Part shown: in pieces, positions 1 to 64,000 of the stretch
Layout: each line of letters opens with the position of its first letter
Numbering within the stretch: the stretch's first letter is position 1
DNA from: Glycomyces tritici
Lineage (GTDB): Bacteria; Actinomycetota; Actinomycetes; Mycobacteriales; Micromonosporaceae
Length of the DNA: 64,000 nucleotides
NCBI RefSeq assembly: GCF_030403505.1
Contig: NZ_JAUEMJ010000004.1
Coordinates: 62,001-126,000 of the forward strand
Direction of reading: 5' to 3'
The notes under the pieces: generated by a model
Seen by the model: the letters and a program-made list of their open reading frames with translations, nothing else
Database searches by the model: none
What the model was told of the DNA's origin: nothing
Made by a program: the position numbers and the translations under genes

Positions 1-408
1 GTCAAGCACACCGGGCTCGCGACGATCGCCGACGACTCCGGTCTCGCCGTTGACGCCCTCAACGGGATGCCCGGCGTGCTCTCGGCCCGCTGGGCCGGCA
101 GCGCCAAGGACGACGCGGCGAACAACGCGCTGCTGCTCGACCAGCTCGCGGACGTCCCTGACGGCCTGCGCGGCGCGAAGTTCGTGTGCGCCGCCGCGAT
201 CGTCTGGCCCGACGGGCGCGAGCTCGTGGTCCACGGCGAAATGCACGGGACCGTGGGACGTGAACCGAAGGGCGCCAACGGCTTCGGCTACGACCCGCTC
301 TTCACCCCCGACGGCTTCGACCGCACCAGCGCCGAGCTCACCGCGGCGGAGAAGAACGCGATCTCCCACCGGGGGAAGGCATTCCGGGAGCTTGCGAGCG
401 GAATCTGA
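1..408 (+). CDS. rdgB: RdgB/HAM1 XTP/dITP diphosphatase (C-terminal part)
   Basis: This is the 3' part of a non-canonical purine NTP pyrophosphatase, which hydrolyses dITP, XTP and similar nucleotides to monophosphates and keeps them out of DNA. The reading frame is open from the first base of the window, so the N-terminus lies outside. The family motif IADDSGLAVDAL, followed by GMPGVLSARWAG, is visible at once. GANGFGYDPLF and the terminal SHRGKAF segment are the other conserved family blocks. The next gene on the other strand is bcp, a neighbour also found in Streptomyces. The last six codons (ELASGI) and the stop lie inside the first unit of a 32-bp tandem repeat, which is unusual. Confidence 0.95.
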   Translation, partial: VKHTGLATIADDSGLAVDALNGMPGVLSARWAGSAKDDAANNALLLDQLADVPDGLRGAKFVCAAAIVWPDGRELVVHGEMHGTVGREPKGANGFGYDPLFTPDGFDRTSAELTAAEKNAISHRGKAFRELASGI

Positions 409-575
409 GGCTCTGCCGCGAGCTTGCGAGCGGAATCTGAGGCTCTGCCGGGAGCTTGCGACCGGAGTCTGAGGCTCTGCCGAGAACTTGTGAACGGAAT
501 CTGAGGCTCGCGAGCCTGCGACTGGCATCTGAGCCACGGCTGGGAGCTTGCGACCTAAAACTGAAGCACCGCAAC
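388..575 (+). repeat. 32-bp tandem repeat array overlapping the rdgB stop
   Basis: Copies start at 388, 420 and 452 at exact 32-bp spacing. Three further decayed copies follow at about 484, 514 and 544. The core reads GAGCTTGCGAGCGGAATC then TGAGGCTCTGCCG. The first unit carries the last rdgB codons and its stop, so the array looks like repeated duplication of the gene's 3' end. Copies 1 and 2 are nearly identical and later ones drift. A related 32-bp array lies at 46879-46963. Confidence 0.9.
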
Positions 576-592
576 ACCTGAGCGTTGCGATT

Positions 593-614
593 GAGGCGGC
601 CCTAGGGCCGCCTC
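593..614. terminator. Bidirectional terminator between rdgB and bcp
   Basis: A perfect 22-bp palindrome with arms GAGGCGGCCCT and AGGGCCGCCTC lies between the convergent genes rdgB and bcp. A short T-containing stretch follows on the plus strand. Confidence 0.75.
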
Positions 615-619
615 TTCGC

Positions 620-1069
620 TTACCGGTTCTTCAGCAGCTCGAGGGCTTTGTCCGCGTGGGCGTTCATGTTCAGCTCGCTCTTGAACGCACCGAGGATGAC
701 GCGGCCCTCGCCGATGACGAAGGTCTTGCGCTTGGTGGCGATGATGCCGAGCTTGCGGCGCACGTCGAAGGCCTCGGCGATCTTCCCCTCCGGGTCGGAC
801 AGGAGCGGGTAGCCGAAGGAGTGCTTGGCGGCGAACGCGGCCTGGCGGTCGACCGTGTCGTTGGAGATGCCGACCGGGGTGGCGCCGGCAGCCTCGAAGT
901 CGGCGGCGAGGTCGCGGAAGTGGCAGGCCTCGGCGGTGCAGCCCGGTGTCATCGCCTGCGGGTAGAAGAAGAGCACGACGGGGCCGTTCTCGAGGAGCTC
1001 GTCGAGGCTGCGGGGCGTCCCCGTCTCGTCGTCGAGGGTGAATGCGGGGGCGGTGTCTCCGGTGTCCAT
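620..1069 (-). CDS. bcp: Peroxiredoxin, BCP/PrxQ type
   Basis: This is a thiol peroxidase of 149 residues that reduces hydrogen peroxide and organic hydroperoxides in the cytoplasm. It shows the AhpC/TSA fold and the motif TPGCTAEACHFRD. Cys44 is the peroxidatic residue, and Cys49, five residues later, is the resolving one, as in atypical two-Cys PrxQ enzymes. The ATG at 1069 was chosen because homologues begin near the MDTGDTAPAFTL segment; the frame stays open further upstream, but that stretch does not resemble the family. The gene is convergent with rdgB and divergent from the LPMO gene. Confidence 0.93.
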   Translation of the reverse strand: MDTGDTAPAFTLDDETGTPRSLDELLENGPVVLFFYPQAMTPGCTAEACHFRDLAADFEAAGATPVGISNDTVDRQAAFAAKHSFGYPLLSDPEGKIAEAFDVRRKLGIIATKRKTFVIGEGRVILGAFKSELNMNAHADKALELLKNR

Positions 1070-1223
1070 GGAGCCGAGTGTATCCGCGCGTCCGCGAATC
1101 GAATCGTTCCTTGCCGGGCGGCCGGATACCGTTGCGTTCCACCAAGTGATATAGATACACTCGAATATCACGATATCGTCAGCAGCAGTCCACAAGATCG
1201 CGCTGGCTCTTCGAGGGCCAGGT

Positions 1224-1237
1224 TGGGAGCGCTCCAT
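1224..1237 (+). promoter_or_regulatory. CebR-type operator upstream of the LPMO gene
   Basis: The sequence TGGGAGCGCTCCAT matches the Streptomyces CebR box TGGGAGCGCTCCCA at the first 12 positions. CebR is the LacI-family repressor that responds to cello-oligosaccharides. The site ends 21 bp before the LPMO start codon, directly upstream of the ribosome binding site GAGGAG at 1247-1252. The rest of the 1070-1258 gap is AT-rich and holds an inverted repeat ATATC-AC-GATAT at 1165-1176. Confidence 0.75.
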
Positions 1238-1258
1238 GTCCGGCAGAGGAGTAATTCC

Positions 1259-2389
1259 ATGTCCACCACCGCCACGTCGGCGCTCGGCGGCAGACGCCGC
1301 AGAATCGCCGCCGTCATGTCAATGGTCCTGGCCGCAGTAACGGCCATGACCATCACGGGGCTCTTCAGCAGAGACGAGGCCGAAGCCCACGGCGCCACGG
1401 TCTTCCCGGGCTCGCGCCAGTACTTCTGCTACTTCGACGGCCTCAGCGGGGGCGGCCAGCTCGACCCCTACAACGAAGCCTGCCAGGCCGCCCTCGACCA
1501 GGGCGGGTCCACCCCGTTCTACAACTGGTTCGGGAACCTCGACTCCAACGGCGCGGGCAAGACCGTCGGCTACATCCCCGACGGGCAGATCTGCGACGGC
1601 GGGGGCCGCGGCCCGTACGACTTCTCGGCGTTCAACGAGCCGGGCAACTGGCCGAAGACCCACGTGACCGCCGGCGCGAACGTCGAGTGGCGCTACAACA
1701 ACTGGGCCCACCACCCCGGCAAGTTCGACCTCTACATCACCAAGGACGGGTGGGACCCGAACCAGCCGCTCGCCTGGGACGACCTCGAGAAGTTCCAGAC
1801 CTTCACGAACCCGGCCTCCAACGGCGGGCCCGGGAGCGACGACCACTACTACTACGCGAACCTGAAGCTGCCGCAGAAGTCCGGTTACCACGTGGTCTTC
1901 ACGCACTGGGTGCGCTCGGACTCGACCGAGAACTTCTACGCCTGCTCCGACGTCGTCTTCGACGGCGGCAACGGCGAGGTCACCGGCATCCGCCCGGGCG
2001 CGAACCTGCCGGGCAACGACGGCGGCGTCGTCGACCCGCCGACCGAGACCGAGACCCCCACGGGCGGACCGACCGGCGGCCCGACGGGCGCCTGCACCGC
2101 CACCGCCTCCATCTACTCGTGGAGCGGCGGCGCGACGGTCAACATCACCGTCAAGAACACCAGCGCCTCGACCATGAGCGACTGGATGATCCACTGGCTG
2201 TGGGCGCCGAACTCCGGCGTCACCATCCGGGACTCGTGGAACACCACGATCACCACGATGGGCGATATGCAGATGGCCGGACCGTCCGGCTGGAACGCGA
2301 CCATCGCATCGGGCGGGACGGCGAGCTTCGGCTTCAATGTCAGCGGCAACCTGTCGACGATGCCGGCCATGGAGTGCATGCCCGCGTGA
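1259..2389 (+). CDS. Secreted AA10 lytic polysaccharide monooxygenase with CBM2
   Basis: This is a copper-dependent oxidase of 376 residues, predicted to cleave crystalline cellulose outside the cell. The signal peptide covers about residues 1-43 and contains RRRR. The mature protein starts at His44 (AEA then HGATVFPGSRQYF), as needed for the copper histidine brace; the second brace His is 151 or 152 in NNWAHHPGKF. The AA10 domain ends near CSDVVFDGGNGEVTGI. A Thr/Pro/Gly linker follows, then a family 2 cellulose-binding module from about residue 278 with conserved Trp residues. The AA10 sequence resembles cellulose-active Streptomyces enzymes, and the CebR box in front supports cellulose as substrate. 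The ATG at 1259 has the ribosome binding site GAGGAG. Confidence 0.95.
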   Translation: MSTTATSALGGRRRRIAAVMSMVLAAVTAMTITGLFSRDEAEAHGATVFPGSRQYFCYFDGLSGGGQLDPYNEACQAALDQGGSTPFYNWFGNLDSNGAGKTVGYIPDGQICDGGGRGPYDFSAFNEPGNWPKTHVTAGANVEWRYNNWAHHPGKFDLYITKDGWDPNQPLAWDDLEKFQTFTNPASNGGPGSDDHYYYANLKLPQKSGYHVVFTHWVRSDSTENFYACSDVVFDGGNGEVTGIRPGANLPGNDGGVVDPPTETETPTGGPTGGPTGACTATASIYSWSGGATVNITVKNTSASTMSDWMIHWLWAPNSGVTIRDSWNTTITTMGDMQMAGPSGWNATIASGGTASFGFNVSGNLSTMPAMECMPA

Positions 2390-2524
2390 CAACGCGGTGA
2401 TTCGTGAAGGCGACGCGCGCAGGGCTGGAACCTGAACGTTCGTCGACATAATCGCCGCTTCGACTCCTCCCTCCGGAGGCCTCCTGGAATACTTGAACCA
2501 GCAGGTCTTCCGGGGGGAGGAGCC

Positions 2525-3406
2525 ATGTCAGCACCCGCAGCGCCGGCAAAAGCCGGCCCGCAGCCGATGACGGCGTCGACACGCGCCGGCGTCGTCGTCC
2601 AGACCTACATCTCCGATCACGTCGACGCGCTCAACCGCGCCATCGCGGCCTTCGAGCGCCAGGCGCCCGGCTCCGCCGGGACCGTCCGCGTCACCATCCA
2701 CCAGCTGCGCACCGTGATCCGCGGGTACGCGCACCTGTTCACCGAGACGCCGCCGCGCAGCCAGGAACTCGACCACCTGCTCGAAGCGCTCAAGCACACC
2801 GAGGACCTCGAGAAGCTCCGCGTCCACTTCTCCGACCGCTTCGACCAGCTCGCGCTCGAGGCCTCTGAGCACCCGAAATGGTATGCGGCCCTTGAATACG
2901 AGATGCGCGAGTCCTACCGCCAGACCGAGGGGATCGCCTCCCAGACCTGGGTCGCGGTCCTGCTCAGCCAGGTGCGGCTCTTCACCGAGCACGCCCGGCT
3001 CAGCCGGGACGGCGACAAGCCCGCGTCCTCGCTCATGGGCGTCCTGTCGCAGGCCAGGACGCACCTGCTCGACACCTACGGGCGGCTCAGCCACGCCACC
3101 GACCTCGTGCTCGCGCGGGACGAGACGCGCATCGCGGCGCGGGAGGCGCACTACCTCGCCGAAGCCGCCGCGCCCGCGCTCGGGCAGGTCGCCATGGACG
3201 TCGTGGCGCCGATGGCGGACCTCGAGCGCCTGCTCGACCGGTACCGCCAGGCCGTGATCGCCCGCAACTGGCTGCTGCGGCTGCCGGGCGCGGACCGGGC
3301 CGACCGCCTCACCGCGAGCCTCGCCGAGCTCGAGAAGGAGCACCTGCGCCAGCTGGGCGAGGAGATCGACCGGGCCGCATCGGAGATGGCCGAGCGCTGG
3401 TCCTAG
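2525..3406 (+). CDS. CHAD-domain protein
   Basis: This is a 293-residue, mostly helical protein with a CHAD (conserved histidine alpha-helical) domain. The N-terminal signature VTIHQLRTVIRGYAHLF corresponds to the conserved His and Arg/Lys helix, and a further conserved helix is LDHLLEALKHTEDLEKLR. CHAD domains are known to bind inorganic polyphosphate through basic surfaces, often beside CYTH domains. No CYTH gene is adjacent here, so its partner is unknown. The ATG at 2525 has a very strong ribosome binding site (GGGGGGAGGAG), and a hairpin terminator follows the gene. Confidence 0.85.
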   Translation: MSAPAAPAKAGPQPMTASTRAGVVVQTYISDHVDALNRAIAAFERQAPGSAGTVRVTIHQLRTVIRGYAHLFTETPPRSQELDHLLEALKHTEDLEKLRVHFSDRFDQLALEASEHPKWYAALEYEMRESYRQTEGIASQTWVAVLLSQVRLFTEHARLSRDGDKPASSLMGVLSQARTHLLDTYGRLSHATDLVLARDETRIAAREAHYLAEAAAPALGQVAMDVVAPMADLERLLDRYRQAVIARNWLLRLPGADRADRLTASLAELEKEHLRQLGEEIDRAASEMAERWS

Positions 3407-3451
3407 AGCAAAGAACAGTGGTCTTGTGAGCGTGACGAAGTCGCGCACCGG

Positions 3452-3483
3452 AACGGGCCCGAGGCTTTCGCCTCGGGCCCGTT
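3452..3483. terminator. Terminator between CHAD gene and DUF885 gene
   Basis: A 14-bp perfect stem, AACGGGCCCGAGGC paired with GCCTCGGGCCCGTT, has a TTTC loop between convergent genes. It can serve both strands. Confidence 0.85.
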
Positions 3484-3502
3484 GCTCATGCGTGGATACC
3501 GA

Positions 3503-5161
3503 CTACCCGCGCAGCACCGAGGCGAGGTTGTCGAGGCCGATCGGGCCGAGGTTGAGGGCCCTGGTGTGCCAGGCCTTCAGGTCGAAGGCCGCTCCGGCGG
3601 CGGCCTGGGCCTCGGCGCGGGCGTCGACCCAGGCGCGTTCGCCGAGCTTGTAGCAGATGGCCTGGCCGGGCCAGCCCGCGTAGCGGACGATCTCCGGGTA
3701 GGCGCGGTGCTCGGCGATGCGGCCGCGGGTCTTGAGCACGTCGAGCGCGACGTCGAAGTTCCAGCGCTCGCCGTGGAGCTTGGCCTCGGCGGCGGGCAGC
3801 GGCAGGTCGAGGTGCCAGCCGATGTCGATCACGACGCGGGCGGCCCGCAGGGCCGAGCCCTTGAGCATCCCGAGGCGGGTGCCGGTGTCGGCGAACCAGC
3901 CGAGCTCGTCGGAGAGCCGCTCGGCGTACAGGGCCCAGCCCTCGGCGTGGCCGGAGACGGAGCCGAAGACCTTCGCGAAGCGGGAGAGGCCGTCGCCGGT
4001 GACCTTGGTCTGGCCGATCTGGAGGTGGTGGCCGGGCACGCCCTCGTGGAAGACCGTGGTCAGCTCGCCCCAGGTGCGGAACGTCTCGCGTTCGGCGACG
4101 GGCCACCAGGTGCGGCCCGGCCGGGAGAGGTCCTCGCTGGGGCCGGTGTAGTAGGCCGAGCCGGCGGAGGAGCCGTGCACGATCTGAACGTCGAGGTTCA
4201 TCAGGCGCGGGTCGATGTCGAAGTGGACGCCGTTGAGCGCTTCGAGGGCGCTCTGGTGCTTCTCGGTGAGCCAGGCCAGGTACGCCTCGTGGGTGTCGAC
4301 GGCCTGGGTGGCGTCGAGGTGGGCGATGACCTCGTCGAGCCCGGCGCCGGAGAGCCGGTGCGCGGCGGCGATGCCCGCGGCCTCGGCGATCATCTCGTCC
4401 TCGATGCGGTGCAGTTCGTCCCAGGCCCAGTCGTAGGCCTCGCGGGGGTCGAGGACCGCGCCGAGGGTGGAGCGGGCCGCGAGGAGGTACCGCTCCTCGC
4501 CCACGCCGTCGCTCGCGGCGGCGTGCGGGGCGTAGGTGCGCTCCAGGAAGTCGGCGATGCCGTTGAACGCCTGGTAGGCGGCTTCGGCGGCCTCGCGCAG
4601 GTCGCGGGCCTGGGGGCCGTCGCCGTACGCGGCGAGGTGCTTGTCGAAGGTGCGCGACTCGGCGTTGCGGCGGGCCTGCTTCGCGCCTTCGGTGACCTGG
4701 AGGAGTGCGACGGTCTGGCCCGCCGCGATCCCGGCCTCGAGGGTCTGACGCCAGGTCGTGAGCATCTGGGGGATGGCGCGCATCCGCGAGGCGTTGAGCC
4801 GCCAGTCGTTCTCGGTGCGGCGCGGCGTCAGGTCCACATAGCTCACCAGGCTCTGGAGCATGCCGTAGGGCACGCGCAGGGCGCGGCGCCATTCGCCGGC
4901 CTCGTGCTGGGCGACGCTCACGTCGAGGCGCTCGGCCATGTGGAGGCGGGCGAGGTCGTCGGCGGGGCCGGTCGAGGTGAGCGCGTTGAGCTTCGCGAGC
5001 GTGTCGCGGTCGAGCTCGGCCCGCTCGGCGACGGCCTCGGGGCCGAAATCGGTGGCGACGCCGAAGTCGCCCTTGATGCCGGCCGACCCGGCGAACATGG
5101 GGTGCAGCCGGGCGAACGCGGTGATGTACTCGTCGGCCAGTGCGAATATCGGTGAGGTCAT
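3503..5161 (-). CDS. DUF885 family metallopeptidase
   Basis: This is a 552-residue cytoplasmic protein of the DUF885 family, whose members look like zinc carboxypeptidases of the M32/M2-like gluzincin fold. The zinc-site motif HEGVPGHH is at residues 372-379, and the downstream Glu is at 407 in HAEGWALYAE. No signal peptide is visible. The ATG at 5161 lies 10 bp after the stop of nuoJ on the same strand, so the gene may be transcribed together with nuoI-nuoJ. The substrate is not known. Confidence 0.88.
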   Translation of the reverse strand: MTSPIFALADEYITAFARLHPMFAGSAGIKGDFGVATDFGPEAVAERAELDRDTLAKLNALTSTGPADDLARLHMAERLDVSVAQHEAGEWRRALRVPYGMLQSLVSYVDLTPRRTENDWRLNASRMRAIPQMLTTWRQTLEAGIAAGQTVALLQVTEGAKQARRNAESRTFDKHLAAYGDGPQARDLREAAEAAYQAFNGIADFLERTYAPHAAASDGVGEERYLLAARSTLGAVLDPREAYDWAWDELHRIEDEMIAEAAGIAAAHRLSGAGLDEVIAHLDATQAVDTHEAYLAWLTEKHQSALEALNGVHFDIDPRLMNLDVQIVHGSSAGSAYYTGPSEDLSRPGRTWWPVAERETFRTWGELTTVFHEGVPGHHLQIGQTKVTGDGLSRFAKVFGSVSGHAEGWALYAERLSDELGWFADTGTRLGMLKGSALRAARVVIDIGWHLDLPLPAAEAKLHGERWNFDVALDVLKTRGRIAEHRAYPEIVRYAGWPGQAICYKLGERAWVDARAEAQAAAGAAFDLKAWHTRALNLGPIGLDNLASVLRG

Positions 5162-5171
5162 GGCCGCCAGC

Positions 5172-5717
5172 TTACCGCGCGGCTAGTAAACCTTCGTTAC
5201 GTGATTGTTGCTCGGTGGCGCCGCTGCTCCGGGTCGAGACGACGACCGCTCCGACCAGGGCCGCGAGCAGCAGGAGCGACAGCACTTCGAACGGCAGCAC
5301 CCAGTCGGCGAAGACCGCTTCGCCCATGACGGCGGCCCCGCCGCTCTCGCGGTCGGCGGTCCCGGCCCTGGTCCAGCCGAAGGCGCCGGTGACGACGGCC
5401 GCGAGGCCGAGCCCGACCCCGCCGGCGATGAGCGCGCCGGGCAGCCTCGCCCGGTCGAGGTCGTCGGCCGGATCGGTCGGGGCCCTGGTGAGCATGGTCG
5501 CGAAGAGCAGCAGCACCACGATCGCGCCGACGTAGACGAGGACGAGCACCCACGCGAGGAACTCGGCGGTGAGCACGAGCGCGGCCCCCGCGATCCCGGC
5601 GAACGCGACCGCGAGCCACAGTCCGGCCCGCACGATCCGCTTCGTGGTCACGACGGCGAGCGCGGCACCGAGCGCGAGGAGCCCGAACGCCAGGAGCAGG
5701 ACGTCGGCGAGCGTCAC
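5172..5717 (-). CDS. nuoJ: NADH-quinone oxidoreductase subunit J (NuoJ-like)
   Basis: This is a 181-residue membrane subunit of respiratory complex I. Five hydrophobic helices are visible, including the family segment [21 protein letters not shown], where NuoJ forms part of the proton-translocation module. The GTG start at 5717 overlaps the nuoI stop (GTGA), which indicates translational coupling. The last residues, after about [12 protein letters not shown], are a polar tail. No nuoK, L, M or N follows; instead a DUF885 peptidase gene comes 10 bp later. This is therefore an isolated pair, either a remnant or a second partial nuo locus. Confidence 0.9.
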
Positions 5718-6175
5718 TCGACACCGTCCGGCTTCGCGGCGTCCGGGACGGTGCCCATCCACTCCCCCAGGTGCTCCTTGTCGTGGAGCAGGTTGCGGAT
5801 GTCGCCTTCGGCGTAGGCGAAGTCGGGGGCCCAGAAGAGGGCGTCGAAGGGGCACACGTCGACGCAGATCCCGCAGTACATGCACAGCGAGAAGTCGATG
5901 TCGAAGCGGTCGAGGACGTTCACCTGCCGCGGCCGGGCGGCGCCTTCGACCTCGACGGTCTCCTTGTGCGAGTCGATGTAGATGCACCAGTCGGGGCATT
6001 CGCGGGCGCACAGCATGCAGGAGGTGCAGTTCGGTTCGTGCAGGGCGATCACGCCCCGGGTGCGCTCGGGCAGTACCGGTTCGTTCTCGGGGTACTGGCT
6101 GGTGACCGTGCGGCGCGCGGCGGTGCGCGCGGTCGCGGCGAGACCGCTGACCAGACCGCTCCCGGGAAGCCTCAT
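5714..6175 (-). CDS. nuoI: NADH-quinone oxidoreductase subunit I (NuoI, 2x4Fe-4S)
   Basis: This is a 153-residue peripheral-arm subunit that carries two 4Fe-4S clusters (N6a and N6b) on the path to quinone. The cluster ligands are complete: Cys50, 53, 56 and 60 in [12 protein letters not shown], and Cys98, 101, 104 and 108 in [12 protein letters not shown]. The length is on the short side for NuoI, with a trimmed N-terminus. It is coupled to nuoJ by a 4-nt overlap. No other nuo gene precedes it; a repeat field lies upstream instead. Confidence 0.92.
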
Positions 6176-6240
6176 GCCCTCATCGTGGCAGACGCCGCCG
6201 CTTAATTCCAGACCTGCAGCCGCGAAGCGCGGCTTAATTG

Positions 6241-6460
6241 CCCGTCCGCTTCGCAGCTGGGCCGCCCGTCTTCATCGCAGCTCGGTCGCCGGTCCTCTCC
6301 GCGGCGGCATTGCCGGTCCGCTCCGCTGAGGTGCCGGTCCGCTTCGCAGCCGGGTTGTCCCTCCGCTTCGCGACTGGGTTGCCGGTCCGCTTCGCGACTG
6401 AGTTGCTCGTCCGCTTCGCGACTGAGTTGCCCGTCCGCTTCGCGGAGCAGCTTGTCCGAT
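6241..6460. repeat. 24-bp tandem repeat array upstream of nuoI
   Basis: About nine degenerate copies of a 24-bp unit with core GTCCGCTTCGCGACTGAGTT are present. The block TCCGCTTCG recurs at 6362, 6386, 6410 and 6434, exactly 24 bp apart. Since 24 is a multiple of three, both strands hold open frames built of octapeptides (LPVRFATE on plus, AKRTGNSV-like on minus). Neither has a convincing start or homology, so I treat the array as non-coding. With its flanks it fills the 6176-6598 gap; I see no gene there. Confidence 0.85.
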
Positions 6461-6598
6461 TCCCGACTCCGCAGGCGTGTCCGGTAGTGCCGGTTTTCCC
6501 TTGAAACCGCCTGCTGCGTCCACAAGAGCCGTTACCGTGAGCCATTGACACGTCACGTGCCGGGCGCGACCCGGCGCCGTTCGGGAGGAACCGTGCCC

Positions 6599-7075
6599 AT
6601 GCGAATGACGCAGCCCATCCGAGGGATGCTCGCCGCGCTGAGCCTCAGCGTCGCACTCGTGCTGACCAGCGCCGTTCCTGCGAACGCGGCCATCACCGTC
6701 ACGCTCTCGCCGACGGCGGGCGCCGTCGGCACCCGGGTGGACGTGCTGGCCGCGAACTGCGACATGGACGCGACGGGCGATGTCGAGAACACCGACACCA
6801 GCTTCAAACTGCCGAAGAACAACAACAACGCGCAGGGCAGCTTCACCGTCACGGAGAAGATGAAGCCCGGCACGTACACCGTGACGGTGACCTGCGGCTC
6901 CGACACCGCCTCGACGAAGTTCACGGTGACTTCGGGGACTGGCGCCGCCACCGGCGGCGGCTCGACGGCCTCCGATGCGGCCACGGCGGTCCTGTGGACG
7001 GGCGCCGCCGCGGTGCTGATCGCCGCCGCGGGGCTCTGGGTGCTCAAGCGCCGCAGCAATGTCACTGCCGTCTGA
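6599..7075 (+). CDS. Small secreted membrane-anchored protein preceding sortase
   Basis: This is a 158-residue unrecognised exported protein. A signal peptide ends near AVPANA. A beta-rich segment of about 90 residues contains one Cys pair (NCDMDA and VTCGSD). A Gly/Thr/Ser-rich spacer leads to a C-terminal membrane helix (LWTGAAAVLIAAAGLWVLKR). This overall shape resembles a sortase substrate, but no LPXTG-like motif precedes the helix. A GTG at 6593 is an alternative start; the ribosome binding site GGAGG is at 6584-6588. The stop lies 16 nt inside the sortase gene, so the two are co-transcribed. Confidence 0.75.
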   Translation: MRMTQPIRGMLAALSLSVALVLTSAVPANAAITVTLSPTAGAVGTRVDVLAANCDMDATGDVENTDTSFKLPKNNNNAQGSFTVTEKMKPGTYTVTVTCGSDTASTKFTVTSGTGAATGGGSTASDAATAVLWTGAAAVLIAAAGLWVLKRRSNVTAV

Positions 7076-7829
7076 ACCGGCGGGCGACGCGTCGCCCGAG
7101 GAACGACCTGAAACCGCAAGACCCTGCCACCGGCCGGAACCCGCGTTCCGGCCGGTGGCCGCTGTCATCCTCTCGTTCGTGCTCGCCGGGGGCCTCGGGC
7201 TCATGCTCGGCAGCGTCGTCCCGGTGCCCTCGCTGCGGATGCCGCAGTTCGGGAGCCCGTTCCACGACGACCCGTTCGCCGTCGCCGACCCCGCGGGCGG
7301 CACCTGGCTCGACCGCTCGGAGCCGACCCGCGTCGACATCGACGCGGTCGGCGTCCACGCCCCGCTCACCGCGCTCGGCCTCGACTACGAGGGGAACTTC
7401 GAGGTCCCCCGCATGTGGCGCCCCCACGAGGCGGGCTGGTTCGAGGCCGGTCCCACGCCCGGCGAGTTCGGGCCCACGGTCCTCATAGGGCACGTGGACA
7501 CCGAGCGCTCCGGCCCCGCAGTGTTCTTCCCGCTCAGAGAAGTCGACAAGGGCGACCGCATCGAGGTCACCCGGGAGGACGGGATCGTCGTCGCCTTCAA
7601 GGTGACCGCGATCGAGTCCTACGCGAAGCGGCGCCTGCCGTACGAAGAGGTCTTCGGCATCGAGCCCGAGCCGGCCCTGCGCCTGATCACCTGCGGCGGC
7701 GCCTTCGACCGCGAGACCGGCGACTACACCGAGAACCTGGTGGTCTTCGCGAGCTACACCGGCCACCGCGACGCCACCGAAAAGGACCGCGAGCGCCTCC
7801 TCAACGGCCGCGACCACTTCAACGACTGA
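7059..7829 (+). CDS. Class F sortase
   Basis: This is a 256-residue membrane-anchored transpeptidase of the class E/F sortases, which attach proteins to the actinobacterial cell wall. A single membrane helix spans about residues 33-52, and the catalytic domain faces outward. His145 in VLIGHVD and Cys212 in LRLITCGGAFD are the catalytic pair, and Arg218 just downstream may complete the site. The gene overlaps the preceding small exported protein. Two LPVTG proteins lie 35 kb away (41772 and 43310) and could be substrates, but class F specificity is poorly defined. Confidence 0.92.
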   Translation: MSLPSEPAGDASPEERPETARPCHRPEPAFRPVAAVILSFVLAGGLGLMLGSVVPVPSLRMPQFGSPFHDDPFAVADPAGGTWLDRSEPTRVDIDAVGVHAPLTALGLDYEGNFEVPRMWRPHEAGWFEAGPTPGEFGPTVLIGHVDTERSGPAVFFPLREVDKGDRIEVTREDGIVVAFKVTAIESYAKRRLPYEEVFGIEPEPALRLITCGGAFDRETGDYTENLVVFASYTGHRDATEKDRERLLNGRDHFND

Positions 7830-7855
7830 ACCTCCGCACGGCTTGGAAAAACCGA

Positions 7856-7905
7856 CCGCGGGGGCGGGACCGGGGTCTTGACCCCAACCGGTCCCGCCCC
7901 CGCGG
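7856..7905. terminator. Long hairpin terminator after the sortase gene
   Basis: The inverted repeat CCGCGGGGGCGGGACCGG pairs with its complement ending at 7905 around a 14-nt loop that itself contains GGGTC/GACCC. It is the first of two back-to-back hairpins between convergent genes. Confidence 0.8.
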
Positions 7906-7922
7906 CATTCCGGGGGGGTCGT

Positions 7923-7971
7923 CCGCGGGCGCGGGGTCCGGCCAGTCCAACCGGCCGGTCCGCGCCCGCGG
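7923..7971. terminator. Second hairpin, serving the minus-strand operon
   Basis: A 12-bp stem, CCGCGGGCGCGG with CCGCGCCCGCGG, encloses CCGG-rich inner repeats. It lies 4 bp from the end of the isomerase gene and probably terminates that operon. Confidence 0.75.
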
Positions 7972-7974
7972 CGC

Positions 7975-8787
7975 CTATGTCAGGACCCGCTCGAAAGCGG
8001 CCCTGGTCTCTTCGAAGACCTCCGCGCCCGGGCGGGCCCAGAGCGCGTCGTTGAACAGCTCGACCTCGATCGGGCCGTCGAACCCGGTCGCGTCCACCGC
8101 GTCCAGGTACCGGCGCATCTCGATGCAGCCGTCCCCGAGCTGCCCGCGCCCGGTGAGGACCCCCGCCGGGAGCGGGGTGACCCAGTCGGCGAGCTGGAAC
8201 GAGGCGATGCGCCCTTCGGCGCCGGCCCGCTCGATCCCGTTCCACACCTCCGGGTCCCACCAGAGGTGGTACGTGTCGACCACGACGCCGACGGCGGCCG
8301 GGTCGAACGGCGCGGCCAGGTCGAGCGACTCCTTGAGCGTGGTCACCACGCACCGGTCGGAGGCGAACATGGGGTGCAGCGGCTCGATCGCGAGCGTCAC
8401 GCCCTGCTCGAGCGCGTACGGCGCGAGCTCGGCGAGTGCGGTCTTGACGCCCTCGCGGGCGCTGTCGATGGTGCCGCCCGGCTGGATCGGGCCCGAGACG
8501 AGCACGAGCGTCGGCGCGCCGATGGCGGCGGCCTCGTCGATCGCCTTGCGGTTGTCCTCGAGGGCGGCCTCGGTCGGGTCGGTGAAGAACCCGGCCCGGC
8601 ACAGGCTCGTGACGGCGACGCCGAAGTCCTCGACGAGCTTCGCGCTCGCCTCGACGCCCATCTCCTGCACCGGTTCGCGCCACAGGCCGATCCCGGAGCC
8701 GGTGCGCGCGCAGGCCTCGACGGCCTCGCGCTGGTCCCAGAACTTCGCGGTGGCGTGGTTGAAGGAGAACCGCTCCATGATGCTCAT
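7975..8787 (-). CDS. Sugar phosphate isomerase/epimerase (xylose isomerase-like TIM barrel)
   Basis: This is a 270-residue AP endonuclease 2/xylose-isomerase-like TIM barrel protein. Likely metal ligands are the Glu in LAIEPLHPMF, the Asp and His in VVDTYHLWWD, and the Glu in PIEVELFND. It is the last gene of a three-gene operon, and its ATG overlaps the DUF993 stop by 4 nt. In this context it probably isomerises or epimerises a keto-sugar or inositol-like intermediate; the exact substrate cannot be read from sequence. Confidence 0.85.
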   Translation of the reverse strand: MSIMERFSFNHATAKFWDQREAVEACARTGSGIGLWREPVQEMGVEASAKLVEDFGVAVTSLCRAGFFTDPTEAALEDNRKAIDEAAAIGAPTLVLVSGPIQPGGTIDSAREGVKTALAELAPYALEQGVTLAIEPLHPMFASDRCVVTTLKESLDLAAPFDPAAVGVVVDTYHLWWDPEVWNGIERAGAEGRIASFQLADWVTPLPAGVLTGRGQLGDGCIEMRRYLDAVDATGFDGPIEVELFNDALWARPGAEVFEETRAAFERVLT

Positions 8788-9875
8788 GCGAGCGTCCGCT
8801 TCGGCTGGCCCGCGACCTTGAGCAGGGCGTTGAAGCGGTCGACGGCGAGCGCTTCGTCGGGGAAGAGGTGCACTTCGAGGGCGAGGTCGACGATCTCACC
8901 GAGGTGCGTGATCGACCGGGCCGATTCCAGTCCGCCGACCATCCTGAAGTGGTCCTGGTGGCCCGAGAGCCAGGCCAGGAACACGACGCCGGTCTTGTAG
9001 TTGAACGTGGGAACCTCGAAGACCTTGCGCGCCAGCGGGACCGTGGGGTCCAGGATCGCGTGGAAGCCGGCGATGTCGCCTTCGTCCAAGCGCTGCACGG
9101 CCTTGGACGCGAGCGGCGCGAGCGGGTCGAAGATGCCCAAGAGCGCGTCGGAGTGCCCGAACTCGTCGCCGGCGATGAGGCGCGGGTAGTTGAAGTCGTC
9201 GCCGGTGTAGCAGCGGACCCCTTCGGGGAGCCTGCGGCGCACCGCGATCTCGGCTTCGGCGTCGAGGAGGCTCATCTTGATGCCGTCGATCTTCGCCGCG
9301 TTCTCGGTGATGATCTCGATGAACGTGTCCGCGGCGGCCTCGAGGTCCGAGGAGCCCCAGTAGCCTTCGAGCGACGGGTCGAACATCGGGCCGAGCCAGT
9401 GCAGGATCGCCTTGCCGCTGACCTCCGAGAGGAGCTCGGCGTAGAGCGCCTTGTAGTCGTCGGCGCTCTTCGCACTCGCGGCGAGGGCCCTGGAGCACAT
9501 GAGGATCGTGCCCGCGCCGGCGTCCTCGACCACGCCGAGCTGCTCGAGGTAGGTCGCGCGGATCTCGTCCATGGTGGTCGGTGCGGCGCCGAGCTGGTCG
9601 GTGCCGACGCCGCAGGCGAGGAGGTCGTCCGGGCCGGCCGCTTCGGCGGAGCGGCGGATGAGCTGCTTGGTGGCCTCCCAGTCCAGGCCCATGCCGCGCT
9701 GGGCGGTGTCCATGGCGTCGGCGATGCCGAGGCCGAGGTCCCACAGGTGCCGGCGGTAGGCGATGGTGGCGTCCCAGTCGACCTGGGCGGGGCGGCCGGG
9801 GCCGTTGTCCGCCAAGGGGTCCGCGACCACGTGGGCCGCGGAGTAGATGACGCGTGAGGTGAACTTGCGGGTCAC
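8784..9875 (-). CDS. DUF993 family protein (dihydrodipicolinate synthase-like)
   Basis: This is a 363-residue protein of the DUF993 family, related to the DapA/N-acetylneuraminate lyase TIM barrels. The segment AAKIDGIKMSLLDAEAEI contains a Lys that could be the Schiff-base residue, and CYTGDDFNYPRLI follows. An aldolase or lyase role in sugar catabolism is inferred from family and neighbours. The GTG start at 9875 overlaps the oxidoreductase stop by 4 nt, and the ATGA at the other end overlaps the isomerase, so all three are translationally coupled. Confidence 0.85.
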   Translation of the reverse strand: MTRKFTSRVIYSAAHVVADPLADNGPGRPAQVDWDATIAYRRHLWDLGLGIADAMDTAQRGMGLDWEATKQLIRRSAEAAGPDDLLACGVGTDQLGAAPTTMDEIRATYLEQLGVVEDAGAGTILMCSRALAASAKSADDYKALYAELLSEVSGKAILHWLGPMFDPSLEGYWGSSDLEAAADTFIEIITENAAKIDGIKMSLLDAEAEIAVRRRLPEGVRCYTGDDFNYPRLIAGDEFGHSDALLGIFDPLAPLASKAVQRLDEGDIAGFHAILDPTVPLARKVFEVPTFNYKTGVVFLAWLSGHQDHFRMVGGLESARSITHLGEIVDLALEVHLFPDEALAVDRFNALLKVAGQPKRTLA

Positions 9876-11026
9876 AGGACCAGGTCCTCCAGCTCGATGC
9901 GGCGGCCTTCGCGGGCGGACCGGTAGCCGGCCTCGGCCAGCTGCACGCCGCGGGCGGCGGCGAGGAAGTCGTGGTGCCACGGCTCGTCGTCCACGACGTG
10001 CCGCAGGAACTCCTCCCACTGGATCTTGAAGCCGTTGTCGAAGACCTCGTTGTCGGGGACCTCGTGCCACTGCTGCCGGAACGGGATCGGCTGGTCGATG
10101 TCGGGGTTCCAGACGGGCTTGGGGGTGTGGACGCGGTGCTGGGCGCGGGCCTTGCGCAGGCCGGCGATCGCGGAGCCCTCGGTGCCGTCGACGTGGAACT
10201 CGACGAGCTCCTCGCGGTCGACGCGGGTGGCCCAGGAGGAGTTCATCTGGACGACGGTGCCGTCCTGGAGTTCGAAGACCGCGTACGCCGCGTCGTCGGC
10301 GGTGGCGGCGTAGGCCTTGCCGTGCTCGTCGAAGCGCTCGGGGATGTGGGTGGTGACGTGGGCGGAGACGGACTTGACCTTGGCGAACGTCTCCTCGAAG
10401 ACGTAGGACCAGTGGGGGAACATGTCGAGGACCATGCCGCCGCCGTCTTCGGCGCGGTAGTTCCAGGAGGGCCGCTGGGCCTCCTGCCAGTCGCCTTCGA
10501 AGACCCAGTAGCCGAACTCGCCGCGGACGGAGAGGACCCGGCCGAAGAAGCCGGAGTCGACCAGGCGCTTGAGCTTGCGCAGGCCGGGGAGGTACAGCTT
10601 GTCGGCGACCGCGCCGTTCTTGACGCCGGCGTCGCGCGCGGCGCGGGCCAGGGAGAGGGCGTCGTCGAGGTTCGTGGCGATGGGCTTCTCGGTGTACACG
10701 TGCTTGCCGGCCTTGATGGCCGAGTTGACGGCGGCGAGGCGGTGCTGGGTGGTGAGGGCGTCGAAGTAGACGTCGATCTTGTCGTCGCCGAGGGCCTCGT
10801 CCAGGCTGGTCGTGTACTTGTCGAGGCCGTGGCGGCCGGCGATCTCGGCGAGCTTGTCGGCGCTGCGGCCGACCAGGGTGAGCTCGGGCCAGATCACGCT
10901 GCCGTCGGCGCGCTCCACGCCGCCCTGCTCGCGGATGGCGAGGAGTGAGCGCACGAGGTGCTGCCGGTAGCCCATGCGCCCGGTCACCCCGTTGAGGGCG
11001 ATGCCGACGGTGATTCTCTCTGCCAT
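9872..11026 (-). CDS. Gfo/Idh/MocA family oxidoreductase
   Basis: This is a 384-residue NAD(P)-dependent dehydrogenase that would act on a sugar or cyclitol. The N-terminal Rossmann segment is ITVGIALNGVTGRMG, the family motif YTEKPIATN carries the conserved EKP Lys, and the C-terminal alpha/beta domain follows. The ATG at 11026 has GGAG upstream and fits the family N-terminus better than the longer frame. It heads the operon with DUF993 and the isomerase. The upstream region holds a promoter and two LacI-type operators, so sugar induction is likely. Confidence 0.92.
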   Translation of the reverse strand: MAERITVGIALNGVTGRMGYRQHLVRSLLAIREQGGVERADGSVIWPELTLVGRSADKLAEIAGRHGLDKYTTSLDEALGDDKIDVYFDALTTQHRLAAVNSAIKAGKHVYTEKPIATNLDDALSLARAARDAGVKNGAVADKLYLPGLRKLKRLVDSGFFGRVLSVRGEFGYWVFEGDWQEAQRPSWNYRAEDGGGMVLDMFPHWSYVFEETFAKVKSVSAHVTTHIPERFDEHGKAYAATADDAAYAVFELQDGTVVQMNSSWATRVDREELVEFHVDGTEGSAIAGLRKARAQHRVHTPKPVWNPDIDQPIPFRQQWHEVPDNEVFDNGFKIQWEEFLRHVVDDEPWHHDFLAAARGVQLAEAGYRSAREGRRIELEDLVL

Positions 11027-11059
11027 AGGGATGTGCTCCAGACCTTGCCGAACATGGCT

Positions 11060-11076
11060 GCGGAAGCGCTTGCCGG
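11060..11076. promoter_or_regulatory. LacI-type operator, proximal
   Basis: A near-palindrome GGAAGC-GCTTGC (5 of 6 pairs) with the central CG typical of LacI-family sites lies in the leader, about 40 bp before the oxidoreductase start. Confidence 0.5.
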
Positions 11077-11154
11077 CCGGACGCGGAGGCACGGCCGCGG
11101 ATTCGCCGCGGACTGCGCGAGATCTACGGCTCGCACGCGCCGCCGAAGACGGAG

Positions 11155-11169
11155 GCAAACGCTTTCTTA
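11155..11169. promoter_or_regulatory. LacI-type operator, promoter-proximal
   Basis: The sequence GGCAAACGCTTTCTT has the AAACG-CTTT core of LacI/CcpA-like operators. It lies just downstream of the predicted -10 box on the minus strand, where a bound repressor would block transcription. The proximal site is about 95 bp away, a distance that allows looping. Confidence 0.55.
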
Positions 11170-11178
11170 TTTTCCTGA

Positions 11179-11207
11179 ACTATACATCAAACGGCATCCA
11201 TGTGAAA
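11179..11207 (-). promoter_or_regulatory. Promoter of the oxidoreductase-DUF993-isomerase operon
   Basis: On the minus strand a -35 box TTTCAC (11202-11207) and a -10 box TATAGT (11179-11184) are separated by 17 bp in an AT-rich patch. This fits a sigma-70 family promoter. Confidence 0.55.
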
Positions 11208-11268
11208 GCGGTCTCCTGACACTTTCGCCTCACGGTCGAGCCCAGCGGATTCGCCCGGGCACGCGGAA

Positions 11269-11292
11269 AGCCCCGGCCGGTCGGCCGGGGCT
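11269..11292 (-). terminator. Terminator of the SseB operon
   Basis: The stem AGCCCCGGCC/GGCCGGGGCT with a 4-nt loop is followed on the minus strand by TTTCC, 13 bp after the stop of the 11305 gene. Confidence 0.8.
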
Positions 11293-11304
11293 CGCCAGTA
11301 GGTC

Positions 11305-11667
11305 TTAGAGGTACTGCTCGCTGATGTCGGTGACTTCCTCGGCGGGCGCCCAGATCTGGTACACGCCGTTGTCGTACGGCTCGAGCCCGAGCGAGCGGGC
11401 CACGTCGCTGCGGCCGCCGCGGTACTCCAGCCGCAGCCACTCCCCCGACGCGCCGAGCACCAGGAACGGCTCGCCGCGCCAGGTGGCGACGGTGCGCACG
11501 TAGAAGAAGTCCTCGAGCTCGCCGATCGGCACGCCGCGCCGGAACCGGCCGTCGGCGACCTCGACGAACCCGTCGCCGCCCGTGGGCGAGTACAGCCGCA
11601 CGTGGGCGCCGTCGGGGCTCGAGTCGTATTCGGCGCCCTTCCAGCGGGCGATGTAGCCGTCGCGCAT
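11305..11667 (-). CDS. Conserved protein of unknown function, coupled to SseB-domain protein
   Basis: This is a 120-residue cytoplasmic protein that I do not recognise. It is rich in aromatic residues and charged beta-strand-like segments (YIARWKGAEYDSS, FFYVRTVATWRGEPF, WLRLEYRGG). Its ATG overlaps the stop of the 814-residue SseB-domain gene by one base (TGATG), so the two are translated together and their products may act together. A strong terminator follows. Confidence 0.75.
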   Translation of the reverse strand: MRDGYIARWKGAEYDSSPDGAHVRLYSPTGGDGFVEVADGRFRRGVPIGELEDFFYVRTVATWRGEPFLVLGASGEWLRLEYRGGRSDVARSLGLEPYDNGVYQIWAPAEEVTDISEQYL

Positions 11668-14111
11668 CAGGCGTCCTTCCATTCGCGGTCGCGGGTGTCG
11701 AGCACGTGCGCGGCCCGCTCCTCGGGCTTGGGCCGCACGAGGTCGTAGTGGCCGTCGGCGTCGCCCCAGGCCTCGCCCAACGCGGAGTCGTACCCGTACG
11801 CCTCGCCCATCGGGCCGCTCGGCGCGGGCACGGCCGGCGCGGCGGGCAGCGCCGGCGTCGGCGGGGCCTCGATGGCCGCGGGGCCCTTCGCGTAGGCGCC
11901 GTCGATCGGCGTCCACTCGCGGGTGTCGGCGTCGTAGAACGCCAGTTCGGTGACCTCGCCGCGGGAGTCGATCCGGAGGATCTTCGCGCCGTGCGGGAGG
12001 CGCACCGAGTCGACCTTGTGCTCGGGGATGCGCTCGTCGCCCTCGGAGGGCGCGAACCCGTCGCCGCGGAACGGGCCGGGCTCGACGACGGTGCCGCCGC
12101 GCGCTTCGGCCGTCGCGTAGTCGTTGCCGCCCAAGGCGGTCGGGTAGAGGTCCGTGCGGTAGCCGATCCAGCGGAGCACGTGCACCGAGTCGTCGGCGGG
12201 GCTGAACTCCTCGTTCAGGCGGATGAGCCCCAGCGCCAGGTACAGCTGCGCGGGCGTGCGCAGGTGGTCCACGGCCTCGGCCGGGTGCACGAAGCCGCCG
12301 ACGCGGTCGTAGCCGCGGTCGAGGTAGAACGGCACCTGCTGGTGCGGGATGGTCTTCTGCCACAGGATCGGCTGGACCTTGTGCGACGGCGATTCGGCGC
12401 GCGCGGCCGCGGCCTGGCGCTTCTCCATCTCGGTCGCGAACGCGAGCAGGTCCTTCGCCTCGGCCCACTTGATGAGCGGTTCGATCTCGGGGCCGCTCAT
12501 GTTGGCGCCCACGGAGGTCCCGGGGTTGACGTACAGCGCGTAGTCCTGCGCGGGCCAGTGCTGGATGAGCCAGCCGAACGGGACGACCGTGTGCGGGGTG
12601 TCCTCGCCGGCGCGCTCGGCCATGCGCTCGATCGTGGTGTAGACGGTGATGCCGATGATGCCGTCGACGATGTCGCTGGCCCACCGGAACGCCGGGTCGC
12701 CGACGCGCAGGTGCGCGGCCTCGGGGTCGCCGATCGGCAGGATCACGCTGGCGCACAGGAGGGTCTGGAGGAACGCTGCGGTGTCGCCGGAGGAGGCGGC
12801 CTCGGCGAGCAGCGGCTCGGCCTCGTCGCCGGTGAGCTCGGTCGGCTGCCCCTGGTCCTGCGTCTGGACGCTCGGCTGCGGTTCGTCGGCGGGGCGCCGG
12901 CCGAACGCGCTCGACATGGACGCGAACGATTCGGCGGAGCGCGCGTCGGCGTCGAACGGGTCGTTGCCGAAGGCGCCGCCGCCCTGGTACGCCTGTTGCG
13001 GCGCGGCCGGGGTCGGGGCGCCGAACGCGGCGGCGCCGCCGAAGGACTCGCCGGCCGGGTACGGGGTGGGCGCGGCGTGCGGCGGGGCCGGTGCGCGGGT
13101 CGGCAGCGTCGACGGGTCGGGCTGCTGATCGCGGAGCCAGTCGGGCGCGTCGGGCCACTGGTCCTGCGGGTTCGGCTGGCTCGGCCACTGCGAGTCGCCG
13201 GGGAACGCCTGCGGGGTCGGCACGGCCGGCGGCTGCGAGTGGTGCTGCGGCTGGGAGCCGAAGCCCTGGGGCTGCGACCCGAAGCCCTGCGGCTGGGAGC
13301 CGAACTCGCGCGGCTGCGATCCGGTGCCGCGCGGCTGGGAGCCGAACCCCTGCGAGCGGGGCTGGGACTGCTCGGGCTCGGGCGGCGGCTGGGACGCGAA
13401 GGCGTGCCCGTTGAACCCGTCGGGTTCAGGGGTCTCGTCGCGCGGCGGCTGGCGCAGCGGCAGGCCCGCGGGGGTGGTGCCGCCGACGGTGGACTGCTGC
13501 TGCGCGGTGCCGTTCAGGTCCGAGGAGCGCCGCGGGGCGGGCGGCACGTCGGGCACCGGCGGGGCCGGGGGCATGAAGCTCTCGCGGCGCGGCTCGGGGG
13601 CGGGCGCCATCGGGTTCGCGAACGGGTCCGACTGCGCGGCCGCGAACGGCGACGCTTGCGCGCCAGAGGAATAGGTGTCGCCGTACGGGTCGGCGGCGGG
13701 TTCAGGGGCGGACTCGGCCGGGACCGTGGTCATGCCCTGGGCGACCTGGGTGACGAACCAGGCCGGGAGGTAGCCCTCGATCGGCAGGCCGGGGTTGACG
13801 GCGAGCCACCACTCCTCGTCGGGCCAGGCCTCGGCCAGCGCGGCGAAGGAGACGCGGCGGGAGGCGCCGGCGTTGTCGCGCAGGCACGTCTGGAGGGCGG
13901 TTTCGGAGGTGAAGGCGAGGATGTGGGTGCGGTCGTCGGTGGTCCAGGTGGCCCAGGTGTCGGCGCCGGACCCGTTCGAGTCCTCATAGGACAATGGAAG
14001 GACGAGTTCGATCTGCGCCAGGATGCGGAAGTATCCGTCCTGGTCCTCGGCCCGCAGCGCCTCGCGGAGGCGGTGCTCGATCTCGTTACTGGGTTCCCAC
14101 ATCGATCCCAC
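11667..14111 (-). CDS. Double SseB-domain protein with Pro/Gln-rich linker
   Basis: This is an 814-residue soluble protein. The N-terminal 130 residues match the SseB N-terminal domain (THILAFTSETALQTCL, VNPGLPIEGYLPAWFV). A low-complexity region of about 270 residues follows, rich in Pro, Gln, Ser and Gly, with repeats of the type GFGSQPQ. The C-terminal half has a second SseB-like domain (ITVYTTIERM, YALYVNPGTSVGANMSGPEI) and a long tail with the segment HKVDSVRLPHGAKI. SseB domains occur in actinobacterial proteins of uncertain role. The GTG at 14111 is preferred because AAGGG/GGGGGG lies about 9 nt upstream; an ATG at 14102 is an alternative. It is divergent from a mycosin-like protease. 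Confidence 0.8.
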   Translation of the reverse strand: MGSMWEPSNEIEHRLREALRAEDQDGYFRILAQIELVLPLSYEDSNGSGADTWATWTTDDRTHILAFTSETALQTCLRDNAGASRRVSFAALAEAWPDEEWWLAVNPGLPIEGYLPAWFVTQVAQGMTTVPAESAPEPAADPYGDTYSSGAQASPFAAAQSDPFANPMAPAPEPRRESFMPPAPPVPDVPPAPRRSSDLNGTAQQQSTVGGTTPAGLPLRQPPRDETPEPDGFNGHAFASQPPPEPEQSQPRSQGFGSQPRGTGSQPREFGSQPQGFGSQPQGFGSQPQHHSQPPAVPTPQAFPGDSQWPSQPNPQDQWPDAPDWLRDQQPDPSTLPTRAPAPPHAAPTPYPAGESFGGAAAFGAPTPAAPQQAYQGGGAFGNDPFDADARSAESFASMSSAFGRRPADEPQPSVQTQDQGQPTELTGDEAEPLLAEAASSGDTAAFLQTLLCASVILPIGDPEAAHLRVGDPAFRWASDIVDGIIGITVYTTIERMAERAGEDTPHTVVPFGWLIQHWPAQDYALYVNPGTSVGANMSGPEIEPLIKWAEAKDLLAFATEMEKRQAAAARAESPSHKVQPILWQKTIPHQQVPFYLDRGYDRVGGFVHPAEAVDHLRTPAQLYLALGLIRLNEEFSPADDSVHVLRWIGYRTDLYPTALGGNDYATAEARGGTVVEPGPFRGDGFAPSEGDERIPEHKVDSVRLPHGAKILRIDSRGEVTELAFYDADTREWTPIDGAYAKGPAAIEAPPTPALPAAPAVPAPSGPMGEAYGYDSALGEAWGDADGHYDLVRPKPEERAAHVLDTRDREWKDA

Positions 14112-14282
14112 TCAGCCCTTCCCCCCTACCGGTCTTGGATGGGGCGGTGCACGGTTGCGGCTCGCAAGCTTCGCCGTGCATGTCGAGCGAACGCGGCGTC
14201 CCCTCGCGATCGTCACCGTAACGCGAGGGCGCTGTCAAGTTTCCGTCAGTAGGGCGAGAATAACGAATTCATAAAGGAGAAC

Positions 14283-15482
14283 GTGTGTCATTCCCACGCT
14301 GTGGGCCTGTCGCTGTGTAACGATCCGGTTCTCATGGGAGACCGCTCTGCACGCTTCGTTCTCGCCTGTCTGTGCTCGACGCTGTTGGCGCTCTTGCTCT
14401 CCGCGCACACGGGCCGGGCGTCCGCGCCCGGCGCCTGGCACCTCTCCGCGGTGCGGGCCCCGGAGGCCTGGCCGGTGGCGACGGGCGAGGGGGTCACAGT
14501 GGCGGTGATCGACTCGGGTGTGGACGCGGATCACCCGGCCCTGGAGGGGGCGGTGCTCCCCGGCCGCAGTTATGTCGACATCGACCCGGGTGCGGAGCCG
14601 CGGCTGCTGGCGTTCGGGTCGGATCCGGGGCCGGTGTACGAGCGGGCGTTCGGGCAGGCCGACCCGGTGGGGCACGGTACGGCCGTGGCGGGGCTGATCG
14701 CGGGGAGCGCGGAGTCGCGGCACCCGGGGATCGCCCCGGACGCGGCGATCCTGCCGGTGCGGGTCCTGGACGACGAGAACCGGTACCACGATTCGGCGAT
14801 GGTGGGCGCGGCGGTCGAGTGGGCGGTCGACAACGGTGCGGACATCGTGAACCTGTCCCTGGGGGGCCATTACGACTCGCCGCCGTTCGCGGAGGCGATC
14901 GCGTACGCGGAGCGGCATGACGTGCTGATCGTGGCGTGCACGGGGAACCAGCACGAGGACGCGCCGGACGAGGACGTGTGGTTCCCGGCGCGGGTCTCGG
15001 ACGTGCTGGCGGTGACGGGCTCGGACCAGCACGGCGACCGGTGGCGGACGGCGGTCACGGGCGGGGAGACGGACCTGGCGGCGCCGGGCGTGGATCTGCA
15101 CGCGGCGAAACCGGGCGGCGGGTACAAGACGGTGACGGGGACCTCGTTCGCTTCGGCGGTGGTGTCGGGGGCGGCGGCGGTGGTGCGTTCGGCGCATCCG
15201 GAGTGGAGCGCCGACCAGGTGCGGCGGGCGCTCACGGAGACGGCGTCCGCGGGCGGGCCGGGCCTGGGCGAGGGGATCGTGGACGTGGCCGCGGCGGTGG
15301 CGGCGGAGGTGCTGCCGCGGGCGGCGGCGCCGGTCGAGGCCGGGATCTCACCGGTGTGGAGTGCGGCGGCGACGGCGGCCGGGGGCGGCCTGATCGGGGT
15401 GTCCGCGCTGGTGCTGCGGGGCGGGCGCGGCGTGCGGCGAGGCGGTCGGCTGCCCGGGCGCCCGCGTACGATGGCGGGGTGA
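14283..15482 (+). CDS. Mycosin-like S8 serine protease, membrane-anchored
   Basis: This is a subtilisin-family protease, 399 residues from the GTG chosen here. The triad is Asp77 (VAVIDSGVD), His131 (GHGTAVAGL) and Ser288 ([11 protein letters not shown]), with oxyanion Asn222 (CTGN). A signal sequence precedes it, and a C-terminal membrane helix ([12 protein letters not shown]) is followed by Arg residues. This layout matches mycosins, the type VII secretion proteases, yet no ESX genes lie in the window. The start is uncertain: AAGGAG sits only 3 nt before the GTG at 14283, and the ATG at 14334 gives a tidier signal peptide. The stop overlaps the nth start. Confidence 0.88.
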
Positions 15483-16243
15483 CCGCCGCCGACGCCCGGA
15501 AGGGCACTGAAAGCGAGCTGGCCAAGAAGCGCCGGGCCCGCGTCATCGACCGCCTCCTCGCTGCGGCCCACCCGGACGCGCATTGCGAGCTGGACTACAC
15601 GAATCCGCTGGAGCTGGCGGTGGCGACGATCCTGTCGGCGCAGTGCACGGACGTGCGGGTCAACCTGACGACGCCGGCGCTGTTCAAGAAGTACCGCTCC
15701 GCGGAGGACTACGCGGAGGCGAATCCCGAAGAGGTCGAGGCGATCATCCGGCCCACGGGTTTCTACCGCAACAAGGCGAAGTCGATCATGGGCCTGGGGA
15801 AGGCCCTGGTCGAGCATCACGGCGGGAGGCTCCCGGAGGACATGGAGTCCCTGGTGAAGCTGCCGGGCATCGGCCGCAAGACGGCGAACGTCATCCGCGG
15901 CAACGCGTTCGGCGTTCCGGGGATCACCGTGGACACGCACATGATCCGGATCACGAACCGGCTCGGACTGGTCGCGGGCAAGGACCCGGTGAAGCTCGAG
16001 TTCGAGTTGCAGAAGCTCATCGACCACCGAGAGTGGACGATGTTCTCGCACCGGATCATCTTCCACGGCCGCCGCGTCTGCATCGCGCGCAAGCCCGCGT
16101 GCGGGGCGTGCACGCTCGCGAAGCAGTGCCCGTCGTACGGCGAGGGCCCCACGGACCCGGCCGAGGCGGCGAAACTCCTCAAGGGCGACAACGTCGACGA
16201 GCTGATTCGTCTCGCGGGCGTCGAGAACGCGGTGAGCGCGTGA
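15479..16243 (+). CDS. nth: Endonuclease III
   Basis: This is a 254-residue DNA glycosylase/AP lyase for oxidised pyrimidines. The helix-hairpin-helix [12 protein letters not shown] contains catalytic Lys134, Asp152 is in ITVDTH, and the 4Fe-4S ligands are Cys201, 208, 211 and 217 with the expected 6-2-5 spacing. The GTG start overlaps the protease stop (GTGA), and the next gene starts in a further GTGA. The order nth, tlpA-like, NUDIX, marP with crp nearby is that of Mycobacterium tuberculosis Rv3674c-Rv3671c and Rv3676. Confidence 0.96.
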
Positions 16244-16800
16244 AGCGGGTCCTGACGGCTGCCGCCGCACTCTGCTTCTTGGCGGCCTGCACGAGCGAGT
16301 CCCCGGAGCCGGGCGTCTCGGTCCCCGACGAGGGCGAGCCGACCTGGTCGGTCGCCTGCGCCTCCGGTTCGGCGCCGATCGAGGGGGTCGGCGACCTGGA
16401 GCTGGACTGCCTCGGCGACGAGGCGGCGACGTCGGTCGGCCCCGGCGGGAAGCCGATGGTCGTGGTCCTGTGGGCGAGCTGGTGCGGGCCGTGCCAGGCG
16501 GAGGCGCCGGAGGTCGAGGCGTTCTACCAGGCGTACGGCGACCAGGTCGACGTGCTGGGGGTGGACACGGCCGATGCGCGGGACGTCGGGCGCTCGTTCG
16601 CCGAGGGGTTCGGGATGACCTTCCCTTCGGTGTTCGATCCCGATGAGGCCGTGCGGATCGGGCTCGGTGTGCCGGGCCTGCCGGGCATGGCCTACGTGCG
16701 CACGGACGGCACCGTGGCCGCGCTCGTGGCCGAACCGGGCGTCACCACCGAGTCGATGGTCGAGACCGCCGAGTCGGCGTTCGGTCTGGAGCTTTCATGA
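16240..16800 (+). CDS. TlpA/ResA-like thioredoxin-fold lipoprotein
   Basis: This is a 186-residue exported thiol-disulfide oxidoreductase. The lipobox LAAC places the lipidated Cys at residue 17. The thioredoxin domain has the active site WCGPC (Cys82 and Cys85) and a cis-Pro region GLPGMAYV. It probably reduces disulfides on the outer face of the membrane, for example in cytochrome maturation or for its neighbour MarP, which carries a conserved Cys pair. It is coupled to nth (GTGA) and to the NUDIX gene (ATGA). Confidence 0.9.
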
Positions 16801-17450
16801 GCGATCCCCGCCCCGACTGGTGGCCGCCGCTGCTGAAGGCCGCGGCCGAGGCCGAGCCGCCCTCGGTCATGCGGGTGATCGCCGATCACCTGCAGCCGTA
16901 CGAGGAGGCCGACGCCCGGACCGCTTCGGTCCTGGTGCTGCTCAAGGACGGCGACGAGGGCCCCTCGGTGCTCCTGCAGCAGCGCGCCGCGACCCTGCGC
17001 CACCACCCGGGCGAGGTCGCGTTCCCCGGCGGCGGCACCGAACCCGGTGACGCCGACGCCGCGGCGACCGCGCTGCGCGAGGCCGCCGAAGAGCTCGCGG
17101 TCGACCCGGCATCGGTGTCCGTCGGCCGGTCGCTCCCGAAACTGTGGATCCCGGTGTCCGGCTTCGCGGTCACGCCCGTGCTGGCCCTGTGGAAGCGCCC
17201 GCACCTCGTCGCGCCGCAGGCGGCCTCCGAAGTGGCCGCCGCGCACCAGGTGCCGCTGCCGCTCCTGGCCGACCCGGCCTCCCGTGGCACCGTCAGATTC
17301 CCGTCCGGCCGCAGCGGCCCCGGCTTCGAGATCGAAGGCGTGCCCTTGATTTGGGGCTTCACCGCCGGGGTACTGTCGTGGCTGCTGGACCTGGGCGGCT
17401 GGGCCCGCCCCTGGGACGCCGAACGGACGATGGAGCTCGAACGGCACTGA
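16797..17450 (+). CDS. NUDIX hydrolase, CoA pyrophosphatase type
   Basis: This is a 217-residue NUDIX enzyme. The box runs over about residues 78-101, with GGGTEPGD and REAAEEL supplying the metal-binding Glu residues. The upstream segment LLQQRAATLRHHPGEVAFPGG matches the NuCoA extension of CoA diphosphatases. It is equivalent in position to Rv3672c. It overlaps the lipoprotein gene by 4 nt and ends 11 bp before marP. Confidence 0.9.
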   Translation: MSDPRPDWWPPLLKAAAEAEPPSVMRVIADHLQPYEEADARTASVLVLLKDGDEGPSVLLQQRAATLRHHPGEVAFPGGGTEPGDADAAATALREAAEELAVDPASVSVGRSLPKLWIPVSGFAVTPVLALWKRPHLVAPQAASEVAAAHQVPLPLLADPASRGTVRFPSGRSGPGFEIEGVPLIWGFTAGVLSWLLDLGGWARPWDAERTMELERH

Positions 17451-17461
17451 ACGGAGGGCGC

Positions 17462-18658
17462 ATGGAGCCGACCACTGCCGGACTCCTCGTCGACGTCGTG
17501 ATCGTGCTGCTGGCGCTCCTGTTCGCCATCAACGGCTACCGCGAGGGCTTCATCGCCTCCGCGACCACGTTCTTCGGCTTCCTCGGCGGAGCGATCCTCG
17601 GCACGCAGCTCGCGCCGTTCGCCGCCGACTTCTACACCGAGGCGCTCGCGAAGCTCATCGCCTCGCTCCTGGTCGTCTTCGCACTCGCCTTGGGCGGCAT
17701 GGCCATCGCCACCTCCATCGGGTACAAGCTCCGCCGGCGGCTGCGCCGGGACGGCTCCAAGCGCCTCGACCACCTCGCGGGCCCGCTCGTCTCCGTCGCC
17801 GCGGTGCTCCTGGTCACCTGGGTCGCGGCCGCGCCGCTCGCGAACTCCTCGATGCCCGCGGTCGCCTCCGCCGTCCGCAACTCGAGCCTCCTCACCGGCA
17901 TCGACGAGCACATGCCCGAGGCGGTCAAGGGCGTCTACGAGTCGATGCGCGAATCGCTCAACACCTCCGGGATGCCGGACGTGTTCTCCGGGCTCGACCC
18001 GACCGAGGCCCGCGACGTCGACCCGCCCGACCCCGAGCTCGCCGCCTCCAGCGTGGTCGTCAACGCCGAGGACTCGGTCCTCAAGGTCCACGGCTCGGCC
18101 CCCTCCTGCGACCGCCAGATCGAGGGCTCCAGCTTCGTCTACGCCGACGGCCTCGTGGCCACGAACGCGCACGTCGTCGCCGGCACCGAGCAGGTGCAGG
18201 TCGAATCCGACGGCGACCTGTACGACGCCGAGGTCATCGTGTTCGAGCCCGAGAAGGACCTCGCGATCCTCAGCGTCCCCGACCTCGACGCCGCACCGCT
18301 CCCGCTCCAGTCCGACACCGCCGCCTCCGGCGACGACGCGATCGTCCTCGGCTACCCCGGCGGCGGCCCCTACACCGCGACCGCCGCCCGCATCCGCGAG
18401 GCGCGCATCGTCACCGGCCCCGACATCTACGACGACGGCACGGTCACCCGCGAGGTCTACCAGCTCTACGCGCGGATCATCGGCGGCAATTCCGGCGGCC
18501 CCCTGCTCAACCCGCACGGCGAGGTGATCGGAGTCATCTTCGCCGCCGCCATCGACGACCCGGAGACCGGATACGCGCTCACCATGGACGAGTCCGCGCC
18601 TGTCCTGGACGCGGGGCGCACCGCTTCGGGCCCCGTCGGCACCGGATCTTGTACGTGA
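17462..18658 (+). CDS. marP: MarP-like membrane serine protease (CvpA + trypsin)
   Basis: This is a 398-residue protein with an N-terminal CvpA-type membrane domain of four helices and an extracytoplasmic chymotrypsin-like domain. The triad is His237 (NAHVVAG), Asp266 (EKDLAIL) and Ser344 (GGNSGGPL). Cys216 and Cys397 match the disulfide pair known to regulate MarP of M. tuberculosis. MarP supports acid and oxidative stress resistance by acting on cell-wall hydrolases. The ATG has GGAGG upstream. It is the last gene of the nth operon. Confidence 0.93.
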   Translation: MEPTTAGLLVDVVIVLLALLFAINGYREGFIASATTFFGFLGGAILGTQLAPFAADFYTEALAKLIASLLVVFALALGGMAIATSIGYKLRRRLRRDGSKRLDHLAGPLVSVAAVLLVTWVAAAPLANSSMPAVASAVRNSSLLTGIDEHMPEAVKGVYESMRESLNTSGMPDVFSGLDPTEARDVDPPDPELAASSVVVNAEDSVLKVHGSAPSCDRQIEGSSFVYADGLVATNAHVVAGTEQVQVESDGDLYDAEVIVFEPEKDLAILSVPDLDAAPLPLQSDTAASGDDAIVLGYPGGGPYTATAARIREARIVTGPDIYDDGTVTREVYQLYARIIGGNSGGPLLNPHGEVIGVIFAAAIDDPETGYALTMDESAPVLDAGRTASGPVGTGSCT

Positions 18659-18827
18659 TCTGTGGGTTCCTGTGGGAATACGCCATTGCCTGATACTGGG
18701 CGTGGCGTCACATTGCAGGTAGGCTGTACCGGTCGCTGTCGACGCTTTCCGTTTTCCGGAACGTACACCCTGCTGAGACGGCGTGGTGAGTCTCTCGCGG
18801 TGACGCTCGGAACCGACGGAACGCATT

Positions 18828-18843
18828 CATTCGGATACGAATG
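18828..18843. promoter_or_regulatory. Inverted repeat in the crp upstream region
   Basis: CATTCG-GATA-CGAATG is a perfect 6+6 inverted repeat. It lies within the 304-bp gene-free stretch 18659-18962, which is less GC-rich than its surroundings and should contain the crp promoter. I see no small gene in this gap and cannot name the regulator. Confidence 0.35.
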
Positions 18844-18962
18844 TCGATTCCGGCGTCTACGTGCGCATGTGGATTTACGGGGGTCTCGCTCCCGCAATGC
18901 GGACAAGAGGCATAGACTCAGTACTTGCACTAGCGGTGCGTTGAAGAAAGGTGCGAACGGAC

Positions 18963-19640
18963 ATGGAAGATGTATTGGCCAGGGCCGCCCTGTTCAAGGG
19001 CGTAGATCCCGAAGCTGTCGAGTCGCTCATCAAAGAGATGGAGTACGTCGACGTCAACAAGGGCCAGACCGTCTTCACCGAGAACGAGCCGGGTGACAGT
19101 CTCTACATCGTCATGTCCGGGAAGGTGAAGCTGGGGCGTCGCTCTGCCGACGGCCGCCAGAACCTGATCGCGGTCATGGGCCCGTCCGACATGGTCGGCG
19201 AGCTCGCGCTGTTCGACCCCGGTCCCCGCACCGCCACCGCCACCGCTCTGACCGACACCCGCATGGCCCGCCTGTCGAAGACGGCGCTGCGCCCTTGGCT
19301 GGCCAACCGGCCCGAGATCGCCGAGCAGCTGCTGCGCGTGATAGCACGCCGGCTGCGTCGCACGAACGACTCGATGGCGGACCTCATCTTCACCGACGTC
19401 CCCGGTCGTGTCGCGAAGGCCCTCCTGCACATGGCGAGCCGCTTCGGCACCCGCGACGGCGGCGTCCTGCGCGTCACCCACGACCTGACGCAGGAGGAGC
19501 TCGCCCAGCTGGTCGGCGCCTCCCGCGAGACCGTGAACAAGGCCCTCGCCGACTTCGCCGGCCGCGGCTGGCTGCGCCTGGACGGCAAGAGCGTCATCAT
19601 CATGGACCCCGAGCGGTTGGCTCGGCGCGCCCGCGTGTAA
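18963..19640 (+). CDS. crp: Crp/Fnr family transcriptional regulator
   Basis: This is a 225-residue regulator with an N-terminal cyclic-nucleotide-binding jelly roll ([32 protein letters not shown]) and a C-terminal winged helix ([21 protein letters not shown]). The phosphate-binding cassette [13 protein letters not shown] is the mycobacterial Crp type, so cAMP binding is likely. The length matches Rv3676 (224 residues). The ATG at 18963 was chosen over a GTG at 18951 because family members start with [12 protein letters not shown] sequence. A terminator follows. Confidence 0.93.
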
Positions 19641-19660
19641 CGCTCACGTGTGAACTTGCA

Positions 19661-19683
19661 GGCCCCCGGCATCGCCGGGGGCC
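19661..19683 (+). terminator. Terminator after crp
   Basis: The stem GGCCCCCGGC/GCCGGGGGCC has a 3-nt loop and is followed by TTCTTCATT. Confidence 0.85.
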
Positions 19684-19804
19684 TTCTTCATTCCCCGGTC
19701 AGTGCCGGTGATCACCCCGTCCCCCGCCCTTGGGCGATTCGACGTTCGCACCCGCGTCCGTCTAGACTTCCGGTAACCATCCCGGAGTCTGCTGAAGGAG
19801 CGTT

Positions 19805-20086
19805 GTGGCAGGGCAACTGAACGTCGAAGTCGTAGCAGTCGACTCGAAAGTGTGGTCCGGAGCGGCCAAGGCCGTGTACGCGCGCACCACTGAAGGCGAA
19901 CTGGGAATCCTCCCGAACCACCAACCCCTGCTGGGCGAGCTGCGGGTCGACAGCACCGTGAGGGTGCAGCCGGTCGACGGCGGCGAACTGGCCTGGCAGA
20001 TCGAGGGCGGCTTCCTGTCGGTGACCACCGACGGGGTCACCATCCTCGCCGAGACCGCCGAGGCGGTCGCCCCCGCTTCGGCATAG
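19805..20086 (+). CDS. atpC: F1 ATP synthase epsilon subunit (beta-sandwich domain only)
   Basis: This is a 93-residue protein homologous to the N-terminal beta-sandwich domain of the F1 epsilon subunit, which joins the c-ring to the central stalk. The signature EGELGILPNHQPLLGEL is typical. The C-terminal helical hairpin that restrains ATP hydrolysis in other species is absent. The GTG start has AAGGAG upstream. atpD is not upstream; crp and its terminator are. The downstream gene is the usual DUF2550 partner (as in Rv1311-Rv1312), 2 bp away. Confidence 0.92.
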   Translation: MAGQLNVEVVAVDSKVWSGAAKAVYARTTEGELGILPNHQPLLGELRVDSTVRVQPVDGGELAWQIEGGFLSVTTDGVTILAETAEAVAPASA

Positions 20087-20088
20087 TC

Positions 20089-20526
20089 ATGCTGAAGGCA
20101 CTGCTCGTCGTCGCCGCACTGGCGGCGGCCGTCGCGGTGTTCTTGGTGCTGACCTACGTCCGCCGCTCCTTCCTGTCCCGCTCGGGCTCGGTCGCCATGG
20201 CGGCCAGGCTCTCCCGGCACATGGAGGGGCGCGGCTGGGCCCCCGGCTTCGCCGTCTACGAGAGCGGCACGCTCCGCTGGTACCGGATGTTCTCCCTCGC
20301 GTTCGGCCCCCGCTACTCGCTCCTGCGCCACGACGTCCAGGTCTCCGAGCGCCGCAAGCCGGTCGGGCCCGAAGCCCAGATCTTCCCCCCCGAAGTCGCG
20401 ATCCTGCGATGCAAGAGCGCCACAGGCGAAGTGGAGCTCGCGATGACCACCTCGGCCGTCACCGGCTTCCTCTCCTGGCTCGAGGCCGCCCCACCAGGGG
20501 CGGAGTTCTACTCGGGCCGCGACTGA
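20089..20526 (+). CDS. DUF2550 family membrane protein
   Basis: This is a 145-residue protein with one N-terminal membrane helix and a soluble domain. The conserved segments FAVYESGTLRWYRMFSLAFGPRY and TSAVTGFLSWLEAAPPG fit the DUF2550 family, which sits behind atpC in many actinobacteria. Its function is unknown. It starts 2 bp after the atpC stop, so the pair is one transcription unit. Confidence 0.88.
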   Translation: MLKALLVVAALAAAVAVFLVLTYVRRSFLSRSGSVAMAARLSRHMEGRGWAPGFAVYESGTLRWYRMFSLAFGPRYSLLRHDVQVSERRKPVGPEAQIFPPEVAILRCKSATGEVELAMTTSAVTGFLSWLEAAPPGAEFYSGRD

Positions 20527-20529
20527 CCC

Positions 20530-20558
20530 GCGCCTCCTCCCCACAACGGAGGAGGCGC
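20530..20558 (+). terminator. Terminator after atpC-DUF2550
   Basis: A perfect 11-bp stem GCGCCTCCTCC/GGAGGAGGCGC with a 7-nt loop is followed by TTCG. Confidence 0.85.
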
Positions 20559-20644
20559 TTCGCCGTCGCGTCCTCCTTGCGGCCCATGCGAACTTCAGCC
20601 GTTTCGGGGTGGACCCGCCCGATTCGGGCCGATACCGTGGCGGC

Positions 20645-21895
20645 ATGCGCACTCACCTCCCCCTGGCGGGCGCACTCGCGCTCGCGATCATCGCCACCCC
20701 CGGCGCCGCGGGCGCCGCACCCACCGGCCTCGATGAGGACCTGCTCGACCGGAAGCTCGAAGCGCTCCACGACGTCGCCGACCACTCCGTCACCGCCGAA
20801 GTCCGCCTCGGCGACGACACCTGGGCCGAGACCGCCGGCACCCGCCGCATCGACGGCGGCGGCGGGCAGGTCGACGAGGACGACCGCGTCCGCATCGCCA
20901 GCCTCACCAAGTCCATGGTCGCGACCGTGCTCCTCCAGCTCCAGGACGAAGGCGACGTCGACCTCGACCGGCCCCTCAGCGACTACCTCCCCGGCCTCCT
21001 CCCCTACGAGCAGGAGCCCACGGTCCGGCAGGTCATGCAGCACACCAGCGGCATGTTCGAGTACTTCTACTACCTGTACGTCTCGCTGTGGGAAGGCGAC
21101 CCCGCCGACTTCTACGCGAACTACCGGACCCATTACAGCCCAGAGGAACTCGTCGAGATCGGCACCCAGGACCCGCTGCTGTTCGAACCCGGCACGAACT
21201 GGTCGTACTCCAACACCGGGTACATCGCGCTCGGCCTCCTCATCGAGGAGCTCACCGGCGACGACCTCCACGAGGTCCTCGACGACCGGGTCTTCGACCC
21301 CGCCGACCTGGACGACACGTACCTCCCGAAGGACGACACCTCCGGCATCCGCGGCGCGAACCCGGTCCCGTACCTGACCACCGGCGACCCGCGACACCCC
21401 TACTTCGACACCACGAAGCTCTCCAACAACCAGTTCTGGGCCGCGGGCGGCGTCATGTCCACCATGGAGGACGTCAACGACTTCTACGACGCCCTCACCG
21501 ACGGCACCCTCCTGGACGACGCCGCACTGGCCGAGATGAGCCAGTACGTCGAGACCGGTGACGGCACCGTCTACGGCCTCGGCCTCATCGGGCTCCCGCT
21601 CACCTGCCCCGGCGCGTCCGAGCAGGAGGTCTTCCTCGGCCACACCGGCGGCGGCCTCGGCCACCAGACCTACTCGTTCCACTCCGCCGACGGGGAACGG
21701 CAGGCGACGTTCACCTGGAACATCGACGACCGGCACGGCGCCGCCGACCCGGCCGAACTGAACTGGGCCCTCAGCGCCCTGCTCATCGCCGGCCTCTGCG
21801 GCGCCGACATCGGCGACATGCCCGCCGGCGCGGACCAGCGGGCCCAGGCCGCGCCGCTGATCCCGGCCGTCGAAGACCTGCTGCTCCTCGGCTGA
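20645..21895 (+). CDS. Secreted beta-lactamase-fold serine hydrolase
   Basis: This is a 416-residue exported hydrolase of the class C beta-lactamase/D,D-peptidase family. The signal peptide ends near AAGAA. The SxxK motif is Ser86-Leu-Thr-Lys89 (IASLTKS), the YxN motif is in NWSYSNTGYI, and the third motif is HTGGG. Such proteins act as D,D-carboxypeptidases or esterases; beta-lactamase activity is not implied. The ATG at 20645 gives the signal peptide. It is convergent with phoD across a strong hairpin. Confidence 0.9.
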   Translation: MRTHLPLAGALALAIIATPGAAGAAPTGLDEDLLDRKLEALHDVADHSVTAEVRLGDDTWAETAGTRRIDGGGGQVDEDDRVRIASLTKSMVATVLLQLQDEGDVDLDRPLSDYLPGLLPYEQEPTVRQVMQHTSGMFEYFYYLYVSLWEGDPADFYANYRTHYSPEELVEIGTQDPLLFEPGTNWSYSNTGYIALGLLIEELTGDDLHEVLDDRVFDPADLDDTYLPKDDTSGIRGANPVPYLTTGDPRHPYFDTTKLSNNQFWAAGGVMSTMEDVNDFYDALTDGTLLDDAALAEMSQYVETGDGTVYGLGLIGLPLTCPGASEQEVFLGHTGGGLGHQTYSFHSADGERQATFTWNIDDRHGAADPAELNWALSALLIAGLCGADIGDMPAGADQRAQAAPLIPAVEDLLLLG

Positions 21896-21904
21896 CCCGA
21901 CGCG

Positions 21905-21938
21905 AGAGGCCCGCGGGAGTCGCCGCCCGCGGGCCTCT
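21905..21938. terminator. Bidirectional terminator between hydrolase and phoD
   Basis: A 13-bp perfect stem AGAGGCCCGCGGG/CCCGCGGGCCTCT has an 8-nt loop between convergent genes, with CTCTTCG on the plus side. Confidence 0.85.
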
Positions 21939-21948
21939 CTTCGCACGC

Positions 21949-23448
21949 CTAAGCGACCGGCTCGAGCGCCTTCGTGAACAGCGTCCCGCCGTCGAGGTCC
22001 TTGAGCGACACCGTGAACACCTCCGTCTCGGCGTCGATCGCGACCTCGCCGAAGAACTGGAAGCCCTGCGCCGGCGACGTGTTCGCCGCCGGAGGCGCCT
22101 GCACGAACACCGCCTCGGGCCCGAACGTCGCATCGAGCTTGTTGGGCCCGAACGCGCCCGCGTTCAACGGCCCGGACACGAACTCCCAGAACGGGTCGAA
22201 GTCCTGGAACACCGCCCGGTCCGGGCTGTAGTGGTGCGCCGCGGTGTAGTGCACGTCCGCGGTCAGCCACACCAGGTTCCTCACGCCCTCGCGCTTCGCG
22301 AACGAGAGCAGCCCCGCGATCTCGCCCTCGCGCCCGCCCGGCGCGCCCCCGGCGCCGTTCGAGACCCCTTCCTGCGCACCGGTGCCGTCGCCCACGACCA
22401 GACCGATCGGCAGGTCCGCCGCGATCACCTTCCAGGTGGCCTTCGAGCGGCGCAGCTCCCGCTTGAGCCACTCCAGCTGCACCTCGCCCAGCACGGTCCC
22501 GGTCGGGCCGTCCGCGTCCGGGTTGGGGCTCTTGAAGGTCCGCATGTCCAGCACGAACACGTCCAGCAGCGGGCCGTACGCGAGCTTCCGGTAGATCCGG
22601 CCCGCGGCGTCGAAGCCGCCCGGCGTGAACTCCGCGAAGGCCTGCCGGGCCCGCGCGGCGAGCACGTCCACGTTCTTCTCGGTGTACTGCGGCAGGTCGA
22701 GGATCTCGCCGGGGTACCAGTTGTTGGTGACCTCGTGGTCGTCCCACTGGTTCACCATCGGCACGGCCGCCAGGTACGCCCGCAGGTTCTCGTCCAAGAG
22801 GTTGTACTTGAACTGGCCCCGGTACTCCTCGAGCGTCTCGGCGACCTTCAGCTTCTCGTCGACGAGCGTGTTCTTCCACGTCGTGCCGTCCGGCAGCGCC
22901 ACCGACTCCGCGAGCGGGCCGTCGCTGTACACGAAGTCGCCCGAGCACAGGAAGAAGTCCGGTTCGGCGTCGGCCATGGCCTGGAAGATCCGGTACCCGC
23001 CGAAGTCCGGGTTGATCCCCCAGCCCTGCCCGGCGAGGTCGCCCGACCACTGGAACCTGATGTCCGCCGGTTCGCATGCGGCCGTGGTGAACGAGCCCTC
23101 CAGCGCCTCGGACCGCCGCTCGCCCTCGGCGTGGATCCGGTAGTGGTACCGCTGCCCGGGGCGCAGGCCCTTGAGCCGCACCTTCCCGGTGAAGTCGGTG
23201 TCGGCGGTGAGCGACGGGCCGCCGATCTGGCGGGCGTGCTTGAAATCGGGGCGCGTCGCGATCTCCACGCGCATGCGCGAACCGCGGTCGGCGCGGGTCC
23301 ACAGGACCGCGCCTTGCGCGGTCACGTCTCCGGACTGGACGCCGTGGGTGAGCTTGGGGCGCGAGGACGCGTACGAGATCCCGGGGGTCCCGAGCAGGAC
23401 CGCGCCGCCGGCTCCGGCGGCCAGCAGCCGCCGACGAGCAATCTGCAC
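21949..23448 (-). CDS. phoD: PhoD-family alkaline phosphatase/phosphodiesterase
   Basis: This is a 499-residue phosphate-starvation enzyme exported by the Tat route; the signal carries ARRRLL followed by a hydrophobic stretch. The Fe/Ca metal-site motifs are CSGDFVYSD, NQWDDHEVTNNW and LTADVHYTAAHH. An N-terminal Ig-like PhoD domain (HGVQSGDVTAQGAVLWTRA) precedes the catalytic domain. I chose GTG at 23448 because GGAGA lies 5 nt upstream; a TTG at 23460 is also in frame. A candidate PHO box lies upstream. Confidence 0.93.
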   Translation of the reverse strand: MQIARRRLLAAGAGGAVLLGTPGISYASSRPKLTHGVQSGDVTAQGAVLWTRADRGSRMRVEIATRPDFKHARQIGGPSLTADTDFTGKVRLKGLRPGQRYHYRIHAEGERRSEALEGSFTTAACEPADIRFQWSGDLAGQGWGINPDFGGYRIFQAMADAEPDFFLCSGDFVYSDGPLAESVALPDGTTWKNTLVDEKLKVAETLEEYRGQFKYNLLDENLRAYLAAVPMVNQWDDHEVTNNWYPGEILDLPQYTEKNVDVLAARARQAFAEFTPGGFDAAGRIYRKLAYGPLLDVFVLDMRTFKSPNPDADGPTGTVLGEVQLEWLKRELRRSKATWKVIAADLPIGLVVGDGTGAQEGVSNGAGGAPGGREGEIAGLLSFAKREGVRNLVWLTADVHYTAAHHYSPDRAVFQDFDPFWEFVSGPLNAGAFGPNKLDATFGPEAVFVQAPPAANTSPAQGFQFFGEVAIDAETEVFTVSLKDLDGGTLFTKALEPVA

Positions 23449-23511
23449 TGTTGTCTCCAATGGCTTGGGAATCGGGGTGAACAGCCCTCACCCTCCCAGC
23501 CGAGGTCGACG

Positions 23512-23533
23512 CGCCGGTGGCCGCGACGTGAAC
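23512..23533 (-). promoter_or_regulatory. Candidate PHO box upstream of phoD
   Basis: On the minus strand two 11-bp direct units, GTTCACGTCGC and GGCCACCGGCG, resemble the Streptomyces PhoP repeat GTTCACC. A further exact GTTCACC is at 23476-23482, closer to the gene. The matches are 6/7 and 5/7 at the correct 11-bp period. Confidence 0.5.
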
Positions 23534-23535
23534 AA

Positions 23536-23593
23536 ACGGGCCCCGCGCTCCGGCCGGCCGGGGGCCGTGGTGTTGCCGGAGCGCGGGGCCCGT
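23536..23593 (-). terminator. Terminator of the ABC-2/HTH operon
   Basis: An 18-bp perfect stem ACGGGCCCCGCGCTCCGG pairs with its complement at 23576-23593, with a GC-rich loop and TTTGTT on the minus strand. It separates the upstream operon from phoD. Confidence 0.85.
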
Positions 23594-23643
23594 CTTCCTG
23601 GAGTGGGGTCCTTGTCCGTTCAGGCGCCGAGGCGCGACTCTAC

Positions 23644-23877
23644 TCAGGTTCCCGCGCCGAGGCGCGGGAATGGCTTGGTGGAGAACACGACTTCCACGGG
23701 CACCTCGAAGTACTCGGCGAGCTTCAGGGCGAGGTGGAGGCTCGGGCTGTATTCGCCGCGTTCGAGGTAGCCGACGGTCTGGTAGTGGACGCCGAGGGCG
23801 TCGGCCAGCTGCCGCCGCGAGACGCCCCGTTCGGCGCGCAGCATCGCGATGCGGTTGTAGACCTCGTCCCCGGCCAC
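23644..23877 (-). CDS. Small XRE-family HTH regulator
   Basis: This is a 77-residue single-domain DNA-binding protein of the YozG/Cro type that commonly ends ABC-2 operons. The HTH is SRRQLADALGVHYQTVGYLERG, followed by the family tail KLAEYFEVPVEVVFS. It starts with GTG 7 bp after the ABC permease stop, so it is probably co-transcribed and may regulate the operon. A 13-bp block, GCGCCGAGGCGCG, occurs in its last codons (23654) and again 30 bp downstream (23624), a small 3'-end duplication. Confidence 0.87.
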   Translation of the reverse strand: MAGDEVYNRIAMLRAERGVSRRQLADALGVHYQTVGYLERGEYSPSLHLALKLAEYFEVPVEVVFSTKPFPRLGAGT

Positions 23878-23884
23878 GCCTCGA

Positions 23885-24736
23885 TCACCAGTCCCTCTGC
23901 ATGTCGGCGCGGCGCGCCGCCACGGCCGAACCCGATTCGCGCCGCGACATCCGCCGCAGCAGCCTGGGCGCCAACGCCATCGAGGCCACCGCCCACAACG
24001 CGAGCACGGCGAACATGGTAACGGTGCGCCATTCGCCGCCGATCTCCACGGCCGCCATCGCGTCCGGCAGCAGCGCGTGCCGCATGCCCAGGCCCATCCA
24101 GTAGATCGGGAAGACCTGCCCGACGCCCTGCAGCCAGCCCGGCAGGGCCGTGATCGGGTAGAAGATCCCGGAGATCGCGATCAGGCCCATGATGGGGAGC
24201 ATGATGAGGCCCATGTTCCGCGGGTTGTCGAGGAGCGCCCCGATGACCGCGCCGATCGGCAGCGCCGCGATGAGCCCCATGAGCAGCACGGCGACGAACA
24301 TCAGCCACCGGTCGGGGGTCCCGAACTCGAGGCCGTCGAACAGCGGCAGGCCCACGGCGAGGAGCACCACGACCGTGACGCAGATGAACAGCGCCGTGGA
24401 GACCAGGTGCCCGACGAGGTAGCCGGTCATGCCGCCGGGCATGGACTTGGCGCGCAGGAGCGTGCCGTTGGTGCGGTCCATCGCGAGCGCGCCGACCATC
24501 GCGGTGATGCCGCCGAAGACGACGTTCATGCCGATGAGGCTCGGCATGTTCATGGAGCCCAAGGAGACCGGTGCGCCCTCGAATTCGGCGCGCTGCATGA
24601 ACAGGAGCACGACGATCGCGATCCCGGTGGGCATGATGAAGCCCATCAGGTCCCCCGGGGAGGTGAGCGAGATCTTCGTCTCGATCAAGCCCCGCTTCCA
24701 ACCGGTGCGGTACTCGTGGAGGGTGTTGGTGCTCAT
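23885..24736 (-). CDS. ABC-2 type transporter permease
   Basis: This is a 283-residue integral membrane protein with six predicted helices in the ABC-2 export fold. Its N-terminus is cytoplasmic, and the last helices contain GISGIFYPITALPGWLQ-like sequence typical of drug/antibiotic exporters. The ATG overlaps the ATPase stop (ATGA). The operon order is ATPase, permease, HTH regulator. The substrate is unknown. Confidence 0.9.
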   Translation of the reverse strand: MSTNTLHEYRTGWKRGLIETKISLTSPGDLMGFIMPTGIAIVVLLFMQRAEFEGAPVSLGSMNMPSLIGMNVVFGGITAMVGALAMDRTNGTLLRAKSMPGGMTGYLVGHLVSTALFICVTVVVLLAVGLPLFDGLEFGTPDRWLMFVAVLLMGLIAALPIGAVIGALLDNPRNMGLIMLPIMGLIAISGIFYPITALPGWLQGVGQVFPIYWMGLGMRHALLPDAMAAVEIGGEWRTVTMFAVLALWAVASMALAPRLLRRMSRRESGSAVAARRADMQRDW

Positions 24737-25656
24737 CGAGTGGCCTCCTTGAAGGTGTCGACGGCGGTCGCGGCCTCGCCGGCCTCGAACTCGGCGACCA
24801 GCTCCAGGTAGGCGTCCTCGAGGCTGGCGCGGCGGATCTCGAGGTCGGTGACCCGGCCGTCGTCGGTGGCGAGGAGCTTGCGCACGAAGTCGGTGGCGTC
24901 CTCGGTGGCGTGGATCTGGAGCTGCCCGTCCTGGACCCACTTCACCTCGGCGGTGGTCGCGGCGGCGCGGGCGAGCTGGTCGGGCGAGCCGTCGGCGATG
25001 ATGCGCCCGCCCGCGAGGATGAGGATCCGCTCGGCCAGCTTCTCGGCCTCGTCGAGGTCGTGGGTGGTGAGCAGGATCGTGGTGCCGTCGAGGTCGGTGA
25101 GCCGGTGGATGAGCTCGTGGAACTCCCGGCGGGCGTGCGGGTCGAACCCGGTCGTGGGCTCGTCGAGGAACAGCAGGGACGGGCGGCCGATGATGCCGAG
25201 GGCCACGTCGAGGCGGCGGCGCTGGCCGCCCGAGAGGGTCCGTACGCGCTGCCCGGACTGGGCGGCGAGGCCGACCATCTCGAGCAGCTCGTCGGCACCC
25301 CAGGGCTCGGCGTACGGCCGGTAGTACTCGGCGAAGTGCGCGACGATGTCGCGCACCTTCCACTTGCCGTTGTCCCGCCATTCCTGGAGGACGACGCCGA
25401 GCTGGGCGCGCCAGGCCTCGCCGCCGTTCGCGGGGTCGACGCCGAGGACCGAGACGCGCCCGTCCGAGCGGGCGCGGAAGCCTTCGAGGATCTCGATGGT
25501 GGTGGTCTTGCCCGCCCCGTTGGGGCCGAGGAGGGCGGTGACCCCGCCGGGCTCGATCTCGAGGTCGAGCCCGGTGAGCACGTCCTTGTCGCCGTAACGC
25601 ATCCGGAGGTCGGATACGGCGATGGCGGGCCCGTCGTGAGCCGGGGGGTGTCCCAT
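24733..25656 (-). CDS. ABC-2 transporter ATP-binding protein
   Basis: This is a 307-residue ATPase for the adjacent permease, of the DrrA/CcmA family. Walker A is GPNGAGKTT, the signature is LSGGQRRR, Walker B is LLFLDEPTTG and the H-loop is LLTTHD. A C-terminal domain of about 80 residues follows, as in multidrug exporters. The ATG at 25656 is preceded by GAGATGAACC. The 25657-25739 region upstream is AT-rich and should hold the promoter. Confidence 0.92.
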   Translation of the reverse strand: MGHPPAHDGPAIAVSDLRMRYGDKDVLTGLDLEIEPGGVTALLGPNGAGKTTTIEILEGFRARSDGRVSVLGVDPANGGEAWRAQLGVVLQEWRDNGKWKVRDIVAHFAEYYRPYAEPWGADELLEMVGLAAQSGQRVRTLSGGQRRRLDVALGIIGRPSLLFLDEPTTGFDPHARREFHELIHRLTDLDGTTILLTTHDLDEAEKLAERILILAGGRIIADGSPDQLARAAATTAEVKWVQDGQLQIHATEDATDFVRKLLATDDGRVTDLEIRRASLEDAYLELVAEFEAGEAATAVDTFKEATR

Positions 25657-25739
25657 GGTTCATCTCCGCAGTATCAGTTCGCTAATCGATAGCATACATA
25701 CTACATCTTGGCGTACAGCTCCGTCGAACCGAATAACGA

Positions 25740-25773
25740 CGAGGGCCGCCCATCAGGAGATGGACGGCCCTCG
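25740..25773 (-). terminator. Terminator of the ytfQRT-yjfF operon
   Basis: The stem CGAGGGCCG/CGGCCCTCG with an inner CCATC/GATGG pairing lies 19 bp after the last gene. Confidence 0.8.
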
Positions 25774-25791
25774 CGGTGCGGAGAGTGGAGC

Positions 25792-26820
25792 CTAAGTGCG
25801 CCGCTTCTCGCCCGAGCGGGCCAGGAAGCGCTGCAGGAGGATGAAGGCCAGCAGGAGCACGCCCATGACGATCCGCGCCCACCACGAGGAGAGTCCGCCG
25901 TGGAAGGCGATGAGCGTGTTGAGCAGGCCCCAGACCATGACGCCCGCGACGGTGCCGAGCACGAACCCGGCGCCGCCGGTGAGCAGCGTCCCGCCGATGA
26001 CGACGGCGGCGATCGCGTCGAGTTCGGCGCCGATGTTGGCCAGCGGGTTGGCGCTCTTGGTCGCGAACGCGGCCAGCACCCCGGCGAGGGCGGCGCAGAA
26101 GCCGCTGATCGCGTACACGCCGATCTTGGTGCGCGCCACCGGAAGGCCCATGAGCAGCGCGGACTGCTCCGAGCCGCCCACGGCGTAGACGCCGCGCCCG
26201 AACCGGGTGTAGTGGAGGACCACGAAGGCGATGATGACGACCGCGAACGCGATGAACGACAGGTACGGAAGCCAGAAGCCGCCGTCGCGGACCTTCCCGC
26301 CGAACTCGACGTGGGTCATGCCCCACTGCCAGAAGTCGACCTCGCGCATGGACACGTCGGTGTCGGAGATCTGGAGCGTCAGGCCGCGGAACAGGAAGAG
26401 CCCCACGAGGGTCGCGATGAACGGCTGCACGTTGAAGTAGTGGATGACGGCCCCGATGAGCAGCCCCCACACCGTGCCGAAGGCCAGCACCAGCACCATC
26501 GCCAGCGGCGCCGAGACGCCCGCGTCGACGGTGAGCCAGGCGCACGCCATCGTCGAGAACGCCATCACCGAGCCCACGGAGAGGTCGATGCCGCCGGAGA
26601 GGATCACGAAGGTCATGCCGATCGCGATGACCAGCAGCGGCGCGTAGTCGATGAAGAGGCCGGCGAGGACCTGCGGGCTGTCGAAGTTCCGGAAGTTCGC
26701 GATGCCGCCGAGGTACATCACGACGAGCAGCACCACGGTGGCACCGATCGGGATGTACTTGGTGAGCCCGTCGAACAGGGTCGAGCGCGCGGGGCGCTCG
26801 GTCAGTGTCTCGGTGGTCAT
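25792..26820 (-). CDS. yjfF: Sugar ABC transporter permease (YjfF-like)
   Basis: This is a 342-residue membrane permease of the RbsC/AraH family with about ten helices. The family motif GGIDLSVGSVMAFS and the EAA-like loop GVYAVGGSEQSALLMGLPVARTK are present. It is the second permease of a four-gene cluster that matches E. coli ytfQRT-yjfF, a galactofuranose importer; arabinose or a similar pentose is possible here. The ATG overlaps the first permease stop by 4 nt. Confidence 0.87.
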   Translation of the reverse strand: MTTETLTERPARSTLFDGLTKYIPIGATVVLLVVMYLGGIANFRNFDSPQVLAGLFIDYAPLLVIAIGMTFVILSGGIDLSVGSVMAFSTMACAWLTVDAGVSAPLAMVLVLAFGTVWGLLIGAVIHYFNVQPFIATLVGLFLFRGLTLQISDTDVSMREVDFWQWGMTHVEFGGKVRDGGFWLPYLSFIAFAVVIIAFVVLHYTRFGRGVYAVGGSEQSALLMGLPVARTKIGVYAISGFCAALAGVLAAFATKSANPLANIGAELDAIAAVVIGGTLLTGGAGFVLGTVAGVMVWGLLNTLIAFHGGLSSWWARIVMGVLLLAFILLQRFLARSGEKRRT

Positions 26821-27866
26821 TTGGCCGGTACCTCCTCGGCGGGCGCGGGCGCGGAGACTTCCGGCTTCGGCTTGAACGGCTTCAGGATCCAGCCCCGGAA
26901 CTCGGGGCTCTGCAGCAGCGCGACGGCGAAGACCACGATGGCCTTCGCGGTGAACTGCCACTGGCTGGAGAGGCCGACGTTGATGATGGTGTCCTCGAGC
27001 GTGCCGATGATGACGACGCCGATGGTGGTGCCCAGCAGGTAGAACCGGCCGCCGAGCAGCGCGGTGCCGCCGATGACCACGGCGAGGATCGCGTCGAGCT
27101 CGATCCACAGGCCGCCGTTGTTGGCGTCGGCGCTGCCGAGGTTGGCCGCGCCGATGAGCCCGGCCAGGCCCGCGCACAGCCCGCACACCAGGTACACGAG
27201 GACGGTGATGCCCTTGGACCGGATGCCCGCGAGGCGGCTCGCCTCGGGGTTGCCGCCGACGGACTCGAGCAGCATGCCCAGGGCGGTCTTGCGGGTGAGC
27301 AGGGCGATCGCGGTGAACACGAGCGCGGCGATCCAGATGGGCAGCGGGATCGTGAGGATCTCGCCGCGGCCGAGCTGCGTGAACGGGCTCGAGTCCTCGA
27401 CCTTCGGGATCTGGCCGCCGGTGATGAGCTGCGCGATGCCGCGCCCGGCGATCATGAGGATGAGGGTGGCGACGATCGGCTGGATGCCGAAGTACGCCAC
27501 CATGGTCCCGTTCCACGCGCCGATCACGGCGGTGACGAGGAGCGCGACGGCCACGGCGGTGAAGATGAGGCCAGCGGCGGACTGGTCGGGGGCGTCGATG
27601 ATCATCTGGCAGGCGATGGCCGCGCCGATGGCGTAGACCGCGCCCACGGAGAGGTCGATGCCCTTGGTGGCGATGACGAGCGTCATGCCGAGCGCGATGA
27701 GCAGCAGCGGCGCGGAGCGGCGCAGGATGTTCACGAACGCGCCGCCGAGGCGGCCGTCGTTGACGCTCGGGACGATGAAGTCGATGCCGGTGGCGACGAT
27801 GTTGACGACGATGAGCGCCAGCAGGATCAGCACCGGCCACATGAGGCGCTTCGCGTAGGCGTTCAT
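26817..27866 (-). CDS. ytfT: Sugar ABC transporter permease (YtfT-like)
   Basis: This is a 349-residue RbsC/AraH-type permease. The motifs KGIDLSVGAVYAIG and ESVGGNPEASRLAGIRSKG are diagnostic. It is more hydrophobic at the N-terminus and carries a Pro-rich C-terminal tail. It is coupled at both ends by ATGA overlaps to the ATPase and to the second permease, so the two permeases probably form a heterodimer. Confidence 0.87.
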   Translation of the reverse strand: MNAYAKRLMWPVLILLALIVVNIVATGIDFIVPSVNDGRLGGAFVNILRRSAPLLLIALGMTLVIATKGIDLSVGAVYAIGAAIACQMIIDAPDQSAAGLIFTAVAVALLVTAVIGAWNGTMVAYFGIQPIVATLILMIAGRGIAQLITGGQIPKVEDSSPFTQLGRGEILTIPLPIWIAALVFTAIALLTRKTALGMLLESVGGNPEASRLAGIRSKGITVLVYLVCGLCAGLAGLIGAANLGSADANNGGLWIELDAILAVVIGGTALLGGRFYLLGTTIGVVIIGTLEDTIINVGLSSQWQFTAKAIVVFAVALLQSPEFRGWILKPFKPKPEVSAPAPAEEVPAK

Positions 27867-29395
27867 CGGTCCCCGCCCTTCGCCACGATGGTGTCGACGA
27901 TCTTCTCGGTGGTCATGTCGGCCTCGGATTCGAGCACGGCGATGAGTTCGCGGTCGCGCAGGACCGCGATCCGGTCGGAGAGGCGCGTGACCTCGTCGAG
28001 CTCGGCGGAGACGAACAGCACCGCCATCCCGTCCGCGGAGAGCTCGGCGACGAGCTTCTGGATGTCGGCCTTGGCGCCGACGTCGATGCCGCGCGTGGGC
28101 TCGTCGAGGATGAGGAGCTTGGGCTCGATGAGCATCCAGCGGGCCAGGAGCACCTTCTGCTGGTTGCCGCCCGAGAGGTTCTTCACGGGCATGTCCGGGT
28201 TCGCCGGGCGGATGTCGAGCTTCTCGATGAACTCGGCGACGAGCTTGTCGCGGCGGGCCACCGGGATGGACCGGGCCCAGCCGCGGGCGGCCTGCATCGC
28301 CAGGATCATGTTCTCGGCCACCGTGAGGTCGCCGACGAGCCCTTCGGTCTTGCGGTTCTCAGGGCAGAACGCGATGCCGCGCGCGGCGGCGGTGCGCGGG
28401 TTGTGCCCGCCCATGCGGGAGGCGGTGCTCTCGCCGTCGAAGTGCAGCGACCCGGAGTCGGCGCGGTCGGCGCCGGCGATGAGCCGGATGGTCTCGGTGC
28501 GCCCGGAGCCGAGCAGCCCGGCCAGGCCCACGACCTCCCCGCGGCGCACGGTGAGGTCGTACGGGGCGATGGAGCCCTTGCGGCCCAGGCCGGTCGCGGT
28601 GACCAGCGGCTCCTCGTCGGCGACGTGGTGCGCGGCGGCGGCCCGCTCGATCTGCTCGAGCGTGGCGGCCTCGCGGCCGAGCATGTGCCCGATGAGGTCG
28701 TTCTCCGGCAGGTCCGCGGTCGCCCATTCGCCGACGAGCTTCCCGTTGCGCAGCACCGTCATCCGGTCGGAGATGTCGTAGACCTGCTCGAGGAAGTGGG
28801 AGATGAACACCATCGCGGTGCCCTTGGCGGCGAGGCGGCGCATGACGCCGAGGAGGACGGCCACCTCGTCGCGGTCGAGCGAGGAGGTCGGCTCGTCGAG
28901 GATGAGGACCTTCGACTCGATGTCGACGGCCCGGGCGATCGCGACGAGCTGCTGCATGGCGATCGAGTAGGAGGACAGGGGCGCGGCGACGTTGAGGTCG
29001 ATCCCGATGTCGTCCAGGAGCGCCTTCGCCTTGCGGCGCATGGCGCGGAAGTTGATGAACGGGCCGACGCGCGGTTCGCGCCCGGCGAAGAGGTTCTCGG
29101 CCACCGACAGGTTGTCGGTGAGGTTGACCTCCTGGTAGACCGTGGAGATGCCGGCGGCCTGGGCCGCGCCCGGGCTGTGGAACCGGACCGGCTTCCCGTC
29201 GAGCAGGATGTCGCCGGCATCCGGGTTGTGGACGCCCGTGAGCACCTTGATCAGTGTGGACTTCCCGGCACCGTTCTCCCCCATGACGGCGTGGATCTCT
29301 CCTGGCCTGAGGGTGAAGTCCACGCCGTCGAGGGCGCGGACACCGGTGAAGTCCTTTCTGATCCCGGTCATCTGGACGATCGGGTCGTCAGACAT
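27863..29395 (-). CDS. ytfR: Sugar ABC transporter ATPase, two domains (YtfR-like)
   Basis: This is a 510-residue ATPase with two nucleotide-binding domains. Domain 1 has Walker A GENGAGKST, Walker B VLILDEPTSS and a degenerate signature LSSYSIAMQQ in place of LSGGQ, as is usual for YtfR. Domain 2 has GLLGSGRTE in place of Walker A, LSGGNQQK as signature and LLILDEPTRGID. This asymmetric pattern is normal for CUT2 sugar importers. It lies 108 bp behind the binding-protein gene, with a hairpin between. Confidence 0.92.
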   Translation of the reverse strand: MSDDPIVQMTGIRKDFTGVRALDGVDFTLRPGEIHAVMGENGAGKSTLIKVLTGVHNPDAGDILLDGKPVRFHSPGAAQAAGISTVYQEVNLTDNLSVAENLFAGREPRVGPFINFRAMRRKAKALLDDIGIDLNVAAPLSSYSIAMQQLVAIARAVDIESKVLILDEPTSSLDRDEVAVLLGVMRRLAAKGTAMVFISHFLEQVYDISDRMTVLRNGKLVGEWATADLPENDLIGHMLGREAATLEQIERAAAAHHVADEEPLVTATGLGRKGSIAPYDLTVRRGEVVGLAGLLGSGRTETIRLIAGADRADSGSLHFDGESTASRMGGHNPRTAAARGIAFCPENRKTEGLVGDLTVAENMILAMQAARGWARSIPVARRDKLVAEFIEKLDIRPANPDMPVKNLSGGNQQKVLLARWMLIEPKLLILDEPTRGIDVGAKADIQKLVAELSADGMAVLFVSAELDEVTRLSDRIAVLRDRELIAVLESEADMTTEKIVDTIVAKGGDR

Positions 29396-29458
29396 GGGAT
29401 GAGACCTTCGCTTTGGATTGGAGCACTCTGGGGTCGGTGCGCTGCGGGATCGGCATTG

Positions 29459-29487
29459 TCCGGGCGGGCCTCGCGGGCCCGCCCGGA
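29459..29487 (-). terminator. Intra-operon hairpin between ytfQ and ytfR
   Basis: A perfect 12-bp stem TCCGGGCGGGCC/GGCCCGCCCGGA with a 5-nt loop but no T-tract follows the binding-protein gene. Such hairpins usually stabilise the upstream message or attenuate, giving more binding protein than transporter. Confidence 0.6.
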
Positions 29488-29503
29488 CGGAGGGGGAGTG
29501 CCG

Positions 29504-30493
29504 TTAGAACTGGCGGTTCGGGAGCTCGGCCTCGAACTGGGTGGCGTCGAAGACGCCCTCCTCGACCGGGGTGAACTTCTCGACCTCGTCGCCGGCGACG
29601 ACCGACTCGAGGACCTCCATCAGCTGCGGGCCGAAGGCGGGGTTGCACTCGACGATGTAGTTGAGCTTGCCGTCGACGCCCGCCTGGAAGCCGGCGGTCG
29701 AACCGTCGACGATGATGATCTGGATGTCGGTGCCGGGGACCTTGCCGGCCTCTTCGATGGCCTGGATCGCGCCGAGGCCCATCTCGTCGTTGTGGGCGTA
29801 CAGCAGGTCGATGCCGTCGAGGCCGTGGGTGGTGATGAAGGTTTCCATGACCGCCTTGCCCTCTTCGGCGGTGAAGTTGCCCGACTGGGAGTCGACGATC
29901 TCGTAGTTCAGGCCTTCGGCGTCGAGGACCTCGAAGAACCCGGCCTTGCGGTCGTTCGCGGGAGCGGAGCCGGTGGTGCCCTGGAGCTCCAGGATCTTGG
30001 TGCCGTCGGCGTCGTCCGCGAAGGTCTCGGCCGCCCATGCGCCGGCCTTGCGGCCCTCTTCGGCGAAGTCGGAGCCGAGGCGCGTCACGTACAGGTCCTC
30101 GTCGGCGGCTTCGACACCGCGGTCGGCCAGGACGACGGGGATGCCCGCGTCCTCGGCCTCCTGGAGGACGTCGGTCCACCCGGTCTCGACCACCGGTGCC
30201 AGGACGATGACGTCAACCTGCTGGTTGATGAAGCCGCGGACGGCCTCGATCTGCTTCTCCTGGTCCTGCTGGGCGTCGTTGAACTTCAGCTCGTGGCCCG
30301 CGGCCTCGGCCGCGTCCTGGATGGACTTCGAGTTGGCGGTGCGCCAAGCGGATTCGGCGCCGACCTGGGCGAAGCCGATGACGAGGCTGCCGTCGTCGCC
30401 GCCGCCTTCAGAGCCGCCGTCGTCGCTGCCGCAAGCGGCCATGGTCAGGAGGAGTGCACCGGCGCCGATGCCGGCGAGAGCTTTTTTGAACAC
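29504..30493 (-). CDS. ytfQ: Sugar-binding lipoprotein (YtfQ-like)
   Basis: This is a 329-residue extracellular binding protein of the periplasmic-binding-protein type 1 (RbsB/YtfQ) family. The lipobox LLTMAAC is followed by an Asp/Gly/Ser-rich linker, then GFAQVGAESAWRTANSKS, a YtfQ-type N-terminus. The GTG start at 30493 has GAAAGGCGA upstream; the in-frame ATG further upstream would place extra basic residues before the signal. It heads the four-gene importer. Its upstream region has a promoter and two operator-like repeats. Confidence 0.9.
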   Translation of the reverse strand: MFKKALAGIGAGALLLTMAACGSDDGGSEGGGDDGSLVIGFAQVGAESAWRTANSKSIQDAAEAAGHELKFNDAQQDQEKQIEAVRGFINQQVDVIVLAPVVETGWTDVLQEAEDAGIPVVLADRGVEAADEDLYVTRLGSDFAEEGRKAGAWAAETFADDADGTKILELQGTTGSAPANDRKAGFFEVLDAEGLNYEIVDSQSGNFTAEEGKAVMETFITTHGLDGIDLLYAHNDEMGLGAIQAIEEAGKVPGTDIQIIIVDGSTAGFQAGVDGKLNYIVECNPAFGPQLMEVLESVVAGDEVEKFTPVEEGVFDATQFEAELPNRQF

Positions 30494-30552
30494 GTGGGGG
30501 TCGCCTTTCAAGCGTGTTGAATATGAGGGTTTTCGATATTTGCGTGAACGCA

Positions 30553-30594
30553 TGTTACCGCTCATATCCTGACCCGTGTTATCGCTCTCGTCAA
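30553..30594 (-). promoter_or_regulatory. Promoter and two operator half-repeats of the sugar importer
   Basis: On the minus strand TTGACG (30589-30594) and CAGGAT (30566-30571) are 17 bp apart and fit a sigma-70 promoter. Two direct copies, GAGCGATAACA (30577-30587) and GAGCGGTAACA (30553-30563), are 24 bp apart. One lies between the -35 and -10 boxes and one lies near the start site. They look like LacI-family half-sites (TGTTANCGCTC). Confidence 0.5.
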
Positions 30595-30625
30595 GCTGGA
30601 ACCCCTGCGCAGAGCAGTAACGATT

Positions 30626-31300
30626 TCACAACACGCCGGAAAGAAACCTGCTCATTTCCCCCTCGATCAACCCGGCAAGCGGTAACTCGCCGCTTCCCGC
30701 GCCGGGCTTCCAGAGCACGTCGCCGCCCGGGCTGGCACCTTCGGCGCCGCTTGCGAGCCGTCGATTCGCACAGCGGGCCAGGACGAACAGCAGGTCGGAC
30801 AGGCGGTTGAGGTAGGTGACCGGCACCGGGTGCGTCGTGTCCGGCTCGGCGTCGAGCAGCGCCCACACCGACCGCTCGGCCCGCCGCACCACCGTGCACG
30901 CCTGGTGCAGCAGCGCCGCGCCCGGCGTCCCGCCGCGCAGGATGAACGACCGGAGCGCCTCCAGATCGGCGTTGCACTCGTCGATCCAGCCCTCCAGGCG
31001 CGTCACGTACGAGTCGTCGATGCGCAGCGGCGGGTACTTCGGGTCGGGCGACACCGGCGTCGCGAGGTCGGCGCCCACATCGAACATGTCGTTCTGGACC
31101 GCGAGCAGGATCTCCCGCTCCCGCTCCCCGATCTCGCCCTGGTGCAGGGCGAGCGCCGCGCCGATCACCGCGTTCGCCTCGTCCACGTCCCCGTAGGCCG
31201 CGAGCCGGACATGCGTCTTCGGGACGCGGGAGAAGTCGGCGAGACCGGTCGTGCCGTCGTCGCCGGTCTTCGTATAAATCCTGGTGAGATTGACCGCCAT
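30626..31300 (-). CDS. pduO: Cob(I)yrinic acid a,c-diamide adenosyltransferase, PduO type
   Basis: This is a 224-residue enzyme that transfers the adenosyl group of ATP to cob(I)alamin to form coenzyme B12. The ATP-binding motif TKTGDDGTTGLADFSRV and the C-terminal YLNRLSDLLFVLARCAN block are diagnostic. About 30 extra C-terminal residues follow the last family helix. It is divergent from the acyl-CoA dehydrogenase-like gene, with only 24 bp between starts, so no room remains for a cobalamin riboswitch. Confidence 0.93.
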   Translation of the reverse strand: MAVNLTRIYTKTGDDGTTGLADFSRVPKTHVRLAAYGDVDEANAVIGAALALHQGEIGEREREILLAVQNDMFDVGADLATPVSPDPKYPPLRIDDSYVTRLEGWIDECNADLEALRSFILRGGTPGAALLHQACTVVRRAERSVWALLDAEPDTTHPVPVTYLNRLSDLLFVLARCANRRLASGAEGASPGGDVLWKPGAGSGELPLAGLIEGEMSRFLSGVL

Positions 31301-31324
31301 GCACCGACCATATAGCCTCGCCCC

Positions 31325-32176
31325 ATGGCAAAAGTCACGGTAATCGGTTCGGGACTCATGGGTTCCGGGATCGCGCAGGTCACGAGCCTGGGCGGCCTGG
31401 ACGTCACACTGATCGACACTGACGCGGGCGCACTCGACCGCGCGCAGGCGGCGATCCGCGGTTCACTCGACCGCTTCGTAGCGAAGGAGAAGGTCACCGC
31501 AGCGGACGCCGAGGCGGCCGTCGACCGGATCTCCGTCGCCACCGACCTCGAGGCCGCCGCGGGCTCCCAGATCTGCGTAGAGGCCGTCTTCGAGCGCCTC
31601 GCGGTCAAGCAGGAGGTGTTCCGCAAGCTCTCGGCGATCTGCTCGCCCGAGACCGTCTTCGCGACGAACACCTCGGCCATCCCGATCACGGAGATCGCCG
31701 CCGCCGCAACGCATCCCGAACGGGTCGTCGGCACCCACTTCTTCTCACCGGTCCCCATGATGCAGCTGTGCGAGCTCGTGCGCGGCATCCACACCACCGA
31801 CGAGACGCTCGCGGCGGCCCGCAAGTTCGCCGAGACCGCCGGGAAGACCTGCGTCGTCGTCAACCGGGACGTCGCCGGGTTCGCGACCACGCGCCTCATC
31901 TGCGCCCTCGTCAACGAGGCGGCCCGGCTCGTCGAAGACGGCGTGATCTCCGCCGAGGACCTCGACACGGCCTGCCGGCTCGGCTTCGGGCACCCGATGG
32001 GCCCGCTCGCCACCGCCGACCTCACCGGCATCGACGTGATCACGCACGCGACCGAGAACATCTACGAGGACACCGCCGACCCGCAGTTCTTCCCGCCCGC
32101 GCTCCTGCGCCGCCTCGTCGCCGCCGGCGAGATCGGCCGCAAGAGCGGCAAGGGCTTCTTCGACTACCCCTCGTAA
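31325..32176 (+). CDS. 3-hydroxybutyryl-CoA dehydrogenase
   Basis: This is a 283-residue NAD-dependent L-3-hydroxyacyl-CoA dehydrogenase. The N-terminal dinucleotide motif is VIGSGLMGSGIAQ, NTSAIPITEIA follows, the catalytic His is in VGTHFFSPVPMM with the Glu in ELVRG, and the C-terminal helical domain holds CRLGFGHPMGPL. It acts in beta-oxidation or butyryl-CoA metabolism. It is the only gene on its strand here and is followed by a pair of DnaA boxes and then a terminator. Confidence 0.94.
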   Translation: MAKVTVIGSGLMGSGIAQVTSLGGLDVTLIDTDAGALDRAQAAIRGSLDRFVAKEKVTAADAEAAVDRISVATDLEAAAGSQICVEAVFERLAVKQEVFRKLSAICSPETVFATNTSAIPITEIAAAATHPERVVGTHFFSPVPMMQLCELVRGIHTTDETLAAARKFAETAGKTCVVVNRDVAGFATTRLICALVNEAARLVEDGVISAEDLDTACRLGFGHPMGPLATADLTGIDVITHATENIYEDTADPQFFPPALLRRLVAAGEIGRKSGKGFFDYPS

Positions 32177-32185
32177 CGAAGCGAG

Positions 32186-32207
32186 TTGTCCACAGGCCTG
32201 TGGACAA
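32186..32207. promoter_or_regulatory. Perfect inverted pair of DnaA boxes
   Basis: TTGTCCACA and its exact complement TGTGGACAA flank the 4-bp centre GGCC, giving a perfect 22-bp palindrome. TTGTCCACA is the preferred DnaA box of Streptomyces and related high-GC actinobacteria. It starts 10 bp after the dehydrogenase stop and is separate from the terminator that follows at 32212-32243. Nothing else in the surrounding sequence suggests an origin. Confidence 0.6.
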
Positions 32208-32211
32208 ACGA

Positions 32212-32243
32212 GAACGGCGCTGACCAGGGGGGCAGCGCCGTTC
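32212..32243. terminator. Terminator between dehydrogenase and hadB
   Basis: A perfect 11-bp stem GAACGGCGCTG/CAGCGCCGTTC with a 10-nt loop lies between convergent genes. Confidence 0.85.
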
Positions 32244-32255
32244 GCTACCGCTTCG

Positions 32256-32675
32256 CTACTTCGCGGCGAGGGTCGCGCGCGCCGGGGCGAGCACCTTCTC
32301 ACCGGCGCTCGTCACGGTCATCGCCAGCTCGACCGAGGTCTCGTCGAGCTTGCGGACCTTGCCTTCCACGACCACTTCGGCACCGCCGTCGGCGGGCACC
32401 ACCACGGGCTTCGCGAAACGCGCGGAGAAGTCCGTGAGTGTCGCGTCGATCCCGGCGCCGGCGGCCCATTCGCGCACCGCGCGCGAGACCAGGCCCATCG
32501 TGTACATGCCGTGGGCGATCACATCGGGGAGCCCGGCGGCCTTCGCCGCGGCCTCGTCCTGGTGGATCGGGTTCTGGTCCCCGGAGGCGTCCGCATAGGC
32601 GACGAGGTCGGCCCGCGTCACGGGGAACGCCGTGGTGAACACGGTCTCGCCGACGGCCAGTCCGCTCAGACTCAT
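32256..32675 (-). CDS. hadB: MaoC-like (3R)-hydroxyacyl dehydratase, HadB-like
   Basis: This is a 139-residue hot-dog-fold dehydratase with the catalytic hydratase-2 motif GDQNPIHQDEAAA (Asp and His). It is expected to form the active heterodimer with HadA in fatty-acid elongation (FAS-II-like). The ATG overlaps the hadA stop (ATGA). The order rpmG-hadA-hadB behind tRNA-Thr and tRNA-Met is the same as in M. tuberculosis Rv0634B-Rv0636. Confidence 0.88.
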   Translation of the reverse strand: MSLSGLAVGETVFTTAFPVTRADLVAYADASGDQNPIHQDEAAAKAAGLPDVIAHGMYTMGLVSRAVREWAAGAGIDATLTDFSARFAKPVVVPADGGAEVVVEGKVRKLDETSVELAMTVTSAGEKVLAPARATLAAK

Positions 32676-33070
32676 GCGGGGTCTCCAGCCACGAACAGGG
32701 TCGTCCACACCTCGGCGGCCAGCACATCGCCGTCCATGACGTCCGTGCGCAGCGCGAGCAGGTCGTTCCCGGCGACGGACTTGATCGACTCGATGGTCGA
32801 AGCGCACGACACGGCCGCGCCCGCCCGCAGTTCACGGTGGTACGCGAAACGCTGCTCTCGGTGCAGGACGCGGCTCCAGTCGAGCCCGAAGTCGGGGTCG
32901 TCAATGAGCCGCTCCGCCGCGGGCAGCGTGAGCGATATCAAGAATGTGGGCGGAACCGTCCCGTCGTCGTCAAGGCCGAGGGCCTGGGCGAAACGGGTCA
33001 CCGAATCCGGGGTGATGACCACCGGTTCGGTGGGCGGCAAGGACCGGCCTGCGTACGAAGTGTTGAGCAT
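32672..33070 (-). CDS. hadA: FAS1-like dehydratase domain protein, HadA-like
   Basis: This is a 132-residue hot-dog protein, the non-catalytic partner that binds the acyl chain. Conserved segments include VPPTFLISLTLPAAERLI and VLHREQRFAYHRELRAG. It lacks the catalytic Asp/His motif, as HadA does. It follows rpmG after 18 bp and overlaps hadB by 4 nt, so the three form one transcript with the ribosomal protein gene. Confidence 0.87.
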   Translation of the reverse strand: MLNTSYAGRSLPPTEPVVITPDSVTRFAQALGLDDDGTVPPTFLISLTLPAAERLIDDPDFGLDWSRVLHREQRFAYHRELRAGAAVSCASTIESIKSVAGNDLLALRTDVMDGDVLAAEVWTTLFVAGDPA

Positions 33071-33088
33071 GTACCGGAGCGGGGAAGA

Positions 33089-33256
33089 CTAGCGGGTCTC
33101 TTTGTGGACCTGCGAGGTCTTGCAGCGCGGGCAGTACTTCTTGAGCTCGAGCCGGTCGGGGTGGTTCCGCCGGTTCTTCTTCGTGACGTAGTTGCGCTCC
33201 TTGCACTCCACGCACGCCATGGTGATCTTGGGGCGGACGTCAGTAGCCTTGGCCAC
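33089..33256 (-). CDS. rpmG: 50S ribosomal protein L33
   Basis: This is a 55-residue ribosomal protein that starts with GTG after a good ribosome binding site (GGAAGG, 8 nt away). Two CxxC pairs, [10 protein letters not shown] and [10 protein letters not shown], form the zinc-ribbon version of L33. The sequence [19 protein letters not shown] is typical. It is followed by hadA and hadB and preceded by tRNA-Met on the same strand. Confidence 0.95.
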
Positions 33257-33313
33257 GATGAGTGCCTTCCTCTAACTCGACCCGCCGGGCGGCGGACCGT
33301 TCTTGAACAAAAC

Positions 33314-33350
33314 AAAGCGTCGACCAGCATATCTCGGTGGTCGACGCTTT
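33314..33350 (-). terminator. Terminator between tRNA-Met and rpmG
   Basis: A 13-bp perfect stem AAAGCGTCGACCA/TGGTCGACGCTTT has an 11-nt loop, followed on the minus strand by TGTTTTGTTC. It ends the tRNA transcript before rpmG. Confidence 0.85.
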
Positions 33351-33357
33351 ACAAAAG

Positions 33358-33429
33358 TAGCGATGGGCAGGATCGAACTGCCGACACAACGATTATGAGT
33401 CGTTTGCTCTACCACTGAGCTACACCGCC
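33358..33429 (-). tRNA. tRNA-Met (CAT)
   Basis: The cloverleaf folds by eye. The acceptor arm is GGCGGTG with CATCGCT (two G-U pairs, including 1-72), the D arm is GCTCAGTGGTAGAGC, the anticodon loop CTCATAA gives CAT, and the T arm is GGCAGTTCGATCCTGCC. CCA is not encoded. The G1-U72 start pair and lack of three G-C pairs in the anticodon stem argue for the elongator tRNA. Confidence 0.93.
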
Positions 33430-33504
33430 GTGCGCTCACTGCCACCAGATGGCTCTGTGTGAGCAGTACGGCACTTCGCTGAAAACTGGCTTGAAGTGCT
33501 TCCG

Positions 33505-33577
33505 AGCCCCCATGCGGAATCGAACCGCAGACCTTCTCCTTACCATGGAGACGCTCTACCGACTGAGCTATAGGGGC
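33505..33577 (-). tRNA. tRNA-Thr (GGT)
   Basis: The acceptor GCCCCTA pairs with TGGGGGC, the D arm is GCTCAGTCGGTAGAGC, the anticodon loop ATGGTAA gives GGT, and the T arm is TGCGGTTCGATTCCGCA. CCA is not encoded. It is the first gene of the tRNA-Thr, tRNA-Met, rpmG, hadAB series. Confidence 0.94.
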
Positions 33578-33687
33578 GATCGCGAGGCTTCCCTCGCGGC
33601 CTTGACAAGAGTACATGACGGGCCGCCCAGAACGAACGCGGGGCCCGCCTTGCGGTGCGGGCCACAGTAGTGCGGCCGGGGCCCCTC

Positions 33688-36213
33688 CTAGACCACCCGG
33701 AGGCGGCTCTGACCACGTCCGCCGTCCTGCTGGGCGAGCCACGCCGCGAAGCGGTCGGCCGGCAGCGGACGCGAGAAGTAGTAGCCCTGACCGGCCTCGC
33801 ACTGCAGCCCGCGCAGCTGCTCGACGGTCTGGTGGGCCTCGATGCCCTCCGCGACGACGTCGATCGCGAAGTGCCGGGCCAGGCCCAGGACCGCCTCCAC
33901 GATCGCGCGGTCGTCCGCGTCGGTCGCCATGCCCTGCACGAACCGCAGGTCGATCTTGATCTCCTGGACCGGCAGCCGCCGCAGGTACGCGAGCGAGGAG
34001 TACCCGGTGCCGAAGTCGTCCACCGAGAGGCGCACGCCCATCTCGTGCAGCCGGTCGAGCGCCGGCGTGAGCCGCGGCTCCCCCGAGACCACGTCGTCCT
34101 CGGTGATCTCGAACGTCAACCGCTCCGCAGGGACCCCGTGCCGCTCCAGGAGCGCCGCGACCTTGTCCGGGAAGTCCGCGTCGGCGAGCGTGCGCGGCGA
34201 CAGGTTCACCGCCATCGGCAGCGCCCCGTCCTCACCGGCCCATTCGGCCGAACGCCGCAGCGCCTCGTCCAGCACCGTCTCCGTGAGCTGCCCGAGCTGA
34301 CCGGTCGACCCGGCGATCGGAATGAACTCCTCCGGCGCGACGAGCCCGAACGTCGGGTGCGGCCACCGCACGAGCGCCTCCGCGCCCATGACCGCCCCGG
34401 AGTCGCCGAGGGCCCGGTCGAGCCGGACCTTCGGCTGGAAGTGCACTTCGAGCTGGCCGCGGTCCAGCGCCCGACGCAGGTCGGAGGCGAGACCGATGCG
34501 GCGCAGGCTCTCCGATTCGAGGCCCGAGTGGTAGAGCTGCACGCCGTCCGCCGCGTTCTTGGCCTGCCTGGTGGCCCCGTCGGCGCGCTTGAGGAGCTCG
34601 TCGGCGTCCGCGGCGAAGTCCGGGTGCGTGACCACGCCGACGGCCGCTGAGAGGCTCACCGCGACCCCGCCGACCTCGAACGGCCCCTGGACGGCCGCGC
34701 GCAGCCGCCGCGCGGTGTCGAGCGCCTCGTCGGTCGAGGCGAGGCGGGTCTGGAGGATGAACTCGTCGGAGTCGATGCGGCCGAGGAACGACGCCGCGGG
34801 CGCGTGGTCCTTGAGGCGCTTCGCGAACTCCTTCAGCGCAGTGTCGCCGGCCTCGTGGCCGAGCGCGTCGTTGATCTCGTGCAGCGAGTCCACATCGAAC
34901 ATGAACACGGCGACGACCTCGCCGGGAACGGTGATGGAAAGCGCCTCTTGGAGGGCTTCGAGCGAACGGCGGCGGCTGGCCATGCCGGTGAGGGGGTCGT
35001 GGTAGGCGTCGTAGCGGAGCTGGTCGGTGAGCCGGGAGTTGTCGACGGCGACACTCACATGGGCGGCGACCGTCTCCAGCAGCTGCAGGTCGACCGGGAG
35101 GAAGCTCGACTCCTGGCCGCCCATGCGGTCGGCGACCGAGAGGCAGCCGTAGACGTCGTCGCCGGCGCGGAGCGGCACCAGCATCACGTTGCGGAGGTCG
35201 GCGTCCTCAAGGAGGGCCCGCTGCTCGGCGGTGGCGTTCTTGATGCCCAGGAGCATGGACTCACCGCTGGCGATGACCTCCCGCTGGAAGACGACCGGGA
35301 CGGGGTCGAGGTCGGTGAGGCCGACGTCGTCGGCTCCCGCCGTGAGGCGGATCTCGGAGTAGCGGCCTTCGGCGGGCACCCACACGGTGGCGGCCTCGGC
35401 GGCGAGGATCTCGCGGAGGCGTCCGAGCATCGCATCGATGAGCCGGTTGGAGCGCACCGAGTCCGAGACGAGCTGGGTGAAGTCGTTGAGCTGGGTGAGC
35501 ACCTGGCGCTGCCGCCGGAGCGCGATGTAGTTCCGTGCGAAGTAGAGCATGGCGACGGTGACGATCCCGACGGGGACCGCGGTCCACAAAGTCGCTTCGA
35601 AGAGGATGAGCACGAGGACGCCGGTCGAGGCGGCGAGGACGGGGCCGACCATGTTCAGCAGGAAGCCCGACCAGGCGTTGAGGAGGCTCTTCCAGCCGTC
35701 GATGATGAGCAGCATCACCGAGATGAAGACGGTCGTGACGACGCCCGCGATGATGGTGGCGCCGATGAGGACGAGCCAGGTGTAGGGGTCGGCCGCGCCG
35801 CGCAGGCCGACTGCGGCGACGAACACGGTCGCCGACGCCGCGCCGAGCGTGGTGAGCGAGGTGTTGAAGAGCGGCTTGAGCGCGCCGATGTCCTGGACGA
35901 CGTAACGCCGCGCGTAGACGAAGAGCGAGGCGGCCAGCCGGGTCGCGATGACCCAGAACGGGTCGAGGTAGAACAGTGCCAGGACGAGGGGGATGTCCGC
36001 GAGGCTGTAGGCGATGCGGTGGTGCCGGAAGTACTGGATGATCAGCAGCGAGTGCGCCGCGGCGAATCCGACCGCGAAGAGCGCGAGCTGCACCGGCGGG
36101 CTGCTGTCGGGCAACCCGAAGCGGACGAGCGTTCCCGCGATCAGCGCGAACGGAAGCGCGGTGAACAGCCAGGGCAGGATCCTGAAGATCTGGGGATGGC
36201 GCTGGCGGATCAT
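33688..36213 (-). CDS. Membrane GAF-GGDEF-EAL protein (likely c-di-GMP phosphodiesterase)
   Basis: This is an 841-residue protein. About seven or eight helices fill residues 10-230, a GAF domain follows (about 245-405), then a GGDEF domain and a C-terminal EAL domain. The diguanylate cyclase signature is degenerate: RIDSDEF stands where GGDEF should be, so synthesis is doubtful. The EAL domain looks complete: EALVRW, NLSPRTL, ITEDDV, DDFGTGYSSL, KIDLRF, EGIE and QGYYFSRPL. It is therefore probably a phosphodiesterase whose GGDEF domain senses GTP or is structural. The ATG has a weak ribosome binding site. Confidence 0.93.
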   Translation of the reverse strand: MIRQRHPQIFRILPWLFTALPFALIAGTLVRFGLPDSSPPVQLALFAVGFAAAHSLLIIQYFRHHRIAYSLADIPLVLALFYLDPFWVIATRLAASLFVYARRYVVQDIGALKPLFNTSLTTLGAASATVFVAAVGLRGAADPYTWLVLIGATIIAGVVTTVFISVMLLIIDGWKSLLNAWSGFLLNMVGPVLAASTGVLVLILFEATLWTAVPVGIVTVAMLYFARNYIALRRQRQVLTQLNDFTQLVSDSVRSNRLIDAMLGRLREILAAEAATVWVPAEGRYSEIRLTAGADDVGLTDLDPVPVVFQREVIASGESMLLGIKNATAEQRALLEDADLRNVMLVPLRAGDDVYGCLSVADRMGGQESSFLPVDLQLLETVAAHVSVAVDNSRLTDQLRYDAYHDPLTGMASRRRSLEALQEALSITVPGEVVAVFMFDVDSLHEINDALGHEAGDTALKEFAKRLKDHAPAASFLGRIDSDEFILQTRLASTDEALDTARRLRAAVQGPFEVGGVAVSLSAAVGVVTHPDFAADADELLKRADGATRQAKNAADGVQLYHSGLESESLRRIGLASDLRRALDRGQLEVHFQPKVRLDRALGDSGAVMGAEALVRWPHPTFGLVAPEEFIPIAGSTGQLGQLTETVLDEALRRSAEWAGEDGALPMAVNLSPRTLADADFPDKVAALLERHGVPAERLTFEITEDDVVSGEPRLTPALDRLHEMGVRLSVDDFGTGYSSLAYLRRLPVQEIKIDLRFVQGMATDADDRAIVEAVLGLARHFAIDVVAEGIEAHQTVEQLRGLQCEAGQGYYFSRPLPADRFAAWLAQQDGGRGQSRLRVV

Positions 36214-36252
36214 CGACGGCCCCGGCGCACGGCGCTGATCGCGGGACCGTCG

Positions 36253-36450
36253 CTAGGACAGTTCGCCGGCGTTGGCGATCCCCAGCGCCGTTGCGCCATC
36301 GGGCTGCGCGCTGGAGAGCTCGCCGGCGTTCCCGCCGTTCGCCACCACGTCGGCGGAGGCCGAAGAGGCGGCCCCGGCGATGATGCCGAGCGCGAGGAGA
36401 CCCGCGGAAAGCGCAGCGCCGAGCTTCTTGAAAAGTTTGACCGGTTTCAC
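36253..36450 (-). CDS. Tiny secreted peptide with repeated NAGELS motif
   Basis: This is a 65-residue precursor I do not recognise. A GTG start follows GGGAGG. A basic N-terminus (KPVKLFKKL) and a hydrophobic core end at ASA, giving a mature peptide of about 32 residues. The mature part contains NAGELS twice, the second copy being the very C-terminus, and has no Cys. It lies between the GGDEF/EAL gene (39 bp away, same strand) and the divergent heme oxygenase, whose iron box is 218 bp upstream. Confidence 0.7.
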   Translation of the reverse strand: MKPVKLFKKLGAALSAGLLALGIIAGAASSASADVVANGGNAGELSSAQPDGATALGIANAGELS

Positions 36451-36667
36451 GAGGCCTCCCGTGAGGTGTGGGAATGTGCTGTCAAGGGGACCAGTAGAGC
36501 CCATGGTGCCACAGTCCGCAGGCCCTGGGGAAGGCTTGGGACCGTGATTCTCGCGCTCTTTCTGGTTCAACCGTACGGGTGAGCACGGCTCATGACCATT
36601 CTCTCCGATGCCCGCACGAGCCTTGCTCACGGGTCGGGTGTTCGCGCGCCTACCCGCAGGCACCCCT

Positions 36668-36686
36668 ATAGGTTAGGCTCGCCTTA
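36668..36686. promoter_or_regulatory. IdeR/DtxR iron box upstream of heme oxygenase
   Basis: ATAGGTTAGGCTCGCCTTA matches the DtxR/IdeR consensus TTAGGTTAGGCTAACCTAA at 15 of 19 positions, including the TTAGGCT core. It ends 39 bp before the heme oxygenase ATG and could also touch the divergent small-peptide gene. Confidence 0.8.
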
Positions 36687-36725
36687 CTCAAGAACATGAT
36701 CGTAGTTCGACAAAGGAATGCGCAC

Positions 36726-37727
36726 ATGCCAGCAGACACCGCCGCTGCGAACGGCCCGGCCGACACCGGTACGACCCTCTTCTCGGCCCGGATCCGCGAA
36801 GCCTCCTGGTCGCGCCATCAAGGCCTCGACCCCTCGGCCGACGCCGATGCGATCAAGGCCCCGGGCGTGTTCGACCGGCTCTTCGACGGCTCGCTGAGCG
36901 TCGGCGACTACACGCGCTGGCACGCCCAGCAGTACTTCGTGTACGAGGCGATCGAGGCCGCGGCCGCGCGCTTCGCCGACGACCCGGTGGCGGGGCCGTT
37001 CGTGTTCCCTGAGCTGGCGCGCGTTCCCGCGATCGAGGCGGACCTGCAGTTCCTAATGGGACCGAAGTGGCGCTCAGGGATCGAACCGCTCCCGGAGACG
37101 AGGGCCTACGTGGACCGGATCGACGCGGTGACGGCCGACTGGCCCGGCGGCTACATCGCCCACGCGTACACCCGCTACCTGGGCGACCTCTCCGGCGGCC
37201 AGGCCTTCGGCAAGGCCGCCCGCCGCAACTACGGCTTCGAGGCCGCGGGCGCGTCGTTCTACGAGTTCGCAGACATCAAGAGCCCCAAGGCGTTCAAGGA
37301 GGAGTACCGCTCGCGGCTCGACGGAGTCGACCTCGCCGAGGCCGACCGGGCGCGCGTCATCGAGGAGGTCCTGCTGGCCTACGACCACAACGGGGCGGTG
37401 CTCGCGGCACTCGGCGAGGGCCTGGACCGCAACCCGTTCGAGCCGAAGGTGGTCGCCGCGATCTGCCACCACATGAACACCGACCACGCGGCGGACACGC
37501 TCGTGATCTGCCGGGGCGCGGGCGGCAGGCGCGATGCAGCGACGGCCCGCATGACCGGCTTCGACGGCGAGGGCGCGGATTTCGCGGTGGTCGTGGACGG
37601 CGCCGAGGCGGCGGTCCGGGTCGAGTGGGCCGCTCCGCTGTCGGAGCGGGCCGAGGTGCGGCCGGAGATCGTGCGGCTGTTCACCGAGTCGAAGGCCACG
37701 CTTCTCGACGAAGCGCGCGAGTCATGA
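36726..37727 (+). CDS. Heme oxygenase fused to DUF2470 domain
   Basis: This is a 333-residue two-domain protein. Residues 1 to about 225 are a biliverdin-producing heme oxygenase: ASWSRHQGL carries the proximal His candidate, and TRYLGDLSGGQAFGK is the distal-helix signature. Residues from about 240 form a DUF2470 (HugZ C-terminal-like) domain with AAICHHMNTDHAADTLVI. It would release iron from heme, and the iron box upstream fits expression under iron starvation. The ATG at 36726 has AAAGGA in front. A longer start at 36696 would overlap the operator-promoter region. Confidence 0.93.
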   Translation: MPADTAAANGPADTGTTLFSARIREASWSRHQGLDPSADADAIKAPGVFDRLFDGSLSVGDYTRWHAQQYFVYEAIEAAAARFADDPVAGPFVFPELARVPAIEADLQFLMGPKWRSGIEPLPETRAYVDRIDAVTADWPGGYIAHAYTRYLGDLSGGQAFGKAARRNYGFEAAGASFYEFADIKSPKAFKEEYRSRLDGVDLAEADRARVIEEVLLAYDHNGAVLAALGEGLDRNPFEPKVVAAICHHMNTDHAADTLVICRGAGGRRDAATARMTGFDGEGADFAVVVDGAEAAVRVEWAAPLSERAEVRPEIVRLFTESKATLLDEARES

Positions 37728-37990
37728 ATCGGCACTTCCTGACGTCTCGCGAGTCATCAATCATCACGGTGAACGCGTGACCACTACCGCCCGGGAATGT
37801 CCTGATTGTCGCGACACGCCGGGCGGTGACGAATCTCGCGCGAGCGTCGCTCGCGGCGCTACCGTGTGGCGGTTGCCAAGCCCACGGCCGGCCGGCCCCC
37901 CGGGACTCCGAGTCCTCCGCCGCCGCCGATGGGCACCGCCACGAGCCGTGCCGCTTCACGGCTCGCCAGCTTCATCAAGGGTGAGTACGC
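37728..37990 (+). other. Long structured 5' leader before the M23 peptidase
   Basis: This 263-bp gap holds no credible gene. It contains a hairpin CGAGCCGTG/CACGGCTCG at 37942-37965 and other GC-rich dyads, such as GGACTCCGAGTCC. Actinobacterial peptidoglycan hydrolase genes often have c-di-AMP (ydaO) riboswitches in such leaders, but I cannot find the ydaO core motifs here, so I only note the structure. Confidence 0.4.
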
Positions 37991-38770
37991 ATGTCCGACA
38001 CCGGACCGGTATCCGCCGACCAGATCAGGCGTCACGCCGCCCGGCCGCACCGCACGAGGGGCCAGCACCGCGCCTCGTGGGCCGCAGAACTCTCCCCGCT
38101 GCTGGCGGGGACGCAACGCCGTTACACCGCCGTCGTCGGCTCGGCCGTGGCCGGGGCGTCGATCGTCGCCATGGCGACGGGGGCCGGGTTCTCCTCCGAA
38201 GAGAGCGAACCCGGTACGTCGCAGGCGGTCGCCGACATCGCGGCGCTCGCCGCCGAGGCGAGCGTCCCGGAGACGGGGTCGGACGGCGGGTCCCCTGCCG
38301 ATGCGCCGCTGGGCGCGGCGACGGCCGAGGAGGTCGTGATGTCGGAGCGGACGTCGCCGGTGACGGGGCAGGACGCGCAGATCAAGTGGGAGCCGATGCT
38401 GGACAACATCACGATCACGTCCTTGTTCGGGCAGCGCTGGGGCCGCAACCACAACGGGGTCGACTTCGACGCCGCGACCGGCGACCCGGTGTACGCCGCG
38501 TATCCGGGCACGATCACGCACGCCGGGTGGGAGACGGGGTTCGGGAACCTCGTCATCATCGACCACGGCGACGGCGTCGAGACCTACTACGCGCACAACT
38601 CCGAGGTGCTCGTGGGCGAGGGCGACTGGGTGGACGCGGGCGGGCAGATCGCGAATGCGGGCAACACGGGCCGCTCGTTCGGCTCGCATGTGCACTTCGA
38701 AGTGCATGTGAACGGCGAGCCGGTGGAGCCGCTGAGCTACCTCGCGGAGGTCGGGCTCGACCTGCGCTGA
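37991..38770 (+). CDS. M23 family peptidoglycan endopeptidase
   Basis: This is a 259-residue cell-wall hydrolase with one membrane segment (about residues 46-66) and an extracellular LytM domain. Zinc ligands are His154 and Asp158 (HNGVDFD) and His235 in HVHFE, with His233 alongside as the catalytic helper. The ATG follows AAGGG at good distance. It is convergent with pcrA, the same neighbourhood as Rv0950c-Rv0949 in M. tuberculosis. Confidence 0.93.
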   Translation: MSDTGPVSADQIRRHAARPHRTRGQHRASWAAELSPLLAGTQRRYTAVVGSAVAGASIVAMATGAGFSSEESEPGTSQAVADIAALAAEASVPETGSDGGSPADAPLGAATAEEVVMSERTSPVTGQDAQIKWEPMLDNITITSLFGQRWGRNHNGVDFDAATGDPVYAAYPGTITHAGWETGFGNLVIIDHGDGVETYYAHNSEVLVGEGDWVDAGGQIANAGNTGRSFGSHVHFEVHVNGEPVEPLSYLAEVGLDLR

Positions 38771-38880
38771 GGCGGCGGGCAGGAGGGCGTACGGGCGGCC
38801 CCGGGTACCCTCCCTATCCCACCTTCTCCACTACCAGTGAAAAGGACACCATCCCACACGGGTACGACAGTGAGCGACGC

Positions 38881-41109
<2,229 letters not shown>

Positions 41110-41230
41110 CGCGTTCAATTATGCCGCAGCTTGCAAGGCATCACGGAGGCGCAGTTGCCGCGCCGGGCACGACGGTGGTCTTCCAAGGCCCGGCTACGGC
41201 GCGGCGTCACTCTTGAGAGCGGTCTGCGGC

Positions 41231-41494
41231 TTAGAGCGGTCCGCGGCCGGAGCGCAGGACGAGCATCGCGATCTGGATGCCGTCGTCGCCGAGGGCGGAG
41301 CGGTACTTCTCGAGGATGGCGCGTTCGCGGTCCAGGACCAGGCGGGTGCCGCCGTTGGCCATGCGGATCTCGCCGACGCGCTTGGAGACTTCGGCGCGGC
41401 GCTGCCACAGGCGGATGATCTCGGCGTCCAGGGCGTCGATCTCGGTGCGCAGGTCCTGGAGTTCGTCAGGTGCGATTTCGGCGGATGCGGTCAT
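41231..41494 (-). CDS. Chorismate mutase (AroQ-delta type)
   Basis: This is an 87-residue intracellular chorismate mutase that turns chorismate into prephenate for Phe and Tyr synthesis. The family pattern is present: LRTEIDALDAEIIRLWQRRAEVSKRVGEIR, with the Arg and Lys that bind chorismate and the later RERAILEKYR. Its size and location next to pcrA match Rv0948c, which needs DAHP synthase as activating partner. The ribosome binding site AAGGAG is 8 nt from the ATG. A terminator and an aromatic leader peptide lie upstream, which points to attenuation by charged tRNA-Phe/Tyr. Confidence 0.94.
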   Translation of the reverse strand: MTASAEIAPDELQDLRTEIDALDAEIIRLWQRRAEVSKRVGEIRMANGGTRLVLDRERAILEKYRSALGDDGIQIAMLVLRSGRGPL

Positions 41495-41592
41495 CAGGGC
41501 TTCTCCTTAGAGCGATGCGTGTATCGAACTCCGGGCGGTAGCCGCCTCGCGGCGGCGCTGGCGAGCCGTACATTTGCCCAGGCGTGAAAAAA

Positions 41593-41615
41593 GCCCCGGG
41601 CTGTTCGCCCGGGGC
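41593..41615 (-). terminator. Attenuator terminator before chorismate mutase
   Basis: On the minus strand GCCCCGGGC and GCCCGGGGC form a 9-bp stem with a 5-nt loop followed directly by six T residues. It lies after the leader peptide stop and 98 bp before the chorismate mutase ATG. A second stem, GTAGGTCG with CGACCTAC (41618-41647), precedes it. That stem shares bases with an ACGGC/GCCGT pairing that starts just after the Tyr codons, so the two are mutually exclusive. Confidence 0.85.
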
Positions 41616-41630
41616 CGGTAGGTCGGTGTG

Positions 41631-41699
41631 TCAGCGCGACGACCTACGGCTCGGACGGTTCCGGCCGTAGTAAAAGTAAAATCGCGCGCTCTGAGTCAC
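41631..41699 (-). CDS. Aromatic leader peptide of chorismate mutase
   Basis: This is a 22-codon ORF starting with GTG. Residues 7-11 read Phe-Tyr-Phe-Tyr-Tyr, five consecutive aromatic codons, in a peptide that is otherwise Arg/Ser-rich. No ribosome binding site is visible; instead a -10 like box CATACT (41706-41711, minus strand) ends 6 bp before the GTG, so the transcript may begin at the start codon (leaderless). Base-pairing segments begin right after the Tyr codons and lead to a T-tracted terminator before the chorismate mutase gene. This is the layout of a ribosome-stalling attenuator for Phe/Tyr supply. Confidence 0.82.
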   Translation of the reverse strand: MTQSARFYFYYGRNRPSRRSSR

Positions 41700-41710
41700 G
41701 CGGCAAGTAT

Positions 41711-41747
41711 GCCACACGCCCGCCGGTGTGACCAGCGGGCGTGTGGC
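41711..41747 (-). terminator. Terminator of the first thioester LPXTG gene
   Basis: A 13-bp stem GCCACACGCCCGC/GCGGGCGTGTGGC with an 11-nt loop lies 25 bp after the stop. It abuts the predicted -10 box of the chorismate mutase leader, so termination of one unit and initiation of the next touch each other. Confidence 0.8.
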
Positions 41748-41771
41748 GTTTGTCGCAGTGTTCAGTCGCTG

Positions 41772-42881
41772 TTAAGCGTCCGAGCCCCAGTCCGCGCGGG
41801 CGGCGCGGCGGCGCATGAGCACCATCGCGGCGACGCCGGCGAGCAGGACCGCGCCGCCGACGGTGGCGACGGTGGTCAGGCTGGAACCGGTGACGGGCAG
41901 CTGCGGCTTCGGGGACTCACTCGGGACCTCGTCGACGGTGATCTCGAAGGGGATCTCGAAGTAGAACTCCTCGGTGAACTCCTCGGCGAGGATGAGGCGC
42001 TGGCCCTCGACGTCGGCGCCGTCGGCGTCGACCGGGACGAAGGTGCGGCCGGCCGGGGTGGTCCATTCGACGATGTCGGTGATGATCGTGACCGATGCGG
42101 TCTCGGCCTTGTCGAACTTCACGGAGAAGACCTGGCCGTCGGTGAGGGTGGTGAGCTCCTCGCCGTTCTCGTCGACGACGGTGGCGCCTTCGGGCTGCTC
42201 GAAGCTGAGCGAGTCGATGTTGGTGTCGACGGTGAACGGGCCGACGGTGGTGCCTTCGACCTTGGCGTCGGTGGCGTCGTAGTCGAAGTAGGGCTCTTCG
42301 GGCTCCTCGACGGGCGCGGAGTTCTCGAGCAGCCAGGCCTGGAGCGCCGGGACGATCTCGTCGGCGACGTCGTCACCGGTCGGGTCGGTGGCGTCGAGGG
42401 TCCAGCCGTCGGTCAGCGACCAGATGGCGGACTGGGTGGCCGCGTAGGCCAGCTGGTCCTGGGTGACGTCGCCGTAGTCGTCGCTCGCCAGGCCCGCCTC
42501 TTCGAGGAGCTCGCCGGCGTTGGTGCCGTCGTAGCCGGCGAGGAGGACGCCGAGGACCTTCGGGAGGTCTTCGACGGGGACGTCGTCCCACGGGCGCTCT
42601 TCGTGGAGGTACTGCTCTTCGAGGTCGACCTCGAGCTGGATGCAGTAGACGGTGCGGTACTCGCCGTCGCCGGTGTCGAGGGCGATCATCGAGGCGTTCG
42701 GCTCCTTCTCCTCACCGCCCGCGGTGCCGTACAGCTCGATGCCGTCGTCCTCGATCACGACGTTGCCGGCGGCGAGGATTCCCGCTTCCTCGTCCTGGGC
42801 TTGAGCGGCGGTGACGCCGGTGAGGCCGAGTGCGACGCCGGCAGCAGCGGCCATCGTCCCTTTCAGGGCTTTGGTCATCAT
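41772..42881 (-). CDS. Thioester-domain (TQXA) LPXTG surface protein 1
   Basis: This is a 369-residue cell-wall adhesin-like protein. A signal peptide ends near AAQA. The thioester domain has Cys80 (TVYCIQLEVD) and Gln150 (YAATQSAIW), the pair expected to form an internal Cys-Gln thioester that can bond covalently to a target. A beta-sandwich domain follows, then the sorting signal LPVTG, a membrane helix and RRRAAR. The protein is very acidic. A paralogue lies directly upstream. Sortase must act in trans, since none is adjacent. Confidence 0.9.
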   Translation of the reverse strand: MMTKALKGTMAAAAGVALGLTGVTAAQAQDEEAGILAAGNVVIEDDGIELYGTAGGEEKEPNASMIALDTGDGEYRTVYCIQLEVDLEEQYLHEERPWDDVPVEDLPKVLGVLLAGYDGTNAGELLEEAGLASDDYGDVTQDQLAYAATQSAIWSLTDGWTLDATDPTGDDVADEIVPALQAWLLENSAPVEEPEEPYFDYDATDAKVEGTTVGPFTVDTNIDSLSFEQPEGATVVDENGEELTTLTDGQVFSVKFDKAETASVTIITDIVEWTTPAGRTFVPVDADGADVEGQRLILAEEFTEEFYFEIPFEITVDEVPSESPKPQLPVTGSSLTTVATVGGAVLLAGVAAMVLMRRRAARADWGSDA

Positions 42882-43142
42882 TGGTTGAAGTCCCTTTGCT
42901 TTTCCGAGGGATTGACGCGGTCTGAGGGTGCTTGCGAGTCTTGAATCGGTACCGACTCTTCATGCGACACGTTAGCGGCACGCTGCCGGTTGCATTCGGC
43001 GGCAGGAAATCTCCGAGCTGGGTTTCGACTGCGCGGCAAGGGAAATGGCGCGAGCTCGGAGAGCCGCGCCACTATAACGATTCGGTATAGGCCGGGCCGT
43101 CGGCGAAGGACGGTGGCGAGTGGGTACCGGTGGGACGGAAGT

Positions 43143-43181
43143 GGCCGGGGCCAGGGGGGATCGCTTCCCCCGGCCCCGGCC
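43143..43181 (-). terminator. Terminator after the second LPXTG gene
   Basis: The stem GGCCGGGGCC/GGCCCCGGCC has inner GGGGG/CCCCC pairing. It lies in the 428-bp gap 42882-43309, which otherwise shows only short dyads (for example TCCGGACC with GGTCCGGA near 43224) and no gene. Confidence 0.75.
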
Positions 43182-43309
43182 GCACCATGCACCGGGCTTT
43201 CTTGGAACCGCGGAGCGCGCCCGGGTCCGGACCGTTCGACGTGGTCCGGAACGCTCCTGCGGCAGCGGGCGCTCGCCATCGGCAAGCGGGCGCCCGCATC
43301 CTTCAGGTC

Positions 43310-44437
43310 TTAGTGGTCGGAAGCCTTGCGGCGCTTGCCCAGCGCGATCACGGTCATGCCGCCCACCAGGAGCGCCAGGCCCGCCGCGAAGGCGACGCTC
43401 AGGGTCGAACCGGTGACGGGCAGCTGCGGCTTCGGCGGGGCGCTGGCCTCCGGCGGCGCGTCGAGGGCGAAGCGCCATTCGGCGGGGACCTCGCCTTCGC
43501 GCGGCTGCGCCAGGATGAGCTTCTGCGAGTCGCCCACGGTCATCGGGTTGACCGCGTCGTCCGAGAGCGCTTCGTCGGTGGTGGCCAGGAAGACCCGGCC
43601 CACCGGCAGGTCGTAGGCGGCGGTGCCCTTGACGGTGATCTCGTTCGTGTCCTCGTCGAGGACGATCCAGAACTCCTCGCCGTCCTTGCGGGACTCGACC
43701 GCGTCGCCGCCCTCGGTCTCGAGGCGGCCGCCTTCGGCGGTGAGCTCGACGGGGCCGGCGTTGGAGCGGATCGTGTAGGGGCCGAAGCGCCCGTCGACGA
43801 AGGTCGCCGACTCCTCGCCCTCGAGGTCCACGGTGAACTCGGACGGGTCCGGGACGCGCCCGGTGTCCTCGGTGAGGTGCTCGTAGACCGCGAGGACCGC
43901 CTCGTCCTCGCCGCTGTTGCCGCCCTTGACCGGGTTGTCCGCCAAGAGGTCCCAGGCGTCCGTGAAGTGCCAGACGGCGGCCTGCGTGCCCGCGTAGGCG
44001 ACCTCGGCGACCTCCTCATCGGACCAGTCGGGGTTCACCTCGCCGCCGGAGGTCTCGATGAGCTCCTCGGCGCCCACGTTCGGGAAGCCGTTGAACAGGA
44101 CCCAGCGGACCTCTTCGAGGTTCGCGACCTCCGACTCCTCCCAGTCGCCCTCGGTGTAGGGGCTCTCGGTGTCGAGCGGGGTGTGGATGTCGATGCAGTA
44201 GACGACGAGCGTCTCCTCGCCGCCGTGCGGCTTGAGGCCGAGGACGTTCGCCCACACGTCGTAGCGCTCCTCCGCGAACCGCCCGCGCAGCTCCAGGCCG
44301 GGGGCGGTGACGATGTCGCCGGAGACCGGCTCGGGCTCCTCGGCCCGGGCGGGGGCGCCCGCGGCCGTGCTCATGAGAGCGGCGGCGAGGAGCGCGGCGG
44401 TGCCCGCGAGCGGAGTGCGGATCGTCTTGAGTCTCAT
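43310..44437 (-). CDS. Thioester-domain (TQXA) LPXTG surface protein 2
   Basis: This is a 375-residue paralogue of the gene at 41772. A signal peptide ends at ARA. Thioester residues are Cys81 (VVYCIDIHTP) and Gln152 (YAGTQAAVW). A beta-rich domain follows, then KPQLPVTGS, a membrane helix and KRRK. The ATG at 44437 has AGGAGG upstream. The two proteins share architecture and motif spacing but differ in most other residues, so the duplication is old. Each has its own terminator. Confidence 0.9.
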   Translation of the reverse strand: MRLKTIRTPLAGTAALLAAALMSTAAGAPARAEEPEPVSGDIVTAPGLELRGRFAEERYDVWANVLGLKPHGGEETLVVYCIDIHTPLDTESPYTEGDWEESEVANLEEVRWVLFNGFPNVGAEELIETSGGEVNPDWSDEEVAEVAYAGTQAAVWHFTDAWDLLADNPVKGGNSGEDEAVLAVYEHLTEDTGRVPDPSEFTVDLEGEESATFVDGRFGPYTIRSNAGPVELTAEGGRLETEGGDAVESRKDGEEFWIVLDEDTNEITVKGTAAYDLPVGRVFLATTDEALSDDAVNPMTVGDSQKLILAQPREGEVPAEWRFALDAPPEASAPPKPQLPVTGSTLSVAFAAGLALLVGGMTVIALGKRRKASDH

Positions 44438-44674
44438 CGTGGTTCGGTCCTCCTGGGAGCGGACTTGAGGCGGCAGGTCGTGAGTGGAGTGCCGGGTCGG
44501 CCTGACAAGAGGGGAAACGAGACGACCCAGAGTGACGGCGCGGCCACTCATCCGAACGATGTGCAGAACCCGCCGAAAGTACGATCCCAAACCAGGGCAA
44601 TGGTCGCGTCTCACCCTTGCGCAACACGCGAACGCGACCCGGACCCGTCAGACAGGCGCTCTATAGTCGAAGCC

Positions 44675-45925
44675 ATGCCGATCTCGAAAGCCGCCGCTCG
44701 CGGCATCACCGACGAATTCGCTCGCCGGAGGGGCCCCAAGACCGGCCTGGTCGTGGGCGCGGCCTGGGGGAACCCGGTCCTCACCGCCGCGCTCGAGGCG
44801 CTGATGCCCGCCGACCGGCTCACCGTCGTCGCCGACCCGGTCTCCATTGAGGACCTGAAGGCCTCTCTTGCGGCCGAGGGCTCCTGGACCGCCGGGAACG
44901 TCACCGCCGTCGCCGCGCTCGCCGACGCCGAACCGGCCGAAGAGGTCATGCTCGCCTCCCCCGTCACCGTCGAGGCCGAGGCGTTCATCGCCGACATCGA
45001 GCTGCTGCGGGGGAAGGTCGCGCCCGGCGGCGTGCTCTCCTTCGCCGCCACGCTCACCGCGCCCGCCCGCGAGGAGATCGCCGAGCTCGTCGCCGAGTAC
45101 GGCATCGGCACCGACCTCATCGTCCGGTCGCTCCCGCCCGTGCGCATCCACAAGCTCCGCATCGGCTCCGCCGCCAAGCGCGAAGGCGAACCGCACGCGA
45201 TCGCCCCCGCCGAAGACCTCGCCCCCGCGTGGCGCGCCTCCTCGGTCGCCGTCACGCCCTCGATGCACCTCGACTCGAACGGCGTGATCGCCGCCGGGCT
45301 GCTCTTCGGGGCCGCTTGGGCCGCGAAGCAGATCAGGCCCTCCTCGAAGGCGTGGGTCCTGCCCGCGCTCGCCGCCGTCCCGGTCGCCGCGTTCTTCCGC
45401 GACCCGCAGCGCGAAGCGGACCTGCGCGGCGAGGACGACGAGCCCGAAGCGGTGCTCGCCGCCTCGGACGGGCGCGTCATGGCCGTCGAGACCGTCGTCG
45501 ACGAGCGCTTCGGCGCCGCCACCGGCACCGCCGGCGCCGAATGGCTGCGCATCAGCGCGTACCTCTCGGTCACCGACGTGCACATCAACCGCGCGCCCGT
45601 CGCCGGTGAAGTCGTGGACGTGTTCACCGAACGCGGCGGCTACGCCAAAGTGAGCGCGCCCGAAGCCGAGCACAACGCCGCCTGCTACACGGTCCTGTCG
45701 ACCCCGCGCGGCCGCGTCGTCGTCGCCCAGCGCACCGGCGCGCTCCTGCGCCGCATCGTCAACCGCACCAAACCCGGTGCGGCCGTGGCGAAAGGCGAAC
45801 GGTACGGCCTCATCCGGTTCGGCTCCCGCACCGACGTGTACCTGCCCGCGGGCGCCGCCGAAGCCGCGGTCGTCCCGGGAGAGACCATCCGCGCCGGAGA
45901 GACGGTGCTCGCGCGCTGGCGTTAG
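44675..45925 (+). CDS. psd: Phosphatidylserine decarboxylase with N-terminal methyltransferase-like domain
   Basis: This is a 416-residue fusion. Residues 1 to about 165 resemble a class I methyltransferase fold (LVVGAAWGNPVLTAAL as glycine loop, VAPGGVLSFA), but the SAM-binding motif is weak. From about residue 190 a membrane segment leads into phosphatidylserine decarboxylase: AFFRDPQRE, SVTDVHINRAPVAGEV and the autocleavage site RFGSRTDVYLP, where Ser384 would become the pyruvoyl group. It makes phosphatidylethanolamine. No pssA gene follows, unlike most actinobacteria. It shares its stop region with the convergent NUDIX gene (4-bp overlap). Confidence 0.85.
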   Translation: MPISKAAARGITDEFARRRGPKTGLVVGAAWGNPVLTAALEALMPADRLTVVADPVSIEDLKASLAAEGSWTAGNVTAVAALADAEPAEEVMLASPVTVEAEAFIADIELLRGKVAPGGVLSFAATLTAPAREEIAELVAEYGIGTDLIVRSLPPVRIHKLRIGSAAKREGEPHAIAPAEDLAPAWRASSVAVTPSMHLDSNGVIAAGLLFGAAWAAKQIRPSSKAWVLPALAAVPVAAFFRDPQREADLRGEDDEPEAVLAASDGRVMAVETVVDERFGAATGTAGAEWLRISAYLSVTDVHINRAPVAGEVVDVFTERGGYAKVSAPEAEHNAACYTVLSTPRGRVVVAQRTGALLRRIVNRTKPGAAVAKGERYGLIRFGSRTDVYLPAGAAEAAVVPGETIRAGETVLARWR

Positions 45926-46839
45926 GCCTGGGCTGCGAGATTCTTCAAGTCGACCACTTGGAGGGCGTCCTCGACGGCCGCCGACAGCGGCAGGTCGTCG
46001 AGCGCGTCCGCGTCCCACCAGCGCGATTCGCTCGTGGAGCCGCCCGCGGCCTCGATCACCTGCGCGGCGGAGGGGTCCTCGACGGTGGCCGAGTAGATGG
46101 CGCGCACGCCGTGCCAGTCGAGCGGGTACCCCTCGGGGCCGATCGCGCGGCGGTGGCGGAACGACGTGACGTTGAGGAGTTCGCCGACCTGGGCGGCCTG
46201 GCCGGTCTCCTCGTAGATCTCGCGGGAGACGGCCGCGCGCGGGGACTCCCCGAAGTCGACGCCGCCGCCGGGCAGGTGCCAGGTGCCGCCGCCGGGGTAG
46301 CCCTCGGCGATGCGGGCGAGGAGGATGCGGCCGTCGCCGTCGGCGACGACCCCGTACGCGCCGAAGCGCTGGCCCCGTCTGCGGCGGCCCTTCTTGGCTT
46401 TCGAGGGCGGGACGGGCCGGGTCTCCTGCGGGGCCTTGTCGACGCGTCCGGCGAGCCGGTCGTCGGCGAGGTGCAGGCAGGCGGAGACGAACGGCGAATG
46501 GGATTCGGCGGCCGCGCGGGCCGGTTCGACCCATTCGGCGGCGTCGCCTTCGAAGTCGTCGCCGGGTTCGCCGGTGACCTTCGCGGTGTAGATGATCGCG
46601 TTGGTGTGGACGCCCCGCCTGGCGACGGCGACCGCTTCGAGGGGCGCGCCGACGGCGACCTCGTAGCCGGTGTGCTCGCCGACCAGGCGTCCGGCGGCCC
46701 GCTTCGGGGGCTCGCCGTGGTCGAGCACGCCGCCCGGCAGGTGCCAGGGGCCCGCTTCGCGCCCGCGGGTCCGCCTCGTCAGCAGGACCCGGCCGTTCTC
46801 GTCACGGACCTCCCCGTACGCAGCTATCCGGAATTGCAT
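45922..46839 (-). CDS. Tandem double NUDIX hydrolase
   Basis: This is a 305-residue protein with two NUDIX domains joined by a Lys/Arg-rich linker (KAKKGRRRRGQ). The second box, GGGVDFGESPRAAVSREIYEETG, is complete. The first, GGVLDHGEPPKRAAGRLVGEHTG, lacks the REUXEE Arg/Glu pattern and is probably catalytically dead but may bind substrate. The substrate is unknown. The ATG at 46839 is the only good start. Confidence 0.87.
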   Translation of the reverse strand: MQFRIAAYGEVRDENGRVLLTRRTRGREAGPWHLPGGVLDHGEPPKRAAGRLVGEHTGYEVAVGAPLEAVAVARRGVHTNAIIYTAKVTGEPGDDFEGDAAEWVEPARAAAESHSPFVSACLHLADDRLAGRVDKAPQETRPVPPSKAKKGRRRRGQRFGAYGVVADGDGRILLARIAEGYPGGGTWHLPGGGVDFGESPRAAVSREIYEETGQAAQVGELLNVTSFRHRRAIGPEGYPLDWHGVRAIYSATVEDPSAAQVIEAAGGSTSESRWWDADALDDLPLSAAVEDALQVVDLKNLAAQA

Positions 46840-46878
46840 CCCTCAACTGTACGGCGTGATCACGGCGCCACGGTGAAG

Positions 46879-46963
46879 CTTGCGAGCCGTGCGTGAGCAG
46901 AGGGGCGACGCTTGCGGGCCGTGTATGAGCCGAGAGGCGACGCTTGCGGGCCGTGCGCTGAGG
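46879..46963. repeat. 32-bp tandem repeat array at the 3' side of guaA
   Basis: Units start at 46879, 46911 and 46943, exactly 32 bp apart, with core CTTGCGGGCCGTGTATGAGC then CGAGAGGCGACG. The third unit ends at the guaA stop. CTTGCGAGC and the 32-bp period are shared with the array after rdgB (388-575), 46 kb away. Confidence 0.85.
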
Positions 46964-48508
46964 CTATTCCCATTCGATGGTGCCCGGGGGCTTGGAGGTG
47001 ACGTCGAGCACGACGCGGTTGACGTCGGCGACCTCGTTGGTGATGCGCGTGGAGATCTTCGCGAGGAGCTCGTAGGGCAGGCGGGACCAGTCGGCGGTCA
47101 TCGCGTCCTCGGAGGAGACCGGGCGGAGCACGATCGGGTGGCCGTAGGTGCGGCCGTCGCCCTGGACGCCCACGGAGCGGACGTCGGCGAGGAGCACGAC
47201 CGGGAACTGCCACACGGACCGGTCGAGGCCGGCGGCGGTGAGTTCGGCGCGGGCGATCGCGTCGGCGGCCTTGAGCAGGTCGAGGCGTTCGCGGGTGATC
47301 TCGCCGACGATGCGGATCCCCAGGCCGGGGCCGGGGAACGGGTGGCGCCAGATCATGGCCTCGGGCAGGCCCAGTTCGAGACCGATCGCGCGGACCTCGT
47401 CCTTGAAGAGGGTGCGCAGCGGTTCGATGAGCGCGAACTGGAGGTCGTCGGGCAGGCCGCCCACGTTGTGGTGGCTCTTGATGTTGGCGGTGCCGGTGCC
47501 GCCGCCGGACTCGACGACGTCGGGGTACAGGGTGCCCTGGACGAGGAACTCGATGTCCTTCTCGGCGGCGATCTCGCGGGCGGCGGCCTCGAAGGTGCGG
47601 ATGAACTCGCGGCCGATGATCTTGCGCTTCTCCTCGGGGTCCGTGACGCCCTTGAGGGCGGTGAGGAACTGCTCGGAGACGTCCACGGCGCGCACGTCGA
47701 TGCCGGTGAGCTGCGCGTAGTCCTTCTCGACCTGCTCGGCCTCGCCGGCGCGGAGCAGCCCGTGGTCGACGAAGACGCAGGTCAGCTGGTCGCCGACGGC
47801 GCGGTGCACGAGTGCGGCGGCCACGGAGGAGTCGACGCCGCCGGAGAGGGCGCAGAGGACGCGCTTGTCGCCGACCTGCTCGCGGATGGCGGCGACCTGC
47901 TCGTCGATGATCGCCGAGTTCGTCCAGTTCGGCTTGATGCCGGCGATGTCGTGCAGGAAGTGGCGGATGACGGCCTGGCCGTGCGGGGTGTGGGCGACCT
48001 CGGGGTGGTACTGGACGCCCGCGAGGCGCGCCTCGAGGTTCTCGAACGCCGCGACGGGGGCGCCGTTGGTGCGGGCCACGACCTCGAACCCGGCGGGGGC
48101 CTCGGTCACGGAGTCGCCGTGGCTCATCCACACCGACTGGTGGTCGGGGAGCCCGTCGAGGAGCTTCGAGGGGCAGAGCACGTCGAGCTGGGTGCCGCCG
48201 TACTCGGAGAGCCCGGTCCTGGCCACGGTCCCGCCGAGCGAGGCGGCCATGGCCTGGAAGCCGTAGCAGATGCCGAGCACGGGCACGCCGGCCTCGAACA
48301 GGGCCTTCTCCACCTGCGGGGCGCCTTCGGCGTACACGCTCGAAGGACCGCCCGAGAGGATGATCGCGGCCGGCTCCTTGGCGAGCATCTCGCTCGCGGG
48401 CATCGAGGAGGGCACGATCTCCGAGTAGACGTTCGCTTCGCGGACGCGCCGCGCAATGAGCTGCGCGTACTGCGCACCGAAGTCGACCACCAGCACCGTT
48501 TGTCGCAT
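46964..48508 (-). CDS. guaA: GMP synthase (glutamine-hydrolysing)
   Basis: This is a 514-residue enzyme that converts XMP to GMP. The N-terminal class I glutamine amidotransferase has Cys81 in GICYGFQ and the His in QYHPEV. The ATP pyrophosphatase domain has the loop LSGGVDSSV, and the C-terminal dimerisation domain ends with KPPGTIEWE, the invariant terminus. The ATG at 48508 was chosen because [14 protein letters not shown] is the family start. It is divergent from the FUSC gene, with 57 bp between. Confidence 0.97.
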
Positions 48509-48565
48509 GCCACCAGGGTAACCGGTAAGGGGCCTCACACCGGAAGGCGCGGCTACCCTGATGAC

Positions 48566-50644
48566 GTGCTCAACCCTGGGGTCCGCGAATCGTTCCGCCG
48601 GGTCGGCCGGGACCTGCGGTCATGGACGCCGGGCGAGGCCGTGCCGGTCCTCGCGGTGCGCGCCGCGTTCGGCATCGCGGTCGCCATGAGCGCCGTCGCG
48701 TTCGCCGGCCACCCCTCGTGGGGGCAGGCCGCGGTCATGGGCGCGTGGCTCGGCGGCGTCGCGATGCTGACCCCCGGCACCCGCACCGGGCCCTCGCTGC
48801 CGCTGCTGGTCGGCGCGGCCGGCGCGCTCGGGGTCGTGCTCGGCTCGATCGGCGACCCGATCGTGCTCATCGCCGCGGCGGCCGCCTACGCGTTCACGCT
48901 CACGTTCATCGGCTCGGTCACGCACATCGCGGGCGTCACGTTCACCGTCTCCGGCATCATGTTCTTCCTCGCCGATCACCTCACCGCCGAAGCCGGGGTG
49001 CTCCTCGCGGCGGTCGCGTGCGCGGCGGGCGGCGCGGTGCAGGCGCTGACGGCGCTCCTGCCCCCGTACTACCGGTGGGCCGAGGACCGGCGCACCCTCG
49101 CCGACGCCTGGCTGGCCCTCGCGGCCGAAGCGGACGCGCTCGCCGCCGACCCCAACGCGCCGTTCCGCACCGAGCCGCTCTTCGAGGCCGCGCAGGAACT
49201 CGACCGCCGCCGGGCCCTGCCCGCGGCGGTCCTGGAGGCGCGCCGCCAGATCTACGCCGTGTCGACCGCGATCGGCCGGGTCGCCTCGGCGCGCGCCCGC
49301 GCCGACGCGCAGGACCGCGACACCGTCGAGTTCTATTCGGAGGCTTTGGAACTCGCCGCCCGGCTCCTCGGCCACTTCGCCGAGCAGATCACCTCCCGCG
49401 CCCCCACCGAACTCGACTGGGACGCCCTCCTCGACGGCCTCTCGCAGAACCCGATGGCCACCGCCACCGGCACCATGCCCACCGAGATCGGCGGGCTCCT
49501 GCGCACCCTCCACGAGACCGGCGGGTTCGCCGAGCGCCTCACCGCCGGCGGCGACGACGTCGTCGCCGACCCCGCGCTCGCGCACGCCGCCGGCACCGCC
49601 CGCCAGGCCGTGGGCCAGCTCCGGGCCCGCCTGCACCGCCGCGACCCGGTGATCCACCACGCGCTGCGCCGCGCCGGCGTCATCGCGCTCGCCATGACCA
49701 TCGGCCTCGCCTGGCCCACCGGCCACGGCTACTGGATCCCGCTCACCGCCTGGCTGGTGCTGCAGGCCGATTTCGCCGGGACCCTCACCCGCGGCGTCAC
49801 CCGCGCGGTCGGCACCACCGGCGGCGTCGTCTTCGCCTCGCTCCTGGGGATGCTGCTGCCGCAGGACCAGCTGTGGCTGAGCCTGGTCGTGCTCGCGTAC
49901 GCGCTCATCGCCTATCTGACGCGGCCGGTGTCGATGCTCGTGTTCGCCGCGGCCGTCTCCGGTTTCACCGTGTTCCAGATCGACCTCTCGGGTGAGAACC
50001 CGATCGCCGCCGCACTCGACCGGGGCGCCTGCACCCTCGTGGGCGCGGCGCTCGCGATCGGCTTCTACACGCTCGCCCCCACCTGGCAGACCCGCCGCCT
50101 CGGCGACCTCCTGGGGGACCTCGTGGACGCCTACCGCGACTACGCCCGGCTCTCCCTGGACCGCCAGGCGCACCCGGCCGACTACGACCGCAAGGTCATG
50201 CACGCCGCGATCGACCAGATCCGGGCCCGCCGCTCCGCCCTCACCGCCGCCGCCGACCAGGCGAAGGCCGAACCGGTCGCCGGGCCGGGCCCGCTCTCGG
50301 CGGACGCACTCGGTGCGGAGGCGGCATTGTCAAGGGCGGCAAGGGCCCTGGTGGCGGTGAATGCGACGCTGGGCCGGGACGAGCAGGCGACGGGCCTCGC
50401 GGGGGTCGACGCGTTCGCGGACTCGCTCGACACGGCCTACCTGCGGCTGGCGGCGCTGGCCCGGGGCGACGCGCCGCCGCGCGGCATCGACCTCAGCGAG
50501 GCCGTGCAGCGCCTCGACTTCCGCCTCGCGGCCATCGAGGACCGGGACACGCGGACGCGGCGCAGCGTGCTGCGCTGGGAGTCCGACAACGTGGTGGAGG
50601 CCCTGGACGACGCCGCCCTGCTCATGGCCGGCTGGAACGCCTAG
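48566..50644 (+). CDS. FUSC family membrane protein
   Basis: This is a 692-residue protein with two sets of membrane helices and two soluble regions, the architecture of fusaric-acid-resistance/aromatic acid efflux proteins. The second bundle ([41 protein letters not shown]) carries the FUSC_2 signature. It starts with GTG. Its TAG stop lies in a CTAG shared with the convergent small gene at 50641. The substrate is unknown. Confidence 0.85.
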
Positions 50645-50943
50645 AACAGCGCGGACCGGGCCCGCTGGATCGCCGCTTCGGCGGCGGCCCGCTGCTCCTC
50701 GGTGAGCTTCGACTCGAACTCGAGGAGGTCGAGGCCGATCACCTGCAGCTGGTCGGGCAGGTGCGTGTCGTTCGGCAGGCGCGGCACGATCCGCCGCGGC
50801 TGGCCCTCGGCGTCGGCCGCGAGGTCGGCCAGGGCCTGGACGAGGGCGTGCATCGCCGTCGCCCGAGAGGACAGGCGAGCGGGCGACCAGTGGCGCGTGC
50901 CTTCGACGACACGCCCGATCGCCCGCTCGAGTTCGGTGCTCAA
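50641..50943 (-). CDS. Small conserved hypothetical protein
   Basis: This is a 100-residue acidic helical protein, unrecognised. I propose a TTG start at 50943, 6 bp after the BI-1 gene stop; the only in-frame ATG (50851) would remove 30 residues. The body is two or three helices (LVQALADLAADAEGQ, LTEEQRAAAEAAIQRARSAL) around a segment VPRLPNDTHLPDQLQVIG. It is probably co-transcribed with the BI-1 gene. No function can be assigned. Confidence 0.65.
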   Translation of the reverse strand: MSTELERAIGRVVEGTRHWSPARLSSRATAMHALVQALADLAADAEGQPRRIVPRLPNDTHLPDQLQVIGLDLLEFESKLTEEQRAAAEAAIQRARSALF

Positions 50944-50948
50944 AGCCG

Positions 50949-51770
50949 CTAGTCGCCCTGGAAGTAGGACAGGAGGCGCAGCAGGTTCCAGTACAGGAAG
51001 ATGAGGCCCGCGGTGAGGCCGAAGGCCCCCGCCCAGGCGTACTTCTTCGCGGCGCCGTTGTTCGCGGCGTACTCGATCATGTCGAAGTCGAGGATGAACG
51101 AGAACGCGGCCCACAGCGTGATGCCGATCGCGATGATCCACTGGAGCGCCGAGGCCGACTCGCCGGGAGCGGCGAACAGGCCCAGGTCCATGCCGAACGC
51201 GCCCGCGATGAGGTTGACCATCGAGAGGGCGAAGATGCCGATGCCCGCGCCGACGATGACCTTGGTGAACATCGGCGAGTTCTTCAGGATGCGGAACTTG
51301 TACAGCGCGAGCATCGCGCCGAACACGAGGATGGTCGCCAGGAGGGCGTTCACGACGATGCCCGGCCACTGCTGCTCGAACACGGCGGAGACGCCGCCGA
51401 GGAGCAGGCCCTGGCCGATCGCGTACGCGAAGGCCACGAACGGGTTCGTGACCGGCTTGAACATCGAGAAGATCATGATGCCGAGGCCCACGACCATGCC
51501 GATCGTCCCGAGCATCATGGCGGTGCCGATGGCGTCCGCGTCGTTGTTCGCGATGCCGTCGGCGACCATCGAGTACGTGAGGATCGCCGCGACGAAGGTC
51601 GCGCCGACCAGCGCCACAGTACGGACGATGACGTCGTCGATCCGCATGGTCTCAGCCTGCGGAGCCTGGGTCATCTGCCCGTAAGGCCCGTACGCGGCAC
51701 CCATGTGCTGCTCGTTGTACTGGGTCTTCACCATATTTCGAAGGGATGAGTTCCTGCTCTGCATTGCCAT
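50949..51770 (-). CDS. Bax inhibitor-1/YccA family membrane protein
   Basis: This is a 273-residue integral membrane protein with seven helices and a Gln/Tyr-rich cytoplasmic N-terminus. The family pattern includes FAYAIGQGLLLGGVS in the middle, and the acidic residues of the pH-sensing latch lie in SFILDFDMIEY. BI-1 members act as calcium-leak channels or stress modulators. A small unknown gene follows on the same strand. Confidence 0.9.
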   Translation of the reverse strand: MAMQSRNSSLRNMVKTQYNEQHMGAAYGPYGQMTQAPQAETMRIDDVIVRTVALVGATFVAAILTYSMVADGIANNDADAIGTAMMLGTIGMVVGLGIMIFSMFKPVTNPFVAFAYAIGQGLLLGGVSAVFEQQWPGIVVNALLATILVFGAMLALYKFRILKNSPMFTKVIVGAGIGIFALSMVNLIAGAFGMDLGLFAAPGESASALQWIIAIGITLWAAFSFILDFDMIEYAANNGAAKKYAWAGAFGLTAGLIFLYWNLLRLLSYFQGD

Positions 51771-51838
51771 GACCTGCGGTCCTCCGTTGGAATTTCAAGG
51801 GTGATTATCAGCCTATCCGGTCACTGCCCTGAACACGA

Positions 51839-51873
51839 CACAGCGGCGAAGCATTCCCTGCTCCGCCGCTGTG
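51839..51873 (-). terminator. Terminator of the 5'-nucleotidase gene
   Basis: A 10-bp perfect stem CACAGCGGCG/CGCCGCTGTG with a 15-nt loop lies 16 bp after the stop codon. Confidence 0.8.
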
Positions 51874-51888
51874 AATCCACTCAGACAG

Positions 51889-53625
51889 CTAGGAGATCAC
51901 TGTGACCCGTCCGAGCTCGGGCGCCTGGAGCGGCGCCGCGGCGGTGCCGAACTCCGCGAGGTAGTCCTCGAACGCGTCCACATCGAGTTCGCCGAAGAGG
52001 CGGTTGGTGCCGTCCTTGAACGCGGTGAACGAGTCGCCGCCGTCGGCGAGGAACGAGTTCATCGTGACCCGGTAGGTCTGGTCCATGGCGATCGGCTCGC
52101 CGTTGAGCATGAGCGAGTCGGCCACGATCTGGTCCGTGCCCGTCTTGGTCTTGTCCCATGTGTACGTGAAGCCCTCGGAGACCTGGAGCTGCAGGGTCGT
52201 CGAGCGGGCCGCGCTCGGCAGCTGCTGCTGGAGCCCGGCCAGGATCTGCGCGCCGGTCAGGTCGAGCGTGACCACGTAGTTCGCGAACGGCTGGACCTCG
52301 AAGACCTCCTTGTACGTGACCTCGCCGGGGGTGCCGGCGCCGTACACGAGGTCCTGGCGCACCCCGCCGGGGTTCATGAGGGCCAGCTCGGCTCCGCCGG
52401 TGTCGGCGCTCGCGGTGTTCCACAGCTGCGCGTCGGCGATGAGGCTCCCGAGGGGGAACTCGACGGCGCGGTTGCCGTTCGGCGCGCGCTTGATGTCCTC
52501 GGCGATGAGGCAGACCAGGCGGTTGGCGACCTCGTCGTAGCCCTCGCCCGTGTAGGAGGCGATGATGTCCTGCTGCTCGCCGTTCGGCTCCACGTCGCGG
52601 GTGACGATCGTGTTCGAACCGGTCACCGACGAGCGCACGATGTCCTTGGTGCGCTTGTCATACGTCGCGTCGATCTGCGTGAACACGCGGCCGTACGAGG
52701 ACGCGGAGGTGACCATGCGCGGGTTCCCGGCCGGGTCGGGCACCGAGCACACGTACTCGTTGTGGGTGTGGCCGGTGACCAGGACGTCAACGAGCGGGGT
52801 CATGTTCTCGGCGATGTCCACGATCGGGCCGGACATGCCGACCGCCGTGCCGTCCAGCGACTCGCACTCGTGGCCGGTGTCCTCGGCGACCGGGACGCCG
52901 CCCTCGTGCATGAGCACCACGATCGCGTTGACGCCCTTGCGCTTGAGCTCCTTGGCGTACTTGTTGGCCGTCTCCACCTCGTCGGTGAACTCCAGGCCCG
53001 CGATGCCGGACTGGGAGACGATGTCGCCCGTGCCCTCCAGGGTCATGCCGATGAAGCCGACCTTGATGCCGCGGCCGAAGTCCTTGACCCAGTACGGGTC
53101 CAGGACGGGCTTGCCGGTGGCCTCGTCGACGACGTTCGCGCCGAGGTATGGGAAGTCCGCGCCCTCGAAGTCCCCGTCGCCTTCGATGATGCGGTTGAGC
53201 TCGTCGAACCCGGCGTCGAACTCGTGGTTGCCGACCGAGGAGACCTCGACGCCCATGGCGTTCAGGGACTCGATCGTCGGCTCGTCGTCGTACACGGCGG
53301 AGAGGAAGGGGCTGGCGCCGATGAGGTCGCCGGCGGCCACGGTCGTGGAGTAGCGCTCGCCTTCGCGGGCCTTTTCGAGGTGGGTCGCCAGGTACTCGGC
53401 GCCGCCCACGGGCGTGTTCACGCCGTCGATCGGCCACGTGTTGGAGGCGCTGGCCTCGATGTAGCCGTGGAAGTCGTTGAGGGCCAGCAGCTGCAGGTCC
53501 ACCTCGCGGTTGGGGTGGTGCTGGCCGGCGTTGGCCGACCACGCGCCGACGGCGAGCGTGGTCGCGGCGAGCGCCGCGGCGCCGACGACGGCCACGGCGC
53601 GGCGCTTCCTTCTGATGGTGAACAT
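51889..53625 (-). CDS. Secreted 5'-nucleotidase/2',3'-cyclic phosphodiesterase (UshA type)
   Basis: This is a 578-residue exported metallophosphoesterase. The signal peptide carries RRKRR and ends near ANA. The calcineurin-like N-terminal domain has LNDFHGYI, AAGDLIG, GNHEFD and VTGHTHNEY. The C-terminal nucleotide-binding domain has MNPGGVRQDL, EVQPFANYVVTL and LADGGDSF. There is no LPXTG or membrane tail, so it is released. It feeds phosphate and nucleoside scavenging. The ATG has AACGGAG upstream. Confidence 0.93.
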   Translation of the reverse strand: MFTIRRKRRAVAVVGAAALAATTLAVGAWSANAGQHHPNREVDLQLLALNDFHGYIEASASNTWPIDGVNTPVGGAEYLATHLEKAREGERYSTTVAAGDLIGASPFLSAVYDDEPTIESLNAMGVEVSSVGNHEFDAGFDELNRIIEGDGDFEGADFPYLGANVVDEATGKPVLDPYWVKDFGRGIKVGFIGMTLEGTGDIVSQSGIAGLEFTDEVETANKYAKELKRKGVNAIVVLMHEGGVPVAEDTGHECESLDGTAVGMSGPIVDIAENMTPLVDVLVTGHTHNEYVCSVPDPAGNPRMVTSASSYGRVFTQIDATYDKRTKDIVRSSVTGSNTIVTRDVEPNGEQQDIIASYTGEGYDEVANRLVCLIAEDIKRAPNGNRAVEFPLGSLIADAQLWNTASADTGGAELALMNPGGVRQDLVYGAGTPGEVTYKEVFEVQPFANYVVTLDLTGAQILAGLQQQLPSAARSTTLQLQVSEGFTYTWDKTKTGTDQIVADSLMLNGEPIAMDQTYRVTMNSFLADGGDSFTAFKDGTNRLFGELDVDAFEDYLAEFGTAAAPLQAPELGRVTVIS

Positions 53626-53800
53626 GGCACTCCGTTGGAGGTCGATGGGATGGCGGGCCGGGGCTGCCCCCAGTCAGATCCAATCATGGGACGATTGCAC
53701 CCGAGTCAACGCAGCATAACGCCTTCACAACGCCCCGATAACAGTAAAGACGGCCTATCCCGTAGCACAATGCGACGGTTAGCGCACCCTCACTCTCGCG

Positions 53801-53815
53801 ATACGAGACTCGTAT
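53801..53815. promoter_or_regulatory. 15-bp palindrome between nucleotidase and acyl-CoA dehydrogenase
   Basis: ATACGAG-A-CTCGTAT is a perfect inverted repeat, flanked by CGCG on both sides, in the 387-bp intergenic region 53626-54012. Its form resembles a TetR-type operator, common before acyl-CoA dehydrogenase genes. The rest of the gap is relatively AT-rich and holds no convincing gene. Confidence 0.45.
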
Positions 53816-54012
53816 TCGCGCACGTGATCCCTTGCAGCACAGCGACTTGTTACTGACCCGTCACAACTGCGTGTCCACATTGTCGACCCTTGCCCCATGC
53901 GAAACCGGTTGCTACAGTCACTGCGAATACAACTCGCATATACAGCTCGTCACCGGTGGGGACTGCTGCGGAGCGGTCATAGGCGAGCAAGACGCCCACA
54001 GGGGGTTACCCG

Positions 54013-55209
54013 TTGACGACCGGCTACTTCACCAATGAACAGCACGACGCCCTCAGAGCCGAGGTCCGGGCCTTCGCCGAACGCGAAGTGCGCCCGCGCG
54101 TCCCCGAGATGGAGACCCAGAAGACCGTCCACCACGAGCTCTCCCGCCTCATCGCCGCCCAAGGCTGGCTCGGAGTCACCATCCCCGTCGACTACGGCGG
54201 GATGGGCATGGGGCACTTGGCGAAGACCATCATCATCGAAGAACTGGCCCGAGTCTCCGGTGCCATGGGCGCGATGGTGCAGGCCTCCCAGCTCGGGGTC
54301 GCCAAGATCCTCCATTACGGCTCGGACGAGCAGAAGAAGACCTGGCTGCCCAAGGTCGCCTACGGCGACTGCCTCCCCACGATCGCCGTCACCGAATCCG
54401 CCTCCGGCGGCCACGTGCTCGGCATGCGCGCCAGGGCCGTCCGCGACGGCGACGACTACATCCTCAACGGCCACAAGGTCTTCGTCGGCAACAGCCATGT
54501 CGGCGACCTCCACGGCGTGGTCGTGCGCACCGGCTTGGGCCCCAAGGGGCTCACGGCGTTCCTCGTCGAGTCCGACCGGCCCGGGTTCGCACTGGCCCCG
54601 CAGCAGTCCACGATGGGCCTGCACGGGTTCAGCTTCGGGGAGCTCCTGTTCGAGAACTGCCGCGTGCCCGCCACGAACCGGCTCGGCGAAGAGGGCCAAG
54701 GCCTCTCGGTCGCCTACTCCTCGTCGATCCTGTACGGGCGCTCCAACCTGACGGCGGTGTCGCTCGGCATCCACCAGGCGATCCTCGACGAGACCGTCGC
54801 CTACGCGTCCCAACGGGAGCTGTACGGGAAGCCCCTCGCCGAGCTCGACAACATCAAGCAGAAGATCGGACAGATCACCTCACGGCTCATGACGGCCAGG
54901 ATCACCGCCTACCACGCGGTGCACCTGCTCGACCAGGGCATGCCCTGCGACATCGAGCTGATGAACGCCAAGCTCGTCAACGTGGAGTCCGCACTGGACT
55001 CGGCGCGCGAGGCGATGGAGATCCATGCCGCGATCGGCCTCACCACCGAGCGGCCGATCGAGCGGTTCCTGCGGGACGCGTACCACATCTTCGCCCCCGC
55101 AGGCACCTCCGACGTGCAGCGCCTGCGCCTCGCCGAGGCGGCGATGGGACGGACCAAGGGCCAGTGGTCCGAGCGCATCGTCAACGGCGAGGCGGTCGCA
55201 GTGCACTAG
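54013..55209 (+). CDS. Acyl-CoA dehydrogenase family protein
   Basis: This is a 398-residue flavoprotein of the acyl-CoA dehydrogenase fold. The FAD-binding segments are visible (IAVTESASGGHVLGM, and IHAAIGLTTERPIERFLRDAYHIF). The catalytic Glu that normally sits in the YEGTSEIQR loop is replaced: the sequence there is FAPAGTSDVQR. The alternative Glu position in helix G also reads Gly (YGRSNLTAVSLG). It may act on unusual substrates or lack classical dehydrogenation. The start is TTG at 54013 after AGGGGG. A strong terminator follows. Confidence 0.88.
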   Translation: MTTGYFTNEQHDALRAEVRAFAEREVRPRVPEMETQKTVHHELSRLIAAQGWLGVTIPVDYGGMGMGHLAKTIIIEELARVSGAMGAMVQASQLGVAKILHYGSDEQKKTWLPKVAYGDCLPTIAVTESASGGHVLGMRARAVRDGDDYILNGHKVFVGNSHVGDLHGVVVRTGLGPKGLTAFLVESDRPGFALAPQQSTMGLHGFSFGELLFENCRVPATNRLGEEGQGLSVAYSSSILYGRSNLTAVSLGIHQAILDETVAYASQRELYGKPLAELDNIKQKIGQITSRLMTARITAYHAVHLLDQGMPCDIELMNAKLVNVESALDSAREAMEIHAAIGLTTERPIERFLRDAYHIFAPAGTSDVQRLRLAEAAMGRTKGQWSERIVNGEAVAVH

Positions 55210-55252
55210 AGCGCGAGATCCGGAGGATCGGCCGGAAGCTCGGGCATGCAGC

Positions 55253-55284
55253 AATGGGGAGGCGGCGTCGGCCGCCTCCCCATT
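55253..55284. terminator. Bidirectional terminator
   Basis: A perfect 14-bp stem AATGGGGAGGCGGC/GCCGCCTCCCCATT has a GTCG loop between the acyl-CoA dehydrogenase gene and the end of the conservon. Confidence 0.88.
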
Positions 55285-55287
55285 CGT

Positions 55288-55881
55288 TCACCCCTGCAGA
55301 GAATTGCCGGACTGGATCCCGGCGTTGCGCTCCCGGATCCGGTCCATCACCTTGGCGGCCATGCCCTTGATGATCTCCAGGCCCGGGCGGCCCCAGTCGT
55401 GGGTCTCCGTGTCGACCACGCACACCGTACCCAGCGTGTTCCCCTCGTCGTCGATCAGCGGCGCCCCCAGATAGGAGCGGATGCCGATCTTGTCGACCAC
55501 CGGGTTCCCCGCGAACCGGGGGTAGTCGCAGACGTCCCCCAGGACGAGGGCCTTGCCGCGCACCACCACATGCGGGCAGTAACCGTGGTCGCGGTCCATC
55601 TCGCGGCCGACCTCGGGGGCCTCGGAGGCCCCCGCGATCGCCTGGCTGGCCGCATCCGGGGTCGGGGCCGCGAGGCCCGCGAAGTACTGGTGCTCCTCGT
55701 CGATGAAGTTCACCATCGCGTAAGGCGCACCGGTGAGCTCGGTCAGCTCGTGGGCGAGCTCATCGAACTCGGGGTCGGGCAGATTGCCGATCCCCAGGTC
55801 GCGCAGGCGCTTGGCCCGCTCGGTGGCTCCCGGGTCATCGGGCGTGATCGTGAGTCGGAACTCGCTCTCGGGCATGGACAT
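55288..55881 (-). CDS. GAF-domain protein, fifth gene of the conservon
   Basis: This is a 197-residue soluble protein with one GAF domain (MVNFIDEEHQYFAGLAAP, HGYCPHVVVRGKALVLGDV, SYLGAPLIDDEGNTLGTVCVVD). The Cys-Pro-His segment resembles redox- or ligand-sensing GAF domains. I chose ATG 55881 because AAGGAG lies 6 nt upstream; the GTG at 55896 is alternative. It starts 11 bp after cvnD on the same strand, so it belongs to the conservon transcript and may supply a sensory input. Confidence 0.85.
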   Translation of the reverse strand: MSMPESEFRLTITPDDPGATERAKRLRDLGIGNLPDPEFDELAHELTELTGAPYAMVNFIDEEHQYFAGLAAPTPDAASQAIAGASEAPEVGREMDRDHGYCPHVVVRGKALVLGDVCDYPRFAGNPVVDKIGIRSYLGAPLIDDEGNTLGTVCVVDTETHDWGRPGLEIIKGMAAKVMDRIRERNAGIQSGNSLQG

Positions 55882-55892
55882 GCTGGGCTCCT

Positions 55893-56495
55893 TCACCGGA
55901 CGCTGGAAGCAGCGGCCGACATCAGGTGCTTGGTCAACGTGACCAGCACCAAGGTCGCGGAACGTGGATCGCGTGCGTCGCAGCAGACGATCGGGATATT
56001 CGGTTTGAGGTCCAATGCGGCCCTGACCTCTTCCGGCTCGTAGTGGAAGCCGGATTCGAACTCGTTGACCGCCACGATGAACGACGTGCCCCGCCGCTCG
56101 AAGAAGTCGAGCGCCGGGAAGCAGTCCTCCAAGCGCCGCGTGTCCGCCAGCACCACCGCGCCGAAGGCCCCGTCCGAAAGCTCATTCCACATGAACCAGA
56201 ACCGGTCCTGACCGGGCGTGCCGAACAGGTACAGGATGTGCTGCCGGTCGAGGGTGATACGGCCGAAGTCCAACGCCACGGTCGTCGTCACCTTGTCTCC
56301 GACGCCGGTGAGGTCGTCCGTGCCGATCGAGGCCATCGTGATGGTCTCCTCGGTGCTCAGCGGCTCGATCTCCGAGACCGCCCCGACGAAGGTGGTCTTG
56401 CCGACGCCGAACCCCCCGGCGACGAGCAGCTTGATGGCAGTGGGCAGTGCTGGTTGTTGTGCTGGCGAGCGGTCAAAGTCGCCGTTGTAGGCCAT
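55893..56495 (-). CDS. cvnD: Conservon Ras-like GTPase CvnD
   Basis: This is a 200-residue small GTPase of the MglA/CvnD type. The P-loop is GGFGVGKTT, the switch II region is LFGTPGQDRFWFMW, and the specificity loop VAVNEF has Asn and Glu in place of NKxD. It is activated in a conservon by CvnB-type roadblock proteins. The gene overlaps cvnC by 23 nt. Confidence 0.93.
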   Translation of the reverse strand: MAYNGDFDRSPAQQPALPTAIKLLVAGGFGVGKTTFVGAVSEIEPLSTEETITMASIGTDDLTGVGDKVTTTVALDFGRITLDRQHILYLFGTPGQDRFWFMWNELSDGAFGAVVLADTRRLEDCFPALDFFERRGTSFIVAVNEFESGFHYEPEEVRAALDLKPNIPIVCCDARDPRSATLVLVTLTKHLMSAAASSVR

Positions 56496-56844
56496 TGAGG
56501 AGTGCCTCCAATACGGTTTGGTCAGTGGGGTCGACGGCCGGGTCCGGAGCGTGGGTGACGATCGCTCCGCAGTCGACGAGATCGGAGAGCAACACCTTGA
56601 TGACCATCGCCGGCAGGCGCATGTGCGCCGAGACCTCGGCGACCGAGATCGGCTCCCGGCACAGGAGCAGGGTCTCGGCGTGCTCGGCCTCCAACTGCGC
56701 CGGCCGCATCTGCCCGGTCGACCGGACCAGCGACAGCAGGTCCATCTTCTTCGTCGGCACGGTGCGGCCGTTCGACACGGTGTAGGGCCGCACCAGCGGC
56801 CCCGCATCGTCGTCGAGCAGCGGCTGATGCTCGAAGTCGGCCAT
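56473..56844 (-). CDS. cvnC: Conservon protein CvnC (DUF742)
   Basis: This is a 123-residue winged-helix-like DUF742 protein. The conserved core is LVRPYTVSNGRT, followed by HAETLLLCREPISVAEVSAHMRLPAMVIKVLLSDL. It is a standard conservon member, possibly a regulator. The ATG overlaps the cvnB stop by one base (TGATG). Confidence 0.93.
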   Translation of the reverse strand: MADFEHQPLLDDDAGPLVRPYTVSNGRTVPTKKMDLLSLVRSTGQMRPAQLEAEHAETLLLCREPISVAEVSAHMRLPAMVIKVLLSDLVDCGAIVTHAPDPAVDPTDQTVLEALLNGLQRRL

Positions 56845-57275
56845 CAGCCGACCATTTCACCGCTGGCGGCCGCGGCCCTGCGCACGGGCGTCTCCAGATA
56901 CGGGCGCACACTCTTGACCAGAATGGACATCTCGTAGCCGAGGACTCCCGCGTCCGCCTCGCGTCCCGCCGCCACGGCCAGGACGGCGCCCTGGCCCGCG
57001 GTCGACACGAACAGCAGCGTGTCGTCGAGCTCCGCCACCACCTGGCGAACGCCCGCCGACGAACCGAACTGCACGCCCGCGCTCCGCGCCAGCGAGAACA
57101 TGCCCGACGCGATCGCCGAGAGCTGGTCGGCCTGGTCGACGCCCATGCCGTGGAACGCCTTCTTGATACCGTCCGAGGACAGCAGGAGTGCGCTTCGCGT
57201 GTGCGGAACCTTCCTCACCAGCCCGGCCAACAGCCAGCTGAGATCTGAAGGCGCGCCTGCCTCATCGCCTGCCAT
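56844..57275 (-). CDS. cvnB: Conservon roadblock/LC7 protein CvnB
   Basis: This is a 143-residue roadblock/LC7 domain protein. The motif LLSSDGIKKAFHGM, then DQADQLSAIASGMFSLARSAG, is typical. It probably acts as GTPase-activating or binding partner of CvnD and links it to the sensor kinase. It overlaps cvnA (TAATG) and cvnC. Confidence 0.94.
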   Translation of the reverse strand: MAGDEAGAPSDLSWLLAGLVRKVPHTRSALLLSSDGIKKAFHGMGVDQADQLSAIASGMFSLARSAGVQFGSSAGVRQVVAELDDTLLFVSTAGQGAVLAVAAGREADAGVLGYEMSILVKSVRPYLETPVRRAAAASGEMVG

Positions 57276-59059
57276 TACAACTCCTCATTCCTGTACGGAG
57301 AAACGGAACCATCGGATGCGGGGATCTGCGGATCGAAGTCCGCGCGCTGTCGGCCCTGCTGGAACGCCTTCATCAGACCCGGGTCGTGGCCGGCCTCCGA
57401 ACCTCGGGCCCCGTGCTGCGGCGCATCGCGCAACTGCGGCGCCAGGTGCGTCTGCTTCGCGCGTTTCGGAAGCTCCGGACGAGTGCCCGAACCGAAGCCG
57501 TGCCCGCCCGGGTGATCGGGATCCACCTCGGGGATCTCGGCCGTCACCGGCAGGGCACCGGTGTCGACCCTCGTGGCTGCAGTGCTGTGGCCGTTGACCG
57601 GTCCGTCCATGCGAGCTTGAGGCACGGAACCACCGTAGTGTCGGGTACCCGCGGTAGGCAAGGGGCGCAGCTGCACCGAGGGAAGGTGCGGCGACGGCGC
57701 CGCCGCCCCCGGCTGGCGCACCGGCATCGCCTGCACCGGCGGCGCAGGCAGCTCCCGCGGCGCGGGGGCCTTGGGCGTGTCGTCGCCCAGCAGCACCTCG
57801 GGAATCACCAGGATCGCCTGCGTGCCGCCGAAGATGTTGGACTGCAACTGCACCGTCAGCTCATGGCGGTGCGCCAGCGACGAGACCACGTACAGGCCGA
57901 TGCGGCCGTCCGCGAGCAGCTCGTCCAGATCCACCTGGTCCGGCGTCGCCAGCATCGTGTTGAACCGGTCCCGCTCGTGCGCCTCCATGCCCAGGCCGCG
58001 GTCCTCGACCTCGACGGCCAGGCCCGTGCGCACCCGGGCGACCCGGATGAGCACCTGCGTGTTCGGCGCCGAGAACGTCGTCGCGTTCTCCACCAGCTCC
58101 GCCACCAGGTGGATGACGTCCGCGACCGCGTGGCCCTTGAGCGTGCCGTCGATGGGGCGCACCAGCTTCACTCGCGCGTACTGCTCCACCTCCGCGACGG
58201 CGCTGCGGAGCGCTTCGTAGACGTTGACCGGACGCGACCACTGCCGGTGCGAGGTCGCACCGCCCAGGACCGCCAGGTTCTCCGCGTGGCGGCGGATGCG
58301 CGTCGCCAAGTGGTCGACCGAGAACAGGCCCTTGAGGAGATCAGGGTCCTCCACCTGGTTCTCGAGCTCGTCGAGCTGCTCGATCTCCCGGTGCACCAGT
58401 GACTGCAGGCGCCGGGCCAGATTCACGAAGATGCCCACGCGCGAATGCACGCTCACCGCATCGATCGGACCCGAAGTCGTCGCAGGCTGCGGACTGCGGG
58501 CCGGCGCTTGCGGGGCGGGACGCCCGCTTCGCGCCGTGACCGCCTCGGCGGCCGCACGGAGTTGCCGGGCCTCCGCGGCCAGGAGCCGCAACGCCTCGCC
58601 GGTCGTGGCCGCACTGGCCGAGGCGTTGGGGAGCGGAACCGACCATCGCTGGTCGACGGGCAGCTCCCGCTGCAGGTCGTCGAGGACCTGCCAGACCTTG
58701 AAATGCGTCTCGACAGTGGCTCGACGGACCGCGACCACCTGACGGCCCAGGTCGGCGTCGACCTTGGAGGCGGCGCTGGCGGACAGGTAGGCCACGAGCG
58801 CGATGAGCACCGCGGCGAGGCCGAGCACCGCCGGAGCGGTCCATGAGGGACCGTCCGTTGGAGCCAGATTGAAGAAGACCACGACACCGGCACCGACCAG
58901 CACCGCGGATACGAGCGGCAGGAGTGCGATGCGCAGCAGACGGGCCTTGAGATCCCCCGACTCCCCGGGTCCCTCTGCGGCAATGGAACCGTAGGGATGA
59001 GGCGGCGGCGGACCGGTGGGCTGGAAAGTTTGAGTTGTGGACAGAGGTGTTTCGGGCAT
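57275..59059 (-). CDS. cvnA: Conservon sensor histidine kinase-like protein CvnA
   Basis: This is a 594-residue membrane sensor with two helices (about residues 45-95) and a C-terminal GHKL ATPase domain. The dimerisation segment FSVDHLATRIRRHAENLAVL precedes the N-box LVENATTFSAPN and the G1 box VEDRGLGM. A Pro/Ala-rich disordered tail of about 180 residues follows. The ATG at 59059 was chosen because GAGGA lies 5 nt upstream; longer starts at 59065 and 59071 exist. In Streptomyces such proteins signal through CvnB-D. Confidence 0.93.
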   Translation of the reverse strand: MPETPLSTTQTFQPTGPPPPHPYGSIAAEGPGESGDLKARLLRIALLPLVSAVLVGAGVVVFFNLAPTDGPSWTAPAVLGLAAVLIALVAYLSASAASKVDADLGRQVVAVRRATVETHFKVWQVLDDLQRELPVDQRWSVPLPNASASAATTGEALRLLAAEARQLRAAAEAVTARSGRPAPQAPARSPQPATTSGPIDAVSVHSRVGIFVNLARRLQSLVHREIEQLDELENQVEDPDLLKGLFSVDHLATRIRRHAENLAVLGGATSHRQWSRPVNVYEALRSAVAEVEQYARVKLVRPIDGTLKGHAVADVIHLVAELVENATTFSAPNTQVLIRVARVRTGLAVEVEDRGLGMEAHERDRFNTMLATPDQVDLDELLADGRIGLYVVSSLAHRHELTVQLQSNIFGGTQAILVIPEVLLGDDTPKAPAPRELPAPPVQAMPVRQPGAAAPSPHLPSVQLRPLPTAGTRHYGGSVPQARMDGPVNGHSTAATRVDTGALPVTAEIPEVDPDHPGGHGFGSGTRPELPKRAKQTHLAPQLRDAPQHGARGSEAGHDPGLMKAFQQGRQRADFDPQIPASDGSVSPYRNEEL

Positions 59060-59431
59060 CGCCATCCTCACGACACTGGCCTACGGCTTCCGCGATACCG
59101 GGGAAGTGACAAAGTCATTGCAGCACAATGGAAAGCCATGTCCCCACCGGCCGTTTCGACAAAATGGTATCGCGCTCGCCTCCCTGGATAGCACGGTGTC
59201 CCTGCGCAGTCAACCTGTCCATGCAGTCCGTACCGAGCCTGAAACTCCCGGTTCACAGAACCGATCCACCAGGTCATCGACGGTGCGAACACAGAGCGTG
59301 ACGTTATCCGGGGGCTGGGCGACCATCACCCGTTCGGACGGCGATGCCGGGAATGCGAGGAACGACACTCCGAGGGTCGGACGGCCCCACTCCGTCCGAT
59401 CCCGTTGGCCGACAAGTTCATCCCACCTCCG
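59060..59431. other. Intergenic region between cvnA and tRNA-Leu
   Basis: This 372-bp stretch has no gene I can support. A plus-strand open frame spans it, but it lacks a ribosome binding site and family resemblance. The cvnA promoter should lie in its first part. Confidence 0.5.
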
Positions 59432-59514
59432 TGCCCGAGACGGGATTTGAACCCGCAAGTCTCACGACGGCCGGTTTTAAGCCGACTGTGTCTACCAGAT
59501 TCCACCACTCGGGC
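59432..59514 (-). tRNA. tRNA-Leu (TAA)
   Basis: This class II tRNA of 83 nt folds by eye. The acceptor GCCCGAG pairs with CTCGGGC, the anticodon loop CTTAAAA gives TAA, a long variable arm of Leu type follows, and the T arm is GCGGGTTCAAATCCCGT. CCA is not encoded. TTA is the rarest Leu codon in such genomes except for its UUA reader bldA, so this is the bldA-type tRNA. Confidence 0.92.
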
Positions 59515-59906
59515 CCGTATGCTGCCACGCTAGCGGGAATCCGAGCGTGATGGACCCCCCAAGTTTCCCGTCCGGCGCGCTCACCTGAGGGAACACCGAA
59601 GTGTCGTGATTCCGACAGTTGGCGGTCCACTTCCCTTGCGGTACAAGCAACGGCGACAAGCGGCGTGTGCCTCCAGTGTCCCACTTCGACTTTCGGCGTG
59701 CTGTACACAAAGTTCAAGCGGCGGCGACAAAGAGGCAGTACGAAGCCCAGGTCGGATGTCGGCCCGCGGCCCGCATTCCGAGCCATCTCGGTCCACAATG
59801 GCCTGATATTCACCCCTTCGAGTGATGCCACCAAGACCATTACCTGTCATCATTAATCTATAACCGCCACAAGACTAATCGGATAACTCCCAAGGGGGTG
59901 AGCAGG
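59515..59906. other. Intergenic region before the DUF222/HNH gene
   Basis: These 392 bp contain no supported gene. The last 60 bp are AT-rich (around CATTAATCTATAACC) and probably hold the promoter of the HNH gene. Several short overlapping frames in 59581-59856 look like chance. Confidence 0.45.
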
Positions 59907-61694
59907 ATGAATGGCACAGATCGAAACTCTCAGGCGGCAGTCCTGCGCCCCCGGATCGATTCCCTCACCTCTCAGCTCTGCGCAGTCGAGGCCAATCTCC
60001 TGCAAGCAGTGATCGCCTACACCTCTCAAGGGCTCCACAAGGAATGCGACGGCTTCTCCGGCATCCGCGACTGGATCAAGGAGTCCTTCAGTCTCAATGA
60101 GGCCTGCGCGGGCCAGATCGCCTCCATTGCCCGCCTTTCCCCGAAGTTCAAGCACCTCACCGAGGCCGCCCTCGCAGGGGCCGCCCGCATCGACGCCATC
60201 GCCTACGCCATGCGCCGCATCGAGCGCGAGGGCCTGGCCGTCTACTCCCGGGTCCCCTACCCCGCCCCGGTCGAATCCCCGTACGGCGCAGTGCTCTGCC
60301 GAACTCCCGAGGAGCTGATCCGGGAGTACTGCATCCACTCCACCCGCGCCGAACTCGCCGAGCACCTCGACCGCATCTGCGCCGAGCTCTTCGACCAGCA
60401 GTCGCTCCTCGACGAGCTGAGCCAGCAGTCCCTGGCCTGGCTGGAGGTCAACCAGCGCCCTGATGGCATGTGGGACATCGAAGGCCTGCTCACCGATGAC
60501 ACTGGGAAGCTCATCAGCAACGCCCTGAAGACCGCCGTTCCCCCTCCTCGCCAAGAGGACAAGGACGCCGATGGTCTACTCCCCCGAGTCTCCGGCCGGA
60601 ATGCCGAAGCGCTGCACCAGATGGCAGCGGCCTACGGCACCGACCCCTCGGCTCCCAAGCGCCACGGCCACACCGCCACCCTGAACCTCACCTGCGACCT
60701 CGCGACCCTGCGCGGCGAGAAGACCGGTCGGCTCCCCATGCTCGACGGCAAGCCGGTCTCCGTCGCCAAGGCCCGCCTCCTCGCCTGCGAAGCCGGGGTC
60801 ATCCCCTCGGTCTTCGACTACAGCACCGGCGAAGCCATCGAACTGGGCCGAGCCAAGCGCCTCCCCAACACGGCCCTCCGCCACAAACTCGAACTCGAGC
60901 AGCCAACCGGGTGCGCCTGGTCCGGTTGCCGGGCTCCGATCGCTTGGACCGAGGCGCATCACTTGGAGCATTGGGCAGACGGGGGCTTGACGGCCGCTGA
61001 GAACCTGGTCCTCCTCTGCAGGTTCCATCACGGTCGGATACATACGGGCAAATGGGATATTGAGAAGACCGGCCCGGGCCGCGTCTCGATCCGGCACAAG
61101 AGCACCGGCTGCACCGACGAGGAGTGGGAAGCGGACCTTTTCAAGGACTTGCCGAACGGGCATGACTCCACGGAATGGTCGCCCACGTATCGACGCGAGC
61201 TGACCGACTATGCCGCCTGGTACGCCCAGAAGAGCATGGAAGCCGTGATCGTCAAGACCCGGGAGCGGTTCCGGAAGACCGAGGCCGCCAAAGAGACGGC
61301 ACCCGTGGCGATGCGGGAGGACCCGGGCGATCCACCGTTCTTAACCTGCCCTCAGCGGGCGACTGCTGAGGGGAGCGCGGGTCATGGCCAGCGCAGCCCG
61401 ATTCCCAAGGGGGACCGGGCCCCTCAGCATGTCCAGGGTCGAAAGGGGCACCTGGGATGCGCCCTCGCGGAGTCAGCGGGGAGATCCGACCCGCAGGCCG
61501 CAGTGCGACCGGGGAGGGAGCGCACCTCTTGTCGCTGCCAGGTTGAACCCGGGCCAGGTGAGGGCCAAGGGCCGGACTGCAACCGGGGAAGGTGCCATCC
61601 CTTTGCCGCTGCCAGGTTGCACCCGCACCCCGTCAAGCCGGTCGGCCGCAACCCAGCCTGGCCGCTACCCCACCCCTTCGTCGCTGCCGGTTGA
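59907..61694 (+). CDS. DUF222 / HNH endonuclease domain protein with repeat-derived tail
   Basis: This is a 595-residue protein. An N-terminal DUF222 domain is followed by an HNH nuclease: GCAWSGC supplies the first Cys pair, then EAHHLEHWADGG, ENLVLLCRFHHGRIH. Such proteins occur in many copies in actinobacteria and are suspected mobile elements (REP13E12-like). The recognisable protein ends near residue 465. The last 130 residues, rich in Pro, Gly, Arg and Cys, are encoded by sequence that merges with a 75-bp repeat field, so the original stop seems lost. The ATG at 59907 has AAGGGG upstream. Confidence 0.88.
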   Translation: MNGTDRNSQAAVLRPRIDSLTSQLCAVEANLLQAVIAYTSQGLHKECDGFSGIRDWIKESFSLNEACAGQIASIARLSPKFKHLTEAALAGAARIDAIAYAMRRIEREGLAVYSRVPYPAPVESPYGAVLCRTPEELIREYCIHSTRAELAEHLDRICAELFDQQSLLDELSQQSLAWLEVNQRPDGMWDIEGLLTDDTGKLISNALKTAVPPPRQEDKDADGLLPRVSGRNAEALHQMAAAYGTDPSAPKRHGHTATLNLTCDLATLRGEKTGRLPMLDGKPVSVAKARLLACEAGVIPSVFDYSTGEAIELGRAKRLPNTALRHKLELEQPTGCAWSGCRAPIAWTEAHHLEHWADGGLTAAENLVLLCRFHHGRIHTGKWDIEKTGPGRVSIRHKSTGCTDEEWEADLFKDLPNGHDSTEWSPTYRRELTDYAAWYAQKSMEAVIVKTRERFRKTEAAKETAPVAMREDPGDPPFLTCPQRATAEGSAGHGQRSPIPKGDRAPQHVQGRKGHLGCALAESAGRSDPQAAVRPGRERTSCRCQVEPGPGEGQGPDCNRGRCHPFAAARLHPHPVKPVGRNPAWPLPHPFVAAG

Positions 61695-61995
61695 ACCGGA
61701 GGGAAATCGGGCCCGGGTCCCGCATCCGGACCTCGCCCTGCCCCTGCCGCTTCGTCGGTGCCCGCTTGAGCCTGGGCCTAGCCGAGCCGGAGGCCCGCAT
61801 CCGGACCTCGCCCTGCCCCTGCCGCTTCGTCGCTGCCGGTTGAACCGGAGGGAATTCGGGCCCGGGACCCGCATCCGGACCTCGCCCTGCCCCTTCGTCG
61901 CTGCCCGCTTGAACCAGGCTCCAGCCAAGCCGGAGGCCCGCGTCCCAACCCCGCATTGACTCTGCCCCTTCGTCGGCGCCCGCTTGAAGCCGCGC
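61540..61995. repeat. 75-bp tandem repeat field after the DUF222/HNH gene
   Basis: Alternating units start at 61687, 61761, 61836, 61904 and 61979 (about 75 bp apart, one of 68). They share GCATCCGGACCTCGCCCTGC and CCGCTTCGTCGCTGCC, followed by GGTTGAACCGG or GCTTGAACC. More decayed copies reach back to about 61540, inside the HNH frame. The period of 75 keeps all frames open, which explains the long false ORFs on both strands. With its flank it fills the gap 61695-62133. Confidence 0.85.
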
Positions 61996-62133
61996 CAAGT
62001 CCGTCCCGAGAGGGAGTCGGGTCGGCCCCCGTTATCGTCTTTCCGACAATCGGGCGCCGGCGATTCAGGCCACCGGGATCGCCTGCCGCTGCGAGCATGG
62101 GGCGGCATTGTCGTCCTACAACGAGGTGGTCAA

Positions 62134-62508
62134 ATGCGACGAGTTCTGGCCAGTGCGGCCGCTGCTCTGGCGATCGGGGCGGTGTGGGCCGCTCCCGCCG
62201 CGGCAGAGCCGGTCGGGTCCGAGGTTCCGGTGGCGGTCCAGGCGGCCGACGACACCGAGAGCGTGTACTGCAGCGCGGCGTTCAGCGTCGCGACCGTGGT
62301 GCGCGAGTACCCGAGCGCGAGTGCGAAGCAGATCGGGCCGAAGATCCCGGCCGGGACCTGGGTCGACGGGTCCTGGTGCTCGCCGTTCACCGACGGCGGG
62401 CAGCACAAGACCTGCGGGTCCTCGTCGAAGGTGTGGGTCGCCGTGGACTGGAACGACACATGGGGCTTCGCGCACGTGGGCTGCATGCAGGCGTACCACG
62501 TCGACTGA
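62134..62508 (+). CDS. Small secreted Cys-rich protein, SH3-like
   Basis: This is a 124-residue exported protein. The signal peptide ends near AAPAAA. The mature part of about 100 residues has four Cys (VYCSAAF, SWCSPF, KTCGSS, VGCMQAY), enough for two disulfides. The segments KIPAGTWVDGSWC and VWVAVDWNDTWGFAHVGC resemble bacterial SH3 repeats that bind cell wall. The ATG has GAGG upstream. I do not know the function. Confidence 0.8.
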   Translation: MRRVLASAAAALAIGAVWAAPAAAEPVGSEVPVAVQAADDTESVYCSAAFSVATVVREYPSASAKQIGPKIPAGTWVDGSWCSPFTDGGQHKTCGSSSKVWVAVDWNDTWGFAHVGCMQAYHVD

Positions 62509-62522
62509 CCGAGTCGTTGCAG

Positions 62523-62555
62523 ACCGGACCGCGGGTCTCTCAGCCGCGGCCCGGT
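62523..62555. terminator. Terminator between convergent small genes
   Basis: The stem ACCGG-A-CCGCGG pairs with CCGCGG-C-CCGGT (one mismatch) around a 9-nt loop. It overlaps the last codons of the 62540 gene. Confidence 0.65.
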
Positions 62556-63058
62556 TTCGCCTTCCCGGCGGCCTTGGCGGCGTAGTAGACGGCCTCGCAG
62601 AGGTCGTCGACGTCGTCGTTGTCGCGCCAGTCGTCGAAGTCGGCGACGAACACCATCCTCGCCTCGAGCTGCCGGTCGCCCCTGAGGAGCTTGAGGACCT
62701 GCTTCCAGTCCGCCAGGTTCGGGTGGTCGTAGTCCCGGCACGCCCCGGCCGGTTCGAGGAGGCGGATCGCCTGCTGCAGGGTGGCCGCGTCCACCTCGTA
62801 CGACTCCGAGCCGCCCTCGTGGCCGAGGATCGTGGCCATGACCGCGGCCGGGAGCGGGTGGTCGCCGGTGTTCTTGTGGCCGAAGACCAGTTCGCCGGAG
62901 ACGTCGTAGACCCCGAGTCCGTAGGCGGCCGGGACCTTCCAGCCGGGGAGGTCGGCGGTGAGGCGCTCCCGGGCGGCGGCGATCTTCTCGCGGGTCTCCC
63001 ACCGGTCGCCGAGTTCGGCGAGCAGGGCGGTCACGGTGGCTTTGGCTGATGCGGTCAT
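62540..63058 (-). CDS. Protein of unknown function
   Basis: This is a 172-residue soluble acidic protein I do not recognise. Visible segments are a helical N-terminus (ATVTALLAELGDRWETREKI), a central beta-rich part (AYGLGVYDVSGELVFGHKN) and an Asp-rich stretch (FDDWRDNDDVDDLCEAV). It stands alone between two terminators. The ATG at 63058 is the likely start. Confidence 0.75.
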   Translation of the reverse strand: MTASAKATVTALLAELGDRWETREKIAAARERLTADLPGWKVPAAYGLGVYDVSGELVFGHKNTGDHPLPAAVMATILGHEGGSESYEVDAATLQQAIRLLEPAGACRDYDHPNLADWKQVLKLLRGDRQLEARMVFVADFDDWRDNDDVDDLCEAVYYAAKAAGKAKPGRG

Positions 63059-63113
63059 GGCGGAAGTCTCGCACTGGAGGGCGCGGGCGCGCGAACCGAT
63101 GAGGGAGAAAGAG

Positions 63114-63150
63114 ACGGGGCCGCCCCACCGGAAAGGTGGAACGGCCCCGT
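63114..63150 (-). terminator. Terminator after the oligopeptide ABC gene
   Basis: The stem ACGGGGCCG/CGGCCCCGT with an inner CCACC/GGTGG pairing lies 10 bp after the stop of the ABC gene. Confidence 0.8.
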
Positions 63151-63160
63151 GCAGCGTTCG

Positions 63161-64000
63161 CTAGACGAGCTGCTTCGGCTCCGCGTAGTGGCAGGCCGCG
63201 CGGGTCAGGCCCGCGTGGTCGGACCGCAGGAGCGGCTCGACGTCGATGCACTTGGCCTGCTGCGATTCCCCGAGTTCCTGGAACAGCGGGCAGCGGGTGC
63301 GGAAGCGGCAGCCCGAAGGCGGGTTGGACGGGCTCGGCACGTCGCCTTGGAGGACGATGCGCTCGCGGGTCCGCTCCTTGCGCGGGTCCGGCAGCGGGAT
63401 CGCCGACATGAGGGCCTGCGTGTACGGGTGGGCCGGGCCGGCGAAGAGCTGGTCCGTGGTCCCTTCCTCGACGATCTTGCCGAGGTACATGACCGCGACC
63501 TTGTCGGCGATGTGCCGCACCACCGAGAGGTCGTGCGAGACGAACAGGTACGACAGCCCCAGTTCGTCCTGCAGGTCCTCCAGTAGGTTGATCACGCCGG
63601 CCTGGATCGACACGTCGAGGGCCGACACCGGCTCGTCGAGCATGAGCACCTTCGGCTGGAGCGCGAGCGCACGGGCGATGCCGATGCGCTGGCGCTGGCC
63701 GCCGGAGAACTCGTGCGGGTACCGGTTGCGGTGCTCCGGGTTCAGGCCGACGATCTCGATCAGGCTGTTGACCCGGTCGCGGCCGCCGTTCTTGAACAGG
63801 TTGTGCACGCGCAGCGGCTCGGCGATGATCTCGAAGACCGTCATGCGCGGGTCCAGCGAGGCCATCGGGTCCTGGAACACCAGCTGGAGGTCCCGGCGGA
63901 TCGGCCGCATCTGGTTGCGCGAGAGCTTCGTCAGGTCGCGGCCCTCGTAGAGGATCTCGCCCGACGTCGGCGGGATGAGGTTCATCATCAGCCGCGCGGT
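63161..64000 (-). CDS. Oligopeptide/dipeptide ABC transporter ATPase (OppF/DppF type), 5'-truncated
   Basis: This is the C-terminal 279 codons of a peptide-importer ATPase; the Walker A motif lies beyond the window edge. The Q-loop is LQLVFQDPMASLDP, the signature FSGGQRQRIGIARAL, Walker B VLMLDEPVSALD and the H-loop LFVSHD. The C-terminal oligopeptide-transporter domain has the Cys residues of FRTRCPLF, AKCIDVEP and AACHYAEP, the Fe-S or zinc-site set of this subfamily. The order ends here with a terminator, so it is the last gene of an opp/dpp operon. Confidence 0.93.
   Translation of the reverse strand, partial: TARLMMNLIPPTSGEILYEGRDLTKLSRNQMRPIRRDLQLVFQDPMASLDPRMTVFEIIAEPLRVHNLFKNGGRDRVNSLIEIVGLNPEHRNRYPHEFSGGQRQRIGIARALALQPKVLMLDEPVSALDVSIQAGVINLLEDLQDELGLSYLFVSHDLSVVRHIADKVAVMYLGKIVEEGTTDQLFAGPAHPYTQALMSAIPLPDPRKERTRERIVLQGDVPSPSNPPSGCRFRTRCPLFQELGESQQAKCIDVEPLLRSDHAGLTRAACHYAEPKQLV

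Follow-up and report, generated by a model that had tools for sequence, protein, structure and literature searches.

A candidate ribosome-mediated attenuator with phenylalanine and tyrosine codons upstream of the chorismate mutase gene in Glycomyces and related actinobacteria

The AroR leader located before aroF of C. glutamicum was reportedly described by Neshat et al. in 2014. In the passages cited here, AroR is presented as an actinobacterial attenuator with a Phe-Tyr-Phe run (PMC11802643, PMC4046766), its response being ascribed in one account to Phe and not to Tyr (PMC11802643) and in another to both Phe and Tyr, with the control called translational (PMC7356990). In the cited part of a 2005 survey, the actinobacterial elements reported concern Trp, Cys, Leu/Ilv and ileS, with no further amino-acid biosynthesis pathway represented (PMC1262725), and none of the eight S. 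lividans leaders given in the cited part of PMC8079986 precedes a chorismate mutase (CM) gene. Translation attenuation is described for cysteine genes of M. smegmatis in the passage cited from PMC13236596, and control of the small CM of C. glutamicum is attributed, in that cited from PMC11802643, to complex formation with DAHP synthase together with Phe feedback. No attenuator before CM in actinobacteria was found in the passages of the open-access literature searched.

Here we analyze a stretch of 64,000 nucleotides from Glycomyces tritici, hereafter the window, in which the CM gene is preceded by a short aromatic ORF and a terminator. We conclude that this element is very probably a ribosome-mediated transcription attenuator that ties CM expression to charged tRNA-Phe and tRNA-Tyr. 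An attenuator before CM had been proposed in an earlier sequence-only reading of the same DNA, and the proposal is supported by conservation, by covariation, by the Phe/Tyr codons and by identification of CM with curated models.

Organization and conservation of the leader

The CM encoded in the window (87 aa) scored 98.1 bits with the NCBIfam model NF005894 (cut-off 73) and 80.6 bits with TIGR01808 (cut-off 52.15), and is 97% identical to the CM of G. algeriensis. The leader ORF upstream of it, read on the minus strand, has 22 codons including a GTG start and encodes MTQSARFYFYYGRNRPSRRSSR followed by a stop, residues 7-11 being Phe-Tyr-Phe-Tyr-Tyr, and a CATACT hexamer ends 6 nt 5' of the GTG (Table 1). 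Both features had been pointed out in the sequence-only reading and were confirmed, and its suggestion that the peptide is read from the first base of the transcript gained support from the relatives: with spacings of 5-8 nt allowed, a -10-like hexamer lies 6 nt (61) or 7 nt (62) before the start codon in 123 of the 151 leaders described below, against 1/151 for random starts. With this spacing, transcription would begin on the start codon or right beside it, as in leaderless mRNAs, which fits leaderless translation; the ORF is probably translated without a leader sequence at its own 5' end.

Table 1. Features of the leader and the CM gene in the window, in the direction of transcription
Feature	Position	Strand	Basis
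-10 hexamer CATACT	41706..41711	minus	CATACT/CATAAT 6-7 nt before start codon in 22/22 Glycomyces-type sequences including the window; hexamer at 6/7 nt in 123/151 leaders, control 1/151
Leader peptide ORF, GTG start, probably leaderless	41631..41699	minus	reading and conservation
Control codons TTT TAC TTT TAC TAC (Phe-Tyr-Phe-Tyr-Tyr)	41667..41681	minus	548/755 residues Phe/Tyr and 2 Trp at these positions in 151 leaders; TTT 207/274 Phe codons
Region 1, 5' arm of hairpin 1:2, TACGGC, overlapping the last Tyr codon	41664..41669	minus	fold, covariation
Region 2, antiterminator 5' strand: outer helix CGTCCG 41657-41652, inner GCCGTAGGTCG 41650-41640	41640..41657	minus	stalled-ribosome fold; covariation; 6/9 alignment pairs present in window
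3' arm of hairpin 1:2, GCCGTA	41645..41650	minus	fold, covariation
Region 3, antiterminator 3' strand: inner CGACCTA 41625-41619 and CGGC 41617-41614, outer CGGGCG 41611-41606; overlaps terminator 5' arm	41606..41625	minus	stalled-ribosome fold, covariation
Intrinsic terminator, stem 41616-41592, then T run	41587..41616	minus	terminator scan; covariation; terminator after leader in 134/151 by the script's rule
Shine-Dalgarno-like AAGGAG of the CM gene	41503..41508	minus	sequence
Chorismate mutase, 87 aa	41231..41494	minus	NF005894, TIGR01808

The same strand carries, 72 nt upstream of the leader, the end of a gene for an LPXTG/TQXA-type surface protein. A 15-bp palindrome (CCACACGCCCGCTGG...CCGGCGGGCGTGTGG, 41712-41746) abuts the -10 box on its 5' side and was seen by eye in 21/21 Glycomyces-type loci. 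It varies slightly among them, and the changes in L012 and L018 are compensatory. It could serve either to terminate the LPXTG gene or as an operator that covers the -35 region. Between the terminator and the CM gene, a short repeat like GGCTCGCAAGCGTCGCCGAGAG is present in the window (41546-41567, 3 mismatches) and in L001, L013 and L021, and by eye not in the other relatives; a further copy with 3 mismatches lies at 30738-30759.

The leader ORF was recovered in all 21 Glycomyces-type loci, 20 of them from named Glycomyces and one from a MAG (L020). The aromatic run reads FYFFY in L005, FYLYY in L021 and, one codon shorter, FYFY in L013, and the length differences downstream of the run amount to one codon except in L012, which carries one inserted base and whose ORF stops at a TAG inside the hairpin. 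The pattern CGATTTTACTTTTACTACGGC, with up to 3 mismatches, occurred once in each of 14 out of 16 genomes and never twice, at places that fit the CM loci; it was not found in G009, where the leader is one codon shorter, or in the Streptomyces genome G016. A general aromatic element repeated within these genomes is not borne out by this single copy per genome.

CM upstream regions were then compared from the order of Glycomyces, which we take to be Mycobacteriales in GTDB (150 genomes, 135 with a match), its family, presumably Micromonosporaceae (61, 60), and its class (98, 24). Among the higher-ranked hits, 172 regions were examined: the window, L001-L022, L065-L116, L139-L218 and 17 class loci. 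A loose rule found a leader in 151 of them, the controls giving 2 (reverse strand) and 5 (shuffled sequence), and a strict rule in 140, with 0 and 1 in the respective controls. By group, the leader is present in 22/22 Glycomyces-type sequences including the window, in 52/52 of L065-L116, 65/80 of L139-L218, 12/17 class loci and 0/1 for L022. Its forms include RFYFYYGTGSPAAVGRA, RFFYGYRxAVPVV, SFFYGHRDPVSVTAG and RFFYGTRTPAPVIA, and, in class-sample genomes of 8-10 Mb, FLFTYGNRPTGCHGRAA. The 21 regions without a leader by rule comprise nine that were read by eye without finding one (eight and L022), four with a variant leader seen by eye (L152, L154, L159, L188) and eight judged by the rule alone. 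In L155, L156, L157 and L160, which have CM without a leader, the CM gene itself seems by eye to start leaderless, so these lineages may have lost their attenuator. The sequence-only reading had held that lack of conservation in relatives would speak against it; what we found is an ORF shared by 21/21 Glycomyces-type and 151/172 order and class regions, a -10 box in 123, and three helices that covary (see below).

Control codons and placement before other enzymes

At the five positions before the conserved Gly, the 151 leaders hold 755 residues: Phe and Tyr account for 274 each and Trp for 2. The step catalyzed by CM leads to Phe and Tyr, that of DAHP synthase to Trp as well. Being Phe and Tyr and almost never Trp, the control codons thus match what CM feeds. 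TTT makes up 207 of the 274 Phe codons at this position; the window leader has two TTT, a codon used for 0/94 Phe codons in five large ORFs of the window, and its steady use may tune stalling. CGA accompanies TTT in the leader (41667-41684), and accounts for 1/200 Arg codons in the same five ORFs.

An alternative that deserves real weight, although we consider it the less probable reading, is that the same attenuator is triggered by Phe limitation only, the Tyr codons being passengers. The precedent would be AroR: for its Phe-Tyr-Phe leader upstream of aroF, a response to Phe but none to Tyr is reported (PMC11802643, passage cited). However, the passage cited from PMC7356990 speaks of control of AroR by both amino acids, and in the CM leaders Tyr is as frequent as Phe at the control position and region 1 includes the last Tyr codon, even if codon counts are not decisive on this point. 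We retain both tRNA-Phe and tRNA-Tyr in the preferred reading.

R1, a covariance model of the element built partly from genomes that were later searched, gave matches with an E-value of 0.001 or lower in 67 of 81 genomes from the order. Its matches of at least 40 bits numbered 60 in 60 genomes, and all 60 lay on the same strand, 1-500 nt upstream of CM. Weaker matches elsewhere were mostly plain terminators; among 12 inspected, three (L318, L321 and L328) were leaders before type I DAHP synthase and nine were not. In 28 genomes, the 510 nt preceding the genes for type II DAHP synthase and prephenate dehydratase held no such leader; an aromatic ORF of a different type was present at four of the DAHP synthase loci.

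At 30 type I DAHP synthase loci of the order, four of them cut short (L344, L346, L351, L356), 11 leader ORFs were counted, for example MQQRFYFWYGYRPGSPRRLVALH followed by a stop. Trp is present in 11/11, a count that rests on our judgement, since four of the 15 ORFs called by the script (L338, L345, L350, L351) were dropped as probable ends of upstream genes and are also those without Trp. The loci with Trp-containing aromatic leaders before type I DAHP synthase in this order are L330-L337, L357-L359 and L318. As judged from these sequences, codon content follows the pathway step, with FY at CM and FWY at type I DAHP synthase, which offers a natural experiment on control codons and pathway logic.

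In a sample of the phylum, 31/119 genomes matched R1, with leaders such as MKRYFWFFGTSGSPEADAS followed by a stop, some above 40 bits. Inspection of 15 of these loci revealed an aromatic leader in nine (L288 at CM, and eight others) and none in L301, L302, L304 and L305; L296 and L307 were cut at the contig end, and the region could not be read properly there. FWFFG-type and related leaders were noted in L291, L292, L294, L295, L297, L299, L300 and L303. DAHP synthase lies directly downstream of four of the eight non-CM leaders (L291, L294, L295, L300), and two of these enzymes, checked with NCBIfam as 130-residue fragments, scored below the curated cut-offs. Five of the phylum genomes with non-CM leaders form a small class of their own, in which 5/5 match. 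We tentatively suggest, as an idea that we rate below even chances, that a single ancient RNA architecture, made up of aromatic codons, a Tyr/Gly hairpin, an antiterminator and a terminator, may have persisted across the actinobacterial phylum as a sensor of aromatic amino acids. It would have come to precede different enzymes, its codons being adjusted to the step: Phe and Tyr before CM, and Phe, Trp and Tyr before type I DAHP synthase. If so, the sensed amino acids could be read straight from the leader.

Competing RNA structures and the proposed mechanism

The leader RNA of the window folds at -58.2 kcal/mol, compared with -36.4 in shuffles (z = -6.5), and 0/200 shuffles were as stable. The sequence-only reading had called for folding of both alternatives, and both were recovered, hairpin 1:2 in the leader fold and the antiterminator in the fold with a ribosome on the aromatic codons. 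It had proposed ACGGC/GCCGT and GTAGGTCG/CGACCTAC as mutually exclusive pairings before a 9-bp terminator stem followed by T. All three elements are present and the two pairings do exclude each other, but GTAGGTCG/CGACCTAC alone does not exclude the terminator; that is done by the outer helix CGTCCG/CGGGCG, in which it is nested and which occupies the terminator 5' arm. As the sole antiterminator, GTAGGTCG/CGACCTAC was rejected, because in the sequences that we take to be Micromonosporaceae-type the inner pairing ends ~5 nt before the terminator and the two can coexist. With both helices, the window antiterminator comprises 17 bp (41657-41652 with 41611-41606, and 41650-41640 with 41625-41614 less one bulged base). 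The terminator stem was given by the scan as 10 pairs, 9 of them G-C, followed by T.

In the aligned leaders, the 5' arm of hairpin 1:2 is TAC-GG-C/G right after the aromatic run and the 3' arm is GCCGTA or similar, and the loop and 3' side of this hairpin are complementary to CCCCGG..., the 5' arm of the terminator. The facing segments share one alignment register: GGACTCCGG with CCGGAGTCC in one group, GGAGTCCGG with CCGGGCTCC in another and CGTCCG with CGGGCG in the window. By the script's rule, a terminator follows 134 of the 151 leaders, the other 17 including some wrong picks, and the distance from the leader stop to the terminator stem has a median of 14 nt (IQR 12-16, n=134). A search of 41480-41780 against Rfam gave no family above its gathering threshold, the best below it scoring 19.7 bits against 112.

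Covariation was scored in 66 of 76 non-redundant sequences (alignment A1), the 76 having been drawn from 134 spans at <90% likeness; ten were left out for doubtful register or terminator call (L088, L107, L123, L124, L126, L127, L149, L153, L197, L199), a choice that can flatter the result. All three helices exceeded their shuffled values, with 0/500 shuffles reaching the score in each case: hairpin 1:2 at 0.305 versus 0.169, the antiterminator at 0.236 versus 0.128, and the terminator at 0.103 versus 0.068. All three scores drop when the register is slid. Pairs changed on both sides were above shuffles for the terminator (29/500 reach it), and not for the antiterminator (244/500) or hairpin 1:2 (413/500).

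Furthermore, the region 2:3 duplexes that sequences form with their own partners average -16.2 kcal/mol, compared with -13.92 +/- 0.17 for permuted partners (0/2000, n=142), a test that relatedness inflates. A swap test on disjoint pairs is fairer, although its later pairs are not close relatives: among 70 such pairs, own partners were better in 41, swapped partners in 14 and 15 were tied (Wilcoxon p 1.9e-7), compared with 30 versus 35 for a control segment. Within Glycomyces, for which there are 9 pairs only, the counts were 5, 3 and 1. As bare duplexes in the window, the terminator arm pairs best with the whole leader through a GGCCGG stretch, present in 10/22 Glycomyces-type sequences (-12.2 kcal/mol; -11.0 for CGTCCG).

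We also folded the transcript up to the terminator loop, at equilibrium, with a 26-nt ribosome mask (the size given for Mtb ilvB1 in the cited part of PMC13236596). When the mask was placed two codons upstream of the last aromatic codon, 134/134 sequences had over half of the terminator 5' arm sequestered, as did 132/134 when it was placed one codon upstream; the window gave 0.80 at both positions. The number decreased to 84/134 with the ribosome on the last aromatic codon (window 0.66), to 80/134 at the stop codon (window 0.34), where equilibrium folding gives no clean release, and to 31/134 with no ribosome (window 0.27).

Sequence and comparison show the leader ORF, its -10 box and codon content, three covarying helices and the position before CM; from these we infer the exact transcript start, the stalling, termination and read-through in the cell, and the response to Phe or Tyr limitation. 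Transcription would begin at the GTG or right beside it, and a ribosome would load directly at the transcript's 5' end with no Shine-Dalgarno site involved. When Phe- and Tyr-tRNA are plentiful, the ribosome would clear TTT-TAC-TTT-TAC-TAC and hairpin 1:2 would form, leaving region 3 free, so that the terminator would stop the transcript before the CM gene. When charged tRNA is short, the ribosome would stall on region 1, with which the control codons overlap since the last Tyr codon is its start; the 17-bp pairing of regions 2 and 3 would then take up the terminator 5' arm, and transcription would read into the CM gene. The sequence holds a run of end-product codons, a terminator, an antiterminator that excludes it, control codons overlapping region 1 and a gene in the sensed pathway, which are sequence-level features of the attenuator class; for a ribosome at the stop codon, the folds favour the terminator less clearly.

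After the T run, L002-L012 and others carry CAGGGC, which in many Glycomyces (judged by eye, uncounted) matches the complement of GCCCTG at the start codon of CM, and in the window does so incompletely; this pairing is a possible second control layer.

The sequence-only reading had extended the control to pcrA, and hence to DNA repair, seeing no clear terminator before that gene. In the window, as in 21/21 Glycomyces-type loci, pcrA does come after CM in the same orientation. However, the argument missed a -10 box of pcrA's own: a CATAAT hexamer lies 8-9 nt 5' of its ATG in the window and in 20 of the 21 loci, the remaining one (L008) being unreadable in the 300 nt examined. The suggestion is weak because of this box; we rejected pcrA as a likely target and regard its control by the attenuator as improbable.

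Arrest of the ribosome by the leader peptide as a nascent chain, rather than by uncharged tRNA, could be proposed from the (F/Y)YG motif and conserved C-terminal part that recur over the order. We consider it very unlikely: the conserved residues after Tyr are explained by the arms of hairpin 1:2, the RNA covaries while the peptide changes (GTGSPAAV, GYRxPVPV, GNRTPAPV), and F and Y interchange (FYFYY, FYFFY, FFYY, YYFYY). Finally, a terminator that serves the LPXTG/TQXA gene, which ends so close upstream, or that yields a small RNA, with the ORF incidental, is hardly credible even though terminated leader RNA would be made in any case, as leader, -10 box and terminator occur together before CM across the order and class set (detection controls 2 and 5 of 172), the upstream gene having been compared within Glycomyces only. 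Under the attenuator reading, a trans-acting role of the terminated leader RNA is possible.

Comparison with known systems

Elements of this kind are known; the CM gene as a target and the breadth of occurrence appear to be new within the open-access literature searched. The element offers a concrete, testable mechanism for control of the Phe/Tyr branch point in a large actinobacterial group, many members of which are antibiotic producers. In E. coli, the pheL-pheA attenuator likewise combines a leader containing Phe codons with competing hairpins, and the enzyme is a chorismate mutase-prephenate dehydratase. In contrast, the Glycomyces element has a leaderless-type start, Phe and Tyr codons in equal share and a monofunctional CM.

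AroR, discussed in PMC11802643 in passages that also mention pheL-pheA, is similar in being an actinobacterial leader peptide with Phe-Tyr-Phe that attenuates an aromatic amino-acid gene. It differs in position, before DAHP synthase at the first common step rather than before CM at the Phe/Tyr branch. Streptomyces trpL and other actinobacterial leaders share short ORFs with runs of the cognate residue, several of them leaderless, and terminators (PMC1262725, PMC8079986, parts cited). The mycobacterial leaderless polycysteine attenuators (Canestrari et al. 2020, as cited in PMC9094748) resemble the CM leader as leaderless short ORFs that act as amino-acid sensors in an actinobacterium, the amino acid there being cysteine. 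To the actinobacterial list of Trp, Cys, Leu/Ilv and ileS given in the cited part of the 2005 survey (PMC1262725), the leader upstream of CM would add Phe and Tyr.
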